DNA of 64,000 nt from Enterobacter oligotrophicus. Lineage in GTDB: Bacteria; Pseudomonadota; Gammaproteobacteria; Enterobacterales; Enterobacteriaceae. The position numbers were made by a program, and so were the translations under genes. The notes beneath the pieces are model-generated. The model made no database searches. It was not told the DNA's origin and saw only the letters and a program-made list of their open reading frames with translations. Location: the NCBI RefSeq assembly GCF_009176645.1, contig NZ_AP019007.1:3100001-3164000 (forward strand), in the 5' to 3' direction. Positions 1 to 64,000 of this stretch are shown here, one piece after another (positions within the stretch are counted from its first letter, which is position 1; each line of letters opens with the position of its first letter).

Positions 1-1557
1 AGCAACCGATTCAGCCCTAGCTTGTTCTAATGCAACTTCTTTCCTTAGATCGCTATCTCTAAAAGTAGGTACTTTGTAAGGATCAAATCCCAAAACGTTA
101 CCATCACGTATACCATCTGCTATGCTATAGCGATGCAACTCGTTACCAAATACATCAGCGGTAGTATTGCTATTGATTTTATTTTCATCATGAATTGGCG
201 TGCCGGTAAAACCAAAAAAGAGTGCCTTAGGGAATGTTTTTTTAATGCTTACCAGCATGCCTAGTTTATTTTCTTTGCCTCCACTCATCGTTGAGCGATG
301 TGCTTCATCAATAATAAATACCAAGCGCTTAGCACGGATGTTTTCTATATCAGCTGAATTTGTTGCTGTTCCCTCATCATCAGCTTCTTCAAAAATATTA
401 CTCATTTTTTGAATGGAGCTAACAATTAACGTATCGGAAGTTGCACTGCTTTTTAATTTGGTAATGAGTACATGAGTATTCTCTGTAGCTTGAACGGTTT
501 CACCATCGCTAGCAAAATTGCGATATTCCGTCAGAGATTGGGTACCCAGCTCAATCCTGTCCATTAAAAAAATCACTTTATCAGCATCTTTCGATTGGGC
601 AATTAACTGTGCCGATTTAAAACTGGTCATGGTTTTTCCCGAACCGGTAGTATGCCACACATAACCCCCGAGACGATCAGGGTTATTAGCGCTACCCAGC
701 TGTTGCCAGTTTGTTTTGGCTACTTTGTCTGATATCGCATTAGCGGCGTAATACTGATAGCTGCGCATTACCTTTAGCACGCCGTCGGTATCGTCGGCGA
801 CGGTATAAAAGCCAATCAACTGATGCGCCATAGGGATAGAAAGCAAGGTAGAGGCGATGTCTTTCCAGTGGTTCATGGGTTCGTTATTAAAATCGGCCCA
901 GTTAAACTGATAGTCGGGGTTAAACTTGCCGTCTAGTCCGGGGTTGGCAAAGTATTTGGTCTCGTTTGGCTCCATAGCTACAAACACCTGGATGAGCGAA
1001 AACAGGCCGTTAAATAAGCCTTCTGTACTGTACTTTTCAATTTGGTTTACGGCCTGACTAACCGGAATACCGCTGCGCTTTAGCTCTACATGGATCACCG
1101 GCATACCGTTAATCAGTAGCAACACGTCACCTCGTCTGTCGTTACGCAAAGGGCTGCCGCGTTCGAATTTAGGCTGCTGTACAATTTGGTAACGGCTTTG
1201 ACCTGCGGCGATTTCCTGGCGATCGTATATTTTTAAGCTGACTTCTTTGCCCATATGCAAGGTATCGGCTGGGTTATCGCGCTTAATGGCCACGGTTTTA
1301 CCATTAATTAAACCGTTCAGCTTGAGCGGGGTTTTAAGCTCTTTGATTTGCTCAATAATTTGCTGCATTTCAGACGCGGTAAGCGGAACATCGTTTAAAC
1401 GATCCCGCTGGCGATTATTTTCAAACAAAATGGACGCCCAATTTTGCAGTAAATCGTCTTCGGTTTTGTTTTTGAGTATCTCTGGTTCCCAACCTTTGTT
1501 GGTGAGTACCTCAATAAAGGCCTGCTCAAATTGCGCTTCGGTTGTAAAGGTGGTCAT
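1..1557 (-). CDS. hsdR: Type I restriction enzyme R subunit HsdR, N-terminal part (cut by window edge)
   Basis: Motor and nuclease subunit of a type I restriction-modification complex. It translocates DNA with ATP and cleaves unmodified DNA. An open frame of 519 codons runs from the ATG at 1557 to the left edge with no stop, so the C-terminus lies outside the window. Visible parts are an N-terminal nuclease region with a PD-(D/E)xK-like VELKRSG stretch near residue 157, a helicase Walker A HTTGSGKT near residue 302-309, and a DEAH box (IIDEAHRS) near residue 416. The start lies 14 bases after the hsdS stop on the same strand, so the order is hsdM-hsdS-hsdR, probably one transcript. No break is seen in the visible part. 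Confidence 0.93.
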   Translation of the reverse strand, partial: MTTFTTEAQFEQAFIEVLTNKGWEPEILKNKTEDDLLQNWASILFENNRQRDRLNDVPLTASEMQQIIEQIKELKTPLKLNGLINGKTVAIKRDNPADTLHMGKEVSLKIYDRQEIAAGQSRYQIVQQPKFERGSPLRNDRRGDVLLLINGMPVIHVELKRSGIPVSQAVNQIEKYSTEGLFNGLFSLIQVFVAMEPNETKYFANPGLDGKFNPDYQFNWADFNNEPMNHWKDIASTLLSIPMAHQLIGFYTVADDTDGVLKVMRSYQYYAANAISDKVAKTNWQQLGSANNPDRLGGYVWHTTGSGKTMTSFKSAQLIAQSKDADKVIFLMDRIELGTQSLTEYRNFASDGETVQATENTHVLITKLKSSATSDTLIVSSIQKMSNIFEEADDEGTATNSADIENIRAKRLVFIIDEAHRSTMSGGKENKLGMLVSIKKTFPKALFFGFTGTPIHDENKINSNTTADVFGNELHRYSIADGIRDGNVLGFDPYKVPTFRDSDLRKEVALEQARAESVA

Positions 1558-1571
1558 GATGGCGCTCCCTG

Positions 1572-2759
1572 TTAGACAAACATTTTGCTTAAGCAAGCCT
1601 GCTTGATGTTGTTGAGCTTGGTGATTTGTTGTTGATGCTGATTGATCAATGCGTCGAGCTTTTGGAAATAATTTCCGATGGCGGTTTGCTCTTCAATTGA
1701 GTTGGGAATCGTTATTTTTATTGCACTCATAACGTTGTTCATTAGCTTAGGATTTCCGACATGTGAAACGTGCTTCCAAGCTTCTTTGTTTAATATTTCC
1801 GCGATAGCTTTATTGGCATAACCTCTATCTGATAAGAGAACACCGTTTACATTCGTACTGTAAAATTTATCGTCCCTAAAATTAACAGTCCCAGCATTTG
1901 CACCGTCTGTTGTCCATGTGATCGCGTTTTCGAATAAGTATTTGTCATAAAACCCCATCAACCCATTGTTTTTTGTTTGTGATGAATATACTGGATATCG
2001 TTTATCAGAAGTTGGTATAGAGCTTGTTTTATTTAGCGGCAATACATTTCCGCGAGTGACTGTAAACAGTTCGCAAATAGTTTTCTCCTTCCACTCTCCA
2101 CTAAATCCTATAAAGCGTATTTCTGGAATGGTTTCGCCTTGTTTAGGAAACATTTTTTCCAGCATTGCTTTTTTAATGTTGCTGAGTTTGTCATGCTTTT
2201 GTTGGTGTTGATTGATTAGCGCGTCAAGCTTTTGGAAGTAGTTGCCTATGGTGGTTTGTTCCTCTGAACAGGGCATAAGAATTTTCATGCGCCCAAGTTG
2301 CTTGCCTGAAATTTCTAAAAAAGTGGAGCCCGATGCATGTTTAAGTGCGAACTCTTTGATTTGTTTACCCGCTGAATAGAGGAAGTAAGGATAAAATCCT
2401 TCTTTAACAACAAATGATTGAAAACCTTGATTAGTGGCGCCAGGTTTAGCAAGAATCGCCATATCACCTATGCCTGCTCTACTAGTAAAAAGAACAGTAT
2501 TACCAGCAGGAAGTATCTTTGCAGAAGAACTTTTCAGACCTAGATCTGTAATCTTCTTCTTACTACCTTCCGCATATACATTGCTTCCAATTTCAGTTGG
2601 TGAATACCAATCAATATCACCATCCCAAAACTCAGAAATTGATGTACTAGGTGTACCGCCTCCTATAATTTCAGCGACATCAGTACCTAGTCCCTTTTCC
2701 TCCCAAGCCTTACTAAAGCCCTTAAACCGAATCTCAGGAACTTTGTTATCCATACTCAT
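1572..2759 (-). CDS. hsdS: Type I restriction-modification specificity subunit HsdS
   Basis: Provides DNA target recognition for the HsdRMS complex. At 395 residues it has the usual two-halves design: target recognition domain 1 (about 1-150), a central conserved spacer, target recognition domain 2 (about 205-355) and a C-terminal conserved region. The spacer motif IGNYFQKLDALINQHQQ occurs twice, near residues 166 and 365, and both halves begin with PEIRF.GFS. The start ATG at 2759 lies just after the hsdM stop (2761); a second ATG two codons downstream is also possible. The target sequence cannot be predicted by eye. Specificity subunits vary strongly between strains. Confidence 0.94.
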   Translation of the reverse strand: MSMDNKVPEIRFKGFSKAWEEKGLGTDVAEIIGGGTPSTSISEFWDGDIDWYSPTEIGSNVYAEGSKKKITDLGLKSSSAKILPAGNTVLFTSRAGIGDMAILAKPGATNQGFQSFVVKEGFYPYFLYSAGKQIKEFALKHASGSTFLEISGKQLGRMKILMPCSEEQTTIGNYFQKLDALINQHQQKHDKLSNIKKAMLEKMFPKQGETIPEIRFIGFSGEWKEKTICELFTVTRGNVLPLNKTSSIPTSDKRYPVYSSQTKNNGLMGFYDKYLFENAITWTTDGANAGTVNFRDDKFYSTNVNGVLLSDRGYANKAIAEILNKEAWKHVSHVGNPKLMNNVMSAIKITIPNSIEEQTAIGNYFQKLDALINQHQQQITKLNNIKQACLSKMFV

Positions 2760-2760
2760 C

Positions 2761-5352
2761 TTATTCTCCCTTCAATAAGTTGGTAAGCTCAACTAAGCCC
2801 TGCATATCAAACTCATTACCTGTGAGTTGACCCATTATTTCCGCCAGTTCTTGCTCGGTGGTTTTTATCTCATGGGCCACTTGTGAATAGGTGACGGCGT
2901 ATTTATCAGCAAGGGCTTGCACCTGGCTGGTGAGCTGGCTAATCACTGCGTTTGGCATAGCTACGAGTTCGGTGCTCAATGGCGCAATCCATTTAAGGTG
3001 CAGCAGGTTGTTCACCTGTTCATCGGTTAAGGCTTCGATGGTTGTTTTGGTTTTTAGGTGCAGGGCAGTAGCGGCATCTTTGAACGTTTTCTTCAGGGCT
3101 TTTTCTTCATCGATGAGTTTATTCGCGCGAATGATTTTGGCTTCATAGGTTTCTTCTGCGAATTTAACTTTGCTGTCTTTTTGTTCTTTCAGGAAGGCTT
3201 TGGCGGCCTTGCTTAATTCGGCATTGGCAAAGCCGTCTTTGTTGTCTTTTACCGTATCTTGTTCTTTTTCTTCTTCGGTCAGGGATTCTAAAATTTCTTC
3301 CAGCGTGCTGGCGATTTCTGTCAGGCGGGTTTCTTTAGCCGCCAGAGCCTGTAAGTCATCATTTAAGTAAGTTTGTTGTACTAGATCAAAGGGCAATATG
3401 TGGCCTTTCCAGCCGTCTTGTACTTCAGTGTCCTGGCCGTTTTTTTTCTTTATAACAATGTTAGGATCAACTTGTTTAGTGGCAGCAAAGCCTTCAGTTT
3501 GCATCATTTCTAAATCAGCGCTGATGAGTTGCCATTGGTTGTTCAGACATTGATAAGCCTGGTATTTGTCGATTAAGGCTATGGGCGCTAAACGAGCAAA
3601 TAACTCGGCACTTAATACCGCCTCTTGCTGGTTACGCTTTACGCTTTGCCAGTTTTGTATTAATTGGGCGTTTAGCTGGTCATCAAAGCCATTAAAAGCC
3701 TGGTTGTAGGCGCTGATAAATTCTAACACTTGCGAGTGCCCGCTAATGCGGTCGTTGACGTCCTGTTTATCAATGGCAAGCTCACTGTAAGCAGCTGATT
3801 TTGGCGTAAACAAAGTACTGCGCAATTGAGGGAAGGCCTGCCAAAAGTTGTCTAACTCGGCAATTTCCCTATTGGGAATACCGCCGAGCATGGTGGCGTG
3901 TAAATCCCAGCTTTCTGCCGTCGCAGAGGAATCCACATAGCGCGGTATGTTGAGGTTGTAACCATTGTCGCGTAGGGTTTGTTTGCTCACCAGTTTCGAG
4001 AACTTGTCGATACTTTCGCGGTTAATCACCGCATCAGTAATGCGCTTGATATCACTGGCTTGCAGTTTGTTGTTTTTGCCTTCTTTCATAAAGTGTTTGG
4101 AGGCATCGACCACCAATACATCGGTGTTTTGGCGTTTTTGCTTGAGTACCAAAATCACTGTGGGAATGCCGGTGCCAAAAAAGATATTGGCCGGTAAACC
4201 AATAATGGCATCAATATGATTTTGTTCAATGAGTTGCTTGCGAATTTCACCTTCTTCACCACCACGGAACAAGACACCATGAGGTAGCACGATAGCCATA
4301 ATGCCATCGGGCTTTAGGTGATAGAGGTCGTGCAGTAAAAAAGCAAAATCCGCTTTGGTTTTAGGTGCCAGGCCAAAACGTGAATAGCGCGGATCGCTCT
4401 CTTTAAAGCTGGGGTCCCAGTTTTGTGAGTAAGGAGGGTTGGACACCACGGCATCAACATGTAAGGCGTAGTATGAGCCTTGAGGATCGCTGTCATCAAA
4501 ATACGGCCAATCCTCTTCCAGGGTGTCGCCATTACGGGTTTTAATGTTGCTAGCTTTAATACCGCGCATGATGAGGTTCATACGGGTTAGGTTGTAGGTG
4601 TTAGCTTTTAACTCTTGAGCGTAATAGGTGATGCAATCTTTATTTTTCGCGTATTTCTCGAATGCCTCACCGATATTGATCAGCAACGAACCTGAGCCAG
4701 AAGTAGGGTCGTAAATTTTGATAGTATCTTTGTGCTTTAACTCATGGGCGATGATGTTCGACATAAGTACCGAAACTTCATGAGGCGTATAAAACTCACC
4801 TGCTTTTTTACCAGCATTGGCGGCAAATTTTTCAATCAGGTATTCGTAAATGTAACCCAGTACGTCATACCCTAGATTGCCATTCATGGGAATGCTTTTG
4901 ATCAGGTGTAGTAAGTCGCTGATGGCTTTGGTACGTTTGCCCGAACTTTCACCCAGTTTGCTTAAACCTGTTTCTAAGGTGGTAAAGATGCCGTCAAACA
5001 GTTTTTTGTAAGTTGGCGAAATCAAACGGCTAAAGGCCGAAAGTGCATCACGTACGTTAGATTCGTTAAATTCGGATGTTGGATCAATCCATGTAGAAAA
5101 CAGATTATCGTAGGCAATAAAGTAGCCCAGATTGCTTTGCACGTATTCAACGGTGTCAGCGTCTTCTTCATTGAGAGCTTTGATGTCTTCGGGTGTCATC
5201 CCCTGTCTGGTGACAAACTGCACCAACTGGTCGCTTAGATACTTGTAGAAAATAAAGCCGAGTATGTAGTCTTTGTATTCGTTGGCTTCAATTTTAGACC
5301 GCATCTGGTTGGCAGATTCCCAGATTTTTGCAGCAAGCTGTTGTTTATTCAC
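2761..5352 (-). CDS. hsdM: Type I restriction-modification DNA methyltransferase HsdM (long form)
   Basis: Adenine N6-methyltransferase subunit of the type I system; with HsdS it methylates the recognition site. The AdoMet-binding motif is in DPTSGSGSLL and the catalytic N6-adenine motif is SNPPYSQNW. The N-terminal helical domain begins NKQQLAAKIWESANQMRS. I prefer the GTG at 5352, because family homology starts there and AGGA lies 8-11 bases upstream; an ATG-type start at 5442 adds 30 residues that look non-family. The product is about 863 residues against roughly 500-540 for many HsdM proteins. The extra C-terminal third is charged, with a stretch rich in Lys and Glu that looks coiled-coil. 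The stop is immediately followed by the hsdS start. Confidence 0.93.
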   Translation of the reverse strand: MNKQQLAAKIWESANQMRSKIEANEYKDYILGFIFYKYLSDQLVQFVTRQGMTPEDIKALNEEDADTVEYVQSNLGYFIAYDNLFSTWIDPTSEFNESNVRDALSAFSRLISPTYKKLFDGIFTTLETGLSKLGESSGKRTKAISDLLHLIKSIPMNGNLGYDVLGYIYEYLIEKFAANAGKKAGEFYTPHEVSVLMSNIIAHELKHKDTIKIYDPTSGSGSLLINIGEAFEKYAKNKDCITYYAQELKANTYNLTRMNLIMRGIKASNIKTRNGDTLEEDWPYFDDSDPQGSYYALHVDAVVSNPPYSQNWDPSFKESDPRYSRFGLAPKTKADFAFLLHDLYHLKPDGIMAIVLPHGVLFRGGEEGEIRKQLIEQNHIDAIIGLPANIFFGTGIPTVILVLKQKRQNTDVLVVDASKHFMKEGKNNKLQASDIKRITDAVINRESIDKFSKLVSKQTLRDNGYNLNIPRYVDSSATAESWDLHATMLGGIPNREIAELDNFWQAFPQLRSTLFTPKSAAYSELAIDKQDVNDRISGHSQVLEFISAYNQAFNGFDDQLNAQLIQNWQSVKRNQQEAVLSAELFARLAPIALIDKYQAYQCLNNQWQLISADLEMMQTEGFAATKQVDPNIVIKKKNGQDTEVQDGWKGHILPFDLVQQTYLNDDLQALAAKETRLTEIASTLEEILESLTEEEKEQDTVKDNKDGFANAELSKAAKAFLKEQKDSKVKFAEETYEAKIIRANKLIDEEKALKKTFKDAATALHLKTKTTIEALTDEQVNNLLHLKWIAPLSTELVAMPNAVISQLTSQVQALADKYAVTYSQVAHEIKTTEQELAEIMGQLTGNEFDMQGLVELTNLLKGE

Positions 5353-5477
5353 TATAAATCCTGTTAAAAGCAATTCTAATTCGAAAAGGGCTGTTTTAGG
5401 GTTTTGATTGTACTTTTGATAAGAGCTGCTTGCTAGCGGCAAGGCATTACGAACCTGTGTCAGTGAGCAGTCCGAAG

Positions 5478-5800
5478 TCTCGATATCGGTGCTTACCCTT
5501 ACCTGGGGCGACCTTTGGATCTGCCTTTCTTACGACGTATCCTGTAACTACGTGGCCCCACAGGAAAGTGACTATACTCACTACGCATTCAGCATCGCGC
5601 CAGAGGATTTTGAGCTGTTCTCGTATAAGCTGAAACAGACCGAAGTGACGGTCTGGAAAGACAACAAAAGCGAAGGGCAATCTTTCTATTTTCTTGATCC
5701 GGATGGACATAAGCTGGAGCTGCATGTGGGTAATTTAGCATCTCGACTGGCACAGTGCCGGGAGAAGCCTTACTCTGGAATGCGTTTCTGTCCTGGATAA
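5478..5800 (+). pseudogene. fosA: 5'-truncated and frameshifted fosA (fosfomycin glutathione transferase) remnant
   Basis: FosA adds glutathione to fosfomycin using Mn2+ and K+. The frame ending at the TAA 5798-5800 reads WGDLWICLS, then [11 protein letters not shown], then [14 protein letters not shown], which matches the C-terminal two thirds of enterobacterial FosA. The N-terminus, with the first metal-ligand histidine, is missing. Around 5488-5503 the expected G-A-Y-L-T-W is recovered only if one C is dropped from the CCC at 5497-5499, so a +1 frameshift is also present. Homology fades upstream of about 5478, where the DNA leading to the hsd genes begins. The gene should be inactive. A GTG at 5489 could still give a fragment of about 100 residues. 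Confidence 0.85.
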
Positions 5801-6092
5801 TAATCACGCAACTTTGTGATCTTCCACGTAGTATTCAATTTTATGTCCCATTCTGGGGGTAAATCCCCAAACTAAAACCTCACAATCCATTAATTTTCAA
5901 TAGATTGAACGAAAAGGCGAGTCCGGCCTTCGCAATCCACTTTGATTGTTATAAGGAATTTTTAACAAGCACTATATTCAACATTAGTGACAGGGCTATC
6001 ACTTAACGAATCCTTATGATGCCCAGTATGCTTAGCTAATGTCGTCCGGCGCTTCAGCTTGCGGGGCCGATAAAACCCACGCAACCCATTGC
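5801..6092. other. Intergenic region between the fosA remnant and the second TrpRS gene
   Basis: About 290 bases that are AT-rich compared with the flanks. No convincing ORF was found. A small GGGG/CCCC hairpin (around 5857-5870) could end transcription. It is the 3' flank of both converging genes. Confidence 0.5.
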
Positions 6093-7094
6093 TCAAAACA
6101 CCGGCACCCCCAGCCCCACCTTCACCTCCCTCAACGTCGCCTGCGTCACCCCCTGCGCCCGTTCCGTCCCGCGCTTTAGCATCGCCATCAGTTCCCCCTT
6201 ATCCTGCATGTACATCGCCCGACGCTCCCGCATCGGTGCAATCAGTTCCTGCAAACACGCTTCCAGCTCGTTCTTACACGCCCGGTCGCCCAGCCCTCCC
6301 GCCTGATAGTGCGCCTTCATCGCCGCGACTTTCTCCTTGTCCGGATGAAACGCGTCGAGCCAGGTAAACACCACGTTCCCCTCAATCTGCCCAGGGTCGC
6401 TCACCTTCAGGTGGTTCGGGTCGGTGTACATGGCGCTGACCGCACGGTGAATGGTCTCTTCACTGGCTGAAAGGTGCAGCGTGTTGCCGAGCGATTTCGA
6501 CATCTTGGCGCTGCCGTCGATGCCGGGCAGGCGGCTGGTGTCGCTCAGCATCGCCTTACAGTGGCGCAGCACCGGGGCGGGCAGCAGGCTGTTCATCTTG
6601 TGCACAATCTCGTTGGTCTGCTCAATCATCGGAAGCTGGTCGTCGCCGACGGGCACGCACTCGGCCTTAAACGCGGTGATGTCCGCCGCCTGGCTGATAG
6701 GATAGGCCATAAACCCGACCGGCAGCGAGCGGGCAAAGCCTTTCTGCGCAATCTCGTTTTTCACCGTCGGGTTACGCTCCACGCGGGCGACGGTGACGAT
6801 GTTCATATACAGCATCGTCAGTTCGGCGAGGGCGGGCAGGGCGGACTGCAGGCAGATGGTGGTCAGGTTCGGGTCGATGCCCGCGGCGAGGTAGTCGGCC
6901 AGCACTTCGGGGATGTTGTCGCGAATTTTTTGCGGGTTGCTACCGTTGTCGGTCAGCCCCTGAAGGTCAGCAATCAGCACAAACTGCTTATGCGTTTGCT
7001 GGAGCGCCACGCGCTGGCGCAGCGAACCGACGAAATGGCCGAGGTGCAGCGGACCGGTTGGGCGATCGCCGGTGAGGATGGTTTGCGCGTTCAT
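6093..7094 (-). CDS. trpS2: Second tryptophanyl-tRNA synthetase (TrpRS II type)
   Basis: Class I aminoacyl-tRNA synthetase charging tRNA-Trp with tryptophan in the cytoplasm. At 333 residues it has normal family length. The HIGH-type signature is PLHLGH (15-20) and KMSKS lies at 197-201 in SAKMSKSLGN. The sequence differs widely from the housekeeping E. coli TrpS (TIGN, KMSKSDDN), which in E. coli lies elsewhere near dam, so this is probably an extra copy. In other bacteria second TrpRS enzymes can give resistance to indolmycin-type inhibitors; that role is only an inference here. The start ATG at 7094 has AAGGAG 7 bases upstream. A leader peptide and terminator lie just upstream (7131-7248), which implies control by charged tRNA-Trp. 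Confidence 0.93.
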   Translation of the reverse strand: MNAQTILTGDRPTGPLHLGHFVGSLRQRVALQQTHKQFVLIADLQGLTDNGSNPQKIRDNIPEVLADYLAAGIDPNLTTICLQSALPALAELTMLYMNIVTVARVERNPTVKNEIAQKGFARSLPVGFMAYPISQAADITAFKAECVPVGDDQLPMIEQTNEIVHKMNSLLPAPVLRHCKAMLSDTSRLPGIDGSAKMSKSLGNTLHLSASEETIHRAVSAMYTDPNHLKVSDPGQIEGNVVFTWLDAFHPDKEKVAAMKAHYQAGGLGDRACKNELEACLQELIAPMRERRAMYMQDKGELMAMLKRGTERAQGVTQATLREVKVGLGVPVF

Positions 7095-7130
7095 AAAGAC
7101 TCCTTAATGTGCAATTGCCGAAAGGGGTCT

Positions 7131-7193
7131 TAAAAATGTAAAAGCCGCCTTTCGGCGGCTATCTGAAAATGGGGAAAACTACTCCGCGCCGCC
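7131..7193 (-). promoter_or_regulatory. Putative trp-type attenuator (antiterminator and terminator hairpins) of the second TrpRS gene
   Basis: On the minus strand AGCCGCC (7154-7160), GAAA loop, GGCGGCT (7143-7149) forms a GC-rich hairpin followed by a T-rich run (7131-7143), giving an intrinsic terminator 36 bases before the gene start. The upstream GGCGGC at 7188-7193 can instead pair with the GCCGCC at 7154-7159, which would destroy the terminator. The same upstream segment (7181-7193) can pair with ACTCCG inside the leader ORF (7233-7238). This is the 1:2, 2:3, 3:4 arrangement of ribosome-mediated attenuators. Pairing was judged by eye; no energies were computed. Confidence 0.85.
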
Positions 7194-7194
7194 T

Positions 7195-7248
7195 TTAAGA
7201 AGGCAGCCACCAGCGGTTTACGGTGAGTACGGCGGAGTGTGTGTTCAT
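7195..7248 (-). CDS. Putative trp leader peptide with tandem Trp codons
   Basis: A 17-codon ORF, MNTHSAVLTVNRWWLPS, ends in TAA at 7195-7197. Two adjacent TGG codons (13 and 14, at 7207-7212) precede the terminator hairpin of the TrpRS gene. The start ATG at 7248 has a weak AGG 8-10 bases upstream. When charged tRNA-Trp is scarce, the ribosome should stall on the Trp pair, freeing segment 2 to pair with segment 3 so that transcription continues. No strong promoter stands out in the 40 bases between the lacI-type gene stop and this ORF. Transcription may begin inside the end of that gene or read through from it. Confidence 0.82.
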   Translation of the reverse strand: MNTHSAVLTVNRWWLPS

Positions 7249-7288
7249 TAAATTAACCTATCACGCCTGAGCGCAGGGGTAAAGCGAC

Positions 7289-8299
7289 TCAGGTCTGGTT
7301 GCTTGAGGCGCGCACCTTCAGCCTGCCCGCCAGCGTCACGTGCGTGGCGGCATCTTCCTGATTGCACAGATACTCCACCGCCAGTCGTCCCAGCTCACTA
7401 TAAGGGAGCTGAATACTGGTTAGAGACGGAGTGAGCTGCTCGGAGATCTTCTGGTCATCGTAGCCCGCCAGCAGCATGTCCTGCGGGATACGAACGCCGT
7501 TCACCGCCAGCGCCTGATAGCAGCCAATCGCCAGCCAGTCGCTGGCGCAGAAGATGGCATCCGGTCGTTCGTCCAGCGCCAATAGCGCCGTGGTGGCGGT
7601 AAAGGACTCGCTAAACTGCCAGTTGGTCTGGCGTACCAGACTCTCATCACAGGCTAAATCGGCCTGTTGCAGCGCGGCCTGGTAGCCTGCCAGCCGCTGG
7701 CGGGAGGCCTCCATCCAGCTTTCACCAGTGATATGGGCGATGCGCGTCGCGCCGCAGGCGATGAGATGTTTCGTTACCTGAAAGGCGTTGGCGTAGTCGT
7801 CCGGAATAAACGACGGCAGCAGCGGCGAGCCGGGGTCGCGCTGGTTCAGTAATACCAGCGGAATGCGGGTGCAGTCCTGGAATTCAGTCATATCGACCAG
7901 CGTGGTGACGGGGGAGGCGAGGATAATCCCCACGCAGTTGCGTTTCTCCAGCTGGCGGATAATATTCAGCGCCAGCTCAATATCATCGCCGTAGTCGTAT
8001 ACAGTGAGCAGGGATTCGTTGCGCCATGCGGCTTCCCGCGCCTGGCTGATGGCGTCGATAAACGGATCGTAGCTCTGTAACGAGCTGACCAGCAGGGCGA
8101 TCTCTTCCTGGTTGCGCGGGGCGTGAATGGCGGGAAGGCGGTCGTAGCCGAGTTCAGTGGCGATGCTGATGACCCGCTGGCGCGTGTCGTCGCTGAGCTT
8201 GATGTTGCGGGACTGGTTGAGCACCAGCGATACCGTCGCCTGCGATACCCCCGCCGCCCGCGCAATATCGTTCATCGTGACTTTGGTCTTTCGCTTCAT
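7289..8299 (-). CDS. LacI-family transcriptional regulator
   Basis: A 336-residue repressor-type regulator. The N-terminal HTH with hinge is clear: VTMNDIARAAGVSQATVSLVLNQS (about 7-31). A periplasmic-binding-protein-like sugar-sensing domain follows (about 60-330) and includes DAIFCASDWLAIG and ITGESW. It is divergent from the glycoside hydrolase and sugar transporter genes, so it most likely controls them with a sugar or glycoside as inducer. The ligand is not known. The stop lies 40 bases before the trp-type leader ORF on the same strand, so read-through into the TrpRS gene is possible. Confidence 0.92.
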   Translation of the reverse strand: MKRKTKVTMNDIARAAGVSQATVSLVLNQSRNIKLSDDTRQRVISIATELGYDRLPAIHAPRNQEEIALLVSSLQSYDPFIDAISQAREAAWRNESLLTVYDYGDDIELALNIIRQLEKRNCVGIILASPVTTLVDMTEFQDCTRIPLVLLNQRDPGSPLLPSFIPDDYANAFQVTKHLIACGATRIAHITGESWMEASRQRLAGYQAALQQADLACDESLVRQTNWQFSESFTATTALLALDERPDAIFCASDWLAIGCYQALAVNGVRIPQDMLLAGYDDQKISEQLTPSLTSIQLPYSELGRLAVEYLCNQEDAATHVTLAGRLKVRASSNQT

Positions 8300-8432
8300 C
8301 CGTCTTCTCCCTCTTGCGAAAGCGCATCATACCCTAACTGGTCGCCGACGCGCCGCCGATCACGTTTCTTATTCGCCAGAGCATAAACTTTGTGAGGGCC
8401 GTCGCTTTTCTTAGCAACGCAATTTGCTCATT

Positions 8433-8456
8433 TATAATGCAACTAATATTTATTAG
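8433..8456 (+). promoter_or_regulatory. Promoter -10 and candidate LacI-family operator upstream of the glycosidase gene
   Basis: TATAAT at 8433-8438 is a perfect -10 hexamer. Just downstream CTAATA-TT-TATTAG (8443-8456) has 6-base inverted arms, a position suited to repression. A second pair of arms, AGCAA and TTGCT (8413-8428), lies over the spacer. The -35 box is poor. Binding by the divergent LacI-type protein is inferred from position. Confidence 0.5.
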
Positions 8457-8484
8457 CTAAACATTATCAGTGAGAGAAGATGCA

Positions 8485-9573
8485 ATGAAAGAGCAATGGA
8501 GCAAAGCGCAGGCGCAGGCGTGGTATCAACAAAAAGGCTGGCTGTGCGGGTTTAACTATCTGCCGTCGACGGCGGTGAACTGGACGGATATCTGGCAGAA
8601 AGAGACCTTCGATGCCGAAACGATTGACCGGGAGCTGGGTTGGGCGGCGGAGGCGGGCTATAACACCCTGCGCATTAACCTGCCGTTTATCGTCTGGGAG
8701 CACGACCGTGACGGCCTGATGGCGCGCATTAATCAATTTTTGGCGATCGCGGATAACCACGGGTTCAGCACCATGCTGACCCTGATGGACGACTGCGGAT
8801 TCTCAGGCGATGAACCGTATCTGGGGCCACAAAAGCCACCGGTGCCGGGCAAACACAACAGCCAGGCGGCAGCGAGCCCAGGTCGCGATAAAGTGTGCGA
8901 TCGTAACTTCTGGCCAGAAATTGAGCGCTACATTCGCGACGTTGTCCGCCAGTTCCGCGACGATAAGCGCGTGCTGCTGTGGGATCTCTACAACGAGCCA
9001 GGCAACCGCGGCATTTTTGCGAGCGGCACGGAAGAGGTGCTGTATGACGAAAAGCTGGAGACCTGCGCGCACGAACTGATGAAGCTGGCGTTCCGCTGGG
9101 TACGCGAAGAAGATCCGGTTCAGCCGCTCACCGTCTGTGCGTGGCGTCTGCCTGCGGAAGAGGAAGGTGAGACGTTTTATCAGCATCCGCTGGACCAGAC
9201 CGCTCTGGAACTGTCGGACGTGGTGAGCTATCACGCCTACACCAACACCGGACGCATGACGGCGATTATCCAGCAGTTGCAGGCGCTGGGCCGCCCGATC
9301 TTCTGCACCGAATGGCTGGCGCGTCATGTGGGCGGTACCATCGAAGAGCAGCTTCCGCTGATGTATATGGCGAAGGTCGCGCCGTATCAGTGGGGGCTGG
9401 TGCGCGGAAAAACCCAGACCTGGCTGCCGTGGCCGGTAGTGATGAAAGGGTCCACGGACTACTGCCGCCTGTGGTTCCACGACGTATTCGAGGAGAACGG
9501 TATTCCGTTCTCGCGTAGCGAAATCGCGCTTATGCAGAAGCTGCGTAAGATCGCCCCGAAAGCACAGGGCTAA
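8485..9573 (+). CDS. Glycoside hydrolase, cellulase/mannanase-like (GH5-type clan A fold)
   Basis: Predicted retaining glycosidase of 362 residues with no signal peptide, so cytoplasmic. The clan A signature LWDLYNEPG places the acid/base Glu at residue 171, and [10 protein letters not shown] places the likely nucleophile Glu at 276; RINLPF (63-68) is also typical of the TIM-barrel strands. I prefer the ATG at 8485 to the upstream GTG at 8470, because it has an AGAGA-type ribosome site. The gene lies 50 bases before a GPH-type sugar symporter and is divergent from a LacI regulator, which together suggest uptake and intracellular hydrolysis of a short glycoside. The substrate cannot be named from sequence. 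Similar proteins are often labelled 1,4-beta-xylanase without proof. Confidence 0.82.
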
Positions 9574-9623
9574 TCATAACGACCCGGCGGGCTACCGTCG
9601 GGCAACCAGGCAGGCATATAACA

Positions 9624-11027
9624 ATGGCAATGACAATGAAAATACCGTCTCGCGAGTTGTGGTCTTATTTTGGTTATGGGTTAGGTCAGTGTTTTAGCTT
9701 TGGTTTAGTGGGCTCGTTTATTAACTATTTTTACACCGATGTACTGGGGATCTCGGCGCTGGCAGCGAGCACCATCTTCCTGATTGCCCGCGCGTGGGAC
9801 GCGGTGCACGATCCGCTGTTTGCCAGCATCATGGACACCATTAACAGCCGGTTCGGCAAGTTTCGCCACTTTTTGCTGATCGCGCCGCTGTTGATTACTG
9901 GCGTCACGCTGCTGGCGTTTTACAAAATCGAAGCGGACATGACCACCAAAATCCTCTACGCCGGGGTGACGTACATCCTGTGGGGGACGCTGTACGCCAT
10001 CTCCGATATCCCGTTCTGGTCGATGTCGTCGGTGATGACCAACGACTCCGGCCAGCGCACCCGCGCGGTGACGGCGGCGATGCTGGGCGTCAACGCCGGG
10101 ATCGCCTGCGCCAACATCTTCTTCCCGAAGCTGGCGGCGTTTTTCACTCAGTACAGCAACGATAAAGGCTACTTTATGGCGGCACTGGTGATGATGCTGG
10201 TGGGCCTGCCGCTGATGCTTAATGGCTTTATGCAGATCAAAGAACGCGTCCCGCCGAGCCCGGAAAAGGTGACGATACGTGACACTTTCCACAACCTGCG
10301 TCAGAACAAGCCGCTGTTTATCGTCCTGCTGTCGTTCTTTTTCTGCGTGTTCCATAACGTCGCCAATGGCCTGTATATCTACTTCTTTATCAACAATATG
10401 GGCGACGGCAGCCTGCAGATGGCGATTGGTGTGATGGGGATTGTGGCGGCGGTGGTGTGCCTTATCGCCCCGATGCTGACGCGCAAGATGCAGAAACGAA
10501 AGCTGTTTATGATCCTTTGCGGGCTGGATATCGCGGTACGCGTGGTGATGTGGTTCGCGGGTTATCAGCACACGGCGCTGCTGTTTATTCTGCTTGGCCT
10601 CAGTACCCTGTTTGTGATGATGACCAACATTCTCACCTCGTCGATGATTGCCGACACCATCGAATACGCGGAGTACCACACCCACAAGCGCTGCGCGGCG
10701 ATCACTTTCTCCGGCCAGACCTTTACCGGCAAGATGTCGGTGGCAGTAGGTGGCGGGTTAATCGGCGTGTTCCTGACGATGATTGGCTACGTGCCGCAGG
10801 CGCAAACCCAGAGCGACAGCGTGCTCGCGGGGCTGTTCTTCGGCATTTGCCTGCTGCCGGCGATTGGCTCGCTGATTCGGCTTGGGTTTATGTCGCGCTT
10901 TACCTTTACCGAGGAGAAGCATGCGGAGATTTGTCGGCTCCTGGCTGAGCGGAATGCGTCAGGTGGCGGCTACGCCTTACCCGGCCTACAGGACCCCGTG
11001 AATCCACAAATCGCACGAGACATGTAG
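9624..11027 (+). CDS. GPH-family glycoside/pentoside/hexuronide cation symporter
   Basis: Inner-membrane sugar:cation symporter of 467 residues with about 12 hydrophobic segments. The family signature RAWDAVHDPLFASIMD (about 53-68), the conserved FGKFRHFLL loop and a central hydrophilic loop near residue 210 place it in the GPH (MelB/XylP/UidB) group of the MFS. It follows the glycosidase gene by 50 bases, probably as one operon. The last 22 or so residues (from ASGGGYALPGL) are encoded by a REP-type repeat that begins at 10958, so the natural stop seems to have been lost or moved and the tail is unlikely to be conserved. Confidence 0.92.
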   Translation: MAMTMKIPSRELWSYFGYGLGQCFSFGLVGSFINYFYTDVLGISALAASTIFLIARAWDAVHDPLFASIMDTINSRFGKFRHFLLIAPLLITGVTLLAFYKIEADMTTKILYAGVTYILWGTLYAISDIPFWSMSSVMTNDSGQRTRAVTAAMLGVNAGIACANIFFPKLAAFFTQYSNDKGYFMAALVMMLVGLPLMLNGFMQIKERVPPSPEKVTIRDTFHNLRQNKPLFIVLLSFFFCVFHNVANGLYIYFFINNMGDGSLQMAIGVMGIVAAVVCLIAPMLTRKMQKRKLFMILCGLDIAVRVVMWFAGYQHTALLFILLGLSTLFVMMTNILTSSMIADTIEYAEYHTHKRCAAITFSGQTFTGKMSVAVGGGLIGVFLTMIGYVPQAQTQSDSVLAGLFFGICLLPAIGSLIRLGFMSRFTFTEEKHAEICRLLAERNASGGGYALPGLQDPVNPQIARDM

Positions 11028-11058
11028 GCCTGATAAGCGAAGCGCCATCAGGCTTCGC
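10958..11058. repeat. REP-type palindromic pair (BIME-like)
   Basis: Two inverted repeat units: GGTGGCGGCTACGCC with CCCGGCCTACAGG (10960-10992), and TGTAGGCCTGATAAGCG with GCGCCATCAGGC (11023-11053). Similar units occur near 11841, 16965, 32653, 38414 and 62042. The first unit overlaps the 3' end of the transporter gene. Confidence 0.8.
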
Positions 11059-11060
11059 TT

Positions 11061-11131
11061 TTAATCGTCTGCACCGACAAGCTCAATCCGTTTGCCGTCC
11101 GGGTCCAGAGCGCGACATGAGCAATATTCAT
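11061..11131 (-). pseudogene. Relic of a VOC (glyoxalase-fold) protein gene with an internal deletion
   Basis: The minus strand starts with AAGGAGGGAGTTT and ATG, then MNIAHVALWT, a typical start of a small VOC-family protein. After a shared GGACCCGG stretch the other frame reads DPDGKRIELVGADD and a stop at 11061-11063, a typical VOC C-terminus with the metal-ligand Glu. The middle, normally about 110 residues, is absent and the two ends are out of frame. This fits a deletion between short direct GGACCCGG copies. No function is expected. Confidence 0.75.
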
Positions 11132-11219
11132 AAACTCCCTCCTTGTTTGTGTCTGAGGACTTTCACGGGTAAAACAGGCTACACTCTGGTTTTGAGCGCG
11201 ACATGCTGAGGACATAACA

Positions 11220-11822
11220 ATGCACTACACACTGAAAGAAAGCGACAAGGATAAAACGGAAGGGTCAACCGGCGCGGGCGCGTTGCAGCAAAAACTGCTG
11301 GAGTCTCGTTCGATTGTGATCTCCGGTGAGATCAACCAGGAACTGGCGCAGAAAGTGATTACCCAGATGATCCTGCTGCAAAGCGTCAGCAACGATCCGA
11401 TCAAGCTGTACATCAACAGCCAGGGCGGCCACGTGGAAGCGGGCGATACCATTCACGATTTCATCAAGTTCATTCGCCCGGACGTACACGTGATTGGCAC
11501 CGGCTGGGTGGCGAGCGCGGGCATCACCATCTTCCTGGCAGCGAAAAAAGAGCACCGCTACTCTCTGCCGAACACCCGCTTTATGATCCACCAGCCGCTG
11601 GGCGGCGTGCGCGGTCAGGCAACGGATATCGAAATCGAAGCGCGTGAGATCATTCGTATGCTGGATCGCGTGAACAAGCTGATCGCCGACGCGACCGGTC
11701 AGCCGCTGGAGAAAGTTAAAAAAGACACCGACCGCAACTTCTGGATGTCACCTGCAGAAGCGCTGGACTACGGCATTGTGGGTAAGCTGATTACCCATTA
11801 TGACGAGCTGAAGCTGGATTAA
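11220..11822 (+). CDS. ClpP-type serine protease paralog
   Basis: A 200-residue protein of the ClpP family with the catalytic triad intact: Ser99 in TGWVASAGITIF, His124 in RFMIHQPLGG, and Asp171 in KKDTDRNFW. The conserved GQATDIEIEAREI also matches ClpP. It differs from E. coli ClpP around the catalytic Ser (VASAG in place of AASMG) and has no clpX or clpA next to it; the housekeeping clpP normally sits beside clpX. It may therefore be an extra degradation subunit using the cell's Clp ATPases or acting alone. The N-terminus is short and polar, with no clear propeptide. The start is the only ATG in a suitable position. A REP unit follows the stop. Confidence 0.9.
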   Translation: MHYTLKESDKDKTEGSTGAGALQQKLLESRSIVISGEINQELAQKVITQMILLQSVSNDPIKLYINSQGGHVEAGDTIHDFIKFIRPDVHVIGTGWVASAGITIFLAAKKEHRYSLPNTRFMIHQPLGGVRGQATDIEIEAREIIRMLDRVNKLIADATGQPLEKVKKDTDRNFWMSPAEALDYGIVGKLITHYDELKLD

Positions 11823-11840
11823 GTTTACCCGTCGTGTTTG

Positions 11841-11876
11841 TGTCGGGTGGCGGCTTCGCCTTACCCGACCTACACG
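11841..11876. repeat. REP-type palindrome
   Basis: Inverted arms GTCGGGTGGCGGCTTCG and CCTTACCCGAC lie between the ClpP paralog and the hydroxylase gene. Same repeat family as at 10958 and 62042. Confidence 0.75.
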
Positions 11877-11964
11877 CCACACGCGGTCGATTGACCCACG
11901 ACAAGTTCCCTCTCAGCCTTCTTGCCTATAATCGCGCCTGTCTACCCTTTCACTGGTGCTAACC

Positions 11965-13086
11965 ATGGCGTATCAACTGAACCTGAACTGGCCGGAATTT
12001 CTCGAAAAATACTGGCAAAAGCAACCCGTTGTGCTGAAAAATGCCTTCCCGAATTTTGTCGATCCGATCACGCCTGACGAGCTGGCCGGTCTGGCGATGG
12101 AGCCGGAAGTCGATAGCCGTCTGGTGAGCCACTCCAACGGCAAATGGCAGGCCAGCAATGGTCCGTTTGAGCACTTCGACGGTCTCGGCGAAACCGGCTG
12201 GTCGCTGCTGGCGCAGGCGGTGAACCACTGGCACATGCCGGCCGCTGAGCTGGTGCGTCCGTTCCGCGTTCTGCCGGACTGGCGTCTTGATGACCTGATG
12301 ATCTCTTTCTCCGTCCCTGGCGGCGGCGTGGGTCCACATATCGACCAGTACGATGTGTTTATCATTCAGGGAATGGGAAGCCGCCGCTGGCGCGTGGGCG
12401 ACAAACTGCCGATGCGTCAGTTCTGCCCGCACCCGGCGCTGCTGCATGTTGATCCGTTTGAACCCATTATCGACGAAGATCTTGCGCCGGGAGATATTCT
12501 CTACATTCCACCAGGATTCCCGCACGACGGCTTTACCCATGAAACCGCGCTCAACTACTCCGTTGGTTTCCGCGGGCCAAACGGACGCGATTTGATCAGC
12601 AGCTTTGCTGATTACGCGCTGGAGAACGATCTGGGCGGGGAACATTACAGCGATCCGGATCTGACCTGTCGCGAACATCCTGGCCGCGTGGAGCAGTACG
12701 AGCTCGATCGTATTCGTCAGATGATGATCGACATGATCAGCAAGCCTGATGATTTCACCCGATGGTTTGGCAGCTTTGTTTCCACGCCGCGCCATGAGCT
12801 GGATATTGCCGCCGCCGAGCCGCCTTATGCGTCGGAAGAGGTGCTGGATGCACTGCAGGGCGGCGAAACCCTGACCCGCCTGAGTGGGCTGCGCGTGCTG
12901 AACATTGACGGTCATTTCTTTATCAACAGCGAACTGCTGGAGACAGCAGATGCGAAGGCAGCGGATGCGCTGTGCCGCTATACCGAACTGGGTCAGGCTG
13001 AACTGGGGGATGCCCTGAATAATCCGGCCTTTGTTGAGGAGCTGACCGGGCTGATTAACCAGGGCTACTGGTTCTTCGACGAGTAA
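11965..13086 (+). CDS. roxA: RoxA/YcfD-type ribosomal protein uL16 arginine 3-hydroxylase
   Basis: JmjC-type Fe(II)/2-oxoglutarate oxygenase. E. coli YcfD hydroxylates Arg81 of ribosomal protein uL16. From the ATG at 11965 the protein is 373 residues, the same as YcfD. The iron ligands fall at the same numbers, His125 and Asp127 in GPHIDQYD and His187 in PGFPHDG. The C-terminal winged-helix region ends GYWFF. An upstream GTG at 11956 would add three residues. E. coli ycfD is at a different place (next to phoQ), so this could be a second copy or a moved gene. It lies close to the ClpP paralog, both on the plus strand, with a REP between them. Confidence 0.92.
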   Translation: MAYQLNLNWPEFLEKYWQKQPVVLKNAFPNFVDPITPDELAGLAMEPEVDSRLVSHSNGKWQASNGPFEHFDGLGETGWSLLAQAVNHWHMPAAELVRPFRVLPDWRLDDLMISFSVPGGGVGPHIDQYDVFIIQGMGSRRWRVGDKLPMRQFCPHPALLHVDPFEPIIDEDLAPGDILYIPPGFPHDGFTHETALNYSVGFRGPNGRDLISSFADYALENDLGGEHYSDPDLTCREHPGRVEQYELDRIRQMMIDMISKPDDFTRWFGSFVSTPRHELDIAAAEPPYASEEVLDALQGGETLTRLSGLRVLNIDGHFFINSELLETADAKAADALCRYTELGQAELGDALNNPAFVEELTGLINQGYWFFDE

Positions 13087-13092
13087 CGCGTT

Positions 13093-13120
13093 GCGGCGTT
13101 TAGTAAGAACTAAGCGCCGC
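13093..13120. terminator. Strong hairpin after the roxA-type gene
   Basis: GCGGCGTTTAGT, AAGA loop, ACTAAGCGCCGC: a 12-base stem with one wobble pair, 6 bases after the stop codon. There is no clear T-run on either side, so a classical terminator is not certain. It overlaps the end of the small ORF on the other strand. Confidence 0.5.
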
Positions 13121-13165
13121 CTCTGCTATCGCTTCACAAATTTCTGTACGATTATTGTGGTTCAT
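13100..13165 (-). CDS. Possible small protein, 21 residues
   Basis: The minus strand has GGGGAG, then 8 bases, then ATG at 13165, and a 21-codon frame ending in TAA at 13100-13102. The product is polar and acidic (begins MNHNNRTEIC, ends ALSSY). The good ribosome site is the only real support; no homolog is recognised, and the last codons lie within a hairpin. Confidence 0.3.
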   Translation of the reverse strand: MNHNNRTEICEAIAEAALSSY

Positions 13166-13386
13166 TATAAAAGCTCCCCGTTAGTTAATTTAATCATGAC
13201 AGGTAAATTATCAGATAATAATTTGTCTGATACTTATTTTTTGACGTGAGGGCTTCGTGCCTGAATAGTCGCAATATTATATTCTGTCAATGATGTTTCA
13301 AAATGCTAATACGGCTTCATCGTCGTGATTTATACGCTACAGTTAATTTCGTGCAACAGCCATATAACCGAAACAGGAGAATAGAC

Positions 13387-13620
13387 ATGGTAGATAAAAG
13401 CGAAATTAAGGATCACACTCAGGTTGTAGCCAGCTGCGGAACGCACGTCGGCGTTGTTGACCACCTGGATGGCGAGCGTATTAAACTTGCGAAAAGCGAT
13501 CCGGAATCTGGCGGGAAACACCATTATATTCCTCTCGGCTGGGTCGACAAAGTGGATGATAATAAAGTCATCCTGACCAAAAACCACAAAGAGGTTTTTG
13601 CTGAGTGGCAGGAAGCATAA
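13387..13620 (+). CDS. DUF2171 family small protein
   Basis: A 77-residue soluble protein. The ATG at 13387 has AGGAGA 8 bases upstream, so an upstream extension of the frame is rejected. The pattern VVASCGTHVGVVDHLDGERIKL, then HHYIPLGWV and V.LTKN is that of the DUF2171 (PRC-barrel-like) proteins. Members in enterobacteria are often stress-linked, but no reaction is known. It stands alone, followed by an intrinsic terminator at 13652. Confidence 0.82.
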   Translation: MVDKSEIKDHTQVVASCGTHVGVVDHLDGERIKLAKSDPESGGKHHYIPLGWVDKVDDNKVILTKNHKEVFAEWQEA

Positions 13621-13651
13621 ATATATTTCAGATAGCGAAATATATTTCGAG

Positions 13652-13676
13652 GCTCCGGTTTTACGCCGGAGCTTTT
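13652..13676 (+). terminator. Intrinsic terminator of the DUF2171 gene
   Basis: GCTCCGG, seven-base loop, CCGGAGC and then TTTT. Confidence 0.8.
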
Positions 13677-13769
13677 AGCGTATTAAACATGGCTGGCCGC
13701 AACCAGATTGCCGTCGCGTTAAATGAGTGATACTGTCTGCTCTCTATTACACGATGCAGGCACCGCGTT

Positions 13770-14723
13770 ATGCTCCAGAATGAAAATACGTCAACGAAAC
13801 GCGTTTTCTTTGTTGAGGATTTTCATGTCTTTGGCGAGCGTTACGGCATCGACTATCGTTTTCCACAGCTGAAAGATAACGCAGCGACGGGTAGCCCGGT
13901 TCTGCACGGCGACGTGGAAGAGATGACACTCTCGTCAGGTATTTCACTTACCCACTCGGATGTTCGGGTTTTACAACCCTATGAAACCACCTCTCGCCAC
14001 AGCAGCCCGCTCTATATGCTGGTGGTGCTGGAAGGGTGCGTCACGCTCACGCTGAATGGCAATGAGTATGTGGTGCGCTCCGGTATGGCGTTCAGTTCCC
14101 GGCTTAGTGAGGAACAGGTGATGAGCGCGCGCCACACGGCAGACAGCACGCTGAAAACCCTCTCGTTTGGCGTGTATCCCCATGATGTCAGGCGTGAGAA
14201 CCTGCTGGAAACGTTGCTCGTGGAGTGGCAAAGCCTGAATGCGCCCACGTTCGTCTGGCAGGTGCCAGGGTTTGTGCTGTCAGGCATTCAGCATGCGCAG
14301 CAGCAGGGCCTGAGCGTGCTTTCCCGCAAGCTGCTGCTGGAAGGGTTGATGTATCAACTGCTTGGCCACGGCCTGAATCAGCGCCAGCAACATTGCCCGT
14401 GTCGGCCTGAGCATGCGCGTCTGGAGCGCGTGCGGAGCATGCTGGAACAGTCACCGGAGCAGGACTACACTCTCGCTCAGCTCGCGGCGCTGACCGCAAT
14501 GAGCCAGAGCAGCCTGCGCAGCAAGTTCCGCCAGCGCTACGGCACCACGCTGTTTGACTACCTGCGCGACTGCCGTCTTGCACTGGCTCGACGCTATCTC
14601 CTGGAAGGCTATAGCGTGCAGCAGGCGGCATGGATGTGCGGTTATCAGCACGCTACCAACTTTTCCACTGCATTCCGTCGTCGCTACGGTGTTTCACCGG
14701 GCGACGTGCGAAAACATCGCTAA
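13770..14723 (+). CDS. AraC-family regulator, likely of the adjacent siderophore receptor
   Basis: A 317-residue regulator. The N-terminal half (about 45-150) is a cupin-like sensing region; the C-terminal double HTH (about 215-317) contains YTLAQLAALTAMSQSSLRSKF and the AraC signature ending in YGVSPGDVRKH. The layout resembles PchR-type activators of siderophore uptake. It lies upstream of, and in the same direction as, a TonB-dependent receptor gene (139 bases apart), so it probably activates that gene when the ferric siderophore is present. This role is inferred from context. Confidence 0.88.
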   Translation: MLQNENTSTKRVFFVEDFHVFGERYGIDYRFPQLKDNAATGSPVLHGDVEEMTLSSGISLTHSDVRVLQPYETTSRHSSPLYMLVVLEGCVTLTLNGNEYVVRSGMAFSSRLSEEQVMSARHTADSTLKTLSFGVYPHDVRRENLLETLLVEWQSLNAPTFVWQVPGFVLSGIQHAQQQGLSVLSRKLLLEGLMYQLLGHGLNQRQQHCPCRPEHARLERVRSMLEQSPEQDYTLAQLAALTAMSQSSLRSKFRQRYGTTLFDYLRDCRLALARRYLLEGYSVQQAAWMCGYQHATNFSTAFRRRYGVSPGDVRKHR

Positions 14724-14819
14724 CGCATTTTTCTCTCCCGCGCGAACGCGATCCGTGCGGTTTGGCATCGCGCATACGTAACCTGGCAGCGCGCATAGCC
14801 GTTTGCGTTCTCAAAAAGG

Positions 14820-14834
14820 TAATAATTCTTATTA
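14820..14834 (+). promoter_or_regulatory. Putative Fur box upstream of the siderophore receptor gene
   Basis: TAATAATTCTTATTA matches the 7-1-7 Fur consensus TGATAATnATTATCA at 11 of 14 positions and lies 29 bases before the receptor start. Confidence 0.55.
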
Positions 14835-14862
14835 ACAATTAGAAATGCCTTTGGAGAGGACC

Positions 14863-16953
14863 ATGTTTGCTAAGTCGCGTCTGGCACTGCTGGTGGGATG
14901 GATTACCGGTAGCGTCGCTTTTCCTTTACTGGCGCAGGATGCCCAAAAAACTGAAACCGTGGTGGTTACGTCGCAGATGCAGTCTGGTGCCACCAAACTT
15001 GAAACCCCGGATATCGAGACGCCCCAGTCGGTGTCTATTGTCACCCGCGAGCAGTTCGAAGAGCAGGGCGCAACCAGCGTGCGCCAGGCCGTGAGCTATA
15101 CGCCCGGCGTTTACAGCAACCAGATCGGGGCTTCAAACCGTTTCGACTACATTGTCTTGCGCGGCTTCTCAGATGGCAGCCTGGATAACGTCTACCTCGA
15201 CGGCCTGAAAATGATGGGTGACACCAACTCCCACAGCTCGCTGGTGGTGGACCCGTGGTTCCTTGACAATATTGAAGTGGTACGCGGTCCGGCCTCTGTG
15301 TTGTATGGCCGTTCATCGCCGGGCGGCATTGTCGCGCTGACCTCGCGTAAGCCCTCCTTCGATCCGGGCGGGGAGATCAAGCTGTTCGCCGGGAATAACG
15401 ATCAGCGCGGCGCTATGTTCGACGTCACTGGCCCGCTCGACGATAACGACCGTGTGGCGGTGCGCCTCAGCGGCATGACCCGCTACGCCGATTCCCAGTT
15501 TGACCCGCTGAAAGAGGAGCGTTATGCCCTGATGCCGAGCCTGACCTGGCGCATCACCGATAACACCCGTCTGGATCTGATGGCTTATCTGCACCGCGAT
15601 CCGGAAGGCGGTAGCCACTCCGGGCTGCCATATGACGGCACCGTTGTTCCGCACTACGGCAAGAAGATCTCCAACACCTTCTTTGAGGGTGAGGACGATT
15701 ACGACAAATACGATCGTCGTGAAAACATGGTTGGCTACAACATCGAGCATATGTTTGATAGCGGCTGGTCGGTGCGCCAGAAGCTGCGTTACCTGCATAC
15801 AAAAGTGGAACTGAACCAGGTGTATGCCGCAGGCTGGCTGAACGAAACCGAGCTGAACCGCGGCTATTCCGGCTCCGACGAGAAGATGAATGCCATCACC
15901 CTGGATAACCAGGTGGACGGCAGTTTTGATACCTGGGCGGTGAACCATCGCGTGCTGATCGGGATGGATTATCAGGATCGCAGCAACAATGTGACCGGCT
16001 ATTACGGCGGATTCCCGCCTATCGACGCGTTCCACCCGGTTTACGGCGCGAAGCCGGACTACATCACTCAGTACAGCAAGGAAAAGCACAAGCTACGCCA
16101 GACGGGCTACTACCTGCAGGATCAGATGTCCTTTGACCGCTGGCGTCTGACGCTCGGCGGCCGTTACGATCAGGTGAGCGTGTCGAATGTCGACAATTTC
16201 AACCATACCCGCAGCGATCTGGACAAAAACAACTTTAGCAGCCGCGCGGCGTTGCTGTATCTGTTTGATAACGGCGTCGCGCCGTATGTCAGCTACTCCA
16301 CCGCGTTTACGCCGACCAGCTTTGCCGATGAACAGGGCAACATCCTCGACCCGATGAAAGGCAAGCAGTGGGAAGCCGGGGTGAAGTATGAGCCGGAAGG
16401 GATGAACAGCCAGTTCAGCGCCTCGGTGTTCCGCATCAACCAGAAGAATATCGCCACCAAAGAGGAGCCGACCGATCCGTACCGCTCTATCGGGGAAATC
16501 GAGTCTGAAGGCGTCGAACTGGAGGCGATTGGTCAGTTGACCGACAGTCTGCGCCTGCAGGCGGCATATACCTACACCGATATCCGCTATAAGAAGAGCA
16601 GCCCGGAAGAGGAGGGTAAGCGCGCCGTTTATGCCCCGCGTAATATGGCCAGCGCCTGGCTGAGCTATGACGTCAAAACGGGCCCGCTGGATGGCCTGAC
16701 CGTTGGCTCCGGCGTGCGTTACGTGAACGGTGTCACCAGCGATCGCCAGAACACCCATACGCTGCCGTCTTATACGCTGGTGGATATGGTGGTGGGGTAT
16801 GATCTGTCGAAAGTAGGGCTCACGGGCGTAAGCGCGCAGTTGAACGTCAATAACCTGACGGATAAAAGCTACGTGGCGGCGTGTAACTCGCTCTCTTACT
16901 GCTACTTTGGTGCGGAGCGCAGCATTGTGGGCAGCGTGTCGTGGACGTTCTGA
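14863..16953 (+). CDS. TonB-dependent siderophore receptor, FoxA/ferrioxamine-like
   Basis: Outer-membrane ferric-siderophore receptor of 696 residues. It has a signal peptide ending LLAQ near residue 24, a TonB box region ETVVVTS, a plug domain (about 45-165) with TPQSVSIVTRE, YTPGVY, VVRGPASVLYG and SSPGG, then a 22-strand barrel ending in Phe (VSWTF). The C-terminal NNLTDKSYVAACNSLSYCYFGAERS with two Cys is shared with FoxA and FhuE-type hydroxamate receptors. There is no N-terminal signalling domain. The start at 14863 has GGAGAGG upstream; an ATG at 14845 is less likely. The exact siderophore is unproven. Confidence 0.9.
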   Translation: MFAKSRLALLVGWITGSVAFPLLAQDAQKTETVVVTSQMQSGATKLETPDIETPQSVSIVTREQFEEQGATSVRQAVSYTPGVYSNQIGASNRFDYIVLRGFSDGSLDNVYLDGLKMMGDTNSHSSLVVDPWFLDNIEVVRGPASVLYGRSSPGGIVALTSRKPSFDPGGEIKLFAGNNDQRGAMFDVTGPLDDNDRVAVRLSGMTRYADSQFDPLKEERYALMPSLTWRITDNTRLDLMAYLHRDPEGGSHSGLPYDGTVVPHYGKKISNTFFEGEDDYDKYDRRENMVGYNIEHMFDSGWSVRQKLRYLHTKVELNQVYAAGWLNETELNRGYSGSDEKMNAITLDNQVDGSFDTWAVNHRVLIGMDYQDRSNNVTGYYGGFPPIDAFHPVYGAKPDYITQYSKEKHKLRQTGYYLQDQMSFDRWRLTLGGRYDQVSVSNVDNFNHTRSDLDKNNFSSRAALLYLFDNGVAPYVSYSTAFTPTSFADEQGNILDPMKGKQWEAGVKYEPEGMNSQFSASVFRINQKNIATKEEPTDPYRSIGEIESEGVELEAIGQLTDSLRLQAAYTYTDIRYKKSSPEEEGKRAVYAPRNMASAWLSYDVKTGPLDGLTVGSGVRYVNGVTSDRQNTHTLPSYTLVDMVVGYDLSKVGLTGVSAQLNVNNLTDKSYVAACNSLSYCYFGAERSIVGSVSWTF

Positions 16954-16964
16954 GCAGGTAATAT

Positions 16965-16997
16965 TGCCCGGTGGCGCTACGCCTACCGGGCCTACAG
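16965..16997. repeat. REP-type palindrome
   Basis: TGCCCGGTGGCGCTACGCC with CTACCGGGC and CTACAGG, between the convergent receptor and MocR-type genes. Confidence 0.75.
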
Positions 16998-17035
16998 GAG
17001 CAAGCAGGCCAGCCGCCTGCAAAATATTGGGCAGC

Positions 17036-18433
17036 TCACTGATTTCGGAGTAGAAGTTCCAGCGTCTGCTGTTTCGGTCTTTCCAGTAGCGCGATCGCCT
17101 CCTGATACGTTCGCACGTTGTTATAGCCCATCACCAGCCCGTAGCGTTTTCCCGTTCCGCGATACCACTCCGAGAGCGCATTCACCTGCAACTGTTGCGC
17201 TTGCCAGCAGCGCGCGATCTCACTGTCGCCGCTCCCTTTCGCCAGGAACGCCACGATGTGCATTCCGCCGTCGTTTTGCTCGGTGAAAAACAGATCGCCA
17301 TACACCTCACGCAGGGCGGCAATCATCCAGTCGCGGCGGGTCTGGTACAGCGCCCGCATCTTCTTCAGATGACGGAAAAAATGCCCTTCGTTGAGAAACG
17401 CGGTGAGGATCTTTTGCGTCAGCACCGGCTGGCCGCTGGCGACGATATCGGCGCAGTCGGTAAATGCTTCCACCGTGCTGGCGGGCATCACCACGTAGCC
17501 CATCCGTAGCGACGGCATAATAGTTTTGCTGAAGGTGCCCATAAAGATCACCCGGTCGTGCTGGTCGAGGCTTTTCAGCGACGGCAGGACCTTGCGGGTG
17601 TAGTGAAATTCCCCGTCGTAATCGTCCTCAATGATCCATGCCTCGTTTTGTGAGGCCCAGTCGAGCAGTTGCTGTTTGCGCGGCAGCGAGAGCGTCACCG
17701 CCAGCGGGCTCTGGTGCGACGGCGTGACGATAGCGAAGCGGGCATCACGATGATTACGCAGCAGATAGTCCGTATCCATACCTGAACGATCGACCGGCAC
17801 GGTGTGCAGTCGCGGCACGATCCGCTTGAGTAACTGCTGGCCCATAAAATAGCCTGGGTCTTCAAACAGCACTTTGTCGCTGCGGCTGGCAAGGGTATCG
17901 AGGATCAGACGCAGGCTGCCGCTGTAGCCGCTGGTGATCAGCACCTGTTCGGGCGTGCAGGACAATCCGCGTGAGATATTGAGGTAGCTGGCGATGGCCT
18001 GGCGCAGGGGATACCAGCCCAGTACTGGCGGGTTGAGCATCTCCTCCTGGCGCATCGAACGTGTCGCCTGGCCTGACAGCAGCAGCCATTTTTTGTAGGG
18101 AAAGCTGTCGAGAGCCGGTATGCCAGGCCGTAAAAAACCGGCGCGTTCGCGCTGGCTGATAAGCGATTCCGGCAGCGTACCGGTGGTCTGTTCTGCGGGG
18201 GTGTGGTGATCAGGCAGTAATAAATCCGGGTTCACCCGCGTGCCGCGCGCGCCCTGGCTCACCAGATACCCTTCGCCCGTCAGGATGGCGTAGGCCGTTT
18301 CGACGGTTTTGCGTGCCACCTTCAGCTCTTCGGACAGCACGCGGATGGCCGGCACTTTGTCGCCAGGCTTCAGCACACCGCGCGTGATGTTATCGCGATA
18401 GCGCGAATAGATTTCGTGATAGCCCGGCTTCAT
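17036..18433 (-). CDS. MocR-type (GntR wHTH plus aminotransferase) regulator
   Basis: A 465-residue PLP-binding regulator. The GntR winged helix (about 8-70: GDKVPAIRVLSEELKVARKTVETAY) is joined to a class I aminotransferase-like domain. The PLP lysine is Lys303 in MGTFSKTIMPSLRMGY, with IIEDDYDGEF (267-276) as the conserved aspartate region. It is not the sequence of E. coli YjiR. It is divergent from the AhpD-like gene at 18536, which is the usual MocR target layout. An 8-base inverted repeat lies in the shared promoter region. Confidence 0.9.
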   Translation of the reverse strand: MKPGYHEIYSRYRDNITRGVLKPGDKVPAIRVLSEELKVARKTVETAYAILTGEGYLVSQGARGTRVNPDLLLPDHHTPAEQTTGTLPESLISQRERAGFLRPGIPALDSFPYKKWLLLSGQATRSMRQEEMLNPPVLGWYPLRQAIASYLNISRGLSCTPEQVLITSGYSGSLRLILDTLASRSDKVLFEDPGYFMGQQLLKRIVPRLHTVPVDRSGMDTDYLLRNHRDARFAIVTPSHQSPLAVTLSLPRKQQLLDWASQNEAWIIEDDYDGEFHYTRKVLPSLKSLDQHDRVIFMGTFSKTIMPSLRMGYVVMPASTVEAFTDCADIVASGQPVLTQKILTAFLNEGHFFRHLKKMRALYQTRRDWMIAALREVYGDLFFTEQNDGGMHIVAFLAKGSGDSEIARCWQAQQLQVNALSEWYRGTGKRYGLVMGYNNVRTYQEAIALLERPKQQTLELLLRNQ

Positions 18434-18470
18434 GTCCTACCTCATTTCACGCATTTTGTATCTTTTTACT

Positions 18471-18509
18471 ATGTCATGAACGGCGTAGATTTGCCTCATC
18501 GCATGACAT
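18471..18509. promoter_or_regulatory. Inverted repeat in the MocR/AhpD-like divergent promoter
   Basis: ATGTCATG (18471-18478) and CATGACAT (18502-18509) are perfect 8-base arms 23 bases apart, between the two divergent genes. A third CATGTC occurs at 18431-18436. They may be the operator of the MocR-type protein. Confidence 0.45.
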
Positions 18510-18535
18510 CTGCCGCACAAAAAAGAGGAAAGACA

Positions 18536-19015
18536 ATGAGCACTCGCGTAAACCATCATAAAGCCACACCGGCCCTCGCCAACGCGCTGTCCGCCCTGAG
18601 CATGGAAGTGGCGAAAACTTCCATCGACCCGGCGCTGAAGCACCTGATCGACATTCGTGTTTCACAGCTGAACGGCTGTACCTTCTGCCTGGATATGCAT
18701 TCGAAAGAGGCCAAAATTGCCGGGGAGCGCGAGCTGCGTCTGTACCACCTGGCGGCCTGGCGCGAGTCCCCGCTGTTTAGCGCCCGTGAAAAAGCGGCGC
18801 TGGCATTTACTGAAGCACTGACGCAGATTGGCGTTCACGGAGTGAGCGATGCATTGTACCGCAGCGTGGCGGAGCATTTCTCGGACGTGGAAATTTCAGA
18901 GCTGAACTTCGCCATCGTGGCAATCAACGCCTGGAACCGTCTGGGTATCACGTCCCGCATGGAGCCCGGCTCGCTGGATGCGGCTTACGGGTTGAATAAA
19001 GCTAACCTGGAATAA
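18536..19015 (+). CDS. AhpD-like carboxymuconolactone decarboxylase family protein
   Basis: A 159-residue protein with the AhpD redox motif GCTFCLDMH: Cys48, Cys51 and His55. Such proteins act as peroxidases or thiol reductases, though the true role of most is untested. The start at 18536 has AAGAGGAAAG upstream. It is divergent from a MocR regulator, which likely controls it, and is followed by a very regular terminator at 19016. Confidence 0.9.
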   Translation: MSTRVNHHKATPALANALSALSMEVAKTSIDPALKHLIDIRVSQLNGCTFCLDMHSKEAKIAGERELRLYHLAAWRESPLFSAREKAALAFTEALTQIGVHGVSDALYRSVAEHFSDVEISELNFAIVAINAWNRLGITSRMEPGSLDAAYGLNKANLE

Positions 19016-19041
19016 TGCCGCATGCCCGCAGGCATGCGGCA
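19016..19041. terminator. Bidirectional-type terminator hairpin
   Basis: TGCCGCATGCC, CGCA loop, GGCATGCGGCA: a perfect 11-base stem between the convergent AhpD-like and autotransporter genes. Confidence 0.75.
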
Positions 19042-19049
19042 GATGATAA

Positions 19050-22000
19050 TCAGAAAGCGAGCTTATAGGTTGCGCTGACAATCTGATCGGTATCATGACT
19101 GGAGGCGTTAATATTGTAACCTACCCCGAAAGTCATGTTTCCTTTCTGGAACTTCAAGCCTGCCTGCCCGTTAAAGGTTGTGTCGTCAATGATTTCAGCG
19201 GAAAGCGCGTCGCTGCTGCGAATGCCAACGGTATGGAGAGTGCTTTTCGCATCCCGATCGCCCGTGACGGCGGTAACCCCAACGCCTGCCTGCGAGCTAA
19301 GATTCCAGCCGGAATCCAGCGCGAACGTTTTGTTGATGTTTACCCCGACCGGGAACTGCCAGATATTCTGGGTGCCTTTGTCGGTATGAAAAACGTTTTC
19401 ACCGCCTTTGTTTTTAGTGTCAAAGGACTGTGTAACCAGCTGGTTATAGCGTACTGCGGCATAGGGAATGAGATCGACGACGTGAGTCTCAATCAGATAT
19501 TCGCCCCGCAATCCAGCGCTGAACAGACGGGAATCCACACTGGCGTTCAGCTTACTGCCTGCGTTCATCCAGCCAGGCTGTTTCTGATAGAGGTCATTGT
19601 TGCTCTCCGTCAGGCTGACATCACCGGTGACGCTAAGCTGGTTGTGACGCCAGTTCTGGTAAAGCGAAATCCCCCAGAAGCTGAAATCATTATGCGTTGA
19701 GTTGAAATCCCCGCGCGAGTTGCTGTCGCCATTCCCGGCATGGAAGGCAGCGCCGCTACGCATGTTGCCCAGCGAGGTTTCGTACTCTTTATCCGCGCCC
19801 AGCATCAGCCCGTAAAAATCACTGTCAAGGCCGTAACGCATCGATCCGGCACTCAAATCGCGGCTGCGCTGGTTACCGTAGAGGGTCTGAACCCATACGC
19901 TGGCGTCAGACTCAGGAGCTTGTAAACCACGGCTGGTCACTGAGTTTCGGTCGATAATGGCGTTAACCGCAGACGCGCCTGCCGCCAGAGTGTTGCTTTG
20001 TACGCCGCCTGCGAAAGCTATTTGTGCGGCGCTGTTGACGGTTTTCACCACCTGATCCACGCTTGCTTGCGGCGTGTCGATGGCGACAGAAAGGAAGCGC
20101 TGTCCCGCATGCTGAGCGGTTCTGGAGTTTTCTCCACTATTGATCAGCGTATCCAGGGCGTGGGCAGTGACCACGCCAGGCAGCACGTCCTGAGCCGCTC
20201 TGGCACGAGTCGTCACCGTCACCTCACCGTTATTTTCCCCGGTGCGGGCAATCAGTAATTTATTCAACAAAAGGTTGTCTTTCTGCCAGCCATCACCGTT
20301 AAGTTGCACATCGCTAAAGCCCTTAGCGACAACGTAGGTCTGGTTAGCTTTGGCATTCGCAACGTAAAGCGCTGCGGAATCCGCGACGGTTAACGTCCCG
20401 TCAACGGCGGAAAGCGCGGCTTTGCCACCGGTTGTGTCTTGTGCGTCAACCATCAGCAGAGAATGGTCCGCGAACCCGGCTTTATTGTATTCCGCATCAT
20501 ACATCCCGGTGCTGCCCGTGAGCGCGCCGTCAACGCGCAAACCGCCCTGGTTTGCCGTGAGCGTCTGTGGTGCCTGGATTGCCAGCGCAGCGGTGATACC
20601 CTGTGGACCCCACTTCAACTGGCTGTCGGCAAACGCTGCTTCTGCCGCAGTGGTCGAGGTATCGCCCAGCACCAGCAACGCGTTTTGGCCTACAGTAATG
20701 CGACCATTGATTTCCGTGCCGCCGCTGGCGACTCTTGATGCGTCTGCCAGCGTGCCGCCATCTGACCATGCCGGGTCGATAAACATTCTTGCGCCCTGGA
20801 GATCCAGCGCATTCGCGATCAGCGTGCCTGCGGCGTCGGCTTTGCCAACCCTAATCTGTGCATCCTTGCTGGCAGTAAGCTGGCTTGCCTGCAGTGAACC
20901 ATTGACGACAAGCTGGGCATTGTTTTGCAGATTTATATCCGCGTGCAATGTTGCAGCAGGATCGATATTAACCAGGCCGCTGCTGGTAATGCCTGCGCCA
21001 TGGGAAATTATCGTATGATCGCCTGCCAGAATATTCATCGTGCCCTTTTCGGCAACATTCACGCTGCCGGTAAGCTGGCTGGTAATATTGTCGATAGCAG
21101 ATGAACCGATAGAAAAAGTGCCCTGGGTGACGGCGACATTCACTTCCGCATCGGGCGCATTCACGACATCGAACAACGCGCCACCGGCAGCGCCGGTCAG
21201 CGTCAGCGCCTGATTACCGACGATTTCAATTGACGGTGCATCGTTGCCCTCAAAGCGTAATTGCGCCGCACCAAAGCCATTGCTTACGGCAATGCGATCG
21301 TCCGTAACGCTGTTTTCAGCGCCAATCGTCAGTTTATTTTTGCTGGAGGTGACCTGCGTGTTTGCCAGTACAGCCTTCGTTGTGGCCGCGTCGATGACGC
21401 TGGCCGTACCTGCTGCATTTTGCGGGTCGCGGATCACGCCCAGCATCACCAGGCTGTTGCCCTGGGTGAGATCCAGCATGTTATTGACCGCCTGAACGTA
21501 TTCAAGCTGGTAGTCAGCATCGGTTAATACCAGGGTACTGTCTTTAAATGTGATACGCGCCCCGGTGTCGGTATATCCGCCAGGCAATGCAGCAGATGCG
21601 GATGCTTTAAATAACCGATCCGATTGTGTCTGCAACTGGCTGTGGTTGGTTAACGCCAGCGATGCTCCCTCTTTCAGAGACAACGTATTCGCGATAATTT
21701 TTGTCGCATCAAAAGCCAGCTTGCCACTGCTGAGCTGGATTGGTGCGGTAAGGGTCTCACCTTTGACTGTCAGCTGTTGGCCGACATTATCGTTGGTGAA
21801 GCCACCAGCAATCGCCACGTTGCCAGCAACGTTCAGGTCACTGAATTTACTGAACTGTGTACCGTTAAACTGCGATTTCCCCGCCAGATGAAGCGTGCTG
21901 TTCTGCCCGTTGCCGTAAAGATGACCTTGCACGTCACTGTTATTCAGCCATATTTCAGAGCGGTCTGCCGTGCTGGTATCCAGACGAATATCTCCTGAAA

Positions 22001-23015
22001 CCGTGCTGTCGTCCAGTTTAAGGGTGGCCGTGTCGCCGTTGATATCGATGCTGCCGTTGAGTACGGAACGAGTGATCTCCATCGCCGTCTGCGCTGCCTG
22101 GTTGGCAATAATATTGCCGTTAATCGTACTGTTATTTACAGAGAGGCTATTGGTTCCCCCTGCGCTGGTTATTGCCAGCGACCCGGTGAGTTCGCTGTCG
22201 ACAAGAGAGATCGTATTGGTTTTGCCTGCATGCGCGGTATTGTTTATTTCAATGGCGTTTTCCGTGGGAAGAAGCGCATGAGTAGTATCGATCTTACTGT
22301 TAAGCACATTGATCGTGTTGTCATTGCTGGCGTTGTACAACAACACGCTACCTGCCTCTATGACGCTGTCCTGAAGGGTTATATCATGTGTTCCTGCCCC
22401 TCCGGCCAATATACGACCATGAACAGAACTGCCGTTGGTAATATCAATGTCGGTGTTACCGTTATCGCCCGGAGAAAGATAGATAGCGTTACCCCTGGCA
22501 TAATTTTTACTGAAGTTGCCCGCGGCGTTTTTATCCTTCTGATCGTAATTGATGTCGGCATCTGCACCGTTTAGCGTTGCGTTGTCGACACTAATTTGCG
22601 TATGGGTTAAGGCACCCCCCGCTTCGATCCAGTCGACGGAAGCCTTGTTTGCCAGCAGAATATGCGCAGTGCCAGCCTTACTGGCGTTGATATAATAACC
22701 GTTAAGGTTTGCACCATCGACCAGCAGTTGCTGTATATCAGATTCATTACGCGCTGAGGTTCCACTGGCAAAGTAGATATTTTGCGCTTTCGCTGTGCCA
22801 TTAATTGCGGTTTCCTGGGTGGGGCTGGTGAAATACCATGCCGTAGGCACCGGGCTGAACGGTGAAGTCATCTGGTATTCTTTTAAGCCACAGACGCCAT
22901 CTGCAGAAAATACCGTACAGCTGTTGGCAAATGCGGGTGCAGAAATGATAACGCTGCTACCTACAATCACGCTGATGCGTGTTGCAAGTTGGGTCAGTTG
23001 AAATACATTTTTCAT
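19050..23015 (-). CDS. Large type Va autotransporter adhesin-like protein
   Basis: A 1321-residue secreted or surface protein. The signal peptide (about 1-31) ends SAPAFA. The passenger (about 32-1040) is a long beta-helix-like region with repeated short Asn-, Ser- and Thr-rich turns (VDNATLNG, INGNIIAN, LDDSTVSGDI) typical of AIDA/pertactin-type adhesins. The autotransporter beta-barrel (about 1060-1321) includes SVWVQTLYGNQ, and the chain ends in Phe (ATYKLAF). Two cysteines early in the passenger (SCTVFSADGVC) are unusual for such passengers. The gene is divergent from a LuxR-type gene, which may regulate it. The target is not known. Confidence 0.9.
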   Translation of the reverse strand: MKNVFQLTQLATRISVIVGSSVIISAPAFANSCTVFSADGVCGLKEYQMTSPFSPVPTAWYFTSPTQETAINGTAKAQNIYFASGTSARNESDIQQLLVDGANLNGYYINASKAGTAHILLANKASVDWIEAGGALTHTQISVDNATLNGADADINYDQKDKNAAGNFSKNYARGNAIYLSPGDNGNTDIDITNGSSVHGRILAGGAGTHDITLQDSVIEAGSVLLYNASNDNTINVLNSKIDTTHALLPTENAIEINNTAHAGKTNTISLVDSELTGSLAITSAGGTNSLSVNNSTINGNIIANQAAQTAMEITRSVLNGSIDINGDTATLKLDDSTVSGDIRLDTSTADRSEIWLNNSDVQGHLYGNGQNSTLHLAGKSQFNGTQFSKFSDLNVAGNVAIAGGFTNDNVGQQLTVKGETLTAPIQLSSGKLAFDATKIIANTLSLKEGASLALTNHSQLQTQSDRLFKASASAALPGGYTDTGARITFKDSTLVLTDADYQLEYVQAVNNMLDLTQGNSLVMLGVIRDPQNAAGTASVIDAATTKAVLANTQVTSSKNKLTIGAENSVTDDRIAVSNGFGAAQLRFEGNDAPSIEIVGNQALTLTGAAGGALFDVVNAPDAEVNVAVTQGTFSIGSSAIDNITSQLTGSVNVAEKGTMNILAGDHTIISHGAGITSSGLVNIDPAATLHADINLQNNAQLVVNGSLQASQLTASKDAQIRVGKADAAGTLIANALDLQGARMFIDPAWSDGGTLADASRVASGGTEINGRITVGQNALLVLGDTSTTAAEAAFADSQLKWGPQGITAALAIQAPQTLTANQGGLRVDGALTGSTGMYDAEYNKAGFADHSLLMVDAQDTTGGKAALSAVDGTLTVADSAALYVANAKANQTYVVAKGFSDVQLNGDGWQKDNLLLNKLLIARTGENNGEVTVTTRARAAQDVLPGVVTAHALDTLINSGENSRTAQHAGQRFLSVAIDTPQASVDQVVKTVNSAAQIAFAGGVQSNTLAAGASAVNAIIDRNSVTSRGLQAPESDASVWVQTLYGNQRSRDLSAGSMRYGLDSDFYGLMLGADKEYETSLGNMRSGAAFHAGNGDSNSRGDFNSTHNDFSFWGISLYQNWRHNQLSVTGDVSLTESNNDLYQKQPGWMNAGSKLNASVDSRLFSAGLRGEYLIETHVVDLIPYAAVRYNQLVTQSFDTKNKGGENVFHTDKGTQNIWQFPVGVNINKTFALDSGWNLSSQAGVGVTAVTGDRDAKSTLHTVGIRSSDALSAEIIDDTTFNGQAGLKFQKGNMTFGVGYNINASSHDTDQIVSATYKLAF

Positions 23016-23354
23016 CTTTACCTTCCCTCTGTTGTTTTTATGGCTTTAGTACGAACAGATACCAAAAAGCCCAAAATTGATTCATCCCTTGTTACATTTA
23101 GCAGCATATCAAAACGAAACCGCGTCATTATTCAGATTGATCTTTCTGAACCTGGATAATTCGCAAACGAAGATGTATCTGCATGTTATTACAGTTTTTT
23201 TGAGAAAATATTTGTTTGGACTTGTGAAGAGGCGCACGTTTTGCCTCATTCTGATTAAGAATATTCTTATAATTCGCGGGAAAAGTGGGAATTGAAATTT
23301 TAAACATTACCAGTGATGATTAACGCTATCCACAGAGATGGTAAGGCTTAAGCA
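23016..23354. other. AT-rich divergent intergenic region, autotransporter/LuxR
   Basis: 339 bases without a convincing gene. A perfect TATAAT (23268-23273) may serve the LuxR-type gene, but no good -35 box is seen at normal spacing. The high AT content suits H-NS silencing (inference). Confidence 0.4.
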
Positions 23355-23966
23355 ATGATTATTGTATTGACATCCTGTAGATATTTTAGACAGGGATTTA
23401 ATGTCCTCATAGAGGAATTTCTTTCAGAAACTCCCGCATTTAAAAATGTCCTTTATGTTGATGACTTAAAAAAAGTAAGCAAAGAACATTTATTAAAAGC
23501 CAAAGCAATAGTAGTGGATTATGGTCAGTCTGATACTAACGCATTGAATGCGTTGATGGAAATCAAAAATAAATATGAGCATAGCTACATAATTTTTATT
23601 ACCCGTGATGCCTGTTTTGAAAGCACGATTGAAAATATTCTCATCAACACGATTGCGGACTTCACCGTAGATTGTAAAAGTTGTGTGCGAAAATTGAGCA
23701 CCTGTCTGGCACATTTTGCTGAGGCGGAACAGCAAGTTACTATCATTAAAAATACCCGGTGGTATCATCTCGAAAAAGAAAAAGATTTAACGAAGATGGA
23801 GAGTATTTTACTTCCCTATATCGTCTCTGGAAAAAAGAATAAAGAAATATCACGTTATCTTAACTTAACAGGGAAAACGGTCAGTCATCACCGCAGAAAT
23901 ATTTATCGTAAGTTTTCTGTTACAAATTTGATAGGACTGTATAAGAAATTTGATCACAACGTGTGA
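23355..23966 (+). CDS. LuxR/GerE-type HTH regulator
   Basis: A 203-residue protein with a C-terminal GerE-type HTH (about 140-200): LLPYIVSGKKNKEISRYLNLTGKTVSHHRRNIYRKF. The N-terminus resembles an atypical receiver domain; it keeps an Asp in VVDYGQSD but lacks a clear acidic pocket. It resembles the YjjQ/BglJ/RcsA-type group in build. Base composition is much more AT-rich than the core genes, which suggests acquisition. It is divergent from the autotransporter and followed by an unknown gene (24 bases). Confidence 0.8.
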   Translation: MIIVLTSCRYFRQGFNVLIEEFLSETPAFKNVLYVDDLKKVSKEHLLKAKAIVVDYGQSDTNALNALMEIKNKYEHSYIIFITRDACFESTIENILINTIADFTVDCKSCVRKLSTCLAHFAEAEQQVTIIKNTRWYHLEKEKDLTKMESILLPYIVSGKKNKEISRYLNLTGKTVSHHRRNIYRKFSVTNLIGLYKKFDHNV

Positions 23967-23990
23967 TGCAGCAAAGGACGAGGTAATTAA

Positions 23991-24344
23991 GTGGATAACA
24001 TGATTGCTGTTCAAAAAAAACTGGAAGAATCGTTATTGATTCTGGCTGAAGAGGGAAGGAGTAAAGAAAAGCAGCTTCGTGTCTACCAGGAATGTTTTAG
24101 TCAAATTACCGTGGACAGAATCCCCAGGGTAATGCGTAAAGATTACTATTCAATTTTAACCTTACTTCATGATTTACATGTGGGGCAGGAGAGCGCCCAT
24201 TTTCAGCCATTATCACCTGAAAAGGCGTATATTCGTTCAGTCGGGACTGAACTTCCCGCCGCCATTATTTTGCTTTATAAGCACCTCACCGAATGGATTG
24301 CAGTTGAAAATTATCTGGTGAGCCAACGGTATTTTTTAAATTAA
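23991..24344 (+). CDS. Hypothetical protein downstream of the LuxR-type gene
   Basis: A 117-residue, mostly helical soluble protein. No signal peptide or membrane segment is seen and no family is recognised. A GTG start (23991) follows GAGG by 7 bases; ATG at 24000 is the alternative. It shares the AT-rich composition and direction of the LuxR-type gene just upstream and is likely co-transcribed. It might be a partner or accessory to that regulator or to the autotransporter, but nothing in its sequence shows this. Confidence 0.65.
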   Translation: MDNMIAVQKKLEESLLILAEEGRSKEKQLRVYQECFSQITVDRIPRVMRKDYYSILTLLHDLHVGQESAHFQPLSPEKAYIRSVGTELPAAIILLYKHLTEWIAVENYLVSQRYFLN

Positions 24345-24434
24345 ACTTTCACAATTCCTGCTCTTTCACCTCTCGTTTCTTGATACTTACCCTGATAACC
24401 ATTATCTTGAGTGTGTGATACGAGAGAATTTCCC

Positions 24435-24905
24435 ATGAGTGAAGACGATCTGTTTAGCCGCAGGCCGATGGGCATGCGGATGGCGATGGTCGTGCGCCAG
24501 TGGCGCGCGGTGATTGATGATGCCATTCTCGATACCGGGTTAACCCAGTCGAGCTGGACGGTGATGATGCAGCTTCAGCAACTGGGGGATAACGTCTCGG
24601 TGAGTGAACTGGCGGAGGTGCAGGGTATCGAACTGCCGCCGCTGATGCGCACACTGACACATCTGGAAAAGCAGGGCTACCTGCTGCGCACCGTGTCCCC
24701 TTATGACAAGCGCATCCGGCTGCTTACCCTGACGCCTGAAGGCAATGCCGTGTTGAAAACGCTCACCCGCGTGATTGAGACGTTTCAGGCTCGCGTATCG
24801 CAAAACATCGCGCCGGAACATATTGAGATTTTCAGCGCTACCCTGAATCAAATCGCCTGCAATTTGCGGACAATCCGCGAAGAAGATAATAAGACCGAAA
24901 AATAA
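24435..24905 (+). CDS. MarR/SlyA-type regulator of the efflux operon
   Basis: A 156-residue winged-helix regulator from the ATG at 24435. The MarR core is VSELAEVQGIELPPLMRTLTHLEKQGYLLRTVSPYDKRIRLLTLTPEG, with the DxR wing (YDKRIR). The upstream frame start at 24411 is less likely. The stop overlaps the next start (TAATG), so it is translationally coupled to the HlyD-type gene. It probably represses the operon and responds to small lipophilic or aromatic molecules (inference). Confidence 0.88.
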   Translation: MSEDDLFSRRPMGMRMAMVVRQWRAVIDDAILDTGLTQSSWTVMMQLQQLGDNVSVSELAEVQGIELPPLMRTLTHLEKQGYLLRTVSPYDKRIRLLTLTPEGNAVLKTLTRVIETFQARVSQNIAPEHIEIFSATLNQIACNLRTIREEDNKTEK

Positions 24906-25969
24906 TGACGCCTGAACAAAAGTTTGCCCGCTGGGTAAGGGTCAGTATTGCCTCTTTCCTGCTGATGTTTGTCTACTTTATCGTCGCGGATATCTGGATA
25001 CCGCTGACGCCGGACTCCACCGTGATGCGCGTGGTGACGCCGGTTTCCGCGCGCGTTTCTGGCTATGTGGCGGCTGTCCATGTGCATAACAACAGCCAGG
25101 TGAAGAAGGGCGATCTGCTGTTTGAGCTGGATGACACGCCGTTTCGTAATAAGGTTGAAGCCGCACAAATCGCGCTTGAGCAGGCTCGCCTCGCCAACGA
25201 TCAGCTGGACGCGCAGATCGCCTCTGCACAGGCCAGCCTGAAAACCGCCGTGCTGACGGCGCGTAACGACAAAGTGACTTTTGATCGCTACCAGAAGCTG
25301 AGCACCCTGCAGAATGTCTCGCAGGCTGATCTGGATAAAGTCCGTACCACCTGGCAGAGCAGCGAGCAGTCCGTCAGCGCATTACAGGCGAACATTCATA
25401 ACCTGCGCATTCAGCGCGGTGAGCGGGATGAATACCACAACGTGACGCTGCAAAAATACCGTAATGCGCTGGATGAAGCGGAACTGAATCTTGGCTGGAC
25501 GAAAGTTTACGCCGAAGTGGATGGCACGGTGAGTAACCTGCAGTTAAGCCCTGGATTTTATGCCTCGTCCGGCTCGGCCGCGCTGGCGCTGGTGAATAAC
25601 CAGACCGATATTGTGGCCGATTTCCGCGAAAAAAGCCTACGCCATACGCACCAGGGCACCGATGCCGCCGTGGTATTTGATGCCTTTCCGGGACGTGTGT
25701 TCCGCGCCCACGTGACCAGCAGCGATGCCGGTATCCTCGCAGGGCAGGAGGCGGTGAATGGCGAACTGTCTGAGCCTGAAACCTCCAACCGTTGGGTGCG
25801 TGATGCCCAGCGTATGCGCATCCATGTTGCGCTGGATGAGGCGCTGCCGAAACATCTGCCGACCGGCGCGCGGGCCACCGTGCAGCTCTACAATAGCGAA
25901 GGACCGTTTGCGCGCTTCTTCTCCGGGATGCAGATCCATCTGGTGAGCTTGCTTCACTATGTCTATTAG
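24905..25969 (+). CDS. HlyD/EmrA-type membrane fusion protein
   Basis: Periplasmic adaptor of 354 residues. There is one N-terminal membrane anchor (about 15-33), a biotinyl-lipoyl-like half motif (SARVSGYVAAVHVHNNSQVKKGDLLFELDD), a coiled-coil hairpin (about 85-180), then the second lipoyl half and beta-barrel (GTVSNLQLSPGFYASSG). It resembles AaeA/EmrA adaptors. It sits between the MarR gene (TAATG overlap) and the DUF2955 gene (11-base overlap), forming a tripartite-type export operon. The substrate is unknown. Confidence 0.9.
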   Translation: MTPEQKFARWVRVSIASFLLMFVYFIVADIWIPLTPDSTVMRVVTPVSARVSGYVAAVHVHNNSQVKKGDLLFELDDTPFRNKVEAAQIALEQARLANDQLDAQIASAQASLKTAVLTARNDKVTFDRYQKLSTLQNVSQADLDKVRTTWQSSEQSVSALQANIHNLRIQRGERDEYHNVTLQKYRNALDEAELNLGWTKVYAEVDGTVSNLQLSPGFYASSGSAALALVNNQTDIVADFREKSLRHTHQGTDAAVVFDAFPGRVFRAHVTSSDAGILAGQEAVNGELSEPETSNRWVRDAQRMRIHVALDEALPKHLPTGARATVQLYNSEGPFARFFSGMQIHLVSLLHYVY

Positions 25970-27035
25970 CACTCTGGCGCGGGTGTTTACTCCGCACGGT
26001 AACATTGTCTATACGGCAAACGACTTTCGCCAGACCCTGCGCATCGTCTTTGCCGGGATGATTGCGCTCAGTATCTCCAGTTTCTACAACACCAGCTATG
26101 GCGTATTTTTTGTGGTCTACCCGATCATGCTGCTGTCGCTGGTGCCGGTCTTTAACCGCCACGTGGCGAAGCAGTTTATCTTCAGCGCCTCGCTCAACTG
26201 CGTTGAAATGGTGATTATCATCGGCTATCTGTCGCAATGGCCGGCGATCATGACGCTGGTGGTATTTGCCCTGTACGTGATGCGTTTTCGTTTTATGAGC
26301 AAGGGGCCGCTGTTTCTGTTCGGCTCAATGGGGGTGGTGTGCCAGAGTGTGATGCTCAACTTTATGAGCTATCCCACCACCGACTGGCACACGCTTCTGT
26401 TCTCTAACATCGAAGCGAGCGTGATGGCGGTGTGCCTGAGCGCGTTGATGAACTACCTGCTGCCGGACGTTGAGCCACGCAAGCCGCCACCTTTGATTGA
26501 AAAAGACGACGCGCGCGTGCGGCATGAGTCGCTGCTTTCCGGTACCGTTGCAACGATGATTTTCGTCGTTTTCCAGATCGGTGATTTAAGCGATTCGCTC
26601 TCGGCGCTGATGGCGGGGATTTTGATCCTGTTTCCGATGCACTATCGCGGCTCGGTGATGAGCTCGATCTGGCGCGTGGTCGGCGTGGTGCTGGGTTGTC
26701 TCTATATTCTGGTGGTGCAACTTATTCTCTACGATCACAGCAGCCATATGCTGTTGATGATGCCGCTTATCGGTCTTGGGCTGGCGTTTGGCGCACGGCT
26801 GCATGTGATGGAGAAGGTTGGCGCGGGCGTCGGGTTTGCCAGTATCACCACCATCGGCATTATGTTCGGGCAGAACATGCACCCGGACACTGACCTGGTG
26901 TTCAGCGATCTTTATCGTATTACCTCCGTCACCGTTGCACTGGTGACGACGCTCACCCTCGTGTTTCTGGTGCACCTGATCCTCAACCGCTTTGCGGCGA
27001 CGCGCTATGTGATCGCGCCGCCAGAAGAGGATTAA
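25959..27035 (+). CDS. DUF2955 (FUSC/aromatic acid exporter-like) inner membrane protein
   Basis: A 358-residue inner-membrane protein with two blocks of about five hydrophobic helices separated by a charged loop ([22 protein letters not shown], near residue 170-190). This duplicated layout is shared by FUSC-type efflux proteins such as AaeB and YccS, though it is shorter. The start overlaps the adaptor gene by 11 bases. It is likely the membrane pump of the operon; its substrate is not known. Confidence 0.83.
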
Positions 27036-28303
27036 CGCGCTAGTACGGCGGGCAACTGGGACAAGAGAAAGAGGATCAGGCCAATCGTTCCGCCAACCAG
27101 CGTGCCGTTGACGCGAATAAACTGCAGATCTTTACCGATGTTCAGCTCAATCTGGCGCGACATATCTTTCGCGTCCCAGCTTTTTACCGTGTCGCTGATG
27201 TGGCGGGTTAAAAACGCGGCGAAGTCCGGGGCCACACGGTGCGCCGCCTGCTCAAGATGCTCGTTGAGTGATGCACGCAGGCTGGCATCGGCCGTCAGGG
27301 TTTCCCCGAACCACTGCCCGGCATTCGCAATACGCTGTTTCACGCGGGAATCGTCGCTCTGCATATCTGTCTTCAGCCACTGGCGCAGATCGGCCCACAT
27401 CTCACCCAGATAGCGGTTAAACGCCTCGTCGTTCTTCAGGTAGTGTTTGATGTTCTCGGCTTTTTCCGCCATTTCCGGATCGTTTTTCAGGTTGTCGATA
27501 AGTTTCAGCGTGGCGCGGTCAAACGCCTGGCGGATCTGATGCGTGCGGTCATGGCTGATGTCGTCCAGCAGGGTATTCACCGCGTTCGACACCATCTCGG
27601 CGCTCTGATCGCCCAGCCATTCCGTTGGCAGCACCATCGCCTTGCGTGGATGTTCGGTCTTAAGCCAGTGGACTATTTGCGCGGCAATAAAATCTCGTGT
27701 GCTTTCCCGCTGAATCAACGTGATCAGGCGGTTAATGATCGCATCCAGCAGCACCTGGTGGCGGTTGTTTTTGGTCATGCTCTCCAGCATCACCGCACTG
27801 GTTTCGGTGAAATCGACCTTATCAATCGCCTTATGTACCGCCCGTTTGAGCAGGCGCTGAATGCGTCCGTCGTCGGTGAGTTCCAGAAAACCGCTCATCA
27901 CCTGAATCAGATGCTGCCCGACCCGGCTGGCGTTGTCGGGCTTACTGAACCAGGTGCCAATCATTTGTGCCGGTTCATAGCGGCGGATTAGCGCCACCAG
28001 TGATTGTGTATCAAGAAACTTCTCCTGCACAAACTGACCGAGATTGTCGCCGATGCGGTCTTTATTGCGCGGAATAATCGCCGTATGACGCGAGATAAAG
28101 GGTATCGGCACCCGGCGGAACAGCGCGACCACCGCAAACCAGTCCGCCAGCGCACCGACCATCGCCGCCTCAGCAATGGCCTTCACGCCGCGCACCCAGA
28201 AGGTCTGAGGCAGGAAGAGGGTAGTGATAAACGCCGCAGCAGCAATCAGCAGCAGTGACAGCGCCAGCAGCTTGGCGCGTTTGAGTTCAGCTAATTTTTC
28301 CAT
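27032..28303 (-). CDS. yjiN: YjiN, DUF445 family inner membrane protein
   Basis: A 423-residue protein of the DUF445/YjiN family. N-terminal hydrophobic helices (about 12-32 and 40-60, with [18 protein letters not shown]) are followed by a long helical domain and a final transmembrane helix ([19 protein letters not shown]). Function is unknown. Its place near yjiA agrees with the E. coli map. It converges with the DUF2955 gene, overlapping by 4 bases at the 3' ends. Confidence 0.93.
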
Positions 28304-28465
28304 GGGTTAAGGATAGAGGGAAGCGGGGGGAAAGTGCAAAAATCGCCACATCACCGCAGCATTAGGGCTTTACTCAGAACCTTCCGTATATACCCAACTT
28401 TACGCCCGTACCCAGTCATATTGACTACCCTTAATACCCTAAGCGGTAATTAATGGAGATTCGAT

Positions 28466-29836
28466 ATGGCTTACCAGACAGTAAATCCTGCTACTAACCA
28501 GCTCATCAAAGAATATCCCTCCCACACCGACGCGGATGTCGACAAGGCGCTGAAAACGGCCGATGCGCTCTACCACTCCGACTGGGCGAAAGGCGATATC
28601 GACCAGCGTTTGCCGGTGCTGCACAAACTTGCTGATCTGATTGAGGCGCGCGTTGAGGATCTGGCCAAAATTGCCAGTCAGGAGATGGGTAAGCTCATCG
28701 AACAGAGTCGCGACGAGGTGAAACTGTGCGCGCAAATCGCCCGCTATTACGCCGACAACGCGAAACAGTTTCTGGCACCGGTAAAATATAAAACCGACTT
28801 CGGCGACGCGTGGGTCGAGCATCATCCTATCGGGGTACTGATGGCTGTTGAGCCGTGGAACTTCCCTTACTACCAGCTGATGCGCGTCCTGGCTCCTAAC
28901 CTGGCGGCGGGGAACCCGGTGATCGCCAAACATGCGAGCATCGTGCCGCACTGTGCTGAGACGTTTGCGCATCTGGTACGTGAAGCCGGTGCGCCGGAAG
29001 GGGCGTGGACCAACCTGTTTATCTCTTCAGATCAGGTGGCGAGCATTATTGCGGACCCGCGTGTGCAGGGCGCGGCGTTAACTGGCTCTGAAAAAGCCGG
29101 TAGCGCGGTTGCGGCGCAGGCGGCGAAACATATCAAAAAATCGACCCTGGAATTGGGCGGTAATGATGTATTCGTGGTGCTCGACGACGCAGATCTCGAC
29201 AACGCGGTGAAAACTGGCGTAAATGCGCGACTCGCCAACGCCGGGCAGGTTTGTACTGCAGCAAAGCGCTTTATTCTGCATGAAAAAATCGCTGACCTGT
29301 TCCTGGCCAAATTCACCGAGGCGTTTAAGCAGGTGAAGGTTGGCGATCCGCTGGATGAAAGCACCACGCTGGGGCCGTTGTCATCCAAAGATGCGCTTGA
29401 GACGCTGACCAAGCAGGTCAACGAGGCGGTGAGAAACGGTGCAAAACTGCACTATGGTGGTAAGCCGGTACAGCGTGAGGGTAGCTTCTTTGAACCGACA
29501 ATCCTGACCAATATCTCGCGCGAGAATCCGGCGTACTTTGAAGAGTTCTTCGGCCCGGTCGCGCAGATTTACGTGGTGAAAAGTGACGATGAAGCGGTTG
29601 CGCTGGCGAACGATTCCCACTACGGGTTGGGTGGGGCGGTGTTCAGCCAGGATATTGAACGCGCGAAGAAAATGGCTTCACGAATTGAGACCGGGATGGT
29701 CTATATCAACTGGCTTACTGATACTGCGGCAGAGCTACCGTTTGGTGGCGTGAAGCGTTCCGGCTACGGGCGTGAGCTATCGGACCTGGGGATCAAAGAG
29801 TTTGTGAACCAGAAGCTGGTGGTGGTACGTCAGTAA
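28466..29836 (+). CDS. NAD(P)-dependent succinate-semialdehyde dehydrogenase
   Basis: A 456-residue aldehyde dehydrogenase that oxidises succinate semialdehyde to succinate. The general base Glu229 is in LELGGND and the catalytic Cys263 in NAGQVCTAAKRF. MAVEPWNFPYYQ and GSEKAGSAV form the cofactor pocket. It resembles the Sad/YneI group but is not clearly that gene. It is monocistronic: GGAG lies upstream of the start and a clear terminator follows at 29851. Its substrate is also the product of HpaI, encoded about 12 kb away, so it may complete 4-hydroxyphenylacetate use. Confidence 0.9.
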   Translation: MAYQTVNPATNQLIKEYPSHTDADVDKALKTADALYHSDWAKGDIDQRLPVLHKLADLIEARVEDLAKIASQEMGKLIEQSRDEVKLCAQIARYYADNAKQFLAPVKYKTDFGDAWVEHHPIGVLMAVEPWNFPYYQLMRVLAPNLAAGNPVIAKHASIVPHCAETFAHLVREAGAPEGAWTNLFISSDQVASIIADPRVQGAALTGSEKAGSAVAAQAAKHIKKSTLELGGNDVFVVLDDADLDNAVKTGVNARLANAGQVCTAAKRFILHEKIADLFLAKFTEAFKQVKVGDPLDESTTLGPLSSKDALETLTKQVNEAVRNGAKLHYGGKPVQREGSFFEPTILTNISRENPAYFEEFFGPVAQIYVVKSDDEAVALANDSHYGLGGAVFSQDIERAKKMASRIETGMVYINWLTDTAAELPFGGVKRSGYGRELSDLGIKEFVNQKLVVVRQ

Positions 29837-29850
29837 ATGCGGTAATAAAA

Positions 29851-29875
29851 AACCTGCCTTCTGGCAGGTTTTTTT
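29851..29875 (+). terminator. Intrinsic terminator of the dehydrogenase gene
   Basis: AACCTGCC, TTCT loop, GGCAGGTT, then five more T. Confidence 0.92.
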
Positions 29876-29884
29876 ATGGGGGCG

Positions 29885-30205
29885 TTATTTTACTTCGATC
29901 TTGTCCCAGCCACTTTTGAACATGCAGCTGTCTACTAACGTATCCCTGCGATATTCATTAGCGTCTTCAACCGTATAGCTCGTGGAAATATCCTTTTTCT
30001 TGTGCTTTTTGTCCGTTTTTTCCGAGCTTGAACCGGTGACGACATTGTCCGGAGGCAGATCGATCAGTGCCTGCGCTTCGCATTCCGTGAGCTTTTTATT
30101 CATCTCAACATCACTCACCCCAGGTTTGACCCATTTATACTGGACGCAACCGGTCAGAAGTAACGTAGCGCTGAGAAGACAAAGCGCGGCGATGCGGTGT
30201 TTCAT
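29885..30205 (-). CDS. Small predicted lipoprotein
   Basis: A 106-residue exported protein with a lipobox LLLTGC (Cys19), so likely lipid-anchored. The mature part is polar with a Lys-rich stretch (KTDKKHKKKD) and two further cysteines (CEAQ, DSCMF). No function is recognised. Its ATG overlaps the stop of the YfaZ-type gene (TGATG), so the two are translationally coupled. Confidence 0.8.
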   Translation of the reverse strand: MKHRIAALCLLSATLLLTGCVQYKWVKPGVSDVEMNKKLTECEAQALIDLPPDNVVTGSSSEKTDKKHKKKDISTSYTVEDANEYRRDTLVDSCMFKSGWDKIEVK

Positions 30206-30750
30206 CAGAAGGTCACTCCGCCGCCTACATATGCGCCGTCAATGAGGGTGTGGTTTGGACGACCGTCTTTGCCGTCAACACTCACGTGGCGATAGCCCAC
30301 TTTCAGAGTGACAGGTTTCACTGGCGTCCAGCTTACACCGCCGTTGGCTTCAACGTAGTTTTTCACGCTGTTGTTCAGGCCATCTGGTGCCACATAGCCT
30401 TCACCATATACGTGAATGCTGTCGGTCAGGGCAACGTTCACACCGCCACCAACCGGGAATGCGACGCCGTTATCGCCTTTTTTCGGGCCGATGTAGATAG
30501 CTTTCGCACCCGCGTTCAGCATCACCGGGCCGAGTTCCAGGTTATAACCCGCGCCAACACCGCCGGTCTGGGTGCCGTCATCGGTATTTTTGAGCCAGTT
30601 ACTGTCTACATAAATACCGGATGAGGATTTCCCCATTTCCAGATTTAAATTGGTGAAGTTTTTACCTTGCTCAATGCTGCCGCCCATTGCCAGTGCGGAA
30701 CCCGATACGGCCGTCAGAGCAGAAAGGAGAAGGATGTTCAGTTTTTTCAT
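30205..30750 (-). CDS. YfaZ-family outer membrane protein
   Basis: A 181-residue protein with a signal peptide cleaved near GSALA|MGG. The mature part is an alternating beta-strand chain that ends in Phe (YVGGGVTF), as in small outer-membrane barrels. It matches the YfaZ family (precursor). Role is unknown. It is coupled to the lipoprotein gene that follows it on the minus strand. Confidence 0.85.
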   Translation of the reverse strand: MKKLNILLLSALTAVSGSALAMGGSIEQGKNFTNLNLEMGKSSSGIYVDSNWLKNTDDGTQTGGVGAGYNLELGPVMLNAGAKAIYIGPKKGDNGVAFPVGGGVNVALTDSIHVYGEGYVAPDGLNNSVKNYVEANGGVSWTPVKPVTLKVGYRHVSVDGKDGRPNHTLIDGAYVGGGVTF

Positions 30751-31099
30751 GTTTTATGCCTCATCATCAAATTAATCTGAGGCCACCTTAACAAGCGATG
30801 TTTATGACTGCAAATGTGATGGAGGACGCGGTTTTATGCTGTTTTTGTTAATTATTTTGTTTTTGAATGTTATGGGGCGGTTGATTTTTCACGACGTCAA
30901 TGCGTAATGTTTTTACGTTTAGAATGAGTTTAATTTTTTCTCTAAACAGAGGCTGAATGGGGGCGAAATAATGATTTGAAGTGAAACAATTAAGGTTCTA
31001 ATAATTTCCAAAAATATTTCAAATGTCATAAATTAAAACGTAAATTTACATTTTGGGGCGTGTTTTGACCACTGGAACAAAGGTTTTACTAAGGTCAGA
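30751..31099. other. AT-rich intergenic region
   Basis: About 350 bases between divergent genes, rich in T and A. It holds the YfaZ promoter region. I see no further gene or repeat. Confidence 0.4.
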
Positions 31100-31357
31100 T
31101 TGACCGTCTGCGTTTATAACCTCTTTTCTACTAAAAAAGTAGCCAAAATCGTTATTTTTCTTATGTTATTTTTAATGTTGTCTCAGCCATTTTGTTATGG
31201 CTTATTCCTGGCATTCAGCGATAAAGCAAAAGGATACAGAATTTTTACGCTTTCTGGTGCCTTAATCACTTCAATATTTTTATTTGTTCTGATTCCATCT
31301 CTGCTTGGCGGTGTGGCTTATTATGTTCTAAATTCGGCTATAAATAGCGAATGGTGA
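31100..31357 (+). CDS. Small predicted inner membrane protein
   Basis: An 85-residue protein with two hydrophobic helices (about 17-37 and 52-75) in AT-rich DNA. Translation would start at TTG (31100), which has TAAGGT upstream; an internal ATG near residue 22 is the alternative. No family recognised. A terminator hairpin follows at 31422. Confidence 0.5.
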   Translation: MTVCVYNLFSTKKVAKIVIFLMLFLMLSQPFCYGLFLAFSDKAKGYRIFTLSGALITSIFLFVLIPSLLGGVAYYVLNSAINSEW

Positions 31358-31421
31358 CGACTATTACGTCATTGAGTCTTTACCCACTAATAATATACCT
31401 AAGTGGTTGAGATAAATTTCT

Positions 31422-31449
31422 TTGAGCCTACAGGTAAGCGTAGGCTCAA
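31422..31449. terminator. Hairpin between the small membrane protein gene and yjiA
   Basis: TTGAGCCTAC and GTAGGCTCAA, a perfect 10-base stem with an 8-base loop, between convergent genes. Confidence 0.75.
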
Positions 31450-31464
31450 TGCTTTAGCGTCTCG

Positions 31465-32418
31465 TTATTTCCTCAACCCCGTAAACGCCGCCCGAATCTC
31501 ATCTTCCGGCAGTTCTAATCCTATAAACACCATCACGCTTCGCGGCTGTTCATCGCCCCACGGCCTGTCCCAGTCGGCGCTATACAAACGCTGTACGCCC
31601 TGGAACAGCAGGCGGTTCGGCTCGCCGTCAATCCACAGCATTCCTTTATAACGCAGCAGCTTATCGGCAAACGACAGCAGCAGGTTCTCCATCACGCGGG
31701 AGACCTCGCTGATATCCACCGGATAATCCAGCTCGACCACGATAGAGGAGACGTCGTTTTGCTTATCGGCCATAAAGTGGAAGCGCGGTTTTGAGGTAAT
31801 GTTCTCTTCCAGCATAAAACCGTTGGTATTGAACAGTTGGGAAAGGTCGATGTTACCGTGCGTCACGGTATAAATCGGTGCGCGTGAGTTAATGCGGGTC
31901 AGGCGCTCGCGCAGTTTTTCGCTATCGCCCGCCACGTCGGTTTTGGTCAGCAGGATGCGGTCGGCGTAACCCACCTGAGACTGAGCAATGGTGAACTTAT
32001 TCATCTGTTCGTCGGCGTGAACCGCATCGACCAGGGCAATGACGCCGTCCAGCAGGTAGCGCTGGCAAAGAATATCGTGGGAGAAAAAGGTCTGAATAAT
32101 CGGGCCTGGGTCGGCCATGCCGGTGCATTCAATCACCAGGCGGTCGAAGTCGATCTCCCCGCGATCGCGGCTGTCGAGCAGATCCAGCAGGGCATCTTCC
32201 AGTTCGTTGGAGCGGGTGCAGCAGATGCAGCCGTTGGTCAGCGTTTTGATCTGCGTGGCGCGGTCGCCAATCAGCTGATCGTCAACCGAGACTTCGCCGA
32301 ACTCGTTTTCGATTACGGCAATTTTAAAGCCGTGTTGTTCGTTCAGAATATGGCGCAGCAGGGTGGTTTTCCCTGCGCCGAGAAAACCGGTCAGCAGGGT
32401 GACGGCAATCGGGGTCAT
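31465..32418 (-). CDS. yjiA: YjiA, COG0523-family GTPase
   Basis: P-loop GTPase linked to metal homeostasis. From the ATG at 32418 (AAAGGAG upstream) it is 317 residues. Walker A is GFLGAGKT (11-18) and the family metal-binding motif CxCC is Cys64-Ile-Cys66-Cys67. LLTKTDVAGD is the base-recognition NKxD-type motif. It follows yjiX on the minus strand with a short gap, as in E. coli. Confidence 0.95.
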   Translation of the reverse strand: MTPIAVTLLTGFLGAGKTTLLRHILNEQHGFKIAVIENEFGEVSVDDQLIGDRATQIKTLTNGCICCTRSNELEDALLDLLDSRDRGEIDFDRLVIECTGMADPGPIIQTFFSHDILCQRYLLDGVIALVDAVHADEQMNKFTIAQSQVGYADRILLTKTDVAGDSEKLRERLTRINSRAPIYTVTHGNIDLSQLFNTNGFMLEENITSKPRFHFMADKQNDVSSIVVELDYPVDISEVSRVMENLLLSFADKLLRYKGMLWIDGEPNRLLFQGVQRLYSADWDRPWGDEQPRSVMVFIGLELPEDEIRAAFTGLRK

Positions 32419-32428
32419 GGTTTCTCCT

Positions 32429-32632
32429 TTAGCAGCAGCGGACGCCGCCTTCTCCACTTCCGCCGTAGCGCGCTTCCTGACGCTCGCGGAAGAATTCGGT
32501 ATAGGTCATGTACGGTTTATCCGGATGGTTGGTCTTCATATGCTCAACGTAGTTGTCATAGTCCGGAATGCCAATCAGCATTTTCGCCGCCTGACCGAGG
32601 TATTTTTTCGCTTCGCCTAAGTTACCAAACAT
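32429..32632 (-). CDS. yjiX: YjiX, YbdD/YjiX family small protein
   Basis: A 67-residue protein of the YbdD/YjiX family, which accompanies CstA-type carbon transporters. Typical motifs are [15 protein letters not shown] and [11 protein letters not shown]. It lies between btsT and yjiA in the normal order. Confidence 0.93.
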
Positions 32633-32652
32633 AACATGTCCTGATAAGAAAA

Positions 32653-32723
32653 AGCCCGGTGACGCGCAGCGATCCGGGCCTACAGTACCTGTGTAGGGCG
32701 GGTCAGCGTAGCGCCACCCGCCA
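32653..32723. repeat. REP-type palindromes between btsT and yjiX
   Basis: Two units: CCCGGTGACGCGCAGCGATCC with GGGCCTACAG, and GTAGGGCGGG with CGCCACCCGCC. They separate btsT from yjiX on one transcript and could stabilise or trim the mRNA. Confidence 0.7.
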
Positions 32724-32728
32724 TTTTT

Positions 32729-34882
32729 TTAGTGGTGTGAAGAGGTCTTCACGCCGCCTTCCGGCACGGGCACATACGGGGTTTCTTTATCCGTGCGGCC
32801 GTCAGCGTTACGCACTTTCAACCAGGTTTTGATGCCGTAGAAGATGATGCTGTACACCACCACCAGGAACAGAATGCTCAGACCTGCGTTGGTGTAGTTG
32901 TTCACCACGATGTGGTTCATGTTGGCAATCTGCTGCGCGGTCAGGTCTGCGCCGCCTGCGGCAATCTTCTCTTTGTACTGGTTAGCCATGAAGAAGAAGC
33001 CTTCCAGCTGTGGGTTAGCGCTGAACAGCTTCAGGCCAAGTGCCCAGGTGGTGCAGAGCAGCAGCCACAGTGCAGGTACCACGGTCACCCAGATGTATTG
33101 GGTGCGCTTCATCTTCACGAGGACGACAGTGCCGAGTACCAGGGCAACGGCGGCCAGCATCTGGTTAGAGATACCGAACAGCGGCCACAGGCTCTTCACG
33201 CCGCCGAGCGGGTCGACAACGCCCTGATACAGCAGGTAACCCCACAGACCTACGCAGCCCGCCGTACCGAGAATACCCGCCACCAGAGAGTCGGTTTTCT
33301 TCAGGAACGGCACGAAGTTACCGAGCAGGTCCTGCAGCATAAAGCGGCCCGCACGAGTACCGGCATCCAGTGCGGTGAGGATGAACAGCGCTTCGAACAG
33401 AATACCGAAGTGATACCAGAAGCCCATGTCCGCCCACGGCAGCACTTTGTGGAACACGTGTGCGATACCGACAGCCAGCGTCGGTGCGCCACCCGCGCGG
33501 TTCAGTACGGACGGTTCGCCAATGTCCTTCGCGGTCTGCATGATCTGCTCAGGCGAAATCACGAAGCCCCAGGAGCTGACGGTCGCCGCAGCATGTGCGC
33601 TCGCGTCTTTCAGTTGCGCCATAATCAGCGCCGCGTTGTCGCCGCCCATCTCATGCAGGTTTGGCATGGTAATGCCGAGGCCAGCCGGAGGCGTGTTCAT
33701 CGCAAAGTAGAGGCCCGGTTCGATAATGGAGGCTGCAACCAGCGCCATGATCGCCACGAAGGACTCCATCAGCATGGCACCGTAGCCGATCAGACGTGCG
33801 TCTTTCTCGTTTGCCAACAGCTTAGGTGTAGTCCCGGATGCAATCAGAGCGTGGAAACCAGAGACCGCACCACAGGCGATGGTGATGAACAGGAACGGGA
33901 ACAGCGCGCCTTTCCACAGTGGGCCAGTACCGTCGATGTACTGAGTCACTGCTGGCATTTTCAGATCCGGGTTGATCACCAGGATACCGATCGCCAGACC
34001 GACGATAACGCCGATTTTCAGGAAGGTTGCCAGGTAGTCACGCGGAGCCAGAATCAGCCATACCGGCAGAAGGGCAGAGATGAACGCGTAACCGATCAGC
34101 GCGAAGGTGATGGTGGTGTCTTTGAAGGTCAGCGCCGGACCCCAGTACGGGTCGTGCGCAATCACACCACCGAAGTAGATTGAGGCAACCAGCAGCACGA
34201 TACCGATGACCGACACTTCACCCACGCGTCCCGGACGGATAAAGCGCATGTAGATACCCATGAACAGCGCAATCGGCACGGTAGAGCAAACGGTAAACAC
34301 GCCCCACGGACTTTCAGCCAGCGCTTTCACGACGATCAGCGCCAGCACCGCGAGGATGATGATCATGATCAGGAAGCAGCCGAACAGCGCGATAGTCCCC
34401 GGCACGCGGCCCATCTCTTCTTTCACCATCTCACCCAGAGAGGCACCGTTACGACGGGAAGAGATAAACAGCACCATAAAGTCCTGTACCGCGCCCGCCA
34501 GCACTACGCCAGCGAGCAGCCAGAGCGTACCCGGCAGGTAGCCCATCTGCGCGGCCAGTACCGGGCCGACCAGCGGGCCCGCGCCTGCAATAGCCGCAAA
34601 GTGGTGACCAAACAGCACGTAGCGGTTGGTTGGCACGTAGTTCAGGCCGTCGTTGTTAATGACCGCCGGAGTGGCGCGCGTCGGGTCGAGCTTCATGACC
34701 TTCTGCGCGATGTACAAGCTGTAGTAGCGATAAGCCACAAGGTAGACGGAAACCGACGCGACCACGATCCACAGGGCGCTTACGTGTTCGCCCCGGCGTA
34801 ATGCGACAACCGCCAGACAGAAAGCGCCGAGGATCCCGAGTAAGGCCCAGGGCACGTGCTTCAGTAGTTTTTTCGTATCCAT
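32729..34882 (-). CDS. btsT: BtsT (YjiY) pyruvate/proton symporter, CstA family
   Basis: High-affinity pyruvate importer of the CstA/peptide transporter family. At 717 residues it has many hydrophobic helices and the family stretches YVPTNRYVLFGHHFAAIAGAGPLVGP, and FLFITIACGAVSGFHALIASGTTPK. In E. coli the two-component system BtsSR and CRP influence btsT. A CRP-like site lies 195 bases upstream here. The neighbours yjiX and yjiA follow on the same strand. Confidence 0.95.
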   Translation of the reverse strand: MDTKKLLKHVPWALLGILGAFCLAVVALRRGEHVSALWIVVASVSVYLVAYRYYSLYIAQKVMKLDPTRATPAVINNDGLNYVPTNRYVLFGHHFAAIAGAGPLVGPVLAAQMGYLPGTLWLLAGVVLAGAVQDFMVLFISSRRNGASLGEMVKEEMGRVPGTIALFGCFLIMIIILAVLALIVVKALAESPWGVFTVCSTVPIALFMGIYMRFIRPGRVGEVSVIGIVLLVASIYFGGVIAHDPYWGPALTFKDTTITFALIGYAFISALLPVWLILAPRDYLATFLKIGVIVGLAIGILVINPDLKMPAVTQYIDGTGPLWKGALFPFLFITIACGAVSGFHALIASGTTPKLLANEKDARLIGYGAMLMESFVAIMALVAASIIEPGLYFAMNTPPAGLGITMPNLHEMGGDNAALIMAQLKDASAHAAATVSSWGFVISPEQIMQTAKDIGEPSVLNRAGGAPTLAVGIAHVFHKVLPWADMGFWYHFGILFEALFILTALDAGTRAGRFMLQDLLGNFVPFLKKTDSLVAGILGTAGCVGLWGYLLYQGVVDPLGGVKSLWPLFGISNQMLAAVALVLGTVVLVKMKRTQYIWVTVVPALWLLLCTTWALGLKLFSANPQLEGFFFMANQYKEKIAAGGADLTAQQIANMNHIVVNNYTNAGLSILFLVVVYSIIFYGIKTWLKVRNADGRTDKETPYVPVPEGGVKTSSHH

Positions 34883-35076
34883 AGTAAGACCTGGTTTTTT
34901 ATGTAAAGAAAAAAGGGTCAGGGTTCGTTGTGAGGAGGTATTGATTAATGCTGGAGCGATCTTGCCAGATCCGTGCGCGTGTAAAGGACGGTAAATGCGT
35001 GAGTGGTTGAAAGTGCCAGGTGAGCGGTCAAAAAGGAGGGCGAGTGGTTAAGGCTCGCCGTCAGTCGCTGAAATTA

Positions 35077-35092
35077 TGTGATTCAGATCACT
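35077..35092. promoter_or_regulatory. Putative CRP site upstream of btsT
   Basis: TGTGATTCAGATCACT matches TGTGA-N6-TCACA at 9 of 10 core positions. It is upstream of btsT and just past the end of the WYL gene. Confidence 0.6.
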
Positions 35093-35099
35093 ACGTTAG

Positions 35100-35990
35100 C
35101 TACGCTGACTCCTCCGAAAGATAATTTTCCAGCGTTCCAAGGAGCTTATCCTTTAACCATTCCGGCTCCAGGATTTGAATGTTGGGCAGCCAGTAGAAAA
35201 TCAGCGGCAGGATCTGATTTTCATGTGCCGCCTGGCAGCGTAGCGTGATGCCTCCGCTATGTTGGCCGACGACCTCTTGCTCCGGCAGTAAATTGCGGCG
35301 CGTAAAGTAGTGAGAAATATTACGATTGATAAATATTTTCACTTCGAAAGTATCTTCAGACACCCACGGGTCGAGGCGTTTTTCCAGCAGTTCAACGGCG
35401 TTTTCTTCGGGTATAAAGGTCGTACTTTGAATATCCAGCCAGGTAATCTGGCTCAGCGAAAAAGATTTTAACCGGCTATTCTCTGTGGCTTGTAAATACC
35501 ATATGTTTTTTTTGTTAATGAGTTTGTAAGGATTAATCAGCCGGGTTTTGTTTTTATACTGTATCTGGCATACATTATGATTCTTAATCGATTTCTCAAT
35601 TATCGGCAAATAGCGGTTAATATTCTCGCTGATTTCATTCTCGGCCTCACCGTTCAGAATGAGAATATGATTCTCATCCACCCTGGTTTCAAGTTTGTGC
35701 CAAAACTCTGCATCTCTTTCAGGGAAAAAAGTATCCACATTCAGGAAGTTAGCAATCGTGTGATGCAGTCCTTGTGTGCCAGGCGATTGTGCAGAGTGGA
35801 TCAGCCGATACAGCCCGTTTCCGGTATGTTCAACAATCGGAGAGAGGGCATTTAAATCACGATAGACGGTACGTTCGGTAATTTTAAATTTTTCCATCAG
35901 CGCACTGCGGTTTACCGCACCGTTTAAATGTAGCTCAACCAGAATATCGACCAGACGTTCAGCCGAGCGGCTACGCGTCGATTTAGCCAT
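35100..35990 (-). CDS. HTH-WYL domain transcriptional regulator
   Basis: A 296-residue regulator from the ATG at 35990, with AGGAAGACC upstream. The N-terminal DeoR-like HTH (about 8-60) is RLVDILVELHLNGAVNRSALMEKFKITERTVYRDLN, followed by a WYL domain (about 135-210) with RLINPYKLINKKNIWYLQA and a WCX-type C-terminus. WYL proteins bind nucleic acid or small ligands. It lies between hpaC and btsT on the same strand as both. Target genes are not shown. Confidence 0.87.
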   Translation of the reverse strand: MAKSTRSRSAERLVDILVELHLNGAVNRSALMEKFKITERTVYRDLNALSPIVEHTGNGLYRLIHSAQSPGTQGLHHTIANFLNVDTFFPERDAEFWHKLETRVDENHILILNGEAENEISENINRYLPIIEKSIKNHNVCQIQYKNKTRLINPYKLINKKNIWYLQATENSRLKSFSLSQITWLDIQSTTFIPEENAVELLEKRLDPWVSEDTFEVKIFINRNISHYFTRRNLLPEQEVVGQHSGGITLRCQAAHENQILPLIFYWLPNIQILEPEWLKDKLLGTLENYLSEESA

Positions 35991-36137
35991 AAGGTCTTCC
36001 TGTATATTTAATGGGTCTGCGCTGAATGATGCGGGTAGCACTGACAGGGGATGTCAGTATTCAGACACAGAAAATTTCTCTTATGGATATATAACGGCGT
36101 GATTTAGCGGAAACCTTAGGATTTTTTACGGGGAACA

Positions 36138-36161
36138 GCGCTGGCCATGAAGGGCCAGCGC
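36138..36161 (-). terminator. Terminator-like hairpin after hpaC
   Basis: GCGCTGGCC and GGCCAGCGC with a six-base loop, ten bases past the hpaC stop; only a weak T-run follows on the minus strand. Confidence 0.6.
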
Positions 36162-36170
36162 AAAGGCGGG

Positions 36171-36683
36171 TCAAACGGTGGCTTCCAGTTCCATCATGAC
36201 CGGATGGAAACGGCGTTTGAAATAGATCAGGCCGTGGCCCTCTTCACTGAGAATGATATTTTTTATTTCAACAAGATAGACCAGATGCGTGCCGATGGTT
36301 TGCACCTGGCTAATCTCCCCCTCCAGGCTTGCCAGCGCGCCCCTGAGCACCGGCTGCCCCAGCGGGCCTGTTTGCCAGCAGGAGAGGGTAAAACGCTCGT
36401 CCATCGCCATGCCGGTCATCCCGGCGAAGTGACGGGCCATGATCTCCTGCTCGTGGTTCAGCACGTTGACACACAGTTTGCCGTTGCCCTGAAAGACCGG
36501 GTTCATGGCGCTGTTGGCGTTGATGCAGACCATGATCGAGGGGGGCGTGTCCGTCACCGAGCAGACGGCGGTGGCGGTGATGCCGCAGCGGCCTGCCTCG
36601 CCCTCGGTGGTGACCACATTGACCGCCGCCGACAGGCTGGCCATCGCGTCGCGAAAACGCAGGCGTTGTTCATCTGATTGCAT
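36171..36683 (-). CDS. hpaC: HpaC, flavin reductase of 4-hydroxyphenylacetate 3-monooxygenase
   Basis: NADH:flavin oxidoreductase that supplies FADH2 to HpaB. From the ATG at 36683 (GGGAGG upstream) it is 170 residues, the E. coli length; the longer frame to 36851 runs back into hpaB and is rejected. The pattern AVNVVTTEGEAGRCGITATAVCSVTDTPPSIMVCIN is the flavin-reductase-like FMN/FAD site. It follows hpaB by 17 bases. Confidence 0.96.
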   Translation of the reverse strand: MQSDEQRLRFRDAMASLSAAVNVVTTEGEAGRCGITATAVCSVTDTPPSIMVCINANSAMNPVFQGNGKLCVNVLNHEQEIMARHFAGMTGMAMDERFTLSCWQTGPLGQPVLRGALASLEGEISQVQTIGTHLVYLVEIKNIILSEEGHGLIYFKRRFHPVMMELEATV

Positions 36684-36700
36684 TGAAACCTCCCGCTGCG

Positions 36701-38263
36701 TTATTTCAGCAGCTTGTCCAGCATGTTGATATCGGTGTTGTTGTGCAGGTGTGGCACGGTCCAGCCGTGCTGGTCGTACTCGGACATGCAGCGGTCGACC
36801 AACGCCATCATTTTGTCCATATTGCCGGAGCTTTGTGCCTGGCGCAGACACTGCAGGCGGATCTCATCCTGGCTGCCGGAGTAGTTGATCTCGTACAGCT
36901 CGTGACGGCCGCCAAACTCGCTGCCGATGGCATCCCACATCAGTTTCAAAATCTTGATGCGTTCAACGTGGTCCATACCGTTGGAGCCGCGCACGTATTT
37001 CGCCAGATACTGGTCGATCTGCGGGTTATTCAGGTCGCGGGCGCTGGACGGCAGGTAGATCAGCCCGGAGGTGACGTTACGTTCGATGATGTTCTTGATT
37101 TTCGCGTAGGCCATCGGTGCCATCACGCGGTAGGTCTGCAGCGCCGCGTGATCCGGCAGGTACGCGCCGTTCACCCACGGCGTCGCTTCGGAGCACATGG
37201 AGTCGCTCAGCGCCCAGAACATGTTGCGCCAGGCCACCACTTCACCGAGATCAGCCTGCACGCCGCGGAACTCCAGCGTGCCGGTGCACTCCAGCGATTT
37301 TTTCAGCAGGGCGGTGATGAAATCGAGTTTTACTGCCAGACGCACGCAGGCCTGCAGCGGGTACATGCGGGCAAAGCCGCCTTCCATCGTCCAGCGACGG
37401 CAGCGGTCGAAATCGCGGTAGATCAGCACGTTTTCCCACGGGATCAGCACATGATCCATCACCAGGATCGCGTCGTTCTCATCGAAGCGGCTGGAGAGCG
37501 GGTAGTCGTAAGGGGAGCCGGTAGCGCCTGCCACCATCTCGTAAGAGGCGCGGGAGATCAGCTTCACGCCTTCGGCATCCATCGGCGCGACGAACATCAG
37601 CGCGAAGTCCGGGTTTTCGCCCATCACCTGCGCAGAGCCAAAGCCGATCATGTTGTAGTGGGTCAGCGCCGAGTTGGTCGCTACCACTTTCGCACCGCTG
37701 ACGATAATCCCGGCGTCGGTCTCTTTCTCCAGCTTGATGTAAACGTCTTTCACCTCGTCCGCCGGTTTGTGGCGGTCGATCGGTGGGTTAACGATAGCGT
37801 GGTTAAAGTACAGGCCGGTTTCCTGAATGCGGGTGTACCAGTTGCGGGCGTTCTGTTCGAACTGGCCGTAGAACGCCGGGTTAGCCCCCAGAGCACAGCC
37901 AAACGCCGCCTTGTAATCCGGGGTGCGGCCCATCCAGCCGTAGCTCAGGCGCGACCATTCGGCGATGGCATCACGCTGCTGGCGCAGGTCGTCGGTGCTT
38001 TTCGCCACGCGGAAGAACTTGTGGGTGTAGCCGCCGCTGCCGGTGTCGGTGCCCCAGCACAGCGTGTCCTGCATCTCCGGCTTGTGCAGCGCATCGTACA
38101 TCTGCGCGATGGAGGCCGCCGCGTTGCGAAAGGCCGGGTGGGTGGTGACGTCTTTGACGCGCTCGCCGTAGATATAAATCTCACGACCGTCCTGCAGGCT
38201 TTTTAAATACTCTTCGCCGGTTAACGGACGTTTGGCATCGGCGCGGAAATCTTCAGGCTTCAT
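36701..38263 (-). CDS. hpaB: HpaB, 4-hydroxyphenylacetate 3-monooxygenase oxygenase
   Basis: FADH2-dependent hydroxylase that converts 4-hydroxyphenylacetate to homoprotocatechuate. 520 residues, the expected length. It begins MKPEDFRADAKRPLTGEEYLKS and contains family segments such as GSPYDYPLSSRFDENDAI and PSSARDLNNP. It forms an operon with hpaC. A 218-base gap with REP units separates it from hpaA, so it may have its own promoter, as reported for E. coli hpaBC. Confidence 0.97.
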   Translation of the reverse strand: MKPEDFRADAKRPLTGEEYLKSLQDGREIYIYGERVKDVTTHPAFRNAAASIAQMYDALHKPEMQDTLCWGTDTGSGGYTHKFFRVAKSTDDLRQQRDAIAEWSRLSYGWMGRTPDYKAAFGCALGANPAFYGQFEQNARNWYTRIQETGLYFNHAIVNPPIDRHKPADEVKDVYIKLEKETDAGIIVSGAKVVATNSALTHYNMIGFGSAQVMGENPDFALMFVAPMDAEGVKLISRASYEMVAGATGSPYDYPLSSRFDENDAILVMDHVLIPWENVLIYRDFDRCRRWTMEGGFARMYPLQACVRLAVKLDFITALLKKSLECTGTLEFRGVQADLGEVVAWRNMFWALSDSMCSEATPWVNGAYLPDHAALQTYRVMAPMAYAKIKNIIERNVTSGLIYLPSSARDLNNPQIDQYLAKYVRGSNGMDHVERIKILKLMWDAIGSEFGGRHELYEINYSGSQDEIRLQCLRQAQSSGNMDKMMALVDRCMSEYDQHGWTVPHLHNNTDINMLDKLLK

Positions 38264-38413
38264 AGGGACCTCGTATCGGAATAAAGTTGTTAAATATATG
38301 TTTTGTTTTTGTTGTTTAATTGAAGCCTGAGAGCGGGGCGACGTGAAGGGACGATTGGGACAACGACGGGTACTTTTCGGGCGTGAGGAAGATTTGTGAT
38401 CTGTGCAGCTTTT

Positions 38414-38479
38414 AGGCGGGTGGCGCTGCGCTTACCCGCCCTACGAACGTAGCCCCGGTAAGCGCAGCGCCACCGGGGA
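38414..38479. repeat. REP-type palindromes between hpaB and hpaA
   Basis: GGCGGGTGGCGCTGCGC with TTACCCGCC, and CCCCGGTAAGCGCAGC with GCCACCGGGG. Confidence 0.75.
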
Positions 38480-38481
38480 AA

Positions 38482-39375
38482 TCATGACACCGGTACTTTC
38501 TGCGCCCTGTATGCACTTGGCGAGCACCCCACTAAGCGGTTAAAAAACCGTGCGAAATAGGCCGGATCTTTGAACCCAAGCTGCCACGCAATCTCGCTGA
38601 CCGCGCTGTCGGAGAAAAGCAGCAGACGCCTGGCTTCGCGCAACTGACGGTCGAAGATCAGCCGTTTCGGCGGGCGGTTGGCGAAGCGGCGGCAGATATC
38701 AGTCAGGCGAGATTCGGTGAGATGCAGTTCGCTGGCATATTCCGGCACCGTCCAGTGCTCATGGTAATGAACGTCAATCAGCTGATTGAAGCGCTGGAAC
38801 AGCTTCAGCTCGCCGCGCATACCGCCTGCAGCGTGGTCGTCGAGCTTCGCATTGCGCAGTAGCAGGGTGAAAACCGCCTGGGCTAACAGCGTCAGCGTAT
38901 GCTCACGGCCCGGCAGTTGCGCGGTGGATTCTCGCGCGATCAGCTGCCAGTAGTGTTTCAGCGCTGCCAGTTCGTCCGGTTTATCCGCCAGCGACAGGCA
39001 GATACCCGGCAGGCCAAACGCTTCACGCGTGCCGGGGTAGAGCACCTCCAGCAGCGGCCAGATCAGATCCTCGCGCACCGTCAGCACGTGCCCGTCGCTG
39101 TCCGATTCGGTGATAAACGCGTGCGGCACCGACGGCGGCGTGAGGACGAACAGCGGAGCCTGCACCGAGTAGCGGTGATCGTCGAGCTGAAGCTCAATCT
39201 GACCGGTATCGAGAAAGTGCATCTGAAAATACTGGTCGTGGCGATGCGCCTGCATGTCGCGGCCAAAGAAGGCCGCCATGCGGGCGAACGACTGGTAATG
39301 CACATCGTCGGTGCCCAGACTTTCGTCGTACTCTTTGCTGATGTCGATGTTAGCGATCGGACTCTGGCACATCAT
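38482..39375 (-). CDS. hpaA: HpaA, AraC-type activator of hpaBC
   Basis: A 297-residue AraC/XylS regulator with an N-terminal cupin (MQAHRHDQYFQMHFLDTGQ) and C-terminal HTH pair (EYASELHLTESRLTDICRRF, then IAWQLGFKDPAYFARFFNRLVGCSPSAYR). In E. coli W, HpaA activates hpaBC with 4-hydroxyphenylacetate. It follows hpaX by 5 bases. Start at 39375 or the next Met codon. Confidence 0.95.
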   Translation of the reverse strand: MMCQSPIANIDISKEYDESLGTDDVHYQSFARMAAFFGRDMQAHRHDQYFQMHFLDTGQIELQLDDHRYSVQAPLFVLTPPSVPHAFITESDSDGHVLTVREDLIWPLLEVLYPGTREAFGLPGICLSLADKPDELAALKHYWQLIARESTAQLPGREHTLTLLAQAVFTLLLRNAKLDDHAAGGMRGELKLFQRFNQLIDVHYHEHWTVPEYASELHLTESRLTDICRRFANRPPKRLIFDRQLREARRLLLFSDSAVSEIAWQLGFKDPAYFARFFNRLVGCSPSAYRAQKVPVS

Positions 39376-39380
39376 CGCCC

Positions 39381-40715
39381 CTAATGGATCTTCTGCGCCG
39401 CAATATTGGGTTCACGCACCTGGCTCTCCCGCTGCGTCATCGGAATACGCGTCAGCACCAGCGCGCCGACCACCAGCAGCCCGGCGACGAACCACAGCCC
39501 CGAACTGAAGCTGCCGGTCGCGTCGCGCAGGATGCCGATTAACAGCGGGCTGACGGCTGAACCGACGTTGCCGATGGCGTTAATCACCGCCAGCGCCACC
39601 GCGCGGGACTGCAGGCTAATAACCTGATCCGGCGTGGTCCAGAATATCGCCATGGCGGTAAACGATCCGGTTGAGGCCATGATGATGCCAAGCAGCTGGA
39701 TCAGGCTGTGATCGGTTGCCGAGGCGAGCATCCATCCCGCCGCCGCGAACAGGTACGGCAGGATGGTGTGCTTTTTTCGCTCTTTCAGCCTGTCGGAGCG
39801 GCGGCTCCACCAGATCATCCCGAGGATGGTGCAAAACTGCGGGATCGCCGCCAGCAGGCCGATCACAATGTTGCTGCTGCCGGTGTTGAAGCTCTGCAGG
39901 ATCTGCGGCGTCCAGATGTTGATCGCGCTCAGCGTGTTGGTCAGGCAGAAGTAGGCCAGCGTATAGAGCAGCACTGCGGGCGTTAGCACTTCGCGAAGCG
40001 TCGATCGTGGCGTGACGGATTGGGCAACGGCGATCTCCTGCTCGCGGGCGATCATCGTTTTCAGCGCCTGTTTTTCGTCCTCATCCAGCCAGGTGGCCTG
40101 ATCCGGCGTGTCGTTGAGGTAAAACCAGGTCACCACGCCGAGCACGACCGACGGCAGCCCTTCCAGCAGGAACAGCCACTGCCAGCCTTTGAGGTTCCAC
40201 AGCCCGTCCATCGCCAGAATGTACCCGGAGAGGATCGAGCCGAGCATCATGGTCACCGGCATGGCGATCATAAACAGCGCGTTGGCACGGGCGCGGTGAT
40301 AGGCCGGGAACCACCAGGTGAGATAGACCAGAATGCCAGGCAGGAAACCGGCCTCGGCAATGCCCACCAGCATGCGCAGCACGTAAAGCGTTTCGGGGCT
40401 GGTGGCGAACATGGTGCAGGTGGAGGCGATACCCCACACCACCATGATCCCGGCGATCCAGCGACGCGCGCCGACCTTCGCCAGCATGATGTTGCTGGGG
40501 ATACCGCACAGTACGTAGGTGACGTAAAACAGCGTCGCCGCCAGGCCAAACATGGTGGAGGTGAGGCCCAGATCTTTACCCATCGTCAGCCCGGCAAAGC
40601 CAATGTTAATGCGGTCGAGAAACGAAAAGACAAACAGGATAAAGAGAAACACGATCAAACGACGGAACAGCTTATTAATCACGCGATGTTCTACAGCTTG
40701 AGTTGAGGTCGTCAT
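39381..40715 (-). CDS. hpaX: HpaX, 4-hydroxyphenylacetate MFS transporter
   Basis: MFS importer of the anion:cation symporter group, about 444 residues and 12 membrane segments. The signature FSFLDRINIGFAGLTMGKDLGLT marks helix 1. The ATG at 40715 has GGAG 8 bases upstream and is preferred to a GTG at 40727. It lies between hpaI and hpaA. Confidence 0.95.
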   Translation of the reverse strand: MTTSTQAVEHRVINKLFRRLIVFLFILFVFSFLDRINIGFAGLTMGKDLGLTSTMFGLAATLFYVTYVLCGIPSNIMLAKVGARRWIAGIMVVWGIASTCTMFATSPETLYVLRMLVGIAEAGFLPGILVYLTWWFPAYHRARANALFMIAMPVTMMLGSILSGYILAMDGLWNLKGWQWLFLLEGLPSVVLGVVTWFYLNDTPDQATWLDEDEKQALKTMIAREQEIAVAQSVTPRSTLREVLTPAVLLYTLAYFCLTNTLSAINIWTPQILQSFNTGSSNIVIGLLAAIPQFCTILGMIWWSRRSDRLKERKKHTILPYLFAAAGWMLASATDHSLIQLLGIIMASTGSFTAMAIFWTTPDQVISLQSRAVALAVINAIGNVGSAVSPLLIGILRDATGSFSSGLWFVAGLLVVGALVLTRIPMTQRESQVREPNIAAQKIH

Positions 40716-40736
40716 GTTGCGCTCCACATCGTCCGT

Positions 40737-41534
40737 TCAGTAGACGGATTTATTGTTATTGACTGACGTAACCGGTTTATCGATAAAACGTGCTGCCAGC
40801 GCCTCGGCGCTGCGGGCGAGCAGGGTGGTGTCGACGCCGACGGCGACAAACAGCGCGCCGAGTTCGAGATAGCGTTTTGCCAGTTGTTCATTCGCCATCA
40901 GGATGCCGGGTGCTTTACCCGCCGCACGGATCTGCGCGATCGCATTTTCAATCGCCGCCTGAACTTCGGGGTGCTGGGGATTACCGGCAAAACCCATGTC
41001 GGCGCTGAGATCCGCCGGGCCGATAAACACGCCATCGACGCCTTCGACATCCAGGATCTGCGGCAGATTTTTCAGCGCCTCGCGGGTTTCAATCTGTACC
41101 AGCACGCACATGGCGTCGTTGGCCTGTTGCAGGTAATCCGGGATGCGGTTCCAGCGTGACGCTCTTGCCAGTGCGCTGCCCACGCCGCGAATGCCCACGG
41201 GGGGATAGCGTGTGGCACTTACCGCCAGACGCGCTTCGTCAGCGTTTTGCACCATTGGCACCAGCAGGGTTTGCGCCCCAATGTCCAGAAGCTGTTTGAT
41301 CTGCACCGGATCGTTCCACGACGGGCGCACCACCGGCTGGCTGGCATATGGCGCGATGGCCTGCAGCTGCGTTAAGACGGTCTGCACGTTATTTGGCGCA
41401 TGTTCGCCGTCGATCAGCAGCCAGTCGAAGCCCGCGCCTGCCAGCAGTTCGGCGCTATAGCTGCTGGTCAGCCCCAGCCACAGGCCGATTTGCGGCCGGC
41501 CCGATTTCAGCGCTGCTTTGAAAGCGTTTTGCAT
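40737..41534 (-). CDS. hpaI: HpaI, 4-hydroxy-2-oxoheptanedioate aldolase
   Basis: Class II aldolase that splits 4-hydroxy-2-oxoheptanedioate into pyruvate and succinate semialdehyde. 265 residues. Known E. coli active-site residues are in place: His45, Arg70, and metal ligands Glu149 and Asp175 (VQIET and GPADLS). AGGAGAG precedes the start. It lies 9 bases after hpaH. Confidence 0.97.
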
Positions 41535-41543
41535 GGTTCTCTC

Positions 41544-42347
41544 CTAAACAAAACGGCAACTGATGGAGCCCATGTTGCCGTAGTCCACGTGGAAGGTATC
41601 GCCTCTGCTGGCCGCCACCGGGCGGGTGAACGATCCGCCGAGGATGATCTGGCCCGGTTCAAGCTGCACGTCGTATGGCGCAAGTTTGTTTGCCAGCCAC
41701 GCCACGCCGTTCGCCGGGTGGTTAAGCACGCCTGCGGCGACGCCAGTCTCTTCAATCACGCCGTTGCGGTAGAGCAGGGCGGAGATCCAGCGCAGATCCA
41801 GCTCGTCGGGCTTAATCGGGCGGCCGCCGAGGATCACGCCAGCGTTGGCGGCGTTGTCGGAGATGGTGTCGAACACTTTGCGCGGGCGTTGGGTTTCCGG
41901 GTCAACGTTGTGGCAGCGGGCGTCAATCAGCTCCAGCGCGGGGATGACGTAATCCGTAGCGTTATAGACGTCGAAGATGGTGCAGTTCGGGCCGCGCAGC
42001 GGTTTCGCCAGCACGAACGCCAGCTCCACTTCGATGCGCGGGACGATAAAGCGATCGACGGGGATATCGCAGCCGTCATGAAAGAACATGTCATCCAGCA
42101 GCGCGCCGTAGTCCGGTTCGCTGATTTGCGAGCTGGCCTGCATCGCTTTTGAGGTCAGGCCGATCTTGTGGCCTTTCAGTACGCGGCCTTCGGCGATTTT
42201 CAGGCTCACCCATTCGCGCTGTACGGCGTAGGCGTCGTCAATGGTGATCGTCGGGTAGTCGAGCGAGATCTGGCGGATCTGCTCGCGGGATTGCTCCGCC
42301 TGATGCAGGCGGTGGGCGATCAGGGTATGGGTGTGTTTGTCGAGCAT
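41544..42347 (-). CDS. hpaH: HpaH, 2-oxo-hept-4-ene-1,7-dioate hydratase
   Basis: Mg2+-dependent hydratase of the MhpD/HpaH family, 267 residues as in E. coli. The sequence [12 protein letters not shown] and [12 protein letters not shown], with LGGRPI, is typical. It is the last hydration step before HpaI. A 129-base gap with a palindromic repeat separates it from hpaF. Confidence 0.97.
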
Positions 42348-42373
42348 GGCGATATCCTGTTTTTATTTGTTTT

Positions 42374-42463
42374 CTCCCTCTCCCCGTGGGAGAGGGCCGG
42401 GGTGAGGGCATCAGGCCGCAGTGGTATCCCCTCACCCTAACCCTCTCCCACAGGGAGAGGGGA
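42374..42463. repeat. Inverted pair of CCCTCTCCC-type dispersed palindromes
   Basis: CCCTCTCCCCGTGGGAGAGGG and a downstream inverted copy (42427-42463) with CCCTCACCCTAACCCTCTCCC. Both halves can fold alone, and together can form a long cruciform. It sits inside the hpa operon. Elements of this look are common between genes in gammaproteobacteria. Confidence 0.75.
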
Positions 42464-42476
42464 CTGACCGAGCGCG

Positions 42477-42857
42477 TTACTTAAACAAGGCGTGCACGTT
42501 GTTTTGTTTGTAATTGAGCGTCGGGTGCAGCTCGGCGAGCTCAAACGACAGCGCCAGATAACGGCTCGCCATTAGCTCTACAAAGTGGGTTTTGATCAGC
42601 GCAAACAGCATCTCCGCCACTTCTTCACGGCTTTCCAGGCTGCGTCCCGCGCCGATCTTCAGCGTCATGTGCACAAAGGCGTAATCATGCTTCCCGTCGG
42701 CCATCTGCCAGGTATCCAGCCAGTGCGCACGGCTGCGGATGCCGCCGAGCGGGAAAATGCCCGTGGCGGCCAGCGCCTCGTTCACTTTGGCGAACAACCC
42801 CGGCAGGTCGGCCTGCTCGCGAATATTGTCGGTACATTCAGCAATAAAGTGCGGCAT
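42477..42857 (-). CDS. hpaF: HpaF, 5-carboxymethyl-2-hydroxymuconate isomerase
   Basis: A 126-residue tautomerase-fold isomerase. After removal of Met the N-terminal proline (MPHFIAECTDNI) is the catalytic base. It acts after HpaE. It starts 9 bases after the hpaD stop. Confidence 0.96.
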   Translation of the reverse strand: MPHFIAECTDNIREQADLPGLFAKVNEALAATGIFPLGGIRSRAHWLDTWQMADGKHDYAFVHMTLKIGAGRSLESREEVAEMLFALIKTHFVELMASRYLALSFELAELHPTLNYKQNNVHALFK

Positions 42858-42866
42858 GGTGGCTCC

Positions 42867-43718
42867 TTACGCGGGCAGCGGGAAAACGGCGTTGACCTGG
42901 CCGGTGCCGGAGCTGGCGAACAGCTCGGTGAGAAACTCCACCTTGCCCTCGTACTTGTCCCAGCCGAGCATCCCCAGCAGCATCACCGTGTCGTGCATGT
43001 TGCCCTCGCCGTAGCAGTAGTCGGCGTACTCCGGCAGCATGCTGCAAAACTCCCTGAACTGGCCTTCGCGCCACAGCTTCACCACGCGCTCGTCCATCTG
43101 GCGGTCGAACTCGCGGGTGTAGCTGTTCATCCCTTCTTCCGCACGCTGGTCGTCGATAAAGCGGTGCGAGAGCGAGCCGCTGGCAAGCACCGCCACGGTG
43201 CCGTCATATTTTTCAATCGCGCTGATGATGGCCTCACCGAGCCTGCGGCTGTCGGCGAAGTCGTGAACCGTGCAGAACGCCGAGATGGAGATCACTTTGA
43301 AATGTTTATCGCTGTTCATGTAGCGCATCGGCACCAGCGTGCCGTACTCCAGCTTGAGGCTCGGGATGTTGTGCGCTTTGGCGCGCACGCCGCGCTTCAC
43401 CGCTTCGTCGGCAATCAGCTGCCCGAGTGCCGGGTTGCCGTCGTAGTCGTAGGTCATGTCGCGGATAAAGTGCGGCAGTTCGTTGCTGGTGTAGACGCCT
43501 GAGAAGTGATCCGCACAGTTGATGTGATACGCGCTGTTCACCAGCCAGTGGGTGTCGAACACGATGATGGTGTCCACGCCCAGCTCGCGGCAGCGCTTGC
43601 TGATCTCTTTATGCCCGTCGATGGCCGACTGGCGACAGCCGTGGTTTTTGCCCGGCAGTTCAGAGAGATACATTGACGGAACGTGTGTGATTTTTGCTGC
43701 TAAGGCTAATTTTCCCAT
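42867..43718 (-). CDS. hpaD: HpaD, homoprotocatechuate 2,3-dioxygenase
   Basis: Fe(II) extradiol ring-cleaving dioxygenase that opens homoprotocatechuate. From the ATG at 43718 it is 283 residues (MGKLALAAKITHVPSMYLSE), matching E. coli HpaD; the ATG at 43733 lies inside hpaE. Metal and active-site histidines fall in ITHVPS, FDTHW and GSLSHRF. The gap to hpaE is 2 bases. Confidence 0.97.
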   Translation of the reverse strand: MGKLALAAKITHVPSMYLSELPGKNHGCRQSAIDGHKEISKRCRELGVDTIIVFDTHWLVNSAYHINCADHFSGVYTSNELPHFIRDMTYDYDGNPALGQLIADEAVKRGVRAKAHNIPSLKLEYGTLVPMRYMNSDKHFKVISISAFCTVHDFADSRRLGEAIISAIEKYDGTVAVLASGSLSHRFIDDQRAEEGMNSYTREFDRQMDERVVKLWREGQFREFCSMLPEYADYCYGEGNMHDTVMLLGMLGWDKYEGKVEFLTELFASSGTGQVNAVFPLPA

Positions 43719-43720
43719 GA

Positions 43721-45187
43721 TCAGATCCCCCATTTTGGAATCGGATGGTCGCCCATGGAGATACAGACGTTTTTCATCTCCGCGAAGACCTCGAAGCTGT
43801 ACTCGCCGCCTTCGCGACCGGTGCCGGAGGCTTTTACGCCGCCAAACGGCTGACGGAGGTCGCGCACGTTCTGGGTGTTCACAAATACCATTCCGGCTTC
43901 AATGTTGCGTGCCAGACGCAGCACTTTGCTGACGTCCTGCGTCCAGATGTATGACGCCAGACCGTACTCGACGTCGTTCGCCAGACGCAGACCTTCCGCT
44001 TCGTCTTTGAACGGCAGCAGGCAGGCCACCGGCCCGAAGATCTCCTCCTGCGCCACGCGCATCCGGTTGTCGACGTCCGCCAGCACGGTCGGGCGCAGGA
44101 AGTTGCCGCCTTGCAGGTGCGCAGGCAGATCGGTTGGTTTGTCCGGGCCGCCCGCCAGCAGGGTCGCGCCTTCCTCAATGCCGAGGCGGATATAGCCGGA
44201 GACTTTCTCCCAGTGCTGCTTGCTGATCAGCGCGCCAATCTGGGTGTTCGGATCGGTCGGGTCGCCCACGCGCAGGCGGTTGGCGCGTTCGGCAAAGCGT
44301 TTGACGAATTCCGGGTAGATGCTCTGCTGGATGAAGATGCGTGAGCCTGCGGTGCAGCGCTCGCCGTTAATGGAGAAGATGGTGAACAGGGCGGCGTCCA
44401 GCGCGCGCTCAATGTCGGCATCTTCAAATATCAGCACCGGGGATTTGCCGCCCAGCTCCATGGAGTATTTCTTCAGCCCGGCGTTTTTCATGATGTTGCG
44501 CCCGGTGGCGGTGCCGCCGGTAAAAGAGACGGCGCGAACGTCGTGGTGGCGCACCAGCGCGTCGCCCGCCGTGGCACCGTAGCCCTGCACCACGTTCAGC
44601 ACGCCCGCCGGGATGCCCGCTTCCAGCGCCAGTTCGCCCAGACGATCGGCAGTCAGCGGGGAGAGTTCAGACATCTTCAGCACCGCCGTGTTGCCCAGCG
44701 CCAGGCACGGCGCGACCTTCCAGGTGGCGGTCATAAACGGCACGTTCCACGGCGACACCAGCGCGCAAACCCCGACCGGCTGCACCAGGGTGTAGTTCAG
44801 CATTTTGTCGTCGACCGGATAGGTTTTGCCGTTCATCTGCTGGCACACTTCGGCGAAGAACTCGAAGTTGTGCGAGGCGCGTGGAATGAGCACGTTTTTG
44901 GTCTGGTGGATCGGCAGGCCGGTATCGGCGGTTTCCATGGCGGCGATCTCGGGCACGTTCTGGTCAATCAGATCGCCCAGCCGACGCATCAGGCGCGCGC
45001 GCTCTTTCATCGGCAGGTTGGCCCATTTCGGGAAGGCTTCTTTAGCGGCGGCAACGGCCTGATGGATCTCGGTTTCACCGCCTGAGGCGACTTCCGCTAA
45101 TACCTCGCCGGAGGCCGGGTTGGTGGTGTGGAAGTAGTCGCTTCCGGCGACGTTTTTACCGTTGATCCAGTGGTTAATCTTTTTCAT
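43721..45187 (-). CDS. hpaE: HpaE, 5-carboxymethyl-2-hydroxymuconate semialdehyde dehydrogenase
   Basis: NAD-dependent aldehyde dehydrogenase, 488 residues. Glu245 in MELGGKSP and the catalytic Cys278 in NGERCTAGSR. The start overlaps the hpaG stop by 4 bases (ATGA), so the two are coupled. Confidence 0.97.
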   Translation of the reverse strand: MKKINHWINGKNVAGSDYFHTTNPASGEVLAEVASGGETEIHQAVAAAKEAFPKWANLPMKERARLMRRLGDLIDQNVPEIAAMETADTGLPIHQTKNVLIPRASHNFEFFAEVCQQMNGKTYPVDDKMLNYTLVQPVGVCALVSPWNVPFMTATWKVAPCLALGNTAVLKMSELSPLTADRLGELALEAGIPAGVLNVVQGYGATAGDALVRHHDVRAVSFTGGTATGRNIMKNAGLKKYSMELGGKSPVLIFEDADIERALDAALFTIFSINGERCTAGSRIFIQQSIYPEFVKRFAERANRLRVGDPTDPNTQIGALISKQHWEKVSGYIRLGIEEGATLLAGGPDKPTDLPAHLQGGNFLRPTVLADVDNRMRVAQEEIFGPVACLLPFKDEAEGLRLANDVEYGLASYIWTQDVSKVLRLARNIEAGMVFVNTQNVRDLRQPFGGVKASGTGREGGEYSFEVFAEMKNVCISMGDHPIPKWGI

Positions 45188-46476
45188 TTTGCAGTCTCCT
45201 CGCTGACAATCCGGTTCACCAGGCGGCCCACGCCTTCCACTTCCACCACCACTTCGTCACCCGGTACCACGTCGGACAGCCCTTTGGGGGTGCCGGTGGC
45301 AATCATGTCGCCCGGCTGCAGGGTCATAAAATCGCTCAGGTACGCAATCAGGAACGGGATGCTGAAGATCAGATCTGCCGTGGTGCCTTCCTGACGCAAT
45401 TCGCCGTTGACGAAGGTGCGAAGGCGAAGGTTGTGCGGCTCGGGAATGGCTTCTTTTGGCACGATGTTCGGGCTGATGGGGGTCAGCCCGTCGCGACTTT
45501 TCACCCGCAGGTTCGGGCGGTAGTAGTTTTCCAGGTAGTCGCGGATGGCGTAGTCGTTACAGACTGTGTAGCCCGCAACAACGTCCATTGCCTCGGCTTC
45601 GCTCACCTTGCGGGCGGTTTTGCCGATGGCCACCACCAGCTCCGCTTCGTAGTGCATATATTCAACGTTGTTCGGGCGTACCGAGGTCTGGTTATCGCCG
45701 TTGAAGGTGTTGGGGGCTTTGATAAATACCAGCGGCTCGGTGGGCGGCGTAAACGCCAGTTCGCTGGCGTGGTCGGCGTAGTTCAGCCCGAGGGCGAAGA
45801 GCGTGGCGTGCGGGTGCGGGCCGTGAGCGATGGCAACGTCGCGCTCATCCACCACCGGGTTTTCCAGCGGCGGAAAACCTTTCGCCAGAATGCGCACACG
45901 ATCGCCCGGCTGCAGCGGCACGCGTGAGTGCGGCGTGCCGAGCAGGATCGCATCGCCGGGGTTGAGGGTGGCGAATTCGCTCAGGGCGCTGAGCAGTTCG
46001 GCGGCATTGCGCTGAAGATCGGCGGTGTTCCAGTGGTCCGCTTCGCGACCGTTGATTTCGGTGATGATGGTCAGGTTATCAACGTTATCAACGTTATCAA
46101 CGGTGGTCATTTCACCCAGCGGACAAAATCCGTCGCGGCATTTGGCTTTGATCGCCGGGCGGTAAAAGCTCTCTTCCGGCAGGCTCACTTCGTTCGCCAG
46201 CGCATATCCGGCGATGTACTCCGGTGCGTCTTCCACACGTACCTTACTGGCTATTTTGCCGACCACCAGCGCCACTGTCGCGCCACTTAAGACCGTTTCG
46301 CCCTGCGGGAACGGGATCGGCTCACCCGTGCGGATCACGGTGTTATGCGGCTTGATAAACCAGACGGCGGTTTTCGGCGGCGTGTTGTAGGGGGCTTTTT
46401 CAAACGCCTCACCCCAGGCTTCACGCTGGCTTTGATGGTTCAGCGCTACGGCAAAAACAGTACCTTTCATTGACAT
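45184..46476 (-). CDS. hpaG: HpaG, bifunctional isomerase/decarboxylase
   Basis: Two fused FAH-type domains (about 1-205 and 215-430) that decarboxylate 5-oxopent-3-ene-1,2,5-tricarboxylate and isomerise the product. It matches E. coli HpaG to the end (VNRIVSEETAK). An oddity near residue 125-135 is a VDN-VDN-VDN tripeptide repeat, where E. coli has a single VDN; it comes from three tandem 9-base units (46073-46104 region). It is the first gene of the meta operon, divergent from hpaR. Confidence 0.96.
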   Translation of the reverse strand: MSMKGTVFAVALNHQSQREAWGEAFEKAPYNTPPKTAVWFIKPHNTVIRTGEPIPFPQGETVLSGATVALVVGKIASKVRVEDAPEYIAGYALANEVSLPEESFYRPAIKAKCRDGFCPLGEMTTVDNVDNVDNLTIITEINGREADHWNTADLQRNAAELLSALSEFATLNPGDAILLGTPHSRVPLQPGDRVRILAKGFPPLENPVVDERDVAIAHGPHPHATLFALGLNYADHASELAFTPPTEPLVFIKAPNTFNGDNQTSVRPNNVEYMHYEAELVVAIGKTARKVSEAEAMDVVAGYTVCNDYAIRDYLENYYRPNLRVKSRDGLTPISPNIVPKEAIPEPHNLRLRTFVNGELRQEGTTADLIFSIPFLIAYLSDFMTLQPGDMIATGTPKGLSDVVPGDEVVVEVEGVGRLVNRIVSEETAK

Positions 46477-46507
46477 ATTCCTCAGGCCGGATTTCCGATA
46501 TCGATTT

Positions 46508-46523
46508 CATTAATATGTTAATG
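46508..46523. promoter_or_regulatory. Candidate HpaR operator in front of hpaG
   Basis: CATTAA-TATG-TTAATG is a palindrome 31 bases before the hpaG start. A shared half, GTTAATGAT, recurs at 46716-46724 next to hpaR. In E. coli W HpaR represses this divergent region; the exact match to its sites is not checked. Confidence 0.5.
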
Positions 46524-46738
46524 ATCTGGTTTTATGCTTTTGCTGTTCGTTTCGCAATCAGAAGTGAAAAATTTGTGATATGAATAACAATAAATTTACA
46601 TATAAACCATAAAGAATATATTTATCATATAGTTAATAAAATCAGGTTGTTTCTGTTAGACTTTTTGACGTAAAACAGGCTGTTTATAAAAACATCATTA
46701 TTGAATTGTTTACTTGTTAATGATTTTCGGAGGTGGCT

Positions 46739-47176
46739 ATGCATGATTCATTAACTATCGCGCTGTTGCAGGCGCGGGAAGCGGCGATGTCCTACTTCCG
46801 CCCGATTGTGAAGCGGCATAACCTGACCGAGCAGCAGTGGCGCATCGTGCGGGTGCTGGCCGAACATCCGTCGATGGATTTTCACGACCTGGCGTTTCGT
46901 ACCTGCATCTTGCGGCCGAGCCTGACGGGCATTCTCACGCGTATGGAGCGCGACGGCCTGGTGCTGCGCTTAAAGCCGGTGAATGACCAGCGCAAGCTGT
47001 ACGTGTCGCTGACCAAAGAGGGCAACGCGCTGTATGAGCACGCCCAGGCGCAGGTGGAAGAGGCGTACCAGCAGATTGAGGCGGAATACACGCCAGAGAA
47101 GATGAAACAGCTCACGGCTTTGCTGGAAGAGTTTATTGAACTGGGGAACCGGCATCTCGCCGAACGCAGTGAATAG
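46739..47176 (+). CDS. hpaR: HpaR, MarR-type repressor of the hpa meta operon
   Basis: A 145-residue winged-helix repressor from the ATG at 46739 (GGAGG upstream). It begins MHDSLTIALLQAREAAMSYFRP and contains ILRPSLTGILTRMERDGLVLR, with DQRKLYVSLT as the wing. It is divergent from hpaG and is relieved by homoprotocatechuate or 4-hydroxyphenylacetate in E. coli. Confidence 0.96.
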   Translation: MHDSLTIALLQAREAAMSYFRPIVKRHNLTEQQWRIVRVLAEHPSMDFHDLAFRTCILRPSLTGILTRMERDGLVLRLKPVNDQRKLYVSLTKEGNALYEHAQAQVEEAYQQIEAEYTPEKMKQLTALLEEFIELGNRHLAERSE

Positions 47177-47338
47177 TTGTCTTTTATTCTGCCCTCTTCT
47201 GATAAAGGAGAGGGAAGCATTGATAAAAGGTTTAGTTTTTATATTTTTATCACAATGAATAAGTCGTAGTGACAAAACTAATTCGCCTGTCTATAACTGA
47301 AAATGTACAGTTACTTATGTTATATTCAGGTGGTGAAT

Positions 47339-47500
47339 ATGTCGGTGCTGGCGGAGATTAAAAGTGATACGGAGGGTAATCCTCCCGTAGTGATATATCT
47401 TGCGCAAACCCCTTTTGGGGAACACGTTTATTATATTTCTGATGCGGATATTGATGCTGATGGGGCCCATGTTATAAATTTCACCCTGTATTCGCGGTAG
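47339..47500 (+). CDS. Small hypothetical protein upstream of a lipoprotein gene
   Basis: A 53-residue acidic soluble protein from the ATG at 47339 (AGGTGG upstream); ATG at 47303 has no ribosome site. No family is recognised. The DNA is AT-rich compared with hpaR and tsr on each side. It is 12 bases before the lipoprotein gene, so they may form one unit. Confidence 0.5.
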   Translation: MSVLAEIKSDTEGNPPVVIYLAQTPFGEHVYYISDADIDADGAHVINFTLYSR

Positions 47501-47512
47501 GGGTATCTCAGG

Positions 47513-48226
47513 ATGAAAAAGACAATAGCATCATTCTTTATCCTTTTTTTGACCGCATGTACAAGCCCTTTACCTGTCCCTGTTGTTGATTTGGATGATA
47601 ATTGTCGTGATAGTAGTAAGAAAATGTGTAAGTTTTCTGAATACTCCCTGAACAGTTTGAGTGATGTGAACGAAAGATTTGCATTTTACGCAACTCTATG
47701 GGAACGCGAAGCTGATAAAAAAAGAATGCAAGCCAGCGCTGCGGGAGAGGTCACCTTTATTGGCTTATTGACCAGTGCAATTGGACTTGCGACAAAATCT
47801 ACAGAAACGATTATAGTCGGAGGGAGTGCTGGCGCAGTTGGTACAATTTATAACAAACGATATGCATTAGATATTCAAAGCCATAACTATGATCTGGCTT
47901 CTCAAATTGCACAGTGTATGTTTATTGCGTCGAGCTCATACCTTAATATCGATGATAAAGCATTTAGACTATTAGCACTTGAATCACTTTTTGCGCTCAA
48001 AAGAAAATTACGTAATATACAAACCAATCTTGTACTGGCTACACCTGACTTTGCAGCACTACAAACTGCTATCAGTGGAGGGCGTGTTGTCATGAAAAAT
48101 GATGATGAACAAACCGCCGGGGTGAATTTTATGATTAACGGTCATAAAGCCTACGTTGCGGTGAGTACGTACTTTGAGGAATACAGCAAAAGAATGAAAT
48201 CGTGTGCCTCGCAGATTGGGGGTTAA
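47513..48226 (+). CDS. Predicted lipoprotein of unknown function
   Basis: A 237-residue protein with a signal peptide and lipobox FLTAC (Cys16). The mature part has paired cysteines (NCRD, MCKF), a Gly/Ala-rich hydrophobic stretch (about 82-115: GEVTFIGLLTSAIGLA, then VGGSAGAVGTI) that could insert in a membrane, and then a helical region. No family is recognised. It is AT-rich, and with the preceding small gene appears to be an insert between hpaR and tsr. Confidence 0.65.
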   Translation: MKKTIASFFILFLTACTSPLPVPVVDLDDNCRDSSKKMCKFSEYSLNSLSDVNERFAFYATLWEREADKKRMQASAAGEVTFIGLLTSAIGLATKSTETIIVGGSAGAVGTIYNKRYALDIQSHNYDLASQIAQCMFIASSSYLNIDDKAFRLLALESLFALKRKLRNIQTNLVLATPDFAALQTAISGGRVVMKNDDEQTAGVNFMINGHKAYVAVSTYFEEYSKRMKSCASQIGG

Positions 48227-48290
48227 TCGTTTCGTAACACCTCAACATGGTGTCCTGATGGAAATATCACTATTAATAGTACGTTTTTCG

Positions 48291-48317
48291 TAAAGTTTTC
48301 CTTTCCCAGGCCGAAAA
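48291..48317 (+). promoter_or_regulatory. Sigma-28 (FliA) promoter of tsr
   Basis: TAAAGTTT (48291-48298), 11 bases, GCCGAAAA (48310-48317) matches the FliA consensus TAAAGTTT-N11-GCCGATAA at 15 of 16 positions. Confidence 0.88.
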
Positions 48318-48348
48318 TCCTGTTATCTGTCTGATGGAAAGAGAAAAC

Positions 48349-50013
48349 ATGTTAAACCGTATCAAGATTGTCACCAGTTTATTGCTGGTCTTAGCTATTT
48401 TTGGCCTTTTACAACTCACTTCCGGTGGTCTTTTCTTCAATGCTCTCAAGCATGACAAAGAGAACTTCACCGTCCTGCAAACCATTCGTCAGCAACAATC
48501 CACCCTGAACGGTAGCTGGGTGGCGCTGCTGCAAACCCGTAATACCCTGAACCGCGCAGGCATCCGCTACATGATGGATCAGAACAATATCGGCAGCGGC
48601 GCGACCGTTTCTGATTTGATGCAGATTGCGTCTGCCTCTCTGAAACAGGCGGAAAAAAACTGGGCTGACTACGAGGCTCTGCCACGTGACCCGCGTCAGA
48701 GCGAGGCCGCCGCGATGGAGATCAAGCGTAACTACGATATCTATCACGGTGCGCTGGCTGAACTGATCCAGCTGTTGGGTGCAGGCAAAATTAACGACTT
48801 CTTCGACCAGCCGACCCAGAGCTACCAGGATGGCTTTGAGAAGCAGTACGTGAACTACCTGCAGCAGAACGACAAGCTGTACGAAACGGCGGTGAAAGAC
48901 AGCAATAGCTCCTACAGCCAGGCTATCTGGGTGCTGATTAGTGTGCTGGTGGCTGTACTGGTGGTGATCGTTGCCGTCTGGCTGGGCATTAAGCAGGCGC
49001 TGATTTCTCCGATGAACCGTCTGATCGACAGTATCCGCCATATCGCCAGCGGCGATCTGGTGAAGCGTATCGATGTGGAAGGCTCTAACGAAATGGGTAT
49101 GCTGGCCGACTCGCTGCGCCACATGCAGGGCGAGCTGGTGCGTACCGTTGGCGACGTGCGTAACGGTGCAAACGCTATCTACAGCGGTGCGAGCGAGATC
49201 TCAATGGGCAATAACGATCTCTCGTCACGTACTGAACAGCAGGCCGCTTCCCTGGAAGAGACCGCGGCCAGCATGGAACAACTGACTGCCACCGTGAAAC
49301 AGAACGCCGAGAACGCCCGTCAGGCGAGTAACCTGGCGCTGAGCGCATCTGAAACCGCGCAGAAAGGCGGTAAAGTGGTAGATAACGTGGTGCAAACCAT
49401 GCGTGATATCGCGGGCAGTTCCCAGAAAATCGCAGACATTATTAGCGTGATCGACGGCATTGCTTTCCAGACCAACATTCTTGCTCTTAACGCCGCGGTT
49501 GAAGCCGCTCGTGCAGGTGAGCAGGGACGTGGTTTTGCGGTGGTTGCCGGTGAGGTGCGTAACCTGGCGCAGCGTAGCGCTCAGGCGGCCCGTGAAATTA
49601 AGAGCCTGATTGAAGATTCTGTCGGGCGGGTTGAGCTTGGCTCTACGCTGGTTGAAAGCGCTGGTGAGACGATGGGCGAAATCGTTAATGCGGTTACCCG
49701 CGTGACCGACATCATGGGCGAAATTGCCTCTGCCTCTGACGAGCAGAGCCGCGGTATTGACCAGGTCGGCCTGGCGGTGGCTGAGATGGATCGCGTGACT
49801 CAGCAGAACGCCTCGCTGGTGGAAGAGTCTGCTGCTGCGGCGGCAGCGCTGGAAGAGCAGGCGAGCCGTCTGACGCAGGCGGTCGCGGTGTTCCGCATTC
49901 AACAGGAGCAGATGAAAGCGCGTGAGCTTGCCTCCGCGAAAACCGTTGCTGCTCCGGTAATGGCGCGTAAAACTGCGACGGCCGATGCGGGTGATAACTG
50001 GGAAACGTTCTAA
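48349..50013 (+). CDS. tsr: Tsr, serine chemoreceptor (methyl-accepting chemotaxis protein I)
   Basis: Inner-membrane chemoreceptor of 554 residues. Transmembrane helices lie at about 7-29 and 190-212. Serine-pocket residues Arg64, Asn68 and Arg69 are present in [16 protein letters not shown] domain (about 213-267) and the cytoplasmic signalling hairpin with [21 protein letters not shown] follow. The C-terminus NWETF recruits CheR and CheB. The upstream ATG at 48334 is not used in the family. It has a FliA promoter and a terminator at 50025. Confidence 0.97.
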
Positions 50014-50024
50014 CACCGTGCGTT

Positions 50025-50056
50025 GCGCCGGGTGACGGTTTTGCCTGACCCGGCGC
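50025..50056 (+). terminator. Terminator of tsr
   Basis: GCGCCGGGT and ACCCGGCGC with a 14-base loop, followed within seven bases by TTTTT. Confidence 0.75.
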
Positions 50057-50089
50057 GTGCAGTTTTTGTAGGCCCGGTAAGCGGCGATA

Positions 50090-50593
50090 TTACAGAGGCA
50101 GGCGCATGGCGCAGCGGGATTCATACGCTAAACCGTGCGCCGTTTCTTCCTCTCGTTTCTGGTGCAGTTCAGGCGTTAGCACCGCGATCATTTCAAACCC
50201 CAGCCGCGCATAAAAGGGCGCATTCCACGGCACGTCGCGAAATGTCGTCAACGTCAGCGAAGTTAGCCCCAACGTGCGGGCCGTGTCTGCGACACACGAG
50301 ATGAGCTGCCGGCCTGCGCCCTTTCCCTGCCAGTCCAGATGAACCGAGAGTTCCACAATAAACAGCGATGAGGGATGCACCTCTGCAAGAATAAAACCAA
50401 CCGGTTTTTCCTCCGCCAGTGCCAGCCAGCTCATTCCCTTTTCAGCGTAGCGCCGGTGTTCCCCGACGGAGATGACGGGGCTGTCAGCAAGCCACGCCAG
50501 GGCTGGCCATTCACTAAAGCGCTGACCAGCAGCGCGTTCAATGGCGGGCAGAGCGGCGATGTCTTTATCGGTTGTCAGACGAAAGTTCAGCAT
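50090..50593 (-). CDS. GNAT-family N-acetyltransferase
   Basis: A 167-residue acetyltransferase-fold protein. The acetyl-CoA motif A is VELSVHLDWQGKGAGRQLISCVADTA (about 80-105), and FYARLGFEMIAVL is motif B. The substrate is unknown. It starts 9 bases after the opgB stop and is probably its operon partner. E. coli has other genes (yjjLMN) at this place. Confidence 0.9.
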   Translation of the reverse strand: MLNFRLTTDKDIAALPAIERAAGQRFSEWPALAWLADSPVISVGEHRRYAEKGMSWLALAEEKPVGFILAEVHPSSLFIVELSVHLDWQGKGAGRQLISCVADTARTLGLTSLTLTTFRDVPWNAPFYARLGFEMIAVLTPELHQKREEETAHGLAYESRCAMRLPL

Positions 50594-50602
50594 AGCGAAC
50601 CG

Positions 50603-52900
50603 TTAGCCTGCGCGACTTACTATTTTGATTTCCACCATTCCGATGCCCAGCTTGCGCGGGGAGTGGCCGAGGATGTTGCCTTCATTCGTGGATTGCGGAT
50701 CGGGCGGCACAATCACCACGGTATTGCTGCGCGACGGGTTATCGAAATGCAGCGTGGTAGTGGTGATGTCGTTGCCGAGCGTCAGCATCTGTTCGGTATC
50801 GCCAACCCGTACCGGCACAGGGCGGTTAGCATTCGGGCCAAACGCTTTGGCGGTGATCACCAGATCGAATTTTTCCGGCAGCGGATGGGTGTATTCAATT
50901 TTCACCTCATCACCCAGTTGCGCGTTGGACCAGCGTCCCCAGGATTCAGGGCGGGAGATACCGCTGAACTGTTTAACCTCTTCCGGGGCTCCGGCTACGT
51001 TAAAGATAAAGCTGTCCGCCTTGTAACGAATGTCGTTGTCGACGATTTTCAGCATATCGACGTTACGCTGATAGCGCGCCGTATCGATAACCGTATCGTT
51101 AAACGCCGTTTTACCCTTCCAGTGTGGTTTATCAACGTGCTGAACAGTTTGCTGCCCGCCCAGTTGCCCCTGAGAGACACACCAGTCGGTAGAAAGCGAC
51201 AGCGGTTGAGACCAGAGCTGGCCCATTTTGTAGCAGCGGTCGATCCAGACGAAATTATCGCGTGGGGCGAAATCGGCCAGCTGGAATCGCAGCGGCGCGG
51301 AATATTCGCTTTCCGGCAGCGGTTCGACGCGGTTATCCGAAACGCGCAGCAGCAGCGGCAGGCGGAAATGACTGCCGGAGAAGGCAATCATATTTTTATC
51401 CTGGTCGATGGTGAATTCCTTCATCTCTTTCGGGAAGTTCCACAGGCGAATGATATCTGGCTTCCACGCGAGGATTTTCTCCTTCATGTTGAGGAAAACT
51501 TCCGACAGCGACTGCCCGGACAGCGTACTGCGGCCAAGTCCGATAAAGTTATCCCCGCCCAGAATATCCAGCACGGTTGCGCCGTTATCCATCGAATTGC
51601 GTTTTGTGGCAATCACTTCCTGCTGGGGCCGATCGCCGCGCAGCACGAAGAACAGGTTGCTGCGATCCTGTTTGTTCAGTTCATCCCACGCGGTATTTTT
51701 CATCGCCAGATGGTCAGACGAGACGACGATCACCGTGTTTTTAAAGTACGGCGAGGCTTTGATTTTCTCGATTAACGCGGCGATATGCTCCTGGCTGCAG
51801 GTGACAGCGCTGAAGGATTTGTTGTTTTTGCCATTAATATCATAGCTTTTGCGTTTACAGGTGCGTGACACAAAGCCATCAGGGTGGTGGGTGTCTACGG
51901 TCAGGGCAAAGAGGGAAAAACGCTTGCCGGAGCGGGACAGTTCTTCAAATTTTTTCCAGGTTTCATCAAGAACGGTATCGTCGTAGAAACCCCAGTCGTT
52001 GCGATAGGACGGGTCTGCCACCGTGGTTTTTAACTCTTCCGAGCCGTAAAGATGCTCAAAACCGTGCGATTTCAGGAACACGTCTTTCCCGGCGAAACGC
52101 AGGTTAGCGCCCTGCATAAAGTAGTTTTCGTAGCCGGAATTTTTCAGGATATCGCCAAGGCAGATATTCTGCGGGAAGAAGCTCGACATAGACGCCGATG
52201 CGTTGCCTTCAAACGGGGCGAACAGCGGGATACCGCACTGGGATGCAACCATCCCAGCGATGGTGTAATCGGTGCCGGGGAGTTGCATGGTGTGGCTGAA
52301 GTCGATGCCTTCGTTTTTTAACGCGCCAAGTTCCGGGGTCAGATTCGGGAAGGCATCGTTATCAAAATAGGTCCGTTCCAGGCTTTCGCCGTAGATGTAG
52401 ACCAGATTGAGCTTCGGGTTGTCGATCTTCTTCGAAGGCTCTTTATAGTACGCAACGAAATCCGGGTCGCCATCGCGCGACTGAGATTTCACCAGTTCGG
52501 TGATCTGGTGGAACGCCGGGCTGGCATCCACCGAGGCCAGCGCAAGGAAAAGCGCCAACAGACTGTAGCCCATATGGTGTGGATGGTGGCGGCGACGGCG
52601 CAGTATCCAGGCCAGTGCGCCAAAGATGGTCACCAGTGCAACGACCACACCCAAACCAGGAAGTATGTACTTACTAACTCCCGCGCCGGTCAGACTGTTG
52701 GTGAGGGTATAGAGTACGGCATCGTTAATACCGTCACCGGTAAAGTAATCGCTGGCGTATAAGGTAATGTTCAAAATAACAAAAATGCCGAGCACCGCCA
52801 GGGTAGCAATAAACCACCAGGTGTTACGGCCAGCTTTCCAGGCGTAGATGCCGACGGAAGCCAGAAAAAGGATAAGGGACATTAACTCTGACAACTGCAT
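50603..52900 (-). CDS. opgB: OpgB (MdoB), phosphoglycerol transferase I
   Basis: Transfers phosphoglycerol from phosphatidylglycerol to osmoregulated periplasmic glucans. 765 residues. Four hydrophobic helices (about 5-125) precede an alkaline-phosphatase-fold periplasmic domain, whose likely nucleophile Thr lies in [16 protein letters not shown]; metal-site regions include [13 protein letters not shown] and [10 protein letters not shown]. It matches E. coli MdoB almost throughout, with a six-residue longer N-terminus. Confidence 0.96.
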
Positions 52901-53164
52901 ATCCTCATGATGCCAGTTACTTCGCTGGCTAAGTGATTATTTTTTGGGTAATACAATGTAATTGCGATGACGTTTAGCTGCAATTTTAGTGTCACGAAAA
53001 TGTGCTGTTGTTAGGATTTGGTTTATAAAAAAGTTTTTTTGACGCTGGTCGCATCCTGACATGCGGATGCTGAGACGGTGGCAGGGTGGGAAAAGGCTGC
53101 TTTCACGCCGCGTTGAAAGAGTAACGTAATAAACGCGGCGTGTTGTGGCAGAAAATGAGGTGGC
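52901..53164. other. Intergenic region between yjjA and opgB
   Basis: 264 bases that hold the opgB promoter. An 11-base stem CACGCCGCGTT/AACGCGGCGTG (53104-53142) lies past the yjjA stop, without a T-run on the yjjA side. Confidence 0.5.
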
Positions 53165-53650
53165 TCAGGAGAGGAAATTAACGCCTTGTTTCAGAACCAG
53201 ATCGCAGGCTTTGGTTTTCACCTGCTTCGCCAGGGAAGAGTTTCCGAGGGTGCTCAGGTTGAGCTGCTGGCCGTTTTGCGCGTTCAGTAAGCCCTGAATG
53301 CCGTCCATATAGTTGGTATCGGCTTTCTGCTCCTGCGTATCCAGACCGAGTTTGCCCAGTACCTGATTTTTGATGTTTTGGGTATCGGTGACGGAAGCCA
53401 GTTTCTGCTTCGCGCAATACTCCAGAATACCCGCCGCGTTGTTCATCGTACCTGCGCTCAGGCTTTGAGAGCTATTACCCAGCAGACTGGTGAGAGAAGA
53501 GGCTGACAGCCCGCCCTGAGAACTGCCGCTCTCTTTGGTTAGCTCGTTGGCCGCGCTGGACAGGGATTCCTGCCAGGACGCCGCCTGCACTGCGCCGGTC
53601 ACCAGCAGTGCGCCTAAAAACGTGCTGAGAAGAAACTGTTTTTTCATCAT
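53165..53650 (-). CDS. yjjA: YjjA, DUF2501 exported protein
   Basis: A 161-residue protein with a signal peptide cleaved near VQAA|SWQ and a Ser/Gln/Leu-rich mature part with two conserved Cys (EYCAKQK, TKACDLVLKQG). It belongs to DUF2501; function unknown. It follows dnaC on the minus strand, as in E. coli. Confidence 0.94.
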   Translation of the reverse strand: MMKKQFLLSTFLGALLVTGAVQAASWQESLSSAANELTKESGSSQGGLSASSLTSLLGNSSQSLSAGTMNNAAGILEYCAKQKLASVTDTQNIKNQVLGKLGLDTQEQKADTNYMDGIQGLLNAQNGQQLNLSTLGNSSLAKQVKTKACDLVLKQGVNFLS

Positions 53651-53730
53651 GGTTTACTCAAAAGGGTCCGTTTGGGTCGGAAGTGGCACCAGTATATACC
53701 GCCGGACCCTCTCCCTTTCCTGGAAATATC

Positions 53731-54468
53731 CTAATACTCTTTACCGGTGACGCGGCTGCGATAGCTTTCCCAGTCAAAGATGACGTACAGGCTGTTACCG
53801 AGCTTCATGCGGTCCATGACACGCTCACCCAGCAGGCGGGTCATCTCGTCGATGTTATGGTTCGTCAGCATGCCGGTCGGGCGTTTCGATGACGAGCGGC
53901 GGTCGACAATCTGATTGATGATCACTTTTTCATAGCGGGATTCGGTCTGGACGCCAATTTCGTCAATAACCAGCAGATCCACATTGCTCAGGTCGTTCAG
54001 GAGCTGCTCTTCGCTGGTTTCGCGGTTGCTGAAGGTGTCTTTCATGGCGGACATAATATCGGCCACGGTGATGATCAAGACGGATTTCCCGCGCAGCAGC
54101 AGTTCGTTGCAGATGGCTGCCGCGAGGTGGTTTTTCCCGGTGCCAGGTTTGCCGCTAAAGATAAAGCTGGCAATGTTGCCGTCAAACTCATCCACATACT
54201 GACGGGCCGCGGCAAGGGCGTTCATTTGTCCGGTGGTTTCAATTTTATAGTTATCGAAAGAGCAGTTCTGGTGCAGCGGGCGGATGCCTGAGCGGTTAAA
54301 GGTGCGCTGCATTTTCATCGCGCGGTTTTCGCGGGCGAGGGCCGCTGCGCGAATTTCTCCCTGCTCTTTTTGCCATGCCAGCAGCTCCTCACCCGTGGTG
54401 AAAGCGGGCTTCACGTTGGCAGGCATCATCTTTTGTAGACGTTTCATCAGGTCGCCGACGTTTTTCAT
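53731..54468 (-). CDS. dnaC: DnaC, replicative helicase loader
   Basis: AAA+ ATPase that loads DnaB at the origin and at restart forks. 245 residues, as in E. coli. Walker A is [10 protein letters not shown] and Walker B is DLLVIDEIG. The start overlaps the dnaT stop by 4 bases (ATGA). Confidence 0.97.
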
Positions 54469-55010
54469 TTTGCACCTCGGAATCCATTTGGGATCTGTTT
54501 ATCCGGTTCTGAAAAAGCGTTGATATCGCGTTTTGGCTGGCCATTGTTGCTGGCCCGGTTGATTTGAATGCTGCGTGCGAGCTTTTGCTGCCACTGAACA
54601 TGGTGGAACACTTTTCCCTCCGCTTGCCAGTAAGCGACGAAAGCGGCCAGTTCTTCCGGTGTGACGGGCTGTGAGAGCGCGATGCCCCACAGCGCAGCCT
54701 GTCGCTGGAAATCCGCATCCGGTTGCCAGCCAGCGTACATAGGGAATTTCCCTATCGGCACCGCCACGGGGACGTTATCCGGTTCCTCAAAGAACTGGTT
54801 GTCCAGGGTGACATCGCTCGCCGGACGAGACAGTCGCGCTTCGATATCCAAAAGCTGCGCCAGACGTTCCGGCGTTATCGCATAAAACGCCGGGGCGTTG
54901 TCGGCAAATACCGCAAGCGTACCGCCGTCGGCGTGAGTTAACACACCGCGAGGGTCGCGCATAAAGGCATCAATGCCAGCAATGCTGGTGGTCAGGATTC
55001 TGGAGGACAT
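54465..55010 (-). CDS. dnaT: DnaT, primosomal protein
   Basis: Primosome component for PriA-dependent restart. 181 residues. The C-terminal ssDNA-binding part, [24 protein letters not shown], is conserved. It forms a coupled operon with dnaC. Confidence 0.97.
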
Positions 55011-55084
55011 AACACTTTCTCTGCTGATGACGACGGGCGTGATATGGGCTTATGGTAGCACAGAGAGAAAGAGGGAAGGAGGGG

Positions 55085-55114
55085 GCAACCCTCTCCCGGT
55101 CGGAAGAGGGTTGC
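55085..55114. terminator. Terminator-like hairpin between ohr and dnaT
   Basis: GCAACCCTCT and AGAGGGTTGC with a 10-base loop, eight bases past the ohr stop; poor T-run. Confidence 0.55.
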
Positions 55115-55122
55115 GGCCTGCA

Positions 55123-55551
55123 TTACGCGATGATATTCAGCGTCACATCAATGTTACCGCGAGTGGCATTGGAGTACGGGCAAACAATGTGTGCGGCATC
55201 CACCAGTTTTTTGGCTTCTGCTGCGTCCATACCTTCTACGTGGATGTTCAGTTTCGCCTCAATACCAAAGCCGGTTGGCAGTGGGCCGATACCCACTTCA
55301 CCTTCAATAAAGGCGTCTTTCGGCAGGGCGAATTTATCGCGTGCGGCAACGAACTTCATCGCGCCCAGGAAGCAGGCAGAATAACCAGCAGCGAACAGCT
55401 GTTCCGGGTTGGTGACGTCACCGCCCATGCCGCCCATCTCTTTTGGCACACCCAGTTTGACATCCAGGACGCCGTCGGAAGAGGTAGCGCGGCCATCGCG
55501 GCCTCCGGTGGCTTTGGCTTTGGCAGTGTAGACAACTTTTTCTAAAGACAT
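55123..55551 (-). CDS. ohr: Ohr, organic hydroperoxide reductase
   Basis: OsmC/Ohr-family peroxidase that reduces organic hydroperoxides with lipoyl-type thiols. 142 residues with both catalytic cysteines, Cys60 (GYSACF) and Cys124 (HIVCPYSNA). It is read in the same direction as and just after ohrR. Neither gene is at this place in E. coli. Confidence 0.96.
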
Positions 55552-55580
55552 GGCAGGTTCCTCATCTTACATTTATGTGT

Positions 55581-55593
55581 GCTATTAAATAGC
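55581..55593. promoter_or_regulatory. Candidate OhrR operator in the ohr promoter
   Basis: GCTATT-A-AATAGC is a perfect 13-base palindrome 30 bases before the ohr start. The adjoining GTGCGATATA (55594-55603 region) recurs as GTGCGCGATATA near 56105, before ohrR. Confidence 0.5.
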
Positions 55594-55635
55594 GTGCGAT
55601 ATATATGGTTAAATAAATACGCGTAAAGTATAGCC

Positions 55636-56088
55636 TTACGCGCGCTGGAGCTGTTGTCGTAAAAGTTCGAGCTGCTGCTTGAGCGCCAGCATCGTGTCAG
55701 TATCACACTGCGCCGCGCATCCTACGGCCTGCGGGATACCAGCGGCCTGCTGCTGCAGGCTGCGACCCGCATCACTCAGGGTGACAGCAACCTGACGCTC
55801 ATCCTGACGGGAGCGCTGGCGGAGAATCAACCCTGCGCTTTCCAGACGTTTCAGCAGTGGCGTCAGCGTGGCTGAATCAAGGAACAACCGTTCGCCAATG
55901 TCCGACACCGTTATGTCATCCTGTTCCCACAACACCAGCATCACAAGGTATTGCGGGTAAGTCAGGTTCAGCGGTGCCAGCAGTTGCCGGTACAGCTTGT
56001 TCAGCGCCAGGTTTGCCGAATAGAGAGCAAAGCAGAGCTGGTTATCCAGCAGCAGCGCGGCGGTGGTATCGTTCGTTTTTGCGTTCAT
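55636..56088 (-). CDS. ohrR: OhrR, MarR-type peroxide sensor
   Basis: A 150-residue repressor with the redox-sensing Cys19 in [22 protein letters not shown], the family position, plus late cysteines (GCAAQCD) for a two-Cys switch. The wHTH is [30 protein letters not shown]. It represses ohr and itself until oxidised by organic peroxides. Confidence 0.94.
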
Positions 56089-56129
56089 GAAGAAAATATA
56101 GATAGTGCGCGATATAATTGCAAGCGATT

Positions 56130-56771
56130 TTAAGGGCAGGTGTAACGAAGCGCCACCTGAACCGCCATTTTTCGGTAGTGTTGACGCTGGGCCTGCTCGT
56201 CTGCGCCATCTTCAAACAGCAGGGTAAAGGTGTAGCTGTTGGCGACGTAATGGAAGCTAAAGCTGCTGATAAGACGGTGAAGATCGCGCGCGTCTACCGT
56301 CTGGTTGAAGAGTTGCTTTTCCTTTCCGCGACGCAAAATTTCCTCCAGCAATTCCAGAGCGCTGCGGTTAACCTGGCGCAAATAGCTGGACTGCTGCATA
56401 AAGCGGCCGCGCTGCATGTTCTCCATGCAGATGATGCGGATGTAGTCCGGGTGGTCGGCGTGATAATCAAACGTGGCTTCAACCAGATGTACCAGCGCTT
56501 CGACCGGCGGCATCCCGGCAAGACTGAGCGCTTTCTCACTGGCGCGGATTTGGGTATAGACATACTCCAGCGCCAGAAGGTAAAGGTTTTCTTTGTTTTT
56601 GAAGTGATACACCACCATCCGTTTGGTGGTGCCTGCTTTCTCGGCGATTTGCTCCATGCGCGCACCGTTCAGCCCGTATTCAGCAAACAGCGCGATGGCG
56701 CTCTGAAAAATTTTGTCCTTCAGGCTGGATTCTTCATTATGGTCGACGCGTTCGCTGCCAGGGTTAGCCAC
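56130..56771 (-). CDS. TetR-family regulator
   Basis: A 213-residue regulator. The N-terminal HTH (about 20-60) is [36 protein letters not shown]; the C-terminal ligand domain is of the YfiR/AcrR-like type. Target is unknown; no obvious partner gene adjoins it. It sits between ohrR and yjjB in a block not found at this E. coli locus. Confidence 0.9.
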
Positions 56772-56837
56772 TGCTTTTCCTTATCATCACCAGACGGAAT
56801 AAAGGATTATCACCATGGCAGCGTGAGAACACAAATG

Positions 56838-58078
<1,241 letters not shown>

Positions 58079-58150
58079 GTAATGCCCTGAAGAAAAGAGA
58101 GACTGCCTGCCCGTTGGCCCGTAATGCTTACTTTTAGCACAAAGTGCCAT

Positions 58151-58488
58151 GGCCTTTGCTCTGGTCAGATCAAGATTTGTGCAAACAGTTGCAGAGACTT
58201 ATGGCGCAAAGGGAGGCTTACTTTATTTATATTATGAATGGTTGCTGTGAATATATATAAAAGTCGTATTAAGTTTTTCTAATTTTATATTGTTATTATT
58301 TTCATGGTGTACCAATTAAAATTAATTGTTATTTGTGAGATATTAGTCCTGATTTGGGCGATTCTTAATTGACTAAGTATATCTCACATTATGCTTGTAT
58401 TAACCCGTTTTGCACTCAGGGATGGAAACAGGTTTAACCTTGAAGCGTTTGAACGTTATTCGGTAATTGAAAAGGACATGGAGGGTCT
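58151..58488. other. AT-rich region between yjjP and yjjQ
   Basis: 338 bases without a gene. In E. coli the yjjQ-bglJ promoter region is silenced by H-NS, and the AT content here fits that. The yjjP promoter also lies here. Confidence 0.5.
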
Positions 58489-59226
58489 ATGACGCCATCG
58501 AATGGTAAACATGGAATTGTAATTAGCAGAGTACCCGTTATGCAAAGCGGGTTGGGTGGCGTAATGGCGCGTCATTTTCCCGAGTATGATTTGACGTACT
58601 GCCGTTCTTTACAGGAATTAACGCTACTACAGCTGCGCCGCGCAGAGGTCATTATCGCCGATATTTCAGGTGATTATCGGAACCCACGTGGCACGCTTGA
58701 GCAGTATTACGGATTGCTGAATCAGTACCGCGATATCCACTGGATATTTTTAGTGTCCCGCCCGCTTTACCCACTCGCCGTAGAGTTGCTCATGCGTCCT
58801 GAAACGACGCTGCTGTCAGATCTCGAGCCTATTGAAGGCGTGATAAGCGCTATTCGTGCTGGCAGTGAACGCGCTGAACGGATAAGCCAGACCTTATTAA
58901 TGCCCGAAACAACCGACCCTGATGATGAGAATGAGCAGTTTGTTGCCCTGACTCACTCCGAGCGCAAGGTGTTACGTCTGCTGGGTAAAGGCTGGGGCAT
59001 TAACCAAATTGCGACCCTGCTCAAGAAGAGCAACAAAACGATTAGCGCCCAGAAAAACAGTGCGATGCGTCGGTTATCCCTGCGCAGTAATGCCGATATG
59101 TACGCGTGGATTAGCAGTACACAAGGAATGCGAGAGCTGAGTTTAATGTCGGCCTATGGAGAGTTCGAGGAATGGAAAAGACCACTGCAACAAGACATAT
59201 CGCCGTCATCGAAAATTGCACAATGA
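58489..59226 (+). CDS. yjjQ: YjjQ, LuxR-type regulator
   Basis: A 245-residue regulator with a GerE-type HTH (about 155-215: [43 protein letters not shown]). The N-terminal half is receiver-like without phosphorylation residues. In E. coli it is H-NS-repressed and affects motility and capsule genes. Its 3' end overlaps bglJ by 55 bases. Confidence 0.94.
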
Positions 59227-59858
59227 GTGCTGTCGGGCTGGAGCATCTCTTCGCCATGTCTCCGCTCGATCATTACACATTGCATCTTTTTAACAAATTT
59301 GACAGCTTTAAAGCTGCGCTTTCTCATACGCCTTTTTTCTCGGTGATTTATTCGTTGTCCGATGAGCGTGAGGAGCGTCGTAACTGTCTGGCCTGTTTAC
59401 GGGATCTGGCTTTTACCCATGCTGATATTCAGCGAATTGTGTTGGCTTCTGATGAGATGGAAGCACGGCTAATCAGTCACCTTTCGCCTTCACGCCTTCA
59501 CGGTATTATTAGTAAGTCGGTTCCGCTTGATCATCTGCTGGAAGGCGTGGTCGCGTTGCTAAGTGAGACACAACGGATCAACGATAACATGCTGAGCCAC
59601 TGGTATGTCAGCCAGAACCGGATGCTGAGCCCAACTGAGCGGGCGATTTTGCGATATATGTCTTTCGGCTATTCCATACCGGAAATTGCAGCACAGCTGG
59701 AACGTAATATTAAAACCATTCGGGCTCACAAGTTCAATGCAATGGTAAAGCTGGGAGTCAATTCAGATGTGGGATTACTGGATGCTGCGGATATTATCAG
59801 GCATCTTCCAGCCAGAGACGCGCGTAGCGCGGTATTAAGTACCCCCGTATTTTTATAG
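59172..59858 (+). CDS. bglJ: BglJ, LuxR-type regulator (RcsB partner)
   Basis: A 228-residue regulator with a GerE-type HTH ([37 protein letters not shown], about 150-186). In E. coli BglJ forms a heterodimer with RcsB to relieve silencing of bgl and other loci. It overlaps yjjQ by 55 bases in another frame, so the two are probably translationally coupled. A good terminator follows. Confidence 0.94.
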
Positions 59859-59868
59859 CTTTCCTTTC

Positions 59869-59893
59869 GAGCGCCAGATGCGTTCTGGCGCTC
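59869..59893. terminator. Terminator after bglJ
   Basis: GAGCGCCAGA, TGCGT, TCTGGCGCTC: 10-base perfect stem between convergent genes. Confidence 0.8.
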
Positions 59894-59896
59894 AGA

Positions 59897-60355
59897 TCAA
59901 ATACAGACATCCACCCATTTCGCTGAAGTCAGTTCCGCCATTCTGTCAGGTGAGATTCGCACAGCACTGTGAATAGCACCCGCTGCGGGCAGCACTTCAG
60001 GATACTGTTTCAATGAGACATCACAGTAAACTGAAAGCGGGTTTTCCAGCCCGAAAGGGCAAACGCCACCGACGGGATGACCGGTTACGGTTACCACTTC
60101 ATCGCTGCTGAGCATGCGCGCTTTCGCGCCAAATGCCTCTTTCAGCTTTTTGTTATCCAGCCGCGCATCTCCTTTTGCAACCACCAGAATCACCTCATTT
60201 TTAACCTTCAGGGATAAGGTTTTGGCGATCTGACCCGGCTCAACATTGTGTGCGGCAGCGGCCAGGGCAACGGTCGCGGTGCTTTGACTTAGCTCAATTA
60301 CTTCTATATCCGGCGCGTTGTCGGCAAAAAACTGCTGTACAGACTGCAAACTCAT
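59897..60355 (-). CDS. YbaK/ProX-type aminoacyl-tRNA deacylase
   Basis: A 152-residue editing-domain protein. The conserved Lys is in VEPGQIAKTLSLKV, and GHPVGGVCPFG is the family GxxxGGVSPxG-like loop. Such proteins hydrolyse mischarged aminoacyl-tRNA; which one is not clear from sequence. It stands alone. Confidence 0.87.
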   Translation of the reverse strand: MSLQSVQQFFADNAPDIEVIELSQSTATVALAAAAHNVEPGQIAKTLSLKVKNEVILVVAKGDARLDNKKLKEAFGAKARMLSSDEVVTVTGHPVGGVCPFGLENPLSVYCDVSLKQYPEVLPAAGAIHSAVRISPDRMAELTSAKWVDVCI

Positions 60356-60473
60356 TGTTTCCTCCTGACAAATATCCTGCGTAATCTGTCATAAGAATTT
60401 ATGCTCTGTAAATATCTCTTAAGTAACAAATACCCCACAGGCCCGATTTCTGGATCGCCTTCACATTCACAGA

Positions 60474-60494
60474 AACCGGTTACAGTAACCGGTT
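60474..60494. promoter_or_regulatory. Perfect 21-base palindrome upstream of the PTS gene
   Basis: AACCGGTTAC, central A, GTAACCGGTT: two exact 10-base arms. The look is that of a LacI/GalR-type operator (GntR/IdnR sites are similar). No such regulator gene lies nearby in the window. Confidence 0.65.
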
Positions 60495-60562
60495 GCAGAG
60501 CGTGATGCAGAGATTAATACTGAGTACGTAACGTCCCCTGTATCCAATAATAAGAGCAAATT

Positions 60563-60670
60563 ATGAAATCATTCCGTCTGAGCAGTACCGCTGGTACACG
60601 AGCCAGCAAGGTTGTGAAGCTGATTTATGGAACAACGTATGGCGTGAATGCGCCCGTAACAAACGTCTGA
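60563..60670 (+). CDS. Small ORF upstream of the PTS gene, possible leader
   Basis: A 35-codon frame that begins MKSFRLSST and ends in TGA 13 bases before the EIIC start. It has only a weak ribosome site (AAGAG). It may be a leader or a relic; no family is recognised. Confidence 0.35.
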   Translation: MKSFRLSSTAGTRASKVVKLIYGTTYGVNAPVTNV

Positions 60671-60683
60671 CAGGAGATCTGCT

Positions 60684-62030
60684 ATGTCTGCCAACCATGC
60701 TGCGTTTAATTTGATATTCCGTTTCGTTGAGAACTATGTCAGCCCCGTTGCCGGGCGGATCTCTTCCCAGCGTCATGTTATGGCGATCCGTGACGGCTTT
60801 ATTTCCGCAATGCCGTTTATGATCGTCGGCTCATTTTTGTTAGTGTTCGCTTACCCACCTTTTTCGCCTGATACCACCTGGGGCTTCGCGCGTGCCTGGC
60901 TGGATATGGCGAAGCAGTTTGAAGGTCAGATCCTGACGCCGTTTGATATGACGATGGGCATCATGTCCATCTATATCTGTGCGGCAATCGCCTATAACCT
61001 GGGTAAACACTACGTTAAGTCGCATCAGCTGGACCCGTTCATGTGCGCGATGCTGTCGCTGATGGCGTTTCTGTTGGTCGCGGCACCGAAAACCAAAGGC
61101 ACATTACCGGTCGATAGCCTTGGCGGAACCGGTATTTTTACTGCCATTCTGGTGGCAGTGTATTGCGTTGAAATGATGCGTTTCCTGAAGGCGCACAATA
61201 TCGGCATTCGCCTGCCGGACCAGGTGCCGCCGATGATCAAAAACTCCTTTGATCTGCTAATCCCGGTGCTGGTCGTGGTGTTGACGCTTTATCCGCTGAG
61301 CCTGCTGATTCAGTCTCAGTTCGGTATGCTGATCCCTCAGGCCATTATGTCTATTTTCAAACCGTTGGTTTCCGCGGCGGATTCCCTTCCTGCGATCCTG
61401 CTGGCGGTTCTGATTGGTCACCTGCTGTGGTTCGCCGGTATCCACGGGGCCGCGATTGTCTCCGGGATGCTGCAGATGTTCTGGTTGACCAACCTGGGGG
61501 CAAACCAGACCGCGCTGGCGGCCAGCCTGCCGCTGCCACATATCTTTATGGAAGCCTTCTGGACGTTCTTTATTGTTATCGGCGGTTCAGGAGCCACGAT
61601 GGGACTGGTTATCTGCTACTTGCGAAGCCGCTCTGCCCACCTGCGTTCAATTGGCCGTTTAAGCGTGGTGCCGAGCTTCTTTAACATCAACGAACCTGTA
61701 ATTTTCGGTACGCCGATTGTGATGAACCCGGTGTTCTTTATTCCCTTCCTGCTGGCACCAATGGTTAACGCCGTGCTGGCATGGGCGGCGATGAAGTTCG
61801 ATCTGATTGGTCGCGTGATTTCTGTTGTGCCGTGGACGGCCCCGGCACCGGTAGGGGCCGCATGGGCACTGGGTTGGGATTTCCGTGCAGCCATCCTGGT
61901 GATTGTTCTGGCATGCGTATCGGCAATTATCTACTTCCCGTTCTTTAAAGTGTACGAGAAACAGTTGCTGGAGCAGGAAGCGGAAGAAGCACAACGTAAT
62001 GCCGAAGAGGAAAATCAGCAGATAGCCTGA
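60684..62030 (+). CDS. PTS EIIC, lactose/cellobiose family
   Basis: A 448-residue PTS permease domain (about 10 membrane segments) that would move a beta-glucoside or chitobiose-like sugar with phosphorylation by EIIB. The motifs FNINEPVIFGTPIVMNPVFFIPF and GIHGAAIVSG are typical. AGGAGA precedes the start. No EIIA, EIIB or glycosidase lies next to it, so it depends on partners elsewhere or is a relic of an operon. Confidence 0.93.
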   Translation: MSANHAAFNLIFRFVENYVSPVAGRISSQRHVMAIRDGFISAMPFMIVGSFLLVFAYPPFSPDTTWGFARAWLDMAKQFEGQILTPFDMTMGIMSIYICAAIAYNLGKHYVKSHQLDPFMCAMLSLMAFLLVAAPKTKGTLPVDSLGGTGIFTAILVAVYCVEMMRFLKAHNIGIRLPDQVPPMIKNSFDLLIPVLVVVLTLYPLSLLIQSQFGMLIPQAIMSIFKPLVSAADSLPAILLAVLIGHLLWFAGIHGAAIVSGMLQMFWLTNLGANQTALAASLPLPHIFMEAFWTFFIVIGGSGATMGLVICYLRSRSAHLRSIGRLSVVPSFFNINEPVIFGTPIVMNPVFFIPFLLAPMVNAVLAWAAMKFDLIGRVISVVPWTAPAPVGAAWALGWDFRAAILVIVLACVSAIIYFPFFKVYEKQLLEQEAEEAQRNAEEENQQIA

Positions 62031-62041
62031 GTCATGTGCGC

Positions 62042-62100
62042 CAGGTGGCGGCTTCGCGTCGAGGGATTTGTCGGCCCGGTAAGCGAAGCGCCACCGGGCA
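62042..62100. repeat. REP-type palindromes between the PTS gene and fhuF
   Basis: AGGTGGCGGCTTCGCG and CCCGGTAAGCGAAGCGCCACCGGG. Both genes converge on it. Confidence 0.75.
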
Positions 62101-62110
62101 ATTCATGATT

Positions 62111-62899
62111 CTACTTCAGCGTGCAATCCCCACACTGCTGAACGTCCGGCAGGCGATAGCGCTGGCAGCAAGTACGACGGACCAGAAGACCGTCACGCGG
62201 GACTACCGTCCGGAACAGCGGGTTATCGCGACCATCAGAAAGTTGCTTTGCGAAAAAACAGGACTGGCGCAGTGCATCGACTTTCTCATCACCCAGCAGC
62301 GGTTTCATCTCTGTTAAATACCAGTGGATTAAATACCCGGTATTACTCCAGATGAGTTTACCGTTTATCTCACCCGTTTGTTCCAGCGCCTCAATTACCG
62401 GAATCAGTGCCCGTGTCACCAGCATTTCCATACGTTCCTGAGCAGATAATTGACGCGCGTTCTGGTCTTCATGAACATCTATCCAGAAGCAGGCCGCGCG
62501 GCCCGTCTCGTGGAATTCCACATGGAAATGATCCGGGGAGAGATCCAGCACGCGGTCCTGGGTCAACAACGCCAGCATGACAGGAGGAACCATCAACCCG
62601 ATGTACCACTGCGCCCACAGGGACAACAGCGGCTTATTCTCTCGTGCCAGCCCTGGTTGATTGCGGTAGATATGATCGGAATAGGCGGCCAGCAGTGACT
62701 GCCGTTCCACAGGACGCTGCCACTGTGCCAGCGTCAATGCGTGATGCGGGTGGGTTTCATCGAGCTTGATAAAATCCAGCAGATGGGAGCGGGTTTCGGC
62801 AATTTTTTCCCGGATGGCGTCCGCAAGCGTCACACTCCCCGCGGAGAGACTGGCTCGCCAGAGAATCGGTTCAACGGCTTGTGCGGTACGTGTGGCCAT
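62111..62899 (-). CDS. fhuF: FhuF, siderophore-iron reductase
   Basis: A [2Fe-2S] protein that reduces ferric iron from hydroxamate siderophores in the cytoplasm. 262 residues. The C-terminal cluster ligands are Cys244, Cys245, Cys256 and Cys259 (CC-x10-C-x2-C). A Fur-box-like GATAATGAT is just upstream. It fits functionally with the siderophore receptor at 14863. Confidence 0.95.
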   Translation of the reverse strand: MATRTAQAVEPILWRASLSAGSVTLADAIREKIAETRSHLLDFIKLDETHPHHALTLAQWQRPVERQSLLAAYSDHIYRNQPGLARENKPLLSLWAQWYIGLMVPPVMLALLTQDRVLDLSPDHFHVEFHETGRAACFWIDVHEDQNARQLSAQERMEMLVTRALIPVIEALEQTGEINGKLIWSNTGYLIHWYLTEMKPLLGDEKVDALRQSCFFAKQLSDGRDNPLFRTVVPRDGLLVRRTCCQRYRLPDVQQCGDCTLK

Positions 62900-62916
62900 A
62901 GGATAGGAATCTAAAT

Positions 62917-62935
62917 GATAATGATTGCCAATCCT
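62917..62935 (-). promoter_or_regulatory. Putative Fur box of fhuF
   Basis: GATAATGATTGCCAATCCT keeps the first 9 bases of the Fur consensus GATAATGATAATCATTATC and lies 17 bases before the fhuF start; the second half is poor. Confidence 0.6.
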
Positions 62936-62988
62936 AACTATTGGTCATACCGATCGCAAGCCTTTTGTCCCGGAAAGGCGAAGCACAG

Positions 62989-64000
62989 TCAGGCCACGGG
63001 CAACTCTTCACTCAGGAGGATGTTATTTCGTCCCATATGTTTTGCTTCATAAAGTGCCTTATCTGCCTTTTCCAGCGCGCCCTCGATATCTTCATTCTCG
63101 AAGATGGCAATGCCAATACTGATGGTCACGTTCGTGGCAACGCTTTCGTTAAACATATGCGGGATTTTCAGATCGTACACTTTTTGCCTGATGTGCTCTG
63201 CCGTCTGGCGGGCGTGTTCGAGCGGAATGTTGGACAGCAGAACCATAAACTCTTCACCGCCAAAACGAGCCACAATATCGCGTGAACGCACGGCATCACG
63301 GATGGCTGCCGAGACACGGATCAGCGCCTGGTCGCCCATCATATGGCCGTAGTGGTCGTTGTATGCCTTAAAGTGGTCAATATCCAGCAGCAATACAAAA
63401 TGTTCTCCGTTATCGGCTGTTGGAAGGTTCTCCAGTCGATTCTGCAGGCCGCGACGATTATAGAGACCGGTGAGTGGGTCCATCATGCTCAAATCGGTAA
63501 GCGTTTCCCGTTCTTCCAGCAGGCGGGAGAGCAGCTCCTGGGCGAAACGATCGTTGCGTCGCTGCAAAACGTGATGAATACCAATAGCGACCATTGGCAG
63601 AGCGAATGAATACGCCATCCTGAGCCAGCTATCAGGAGTGCTCAGCCACAGGCAGACCGTAAAAGTGGGCAGTGAATGTAATGTAAAGCCTTTGATGTTA
63701 CTGACAAAGGCCAGCGATCCTATAAACAGCACAGTTAATAGTGCCATTATTAAATAGGTCGACTGATCGTGCCTGATTAACTCAAATTTAGAGACGATTT
63801 GCCAGGCCCATAAAAGACCGAAGATCGCTGAAACAACGGGAATATTTATTTTGCGGTTTCTTTTTTTCCAGTGCCAGATGAGCAGGCCGATGCTGATCGC
63901 GAAAATGGCAAACAGGGGAAGAGATAACACGCGCACTGAATAGAGCGGGTTCGTTACCGAGAACAGCGCAGAGGTCGCATTCAGCAATAAAAACAAACGT
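62989..64000 (-). CDS. Membrane diguanylate cyclase (GGDEF), N-terminus cut by window edge
   Basis: Makes cyclic di-GMP from two GTP. The frame is open to the right edge, so the start lies outside. About 150 residues of hydrophobic N-terminal helices (roughly six) form a membrane sensor, followed by a short coiled segment and the GGDEF domain: DPLTGLYNRRGL, LLDIDHFKAYND and the active site RFGGEEF are all intact. An RxxD inhibitory site is not evident. The family subgroup cannot be set. Confidence 0.93.
   Translation of the reverse strand, partial: RLFLLLNATSALFSVTNPLYSVRVLSLPLFAIFAISIGLLIWHWKKRNRKINIPVVSAIFGLLWAWQIVSKFELIRHDQSTYLIMALLTVLFIGSLAFVSNIKGFTLHSLPTFTVCLWLSTPDSWLRMAYSFALPMVAIGIHHVLQRRNDRFAQELLSRLLEERETLTDLSMMDPLTGLYNRRGLQNRLENLPTADNGEHFVLLLDIDHFKAYNDHYGHMMGDQALIRVSAAIRDAVRSRDIVARFGGEEFMVLLSNIPLEHARQTAEHIRQKVYDLKIPHMFNESVATNVTISIGIAIFENEDIEGALEKADKALYEAKHMGRNNILLSEELPVA

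Follow-up and report, generated by a model that had tools for sequence, protein, structure and literature searches.

In the E. coli trpL attenuator, tandem Trp codons are combined with an antiterminator and a terminator, and the choice between these structures depends on ribosome stalling, as is proposed for the leader described here. The pheST attenuator likewise represents leader-peptide attenuation of an aminoacyl-tRNA synthetase (aaRS) operon; however, it involves the main enzyme and Phe codons rather than a spare gene. In Bacillota, tRNA charging is sensed upstream of aaRS genes by the T-box. Leader attenuation of an aaRS gene is not unprecedented, and attenuation of an auxiliary trpS has already been reported in Streptomyces. 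In particular, for trpS in Streptomyces, a classical attenuator is predicted upstream of trpS2 in S. avermitilis in PMC1262725, which also mentions pheST attenuation in gammaproteobacteria, and the reference list of PMC4787780 includes a 2010 J. Bacteriol. title on the auxiliary gene of S. coelicolor. TrpL2, which precedes trpS in S. lividans, is described as leaderless and, unlike the leader analysed here, as having a single Trp and lacking a uridine stretch (PMC8079986). A leaderless trpL, whose 5' end coincides with the leader ATG, is also described for Sinorhizobium meliloti trpE(G) (PMC7298713); its start is like that predicted for the present leader, but it belongs to a biosynthesis operon of an alphaproteobacterium. 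In bacilli, additional hisS genes are reported to be under leader-peptide control in PMC2965389, the main text of which does not name trpS. Auxiliary aaRSs are reviewed in PMC9437257, Streptomyces paralogues and self-resistance are covered by PMC7157823 and PMC6804068, and trpS2 appears in a table of regulated genes in PMC11000858. Among titles and the beginnings of abstracts, with most subscription journals outside this scope, no description of such control in gammaproteobacteria was found; earlier reports may exist, e.g., in surveys from 2001 and 2004 that PMC1262725 cites.

The locus described here comes from Enterobacter oligotrophicus and was analysed within a stretch of 64,000 nucleotides (the window). 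On the minus strand, lacI (stop codon ending at 7289) is followed, 41 nt further on, by a leader ORF and then by a hairpin (7160-7143), its T-rich tail, and trpS2 (Table 1). An earlier note on this DNA had proposed a Trp attenuator, and this reading is supported by the conservation of the leader and by the coevolution of its alternative pairings: the region is, with a probability of roughly 0.88, a ribosome-mediated attenuator that would restrict trpS2 expression to conditions in which Trp-tRNA(Trp) is scarce. In contrast to E. coli trpL, the trpS2 leader would control an aaRS gene, lacks a Shine-Dalgarno sequence (SD), and possibly includes an SD-sequestering arm. With the attenuator of the Streptomyces auxiliary trpS it shares a Trp-codon leader, a start reported as leaderless in S. 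lividans and predicted to be so here, and a second TrpRS gene; it differs in its occurrence in Gamma-, Beta-, and Alphaproteobacteria and in Deinococcus, in an enzyme that is 39% identical, and in a candidate anti-SD arm in many loci.

Table 1. Features of the trpS2 locus in the window, listed in the direction of transcription
Feature	Position	Strand	Remarks
Putative -35 hexamer, TTTACC	7278..7283	-	17-nt spacer to -10
Putative -10 hexamer, TAGGTT, with upstream TG	7255..7260	-	Predicted transcription start at or next to 7248
Leader ORF, 17 codons, MNTHSAVLTVNRWWLPS	7195..7248	-	ATG 7248-7246, TGGTGG 7212-7207, TAA 7197-7195
Segment 1, GCTGCCT	7201..7207	-	Predicted to pair with A if leader fully translated or untranslated; swap test 0/5000
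Segment A, AGGCGGC	7188..7194	-	Can pair with 1 or with B (antiterminator); A:B swap test 44/5000
CGGAGT, outer protector pairing with leader-start ACTCCG	7181..7186	-	Fold; coevolution 1/5000
Segment B, AGCCGCC	7154..7160	-	5' arm of terminator, 3' arm of antiterminator
Segment C, GAAA loop (7153-7150) and GGCGGCT (7149-7143)	7143..7153	-	Terminator 3' arm
Segment D, AAGACCCCTTTCGGC, candidate anti-Shine-Dalgarno arm	7117..7131	-	D:E and C:D swap tests 0/5000 each
Segment E, AAGGAGTCTT, Shine-Dalgarno region of trpS2	7096..7105	-	Can pair with D
trpS2, auxiliary tryptophanyl-tRNA synthetase, 333 aa	6093..7094	-	TIGR00233 trpS 216 bits vs cut-off 177

Two further genes lie near trpS2 in the window: a minus-strand ORF (2761-5442) that matches the type I restriction-modification subunit HsdM (TIGR00497, 341 bits) and, downstream of trpS2, a plus-strand ORF of 103 amino acids (5489-5800), which we take to resemble part of a fosfomycin thiol transferase. 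A predicted FosA8-like gene adjoins trpS2 on an E. coli plasmid (L083).

According to the proposed mechanism, transcription would start at or next to the leader AUG, and the ribosome would load on a leaderless leader ORF. With ample Trp-tRNA, the ribosome would reach the stop codon, segment A would be masked or paired with segment 1, and the B:C terminator would form; in read-through RNA, D would pair with the trpS2 SD (E). When Trp-tRNA is low, or when TrpS is inactivated or inhibited, the ribosome would stall at the Trp codons and cover segment 1. The A:B antiterminator would then form, C would be free to take D, and the SD would be released, so that one stall would open both transcription and translation of trpS2. 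Inspection of the window and of the alignment, with the generally known size of the ribosome footprint, gives a matching geometry: a ribosome stalled at the Trp codons would mask segment 1 but not A, and one at the stop codon would mask A.

The 17-codon ORF with adjacent Trp codons (WW) claimed in the earlier note is present on the minus strand, i.e., the region has the short leader ORF with tandem cognate codons that is typical of amino-acid attenuators. Among 80 loci (L001-L080), the best 80 of at least 583 trpS2 relatives with best-segment identities of 98-61%, 78 have a WW leader (an ORF that starts with ATG and contains neighbouring Trp codons) no more than approx. 220 nt from the protein match. 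In L022, the ORF is kept but Leu has replaced one of the two Trp residues, leaving a single Trp, and Acinetobacter soli L077, the sole such case among the best 80 loci, has no leader; the L077 genome holds one TrpRS gene only. A leader frame or Trp pair lost while the surrounding region is kept, which the earlier note had named as evidence against attenuation, is thus not the pattern of this set.

The same association was found in wider samples. In a family sample of 79 genomes, trpS2 (E up to 1e-60) occurs in 11, all of which have a WW leader upstream, ten at the usual distance and L141 with the leader approx. 147 nt further off, as extra sequence of about this length separates D from the trpS2 SD. 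The twelfth model match, L139, related to Salmonella enterica diarizonae (approx. 89% identity over the locus), has a trpS2 broken by deletions and a leader in which WW has become RR (Arg-Arg); it is a natural control, in one case only. The ordinary TrpRS was sought in 26 genomes, and each of the 23 leader-bearing ones, including that of the single-Trp leader L022, has two TrpRS genes, as does the genome of the window, where the second gene likewise accompanies a housekeeping one. Among the three genomes lacking a WW leader, that of L077 and G082 have one TrpRS and G022 has two, the trpS2 match of G022 being partial and lying at a contig end. G082 and G022 belong to a class-wide sample of 184 genomes, which told little about the leader and in which three (one partial) have trpS2-like matches of at least 55% identity to the L076 protein; a search of both strands found no WW leader at G082, where the TrpRS is the sole one, or at G022.

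The unit also occurs on plasmids. On the E. coli plasmid NZ_CP147089, in another gene context, the stretch homologous to the window begins 27 nt upstream of the leader ATG and ends with the trpS2 stop codon. A DNA search of 5426 complete E. coli genomes located trpS2 in three, always on a plasmid and once as a fragment. The Klebsiella plasmid records H22 to H30 (nine among the matches listed) match residues 79-333 of TrpS2 only, and in two of the nine the match lies under an annotated IS1 transposase; these copies are apparently broken.

The two TrpRS proteins of E. oligotrophicus, TrpS2 and ordinary TrpS, are 26% identical. Like control of ordinary trpS was considered and rejected, since this gene overlaps the preceding ORF by 8 nt, which leaves no room for a leader directly before it. 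TrpS2 has intact HIGH-like and KMSKS motifs, and its closest solved relative by sequence (374 bits) is Deinococcus radiodurans TrpRS II (2a4m, 1yi8). The latter enzyme is known for partnering nitric oxide synthase (PMC9437257).

If trpS2 is indeed held in reserve, the purpose of the switch could be to withstand indolmycin and other TrpRS inhibitors; the alternative is a general backup for times of Trp shortage or for cells in which TrpS is attacked by kinase toxins, e.g., HipA2. We rate the former purpose at slightly below even odds. It is favoured by 15 TrpS2-type sequences with Gln where ordinary TrpRS has His, presumably His43 in the B. stearothermophilus numbering. A change of that His to Asn is reported to confer indolmycin resistance (PMC4899734), and the auxiliary TrpRS1 of Streptomyces, described as indolmycin-resistant (PMC9437257), also speaks for this purpose. 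An Asp described as contacting indole (PMC10201369) is replaced in TrpS2, although other TrpRS types in the comparison also lack it. These residues suggest indolmycin resistance of TrpS2, and the inhibitor scenario of the earlier note is plausible. However, the gene of Pseudoalteromonas luteoviolacea DSM 6061 adjoins violacein genes, and the violacein pathway consumes tryptophan, a setting that suits Trp shortage as well. In this locus (L076:2444-5962), trpS2 stands beside an opposite-strand VioE gene (Pfam PF18234, E 7.7e-81). The indolmycin cluster of P. luteoviolacea producers is reported to include a TrpRS gene (PMC5069768), and HipA2 is described as inactivating TrpS in Caulobacter (PMC8545095).

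The leader ORF is probably leaderless because a promoter-like element stands at a fixed distance from its ATG, and transcription is predicted to start at the A of this codon. In 37 ungapped sequences anchored on the ATG, a -35 element is located at -35 (T at -35 in 29 and at -34 in 23), followed by TG at -15/-14 and by a -10 element that occupies -12 to -7. Among 39 representative leaders, a set that includes single members of other classes and phyla and in which the upstream in-frame ATG was taken as the start of L094, TANNNT begins exactly at -12 in 24 and at -14 to -11 in 32; other offsets have a mean of 0.67 and a maximum of 4. In these 39 representatives, no SD was detected before the leader ATG: the mean anti-SD energy is -1.95 vs -1.77 kcal/mol at random positions, and 9 of the starts (random, 19%) reach -4 kcal/mol or below. 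The trpS2 starts average -6.91 in 37 of the 39, a value that is no independent test, as these starts were picked for an SD-like motif.

When 79 sequences were aligned over the stretch bounded by the Trp codons and the trpS2 ATG, a succession of segments, 1-A-B-C-D-E, became apparent. Coevolution was assessed in 26 representatives below 80% identity by a swap test, in which the duplex energy of each segment with its own partner is compared with that of partners exchanged between loci; phylogeny is handled solely through negative controls. The permutations (of 5000) that performed as well as the own partners numbered 0 for 1:A, 44 for A:B, 0 each for B:C, C:D, and D:E, and 83 for B:D, vs 4910 for A:C, 4735 for A:D, 3195 for B:E, and 1654 for A:E, the non-adjacent controls. 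The covarying stems for which the earlier note had advised looking are thus found along 1-A-B-C, with no signal between non-adjacent segments. Both inner pairings given in that note exist, namely the antiterminator of GGCGGC (7188-7193) with 7154-7159 and the terminator of 7154-7160 with 7143-7149, and they are mutually exclusive, as A:B and B:C use the common arm B. A further conserved helix, between GCTGCCT (7207-7201) and AGGCGGC (7194-7188), had not been noticed. The outer pairing of ACTCCG fared less well in its exact form, which is not identical in neighbours; what holds is coevolution between the 5' part of the leader and the stretch directly 3' of A (-7.40 kcal/mol for own partners vs -5.78 kcal/mol for swapped ones; 1/5000 permutations; 26 representatives).

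Pair counts were made in 25 Enterobacterales rows, including that of L022, although it is wrongly cut at both ends. The off-state {1:A, B:C, D:E} is paired in 86.9% of cells and the on-state {A:B, C:D} in 92.3%; after sliding, the corresponding values are 28.7-54.0% and 41.1-63.7%. Double-change cells numbered 14 vs 6.8 shuffled and 6 vs 2.1 shuffled (0/500 each). Off-state pairs with double changes showed no excess in these rows (4 vs 4.2 shuffled; 375/500), and neither did further pair types (220/500 and 458/500). Five of the six A:B pairs are invariant in the 25 sequences, the outer flank of D:E has 58% of its cells paired, and in 15 rows a particular C:D pair is disrupted.

Folding, which the earlier note had recommended, gives z = -3.76 for the 131-nt leader RNA, and none of 200 shuffles folds as well. 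The terminator-like hairpin is the sole one found by a scan of both strands of 7080-7400, and the U tract 3' of segment C is present but interrupted in the window. Under a strict terminator test upstream of trpS2 (L001-L080), 53 of the 78 WW leaders pass and 25 fail; the latter include the close relatives L001-L006 (interrupted U tract) and loci of Moritella, Marinobacter, Photobacterium, and Pseudoalteromonas. As a chance control, a detector was applied that requires an ATG ORF of 8-35 codons with TGGTGG followed within 150 nt by a strict terminator. On both strands of the window, it returned five ORFs, one of which, the trpS2 leader, has a terminator. On both strands of 965,674 flank bases, i.e., locus sequence outside the 320 nt upstream of trpS2 and with L082 left out, it returned 71 ORFs, three with a terminator, one of them being the window leader again (L081). 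A chance origin of the WW leader was rejected on the basis of its conservation and of this flank control with one detector.

Segment D has two complementary partners: the trpS2 SD region (E) and, in the terminator, the loop with the 3' arm, where the GAAAGGCGG part of segment C can pair with D. This arrangement suggests control of transcription and of translation, though not in every lineage. We give a second, translational level of control about an even chance of being real. The reading that attenuation acts on transcription only, D:E being a by-product such as an RNA-stability hairpin, is rated somewhat lower, as a tentative alternative. Classical trp-type attenuators work by termination alone, a point in favour of this alternative. 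Moreover, with A:B forced, the SD does not clearly open at equilibrium in 16 of the 26 representatives: it opens by more than 0.1 in 10, closes in one (L080), and stays within 0.1 in 15. When D:E was scored singly against 200 letter shuffles of D in 9 of the 11 family loci (some further, some repeated; the start rule missed L146 and L147), at least 190 shuffles were beaten in three (L140, L142, and L143). In the other six, the number of shuffles matching the native helix was 20 in the window copy (L081), 46 in L145, 48 in L144, 56 in L141, 106 in L149, and 179 in L148, so that L148 and L149 have no D:E signal in this test. However, over the 26 representatives the coevolution of D:E and of C:D equals that of the terminator itself, and the 25 leaders without a good U tract are represented in the swap set by loci that show D:E helices. 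The mean unpaired probability of the SD in these representatives is 0.22 with B:C forced, vs 0.37 with D shuffled, and 0.30 with A:B forced, vs 0.38 with D shuffled. The representative set as a whole supports sequestration of the SD by D, but not every locus shows it, and control is perhaps not by termination alone. Release of the SD through C:D is the weakest part of the model, as it is predicted at equilibrium for some representatives only and otherwise needs a kinetic argument; where equilibrium fails, release would depend on C and D being synthesized earlier than E.

In lineages without a U tract, such as Moritella, Photobacterium, Pseudoalteromonas, and Marinobacter, all with loci that fail the strict terminator test, attenuation might instead be mainly translational and of the erm type, with termination as an added layer in Enterobacterales and Aeromonas; this appears unlikely. 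The two most stable D:E duplexes do occur in these groups (L075, -17.3 kcal/mol; L067, -16.7 kcal/mol; a helix of 12 base pairs in each), followed by Edwardsiella L047 (-15.1 kcal/mol) and L070 (-14.9 kcal/mol), and forcing A:B in L072 opens the SD from 0.01 to 0.61. However, in six loci release of the erm type is not predicted at equilibrium, because forcing A:B frees the SD by no more than 0.02 in five loci (L067, L070, L074, L075, and L076) and closes it from 0.94 to 0.60 in L080.

Attenuation in response to Trp-tRNA remains the favoured reading of the locus because the WW leader is kept in 78 of 80 loci and 11 of 11 family genomes, segments coevolve in swap tests and pair counts, WW has become RR beside the broken gene of L139, and all 23 leader-bearing genomes have two TrpRS genes. 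It is also favoured because trpS2 (STM4508) is reported to be 2-fold up together with the trp genes in Salmonella biofilm (PMC2805695). Counted against it are the 25 leaders failing the strict terminator test, the two TrpRS genes of G022 without a WW leader, the weak or absent D:E signal in six of nine loci, and the double changes of off-state pairs at shuffled frequency.

Known RNA families were rejected as an explanation: an Rfam search of the window gave no match at the gathering score, a T-box search of 7050-7300 gave none at E up to 1, and ten diverse trpS2-type loci gave no T-box at the gathering score. A uxuA match of 20.2 bits, vs a cut-off of 66.8, was taken as chance. The idea that the WW ORF is fortuitous and the hairpins are just the terminator region of lacI, for which the 41-nt distance from the lacI stop might speak, is refuted by the conservation of the leader in 78 of 80 loci and by a leader-trpS2 unit kept in another gene context on the E. 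coli plasmid, and is regarded as extremely improbable.

Single examples of a WW leader before a trpS2-like gene were found in Deinococcus (L090), Burkholderia (L091), Variovorax (L094), and Methylocystis (L092), as well as in the gammaproteobacterium Salinivibrio (L093). In Streptomyces (L097), a WW leader, MQLSSCLSWWRSS, also precedes such a gene; the leader core of Streptomyces sp. BHT-5-2, TGGTGGCGCTCCTCGTAGGAGCGGC, closely resembles that of Methylocystis. The Streptomyces unit has a similar core and promoter spacing to those described here; the proteins are 39% identical, and RNA model R1 has no match in Streptomyces. Of 30 sources searched with R1, 20 were matched at E up to 1 (15 below 0.01); the ten without a match were L077, L082, L086, L089, L090, L095, L096, L097, L099, and L108, and neither the Streptomyces nor the Deinococcus leader was found. 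No WW leader within 320 nt and no T-box were found in the plasmid-collection loci of Staphylococcus (L089), Agathobacter (L096), Rhizobium (L095), and Acinetobacter (L086), one each. It is possible, if rather doubtful, that a compact cassette, composed of a promoter at the leader AUG, a Trp-Trp leader, a six-segment RNA, and a spare TrpRS, has been passed between Proteobacteria, Deinococcota, and Actinomycetota and acts as a dual-level attenuator, in which one stall would prevent termination and then hand the terminator 3' arm to the anti-SD arm.

Trp-tRNA synthetases of this type are also carried by Staphylococcus plasmids (relatives approx. 52% identical to TrpS2; 26 Staphylococcus records among the matches listed, some weaker), and one such plasmid locus (L089:3001-4008) has neither a T-box nor a Trp leader. 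Downstream of the trpS2-type gene of Acinetobacter baumannii, L086:3612-3796 matches the Rfam Aar sRNA (148.5 bits).

Beyond the earlier note, the comparison adds a leader that is probably leaderless, the candidate anti-SD arm D, and examples of WW leaders in alpha- and betaproteobacteria, Deinococcus, and Streptomyces. In Salmonella, trpS is reported to tolerate some transposon insertions, in contrast to E. coli, where it is essential, and trpS2 has been suggested as the substitute (PMC3487940); a trpS2 attenuator would bear on why these insertions are tolerated and on a possible intrinsic tolerance to TrpRS inhibitors. If the proposed control is true, it would provide carrier enterobacteria, here including Enterobacter, Lelliottia, Citrobacter, Klebsiella, and Salmonella species, with a simple rule for keeping a spare TrpRS silent and for calling it up when Trp-tRNA falls.
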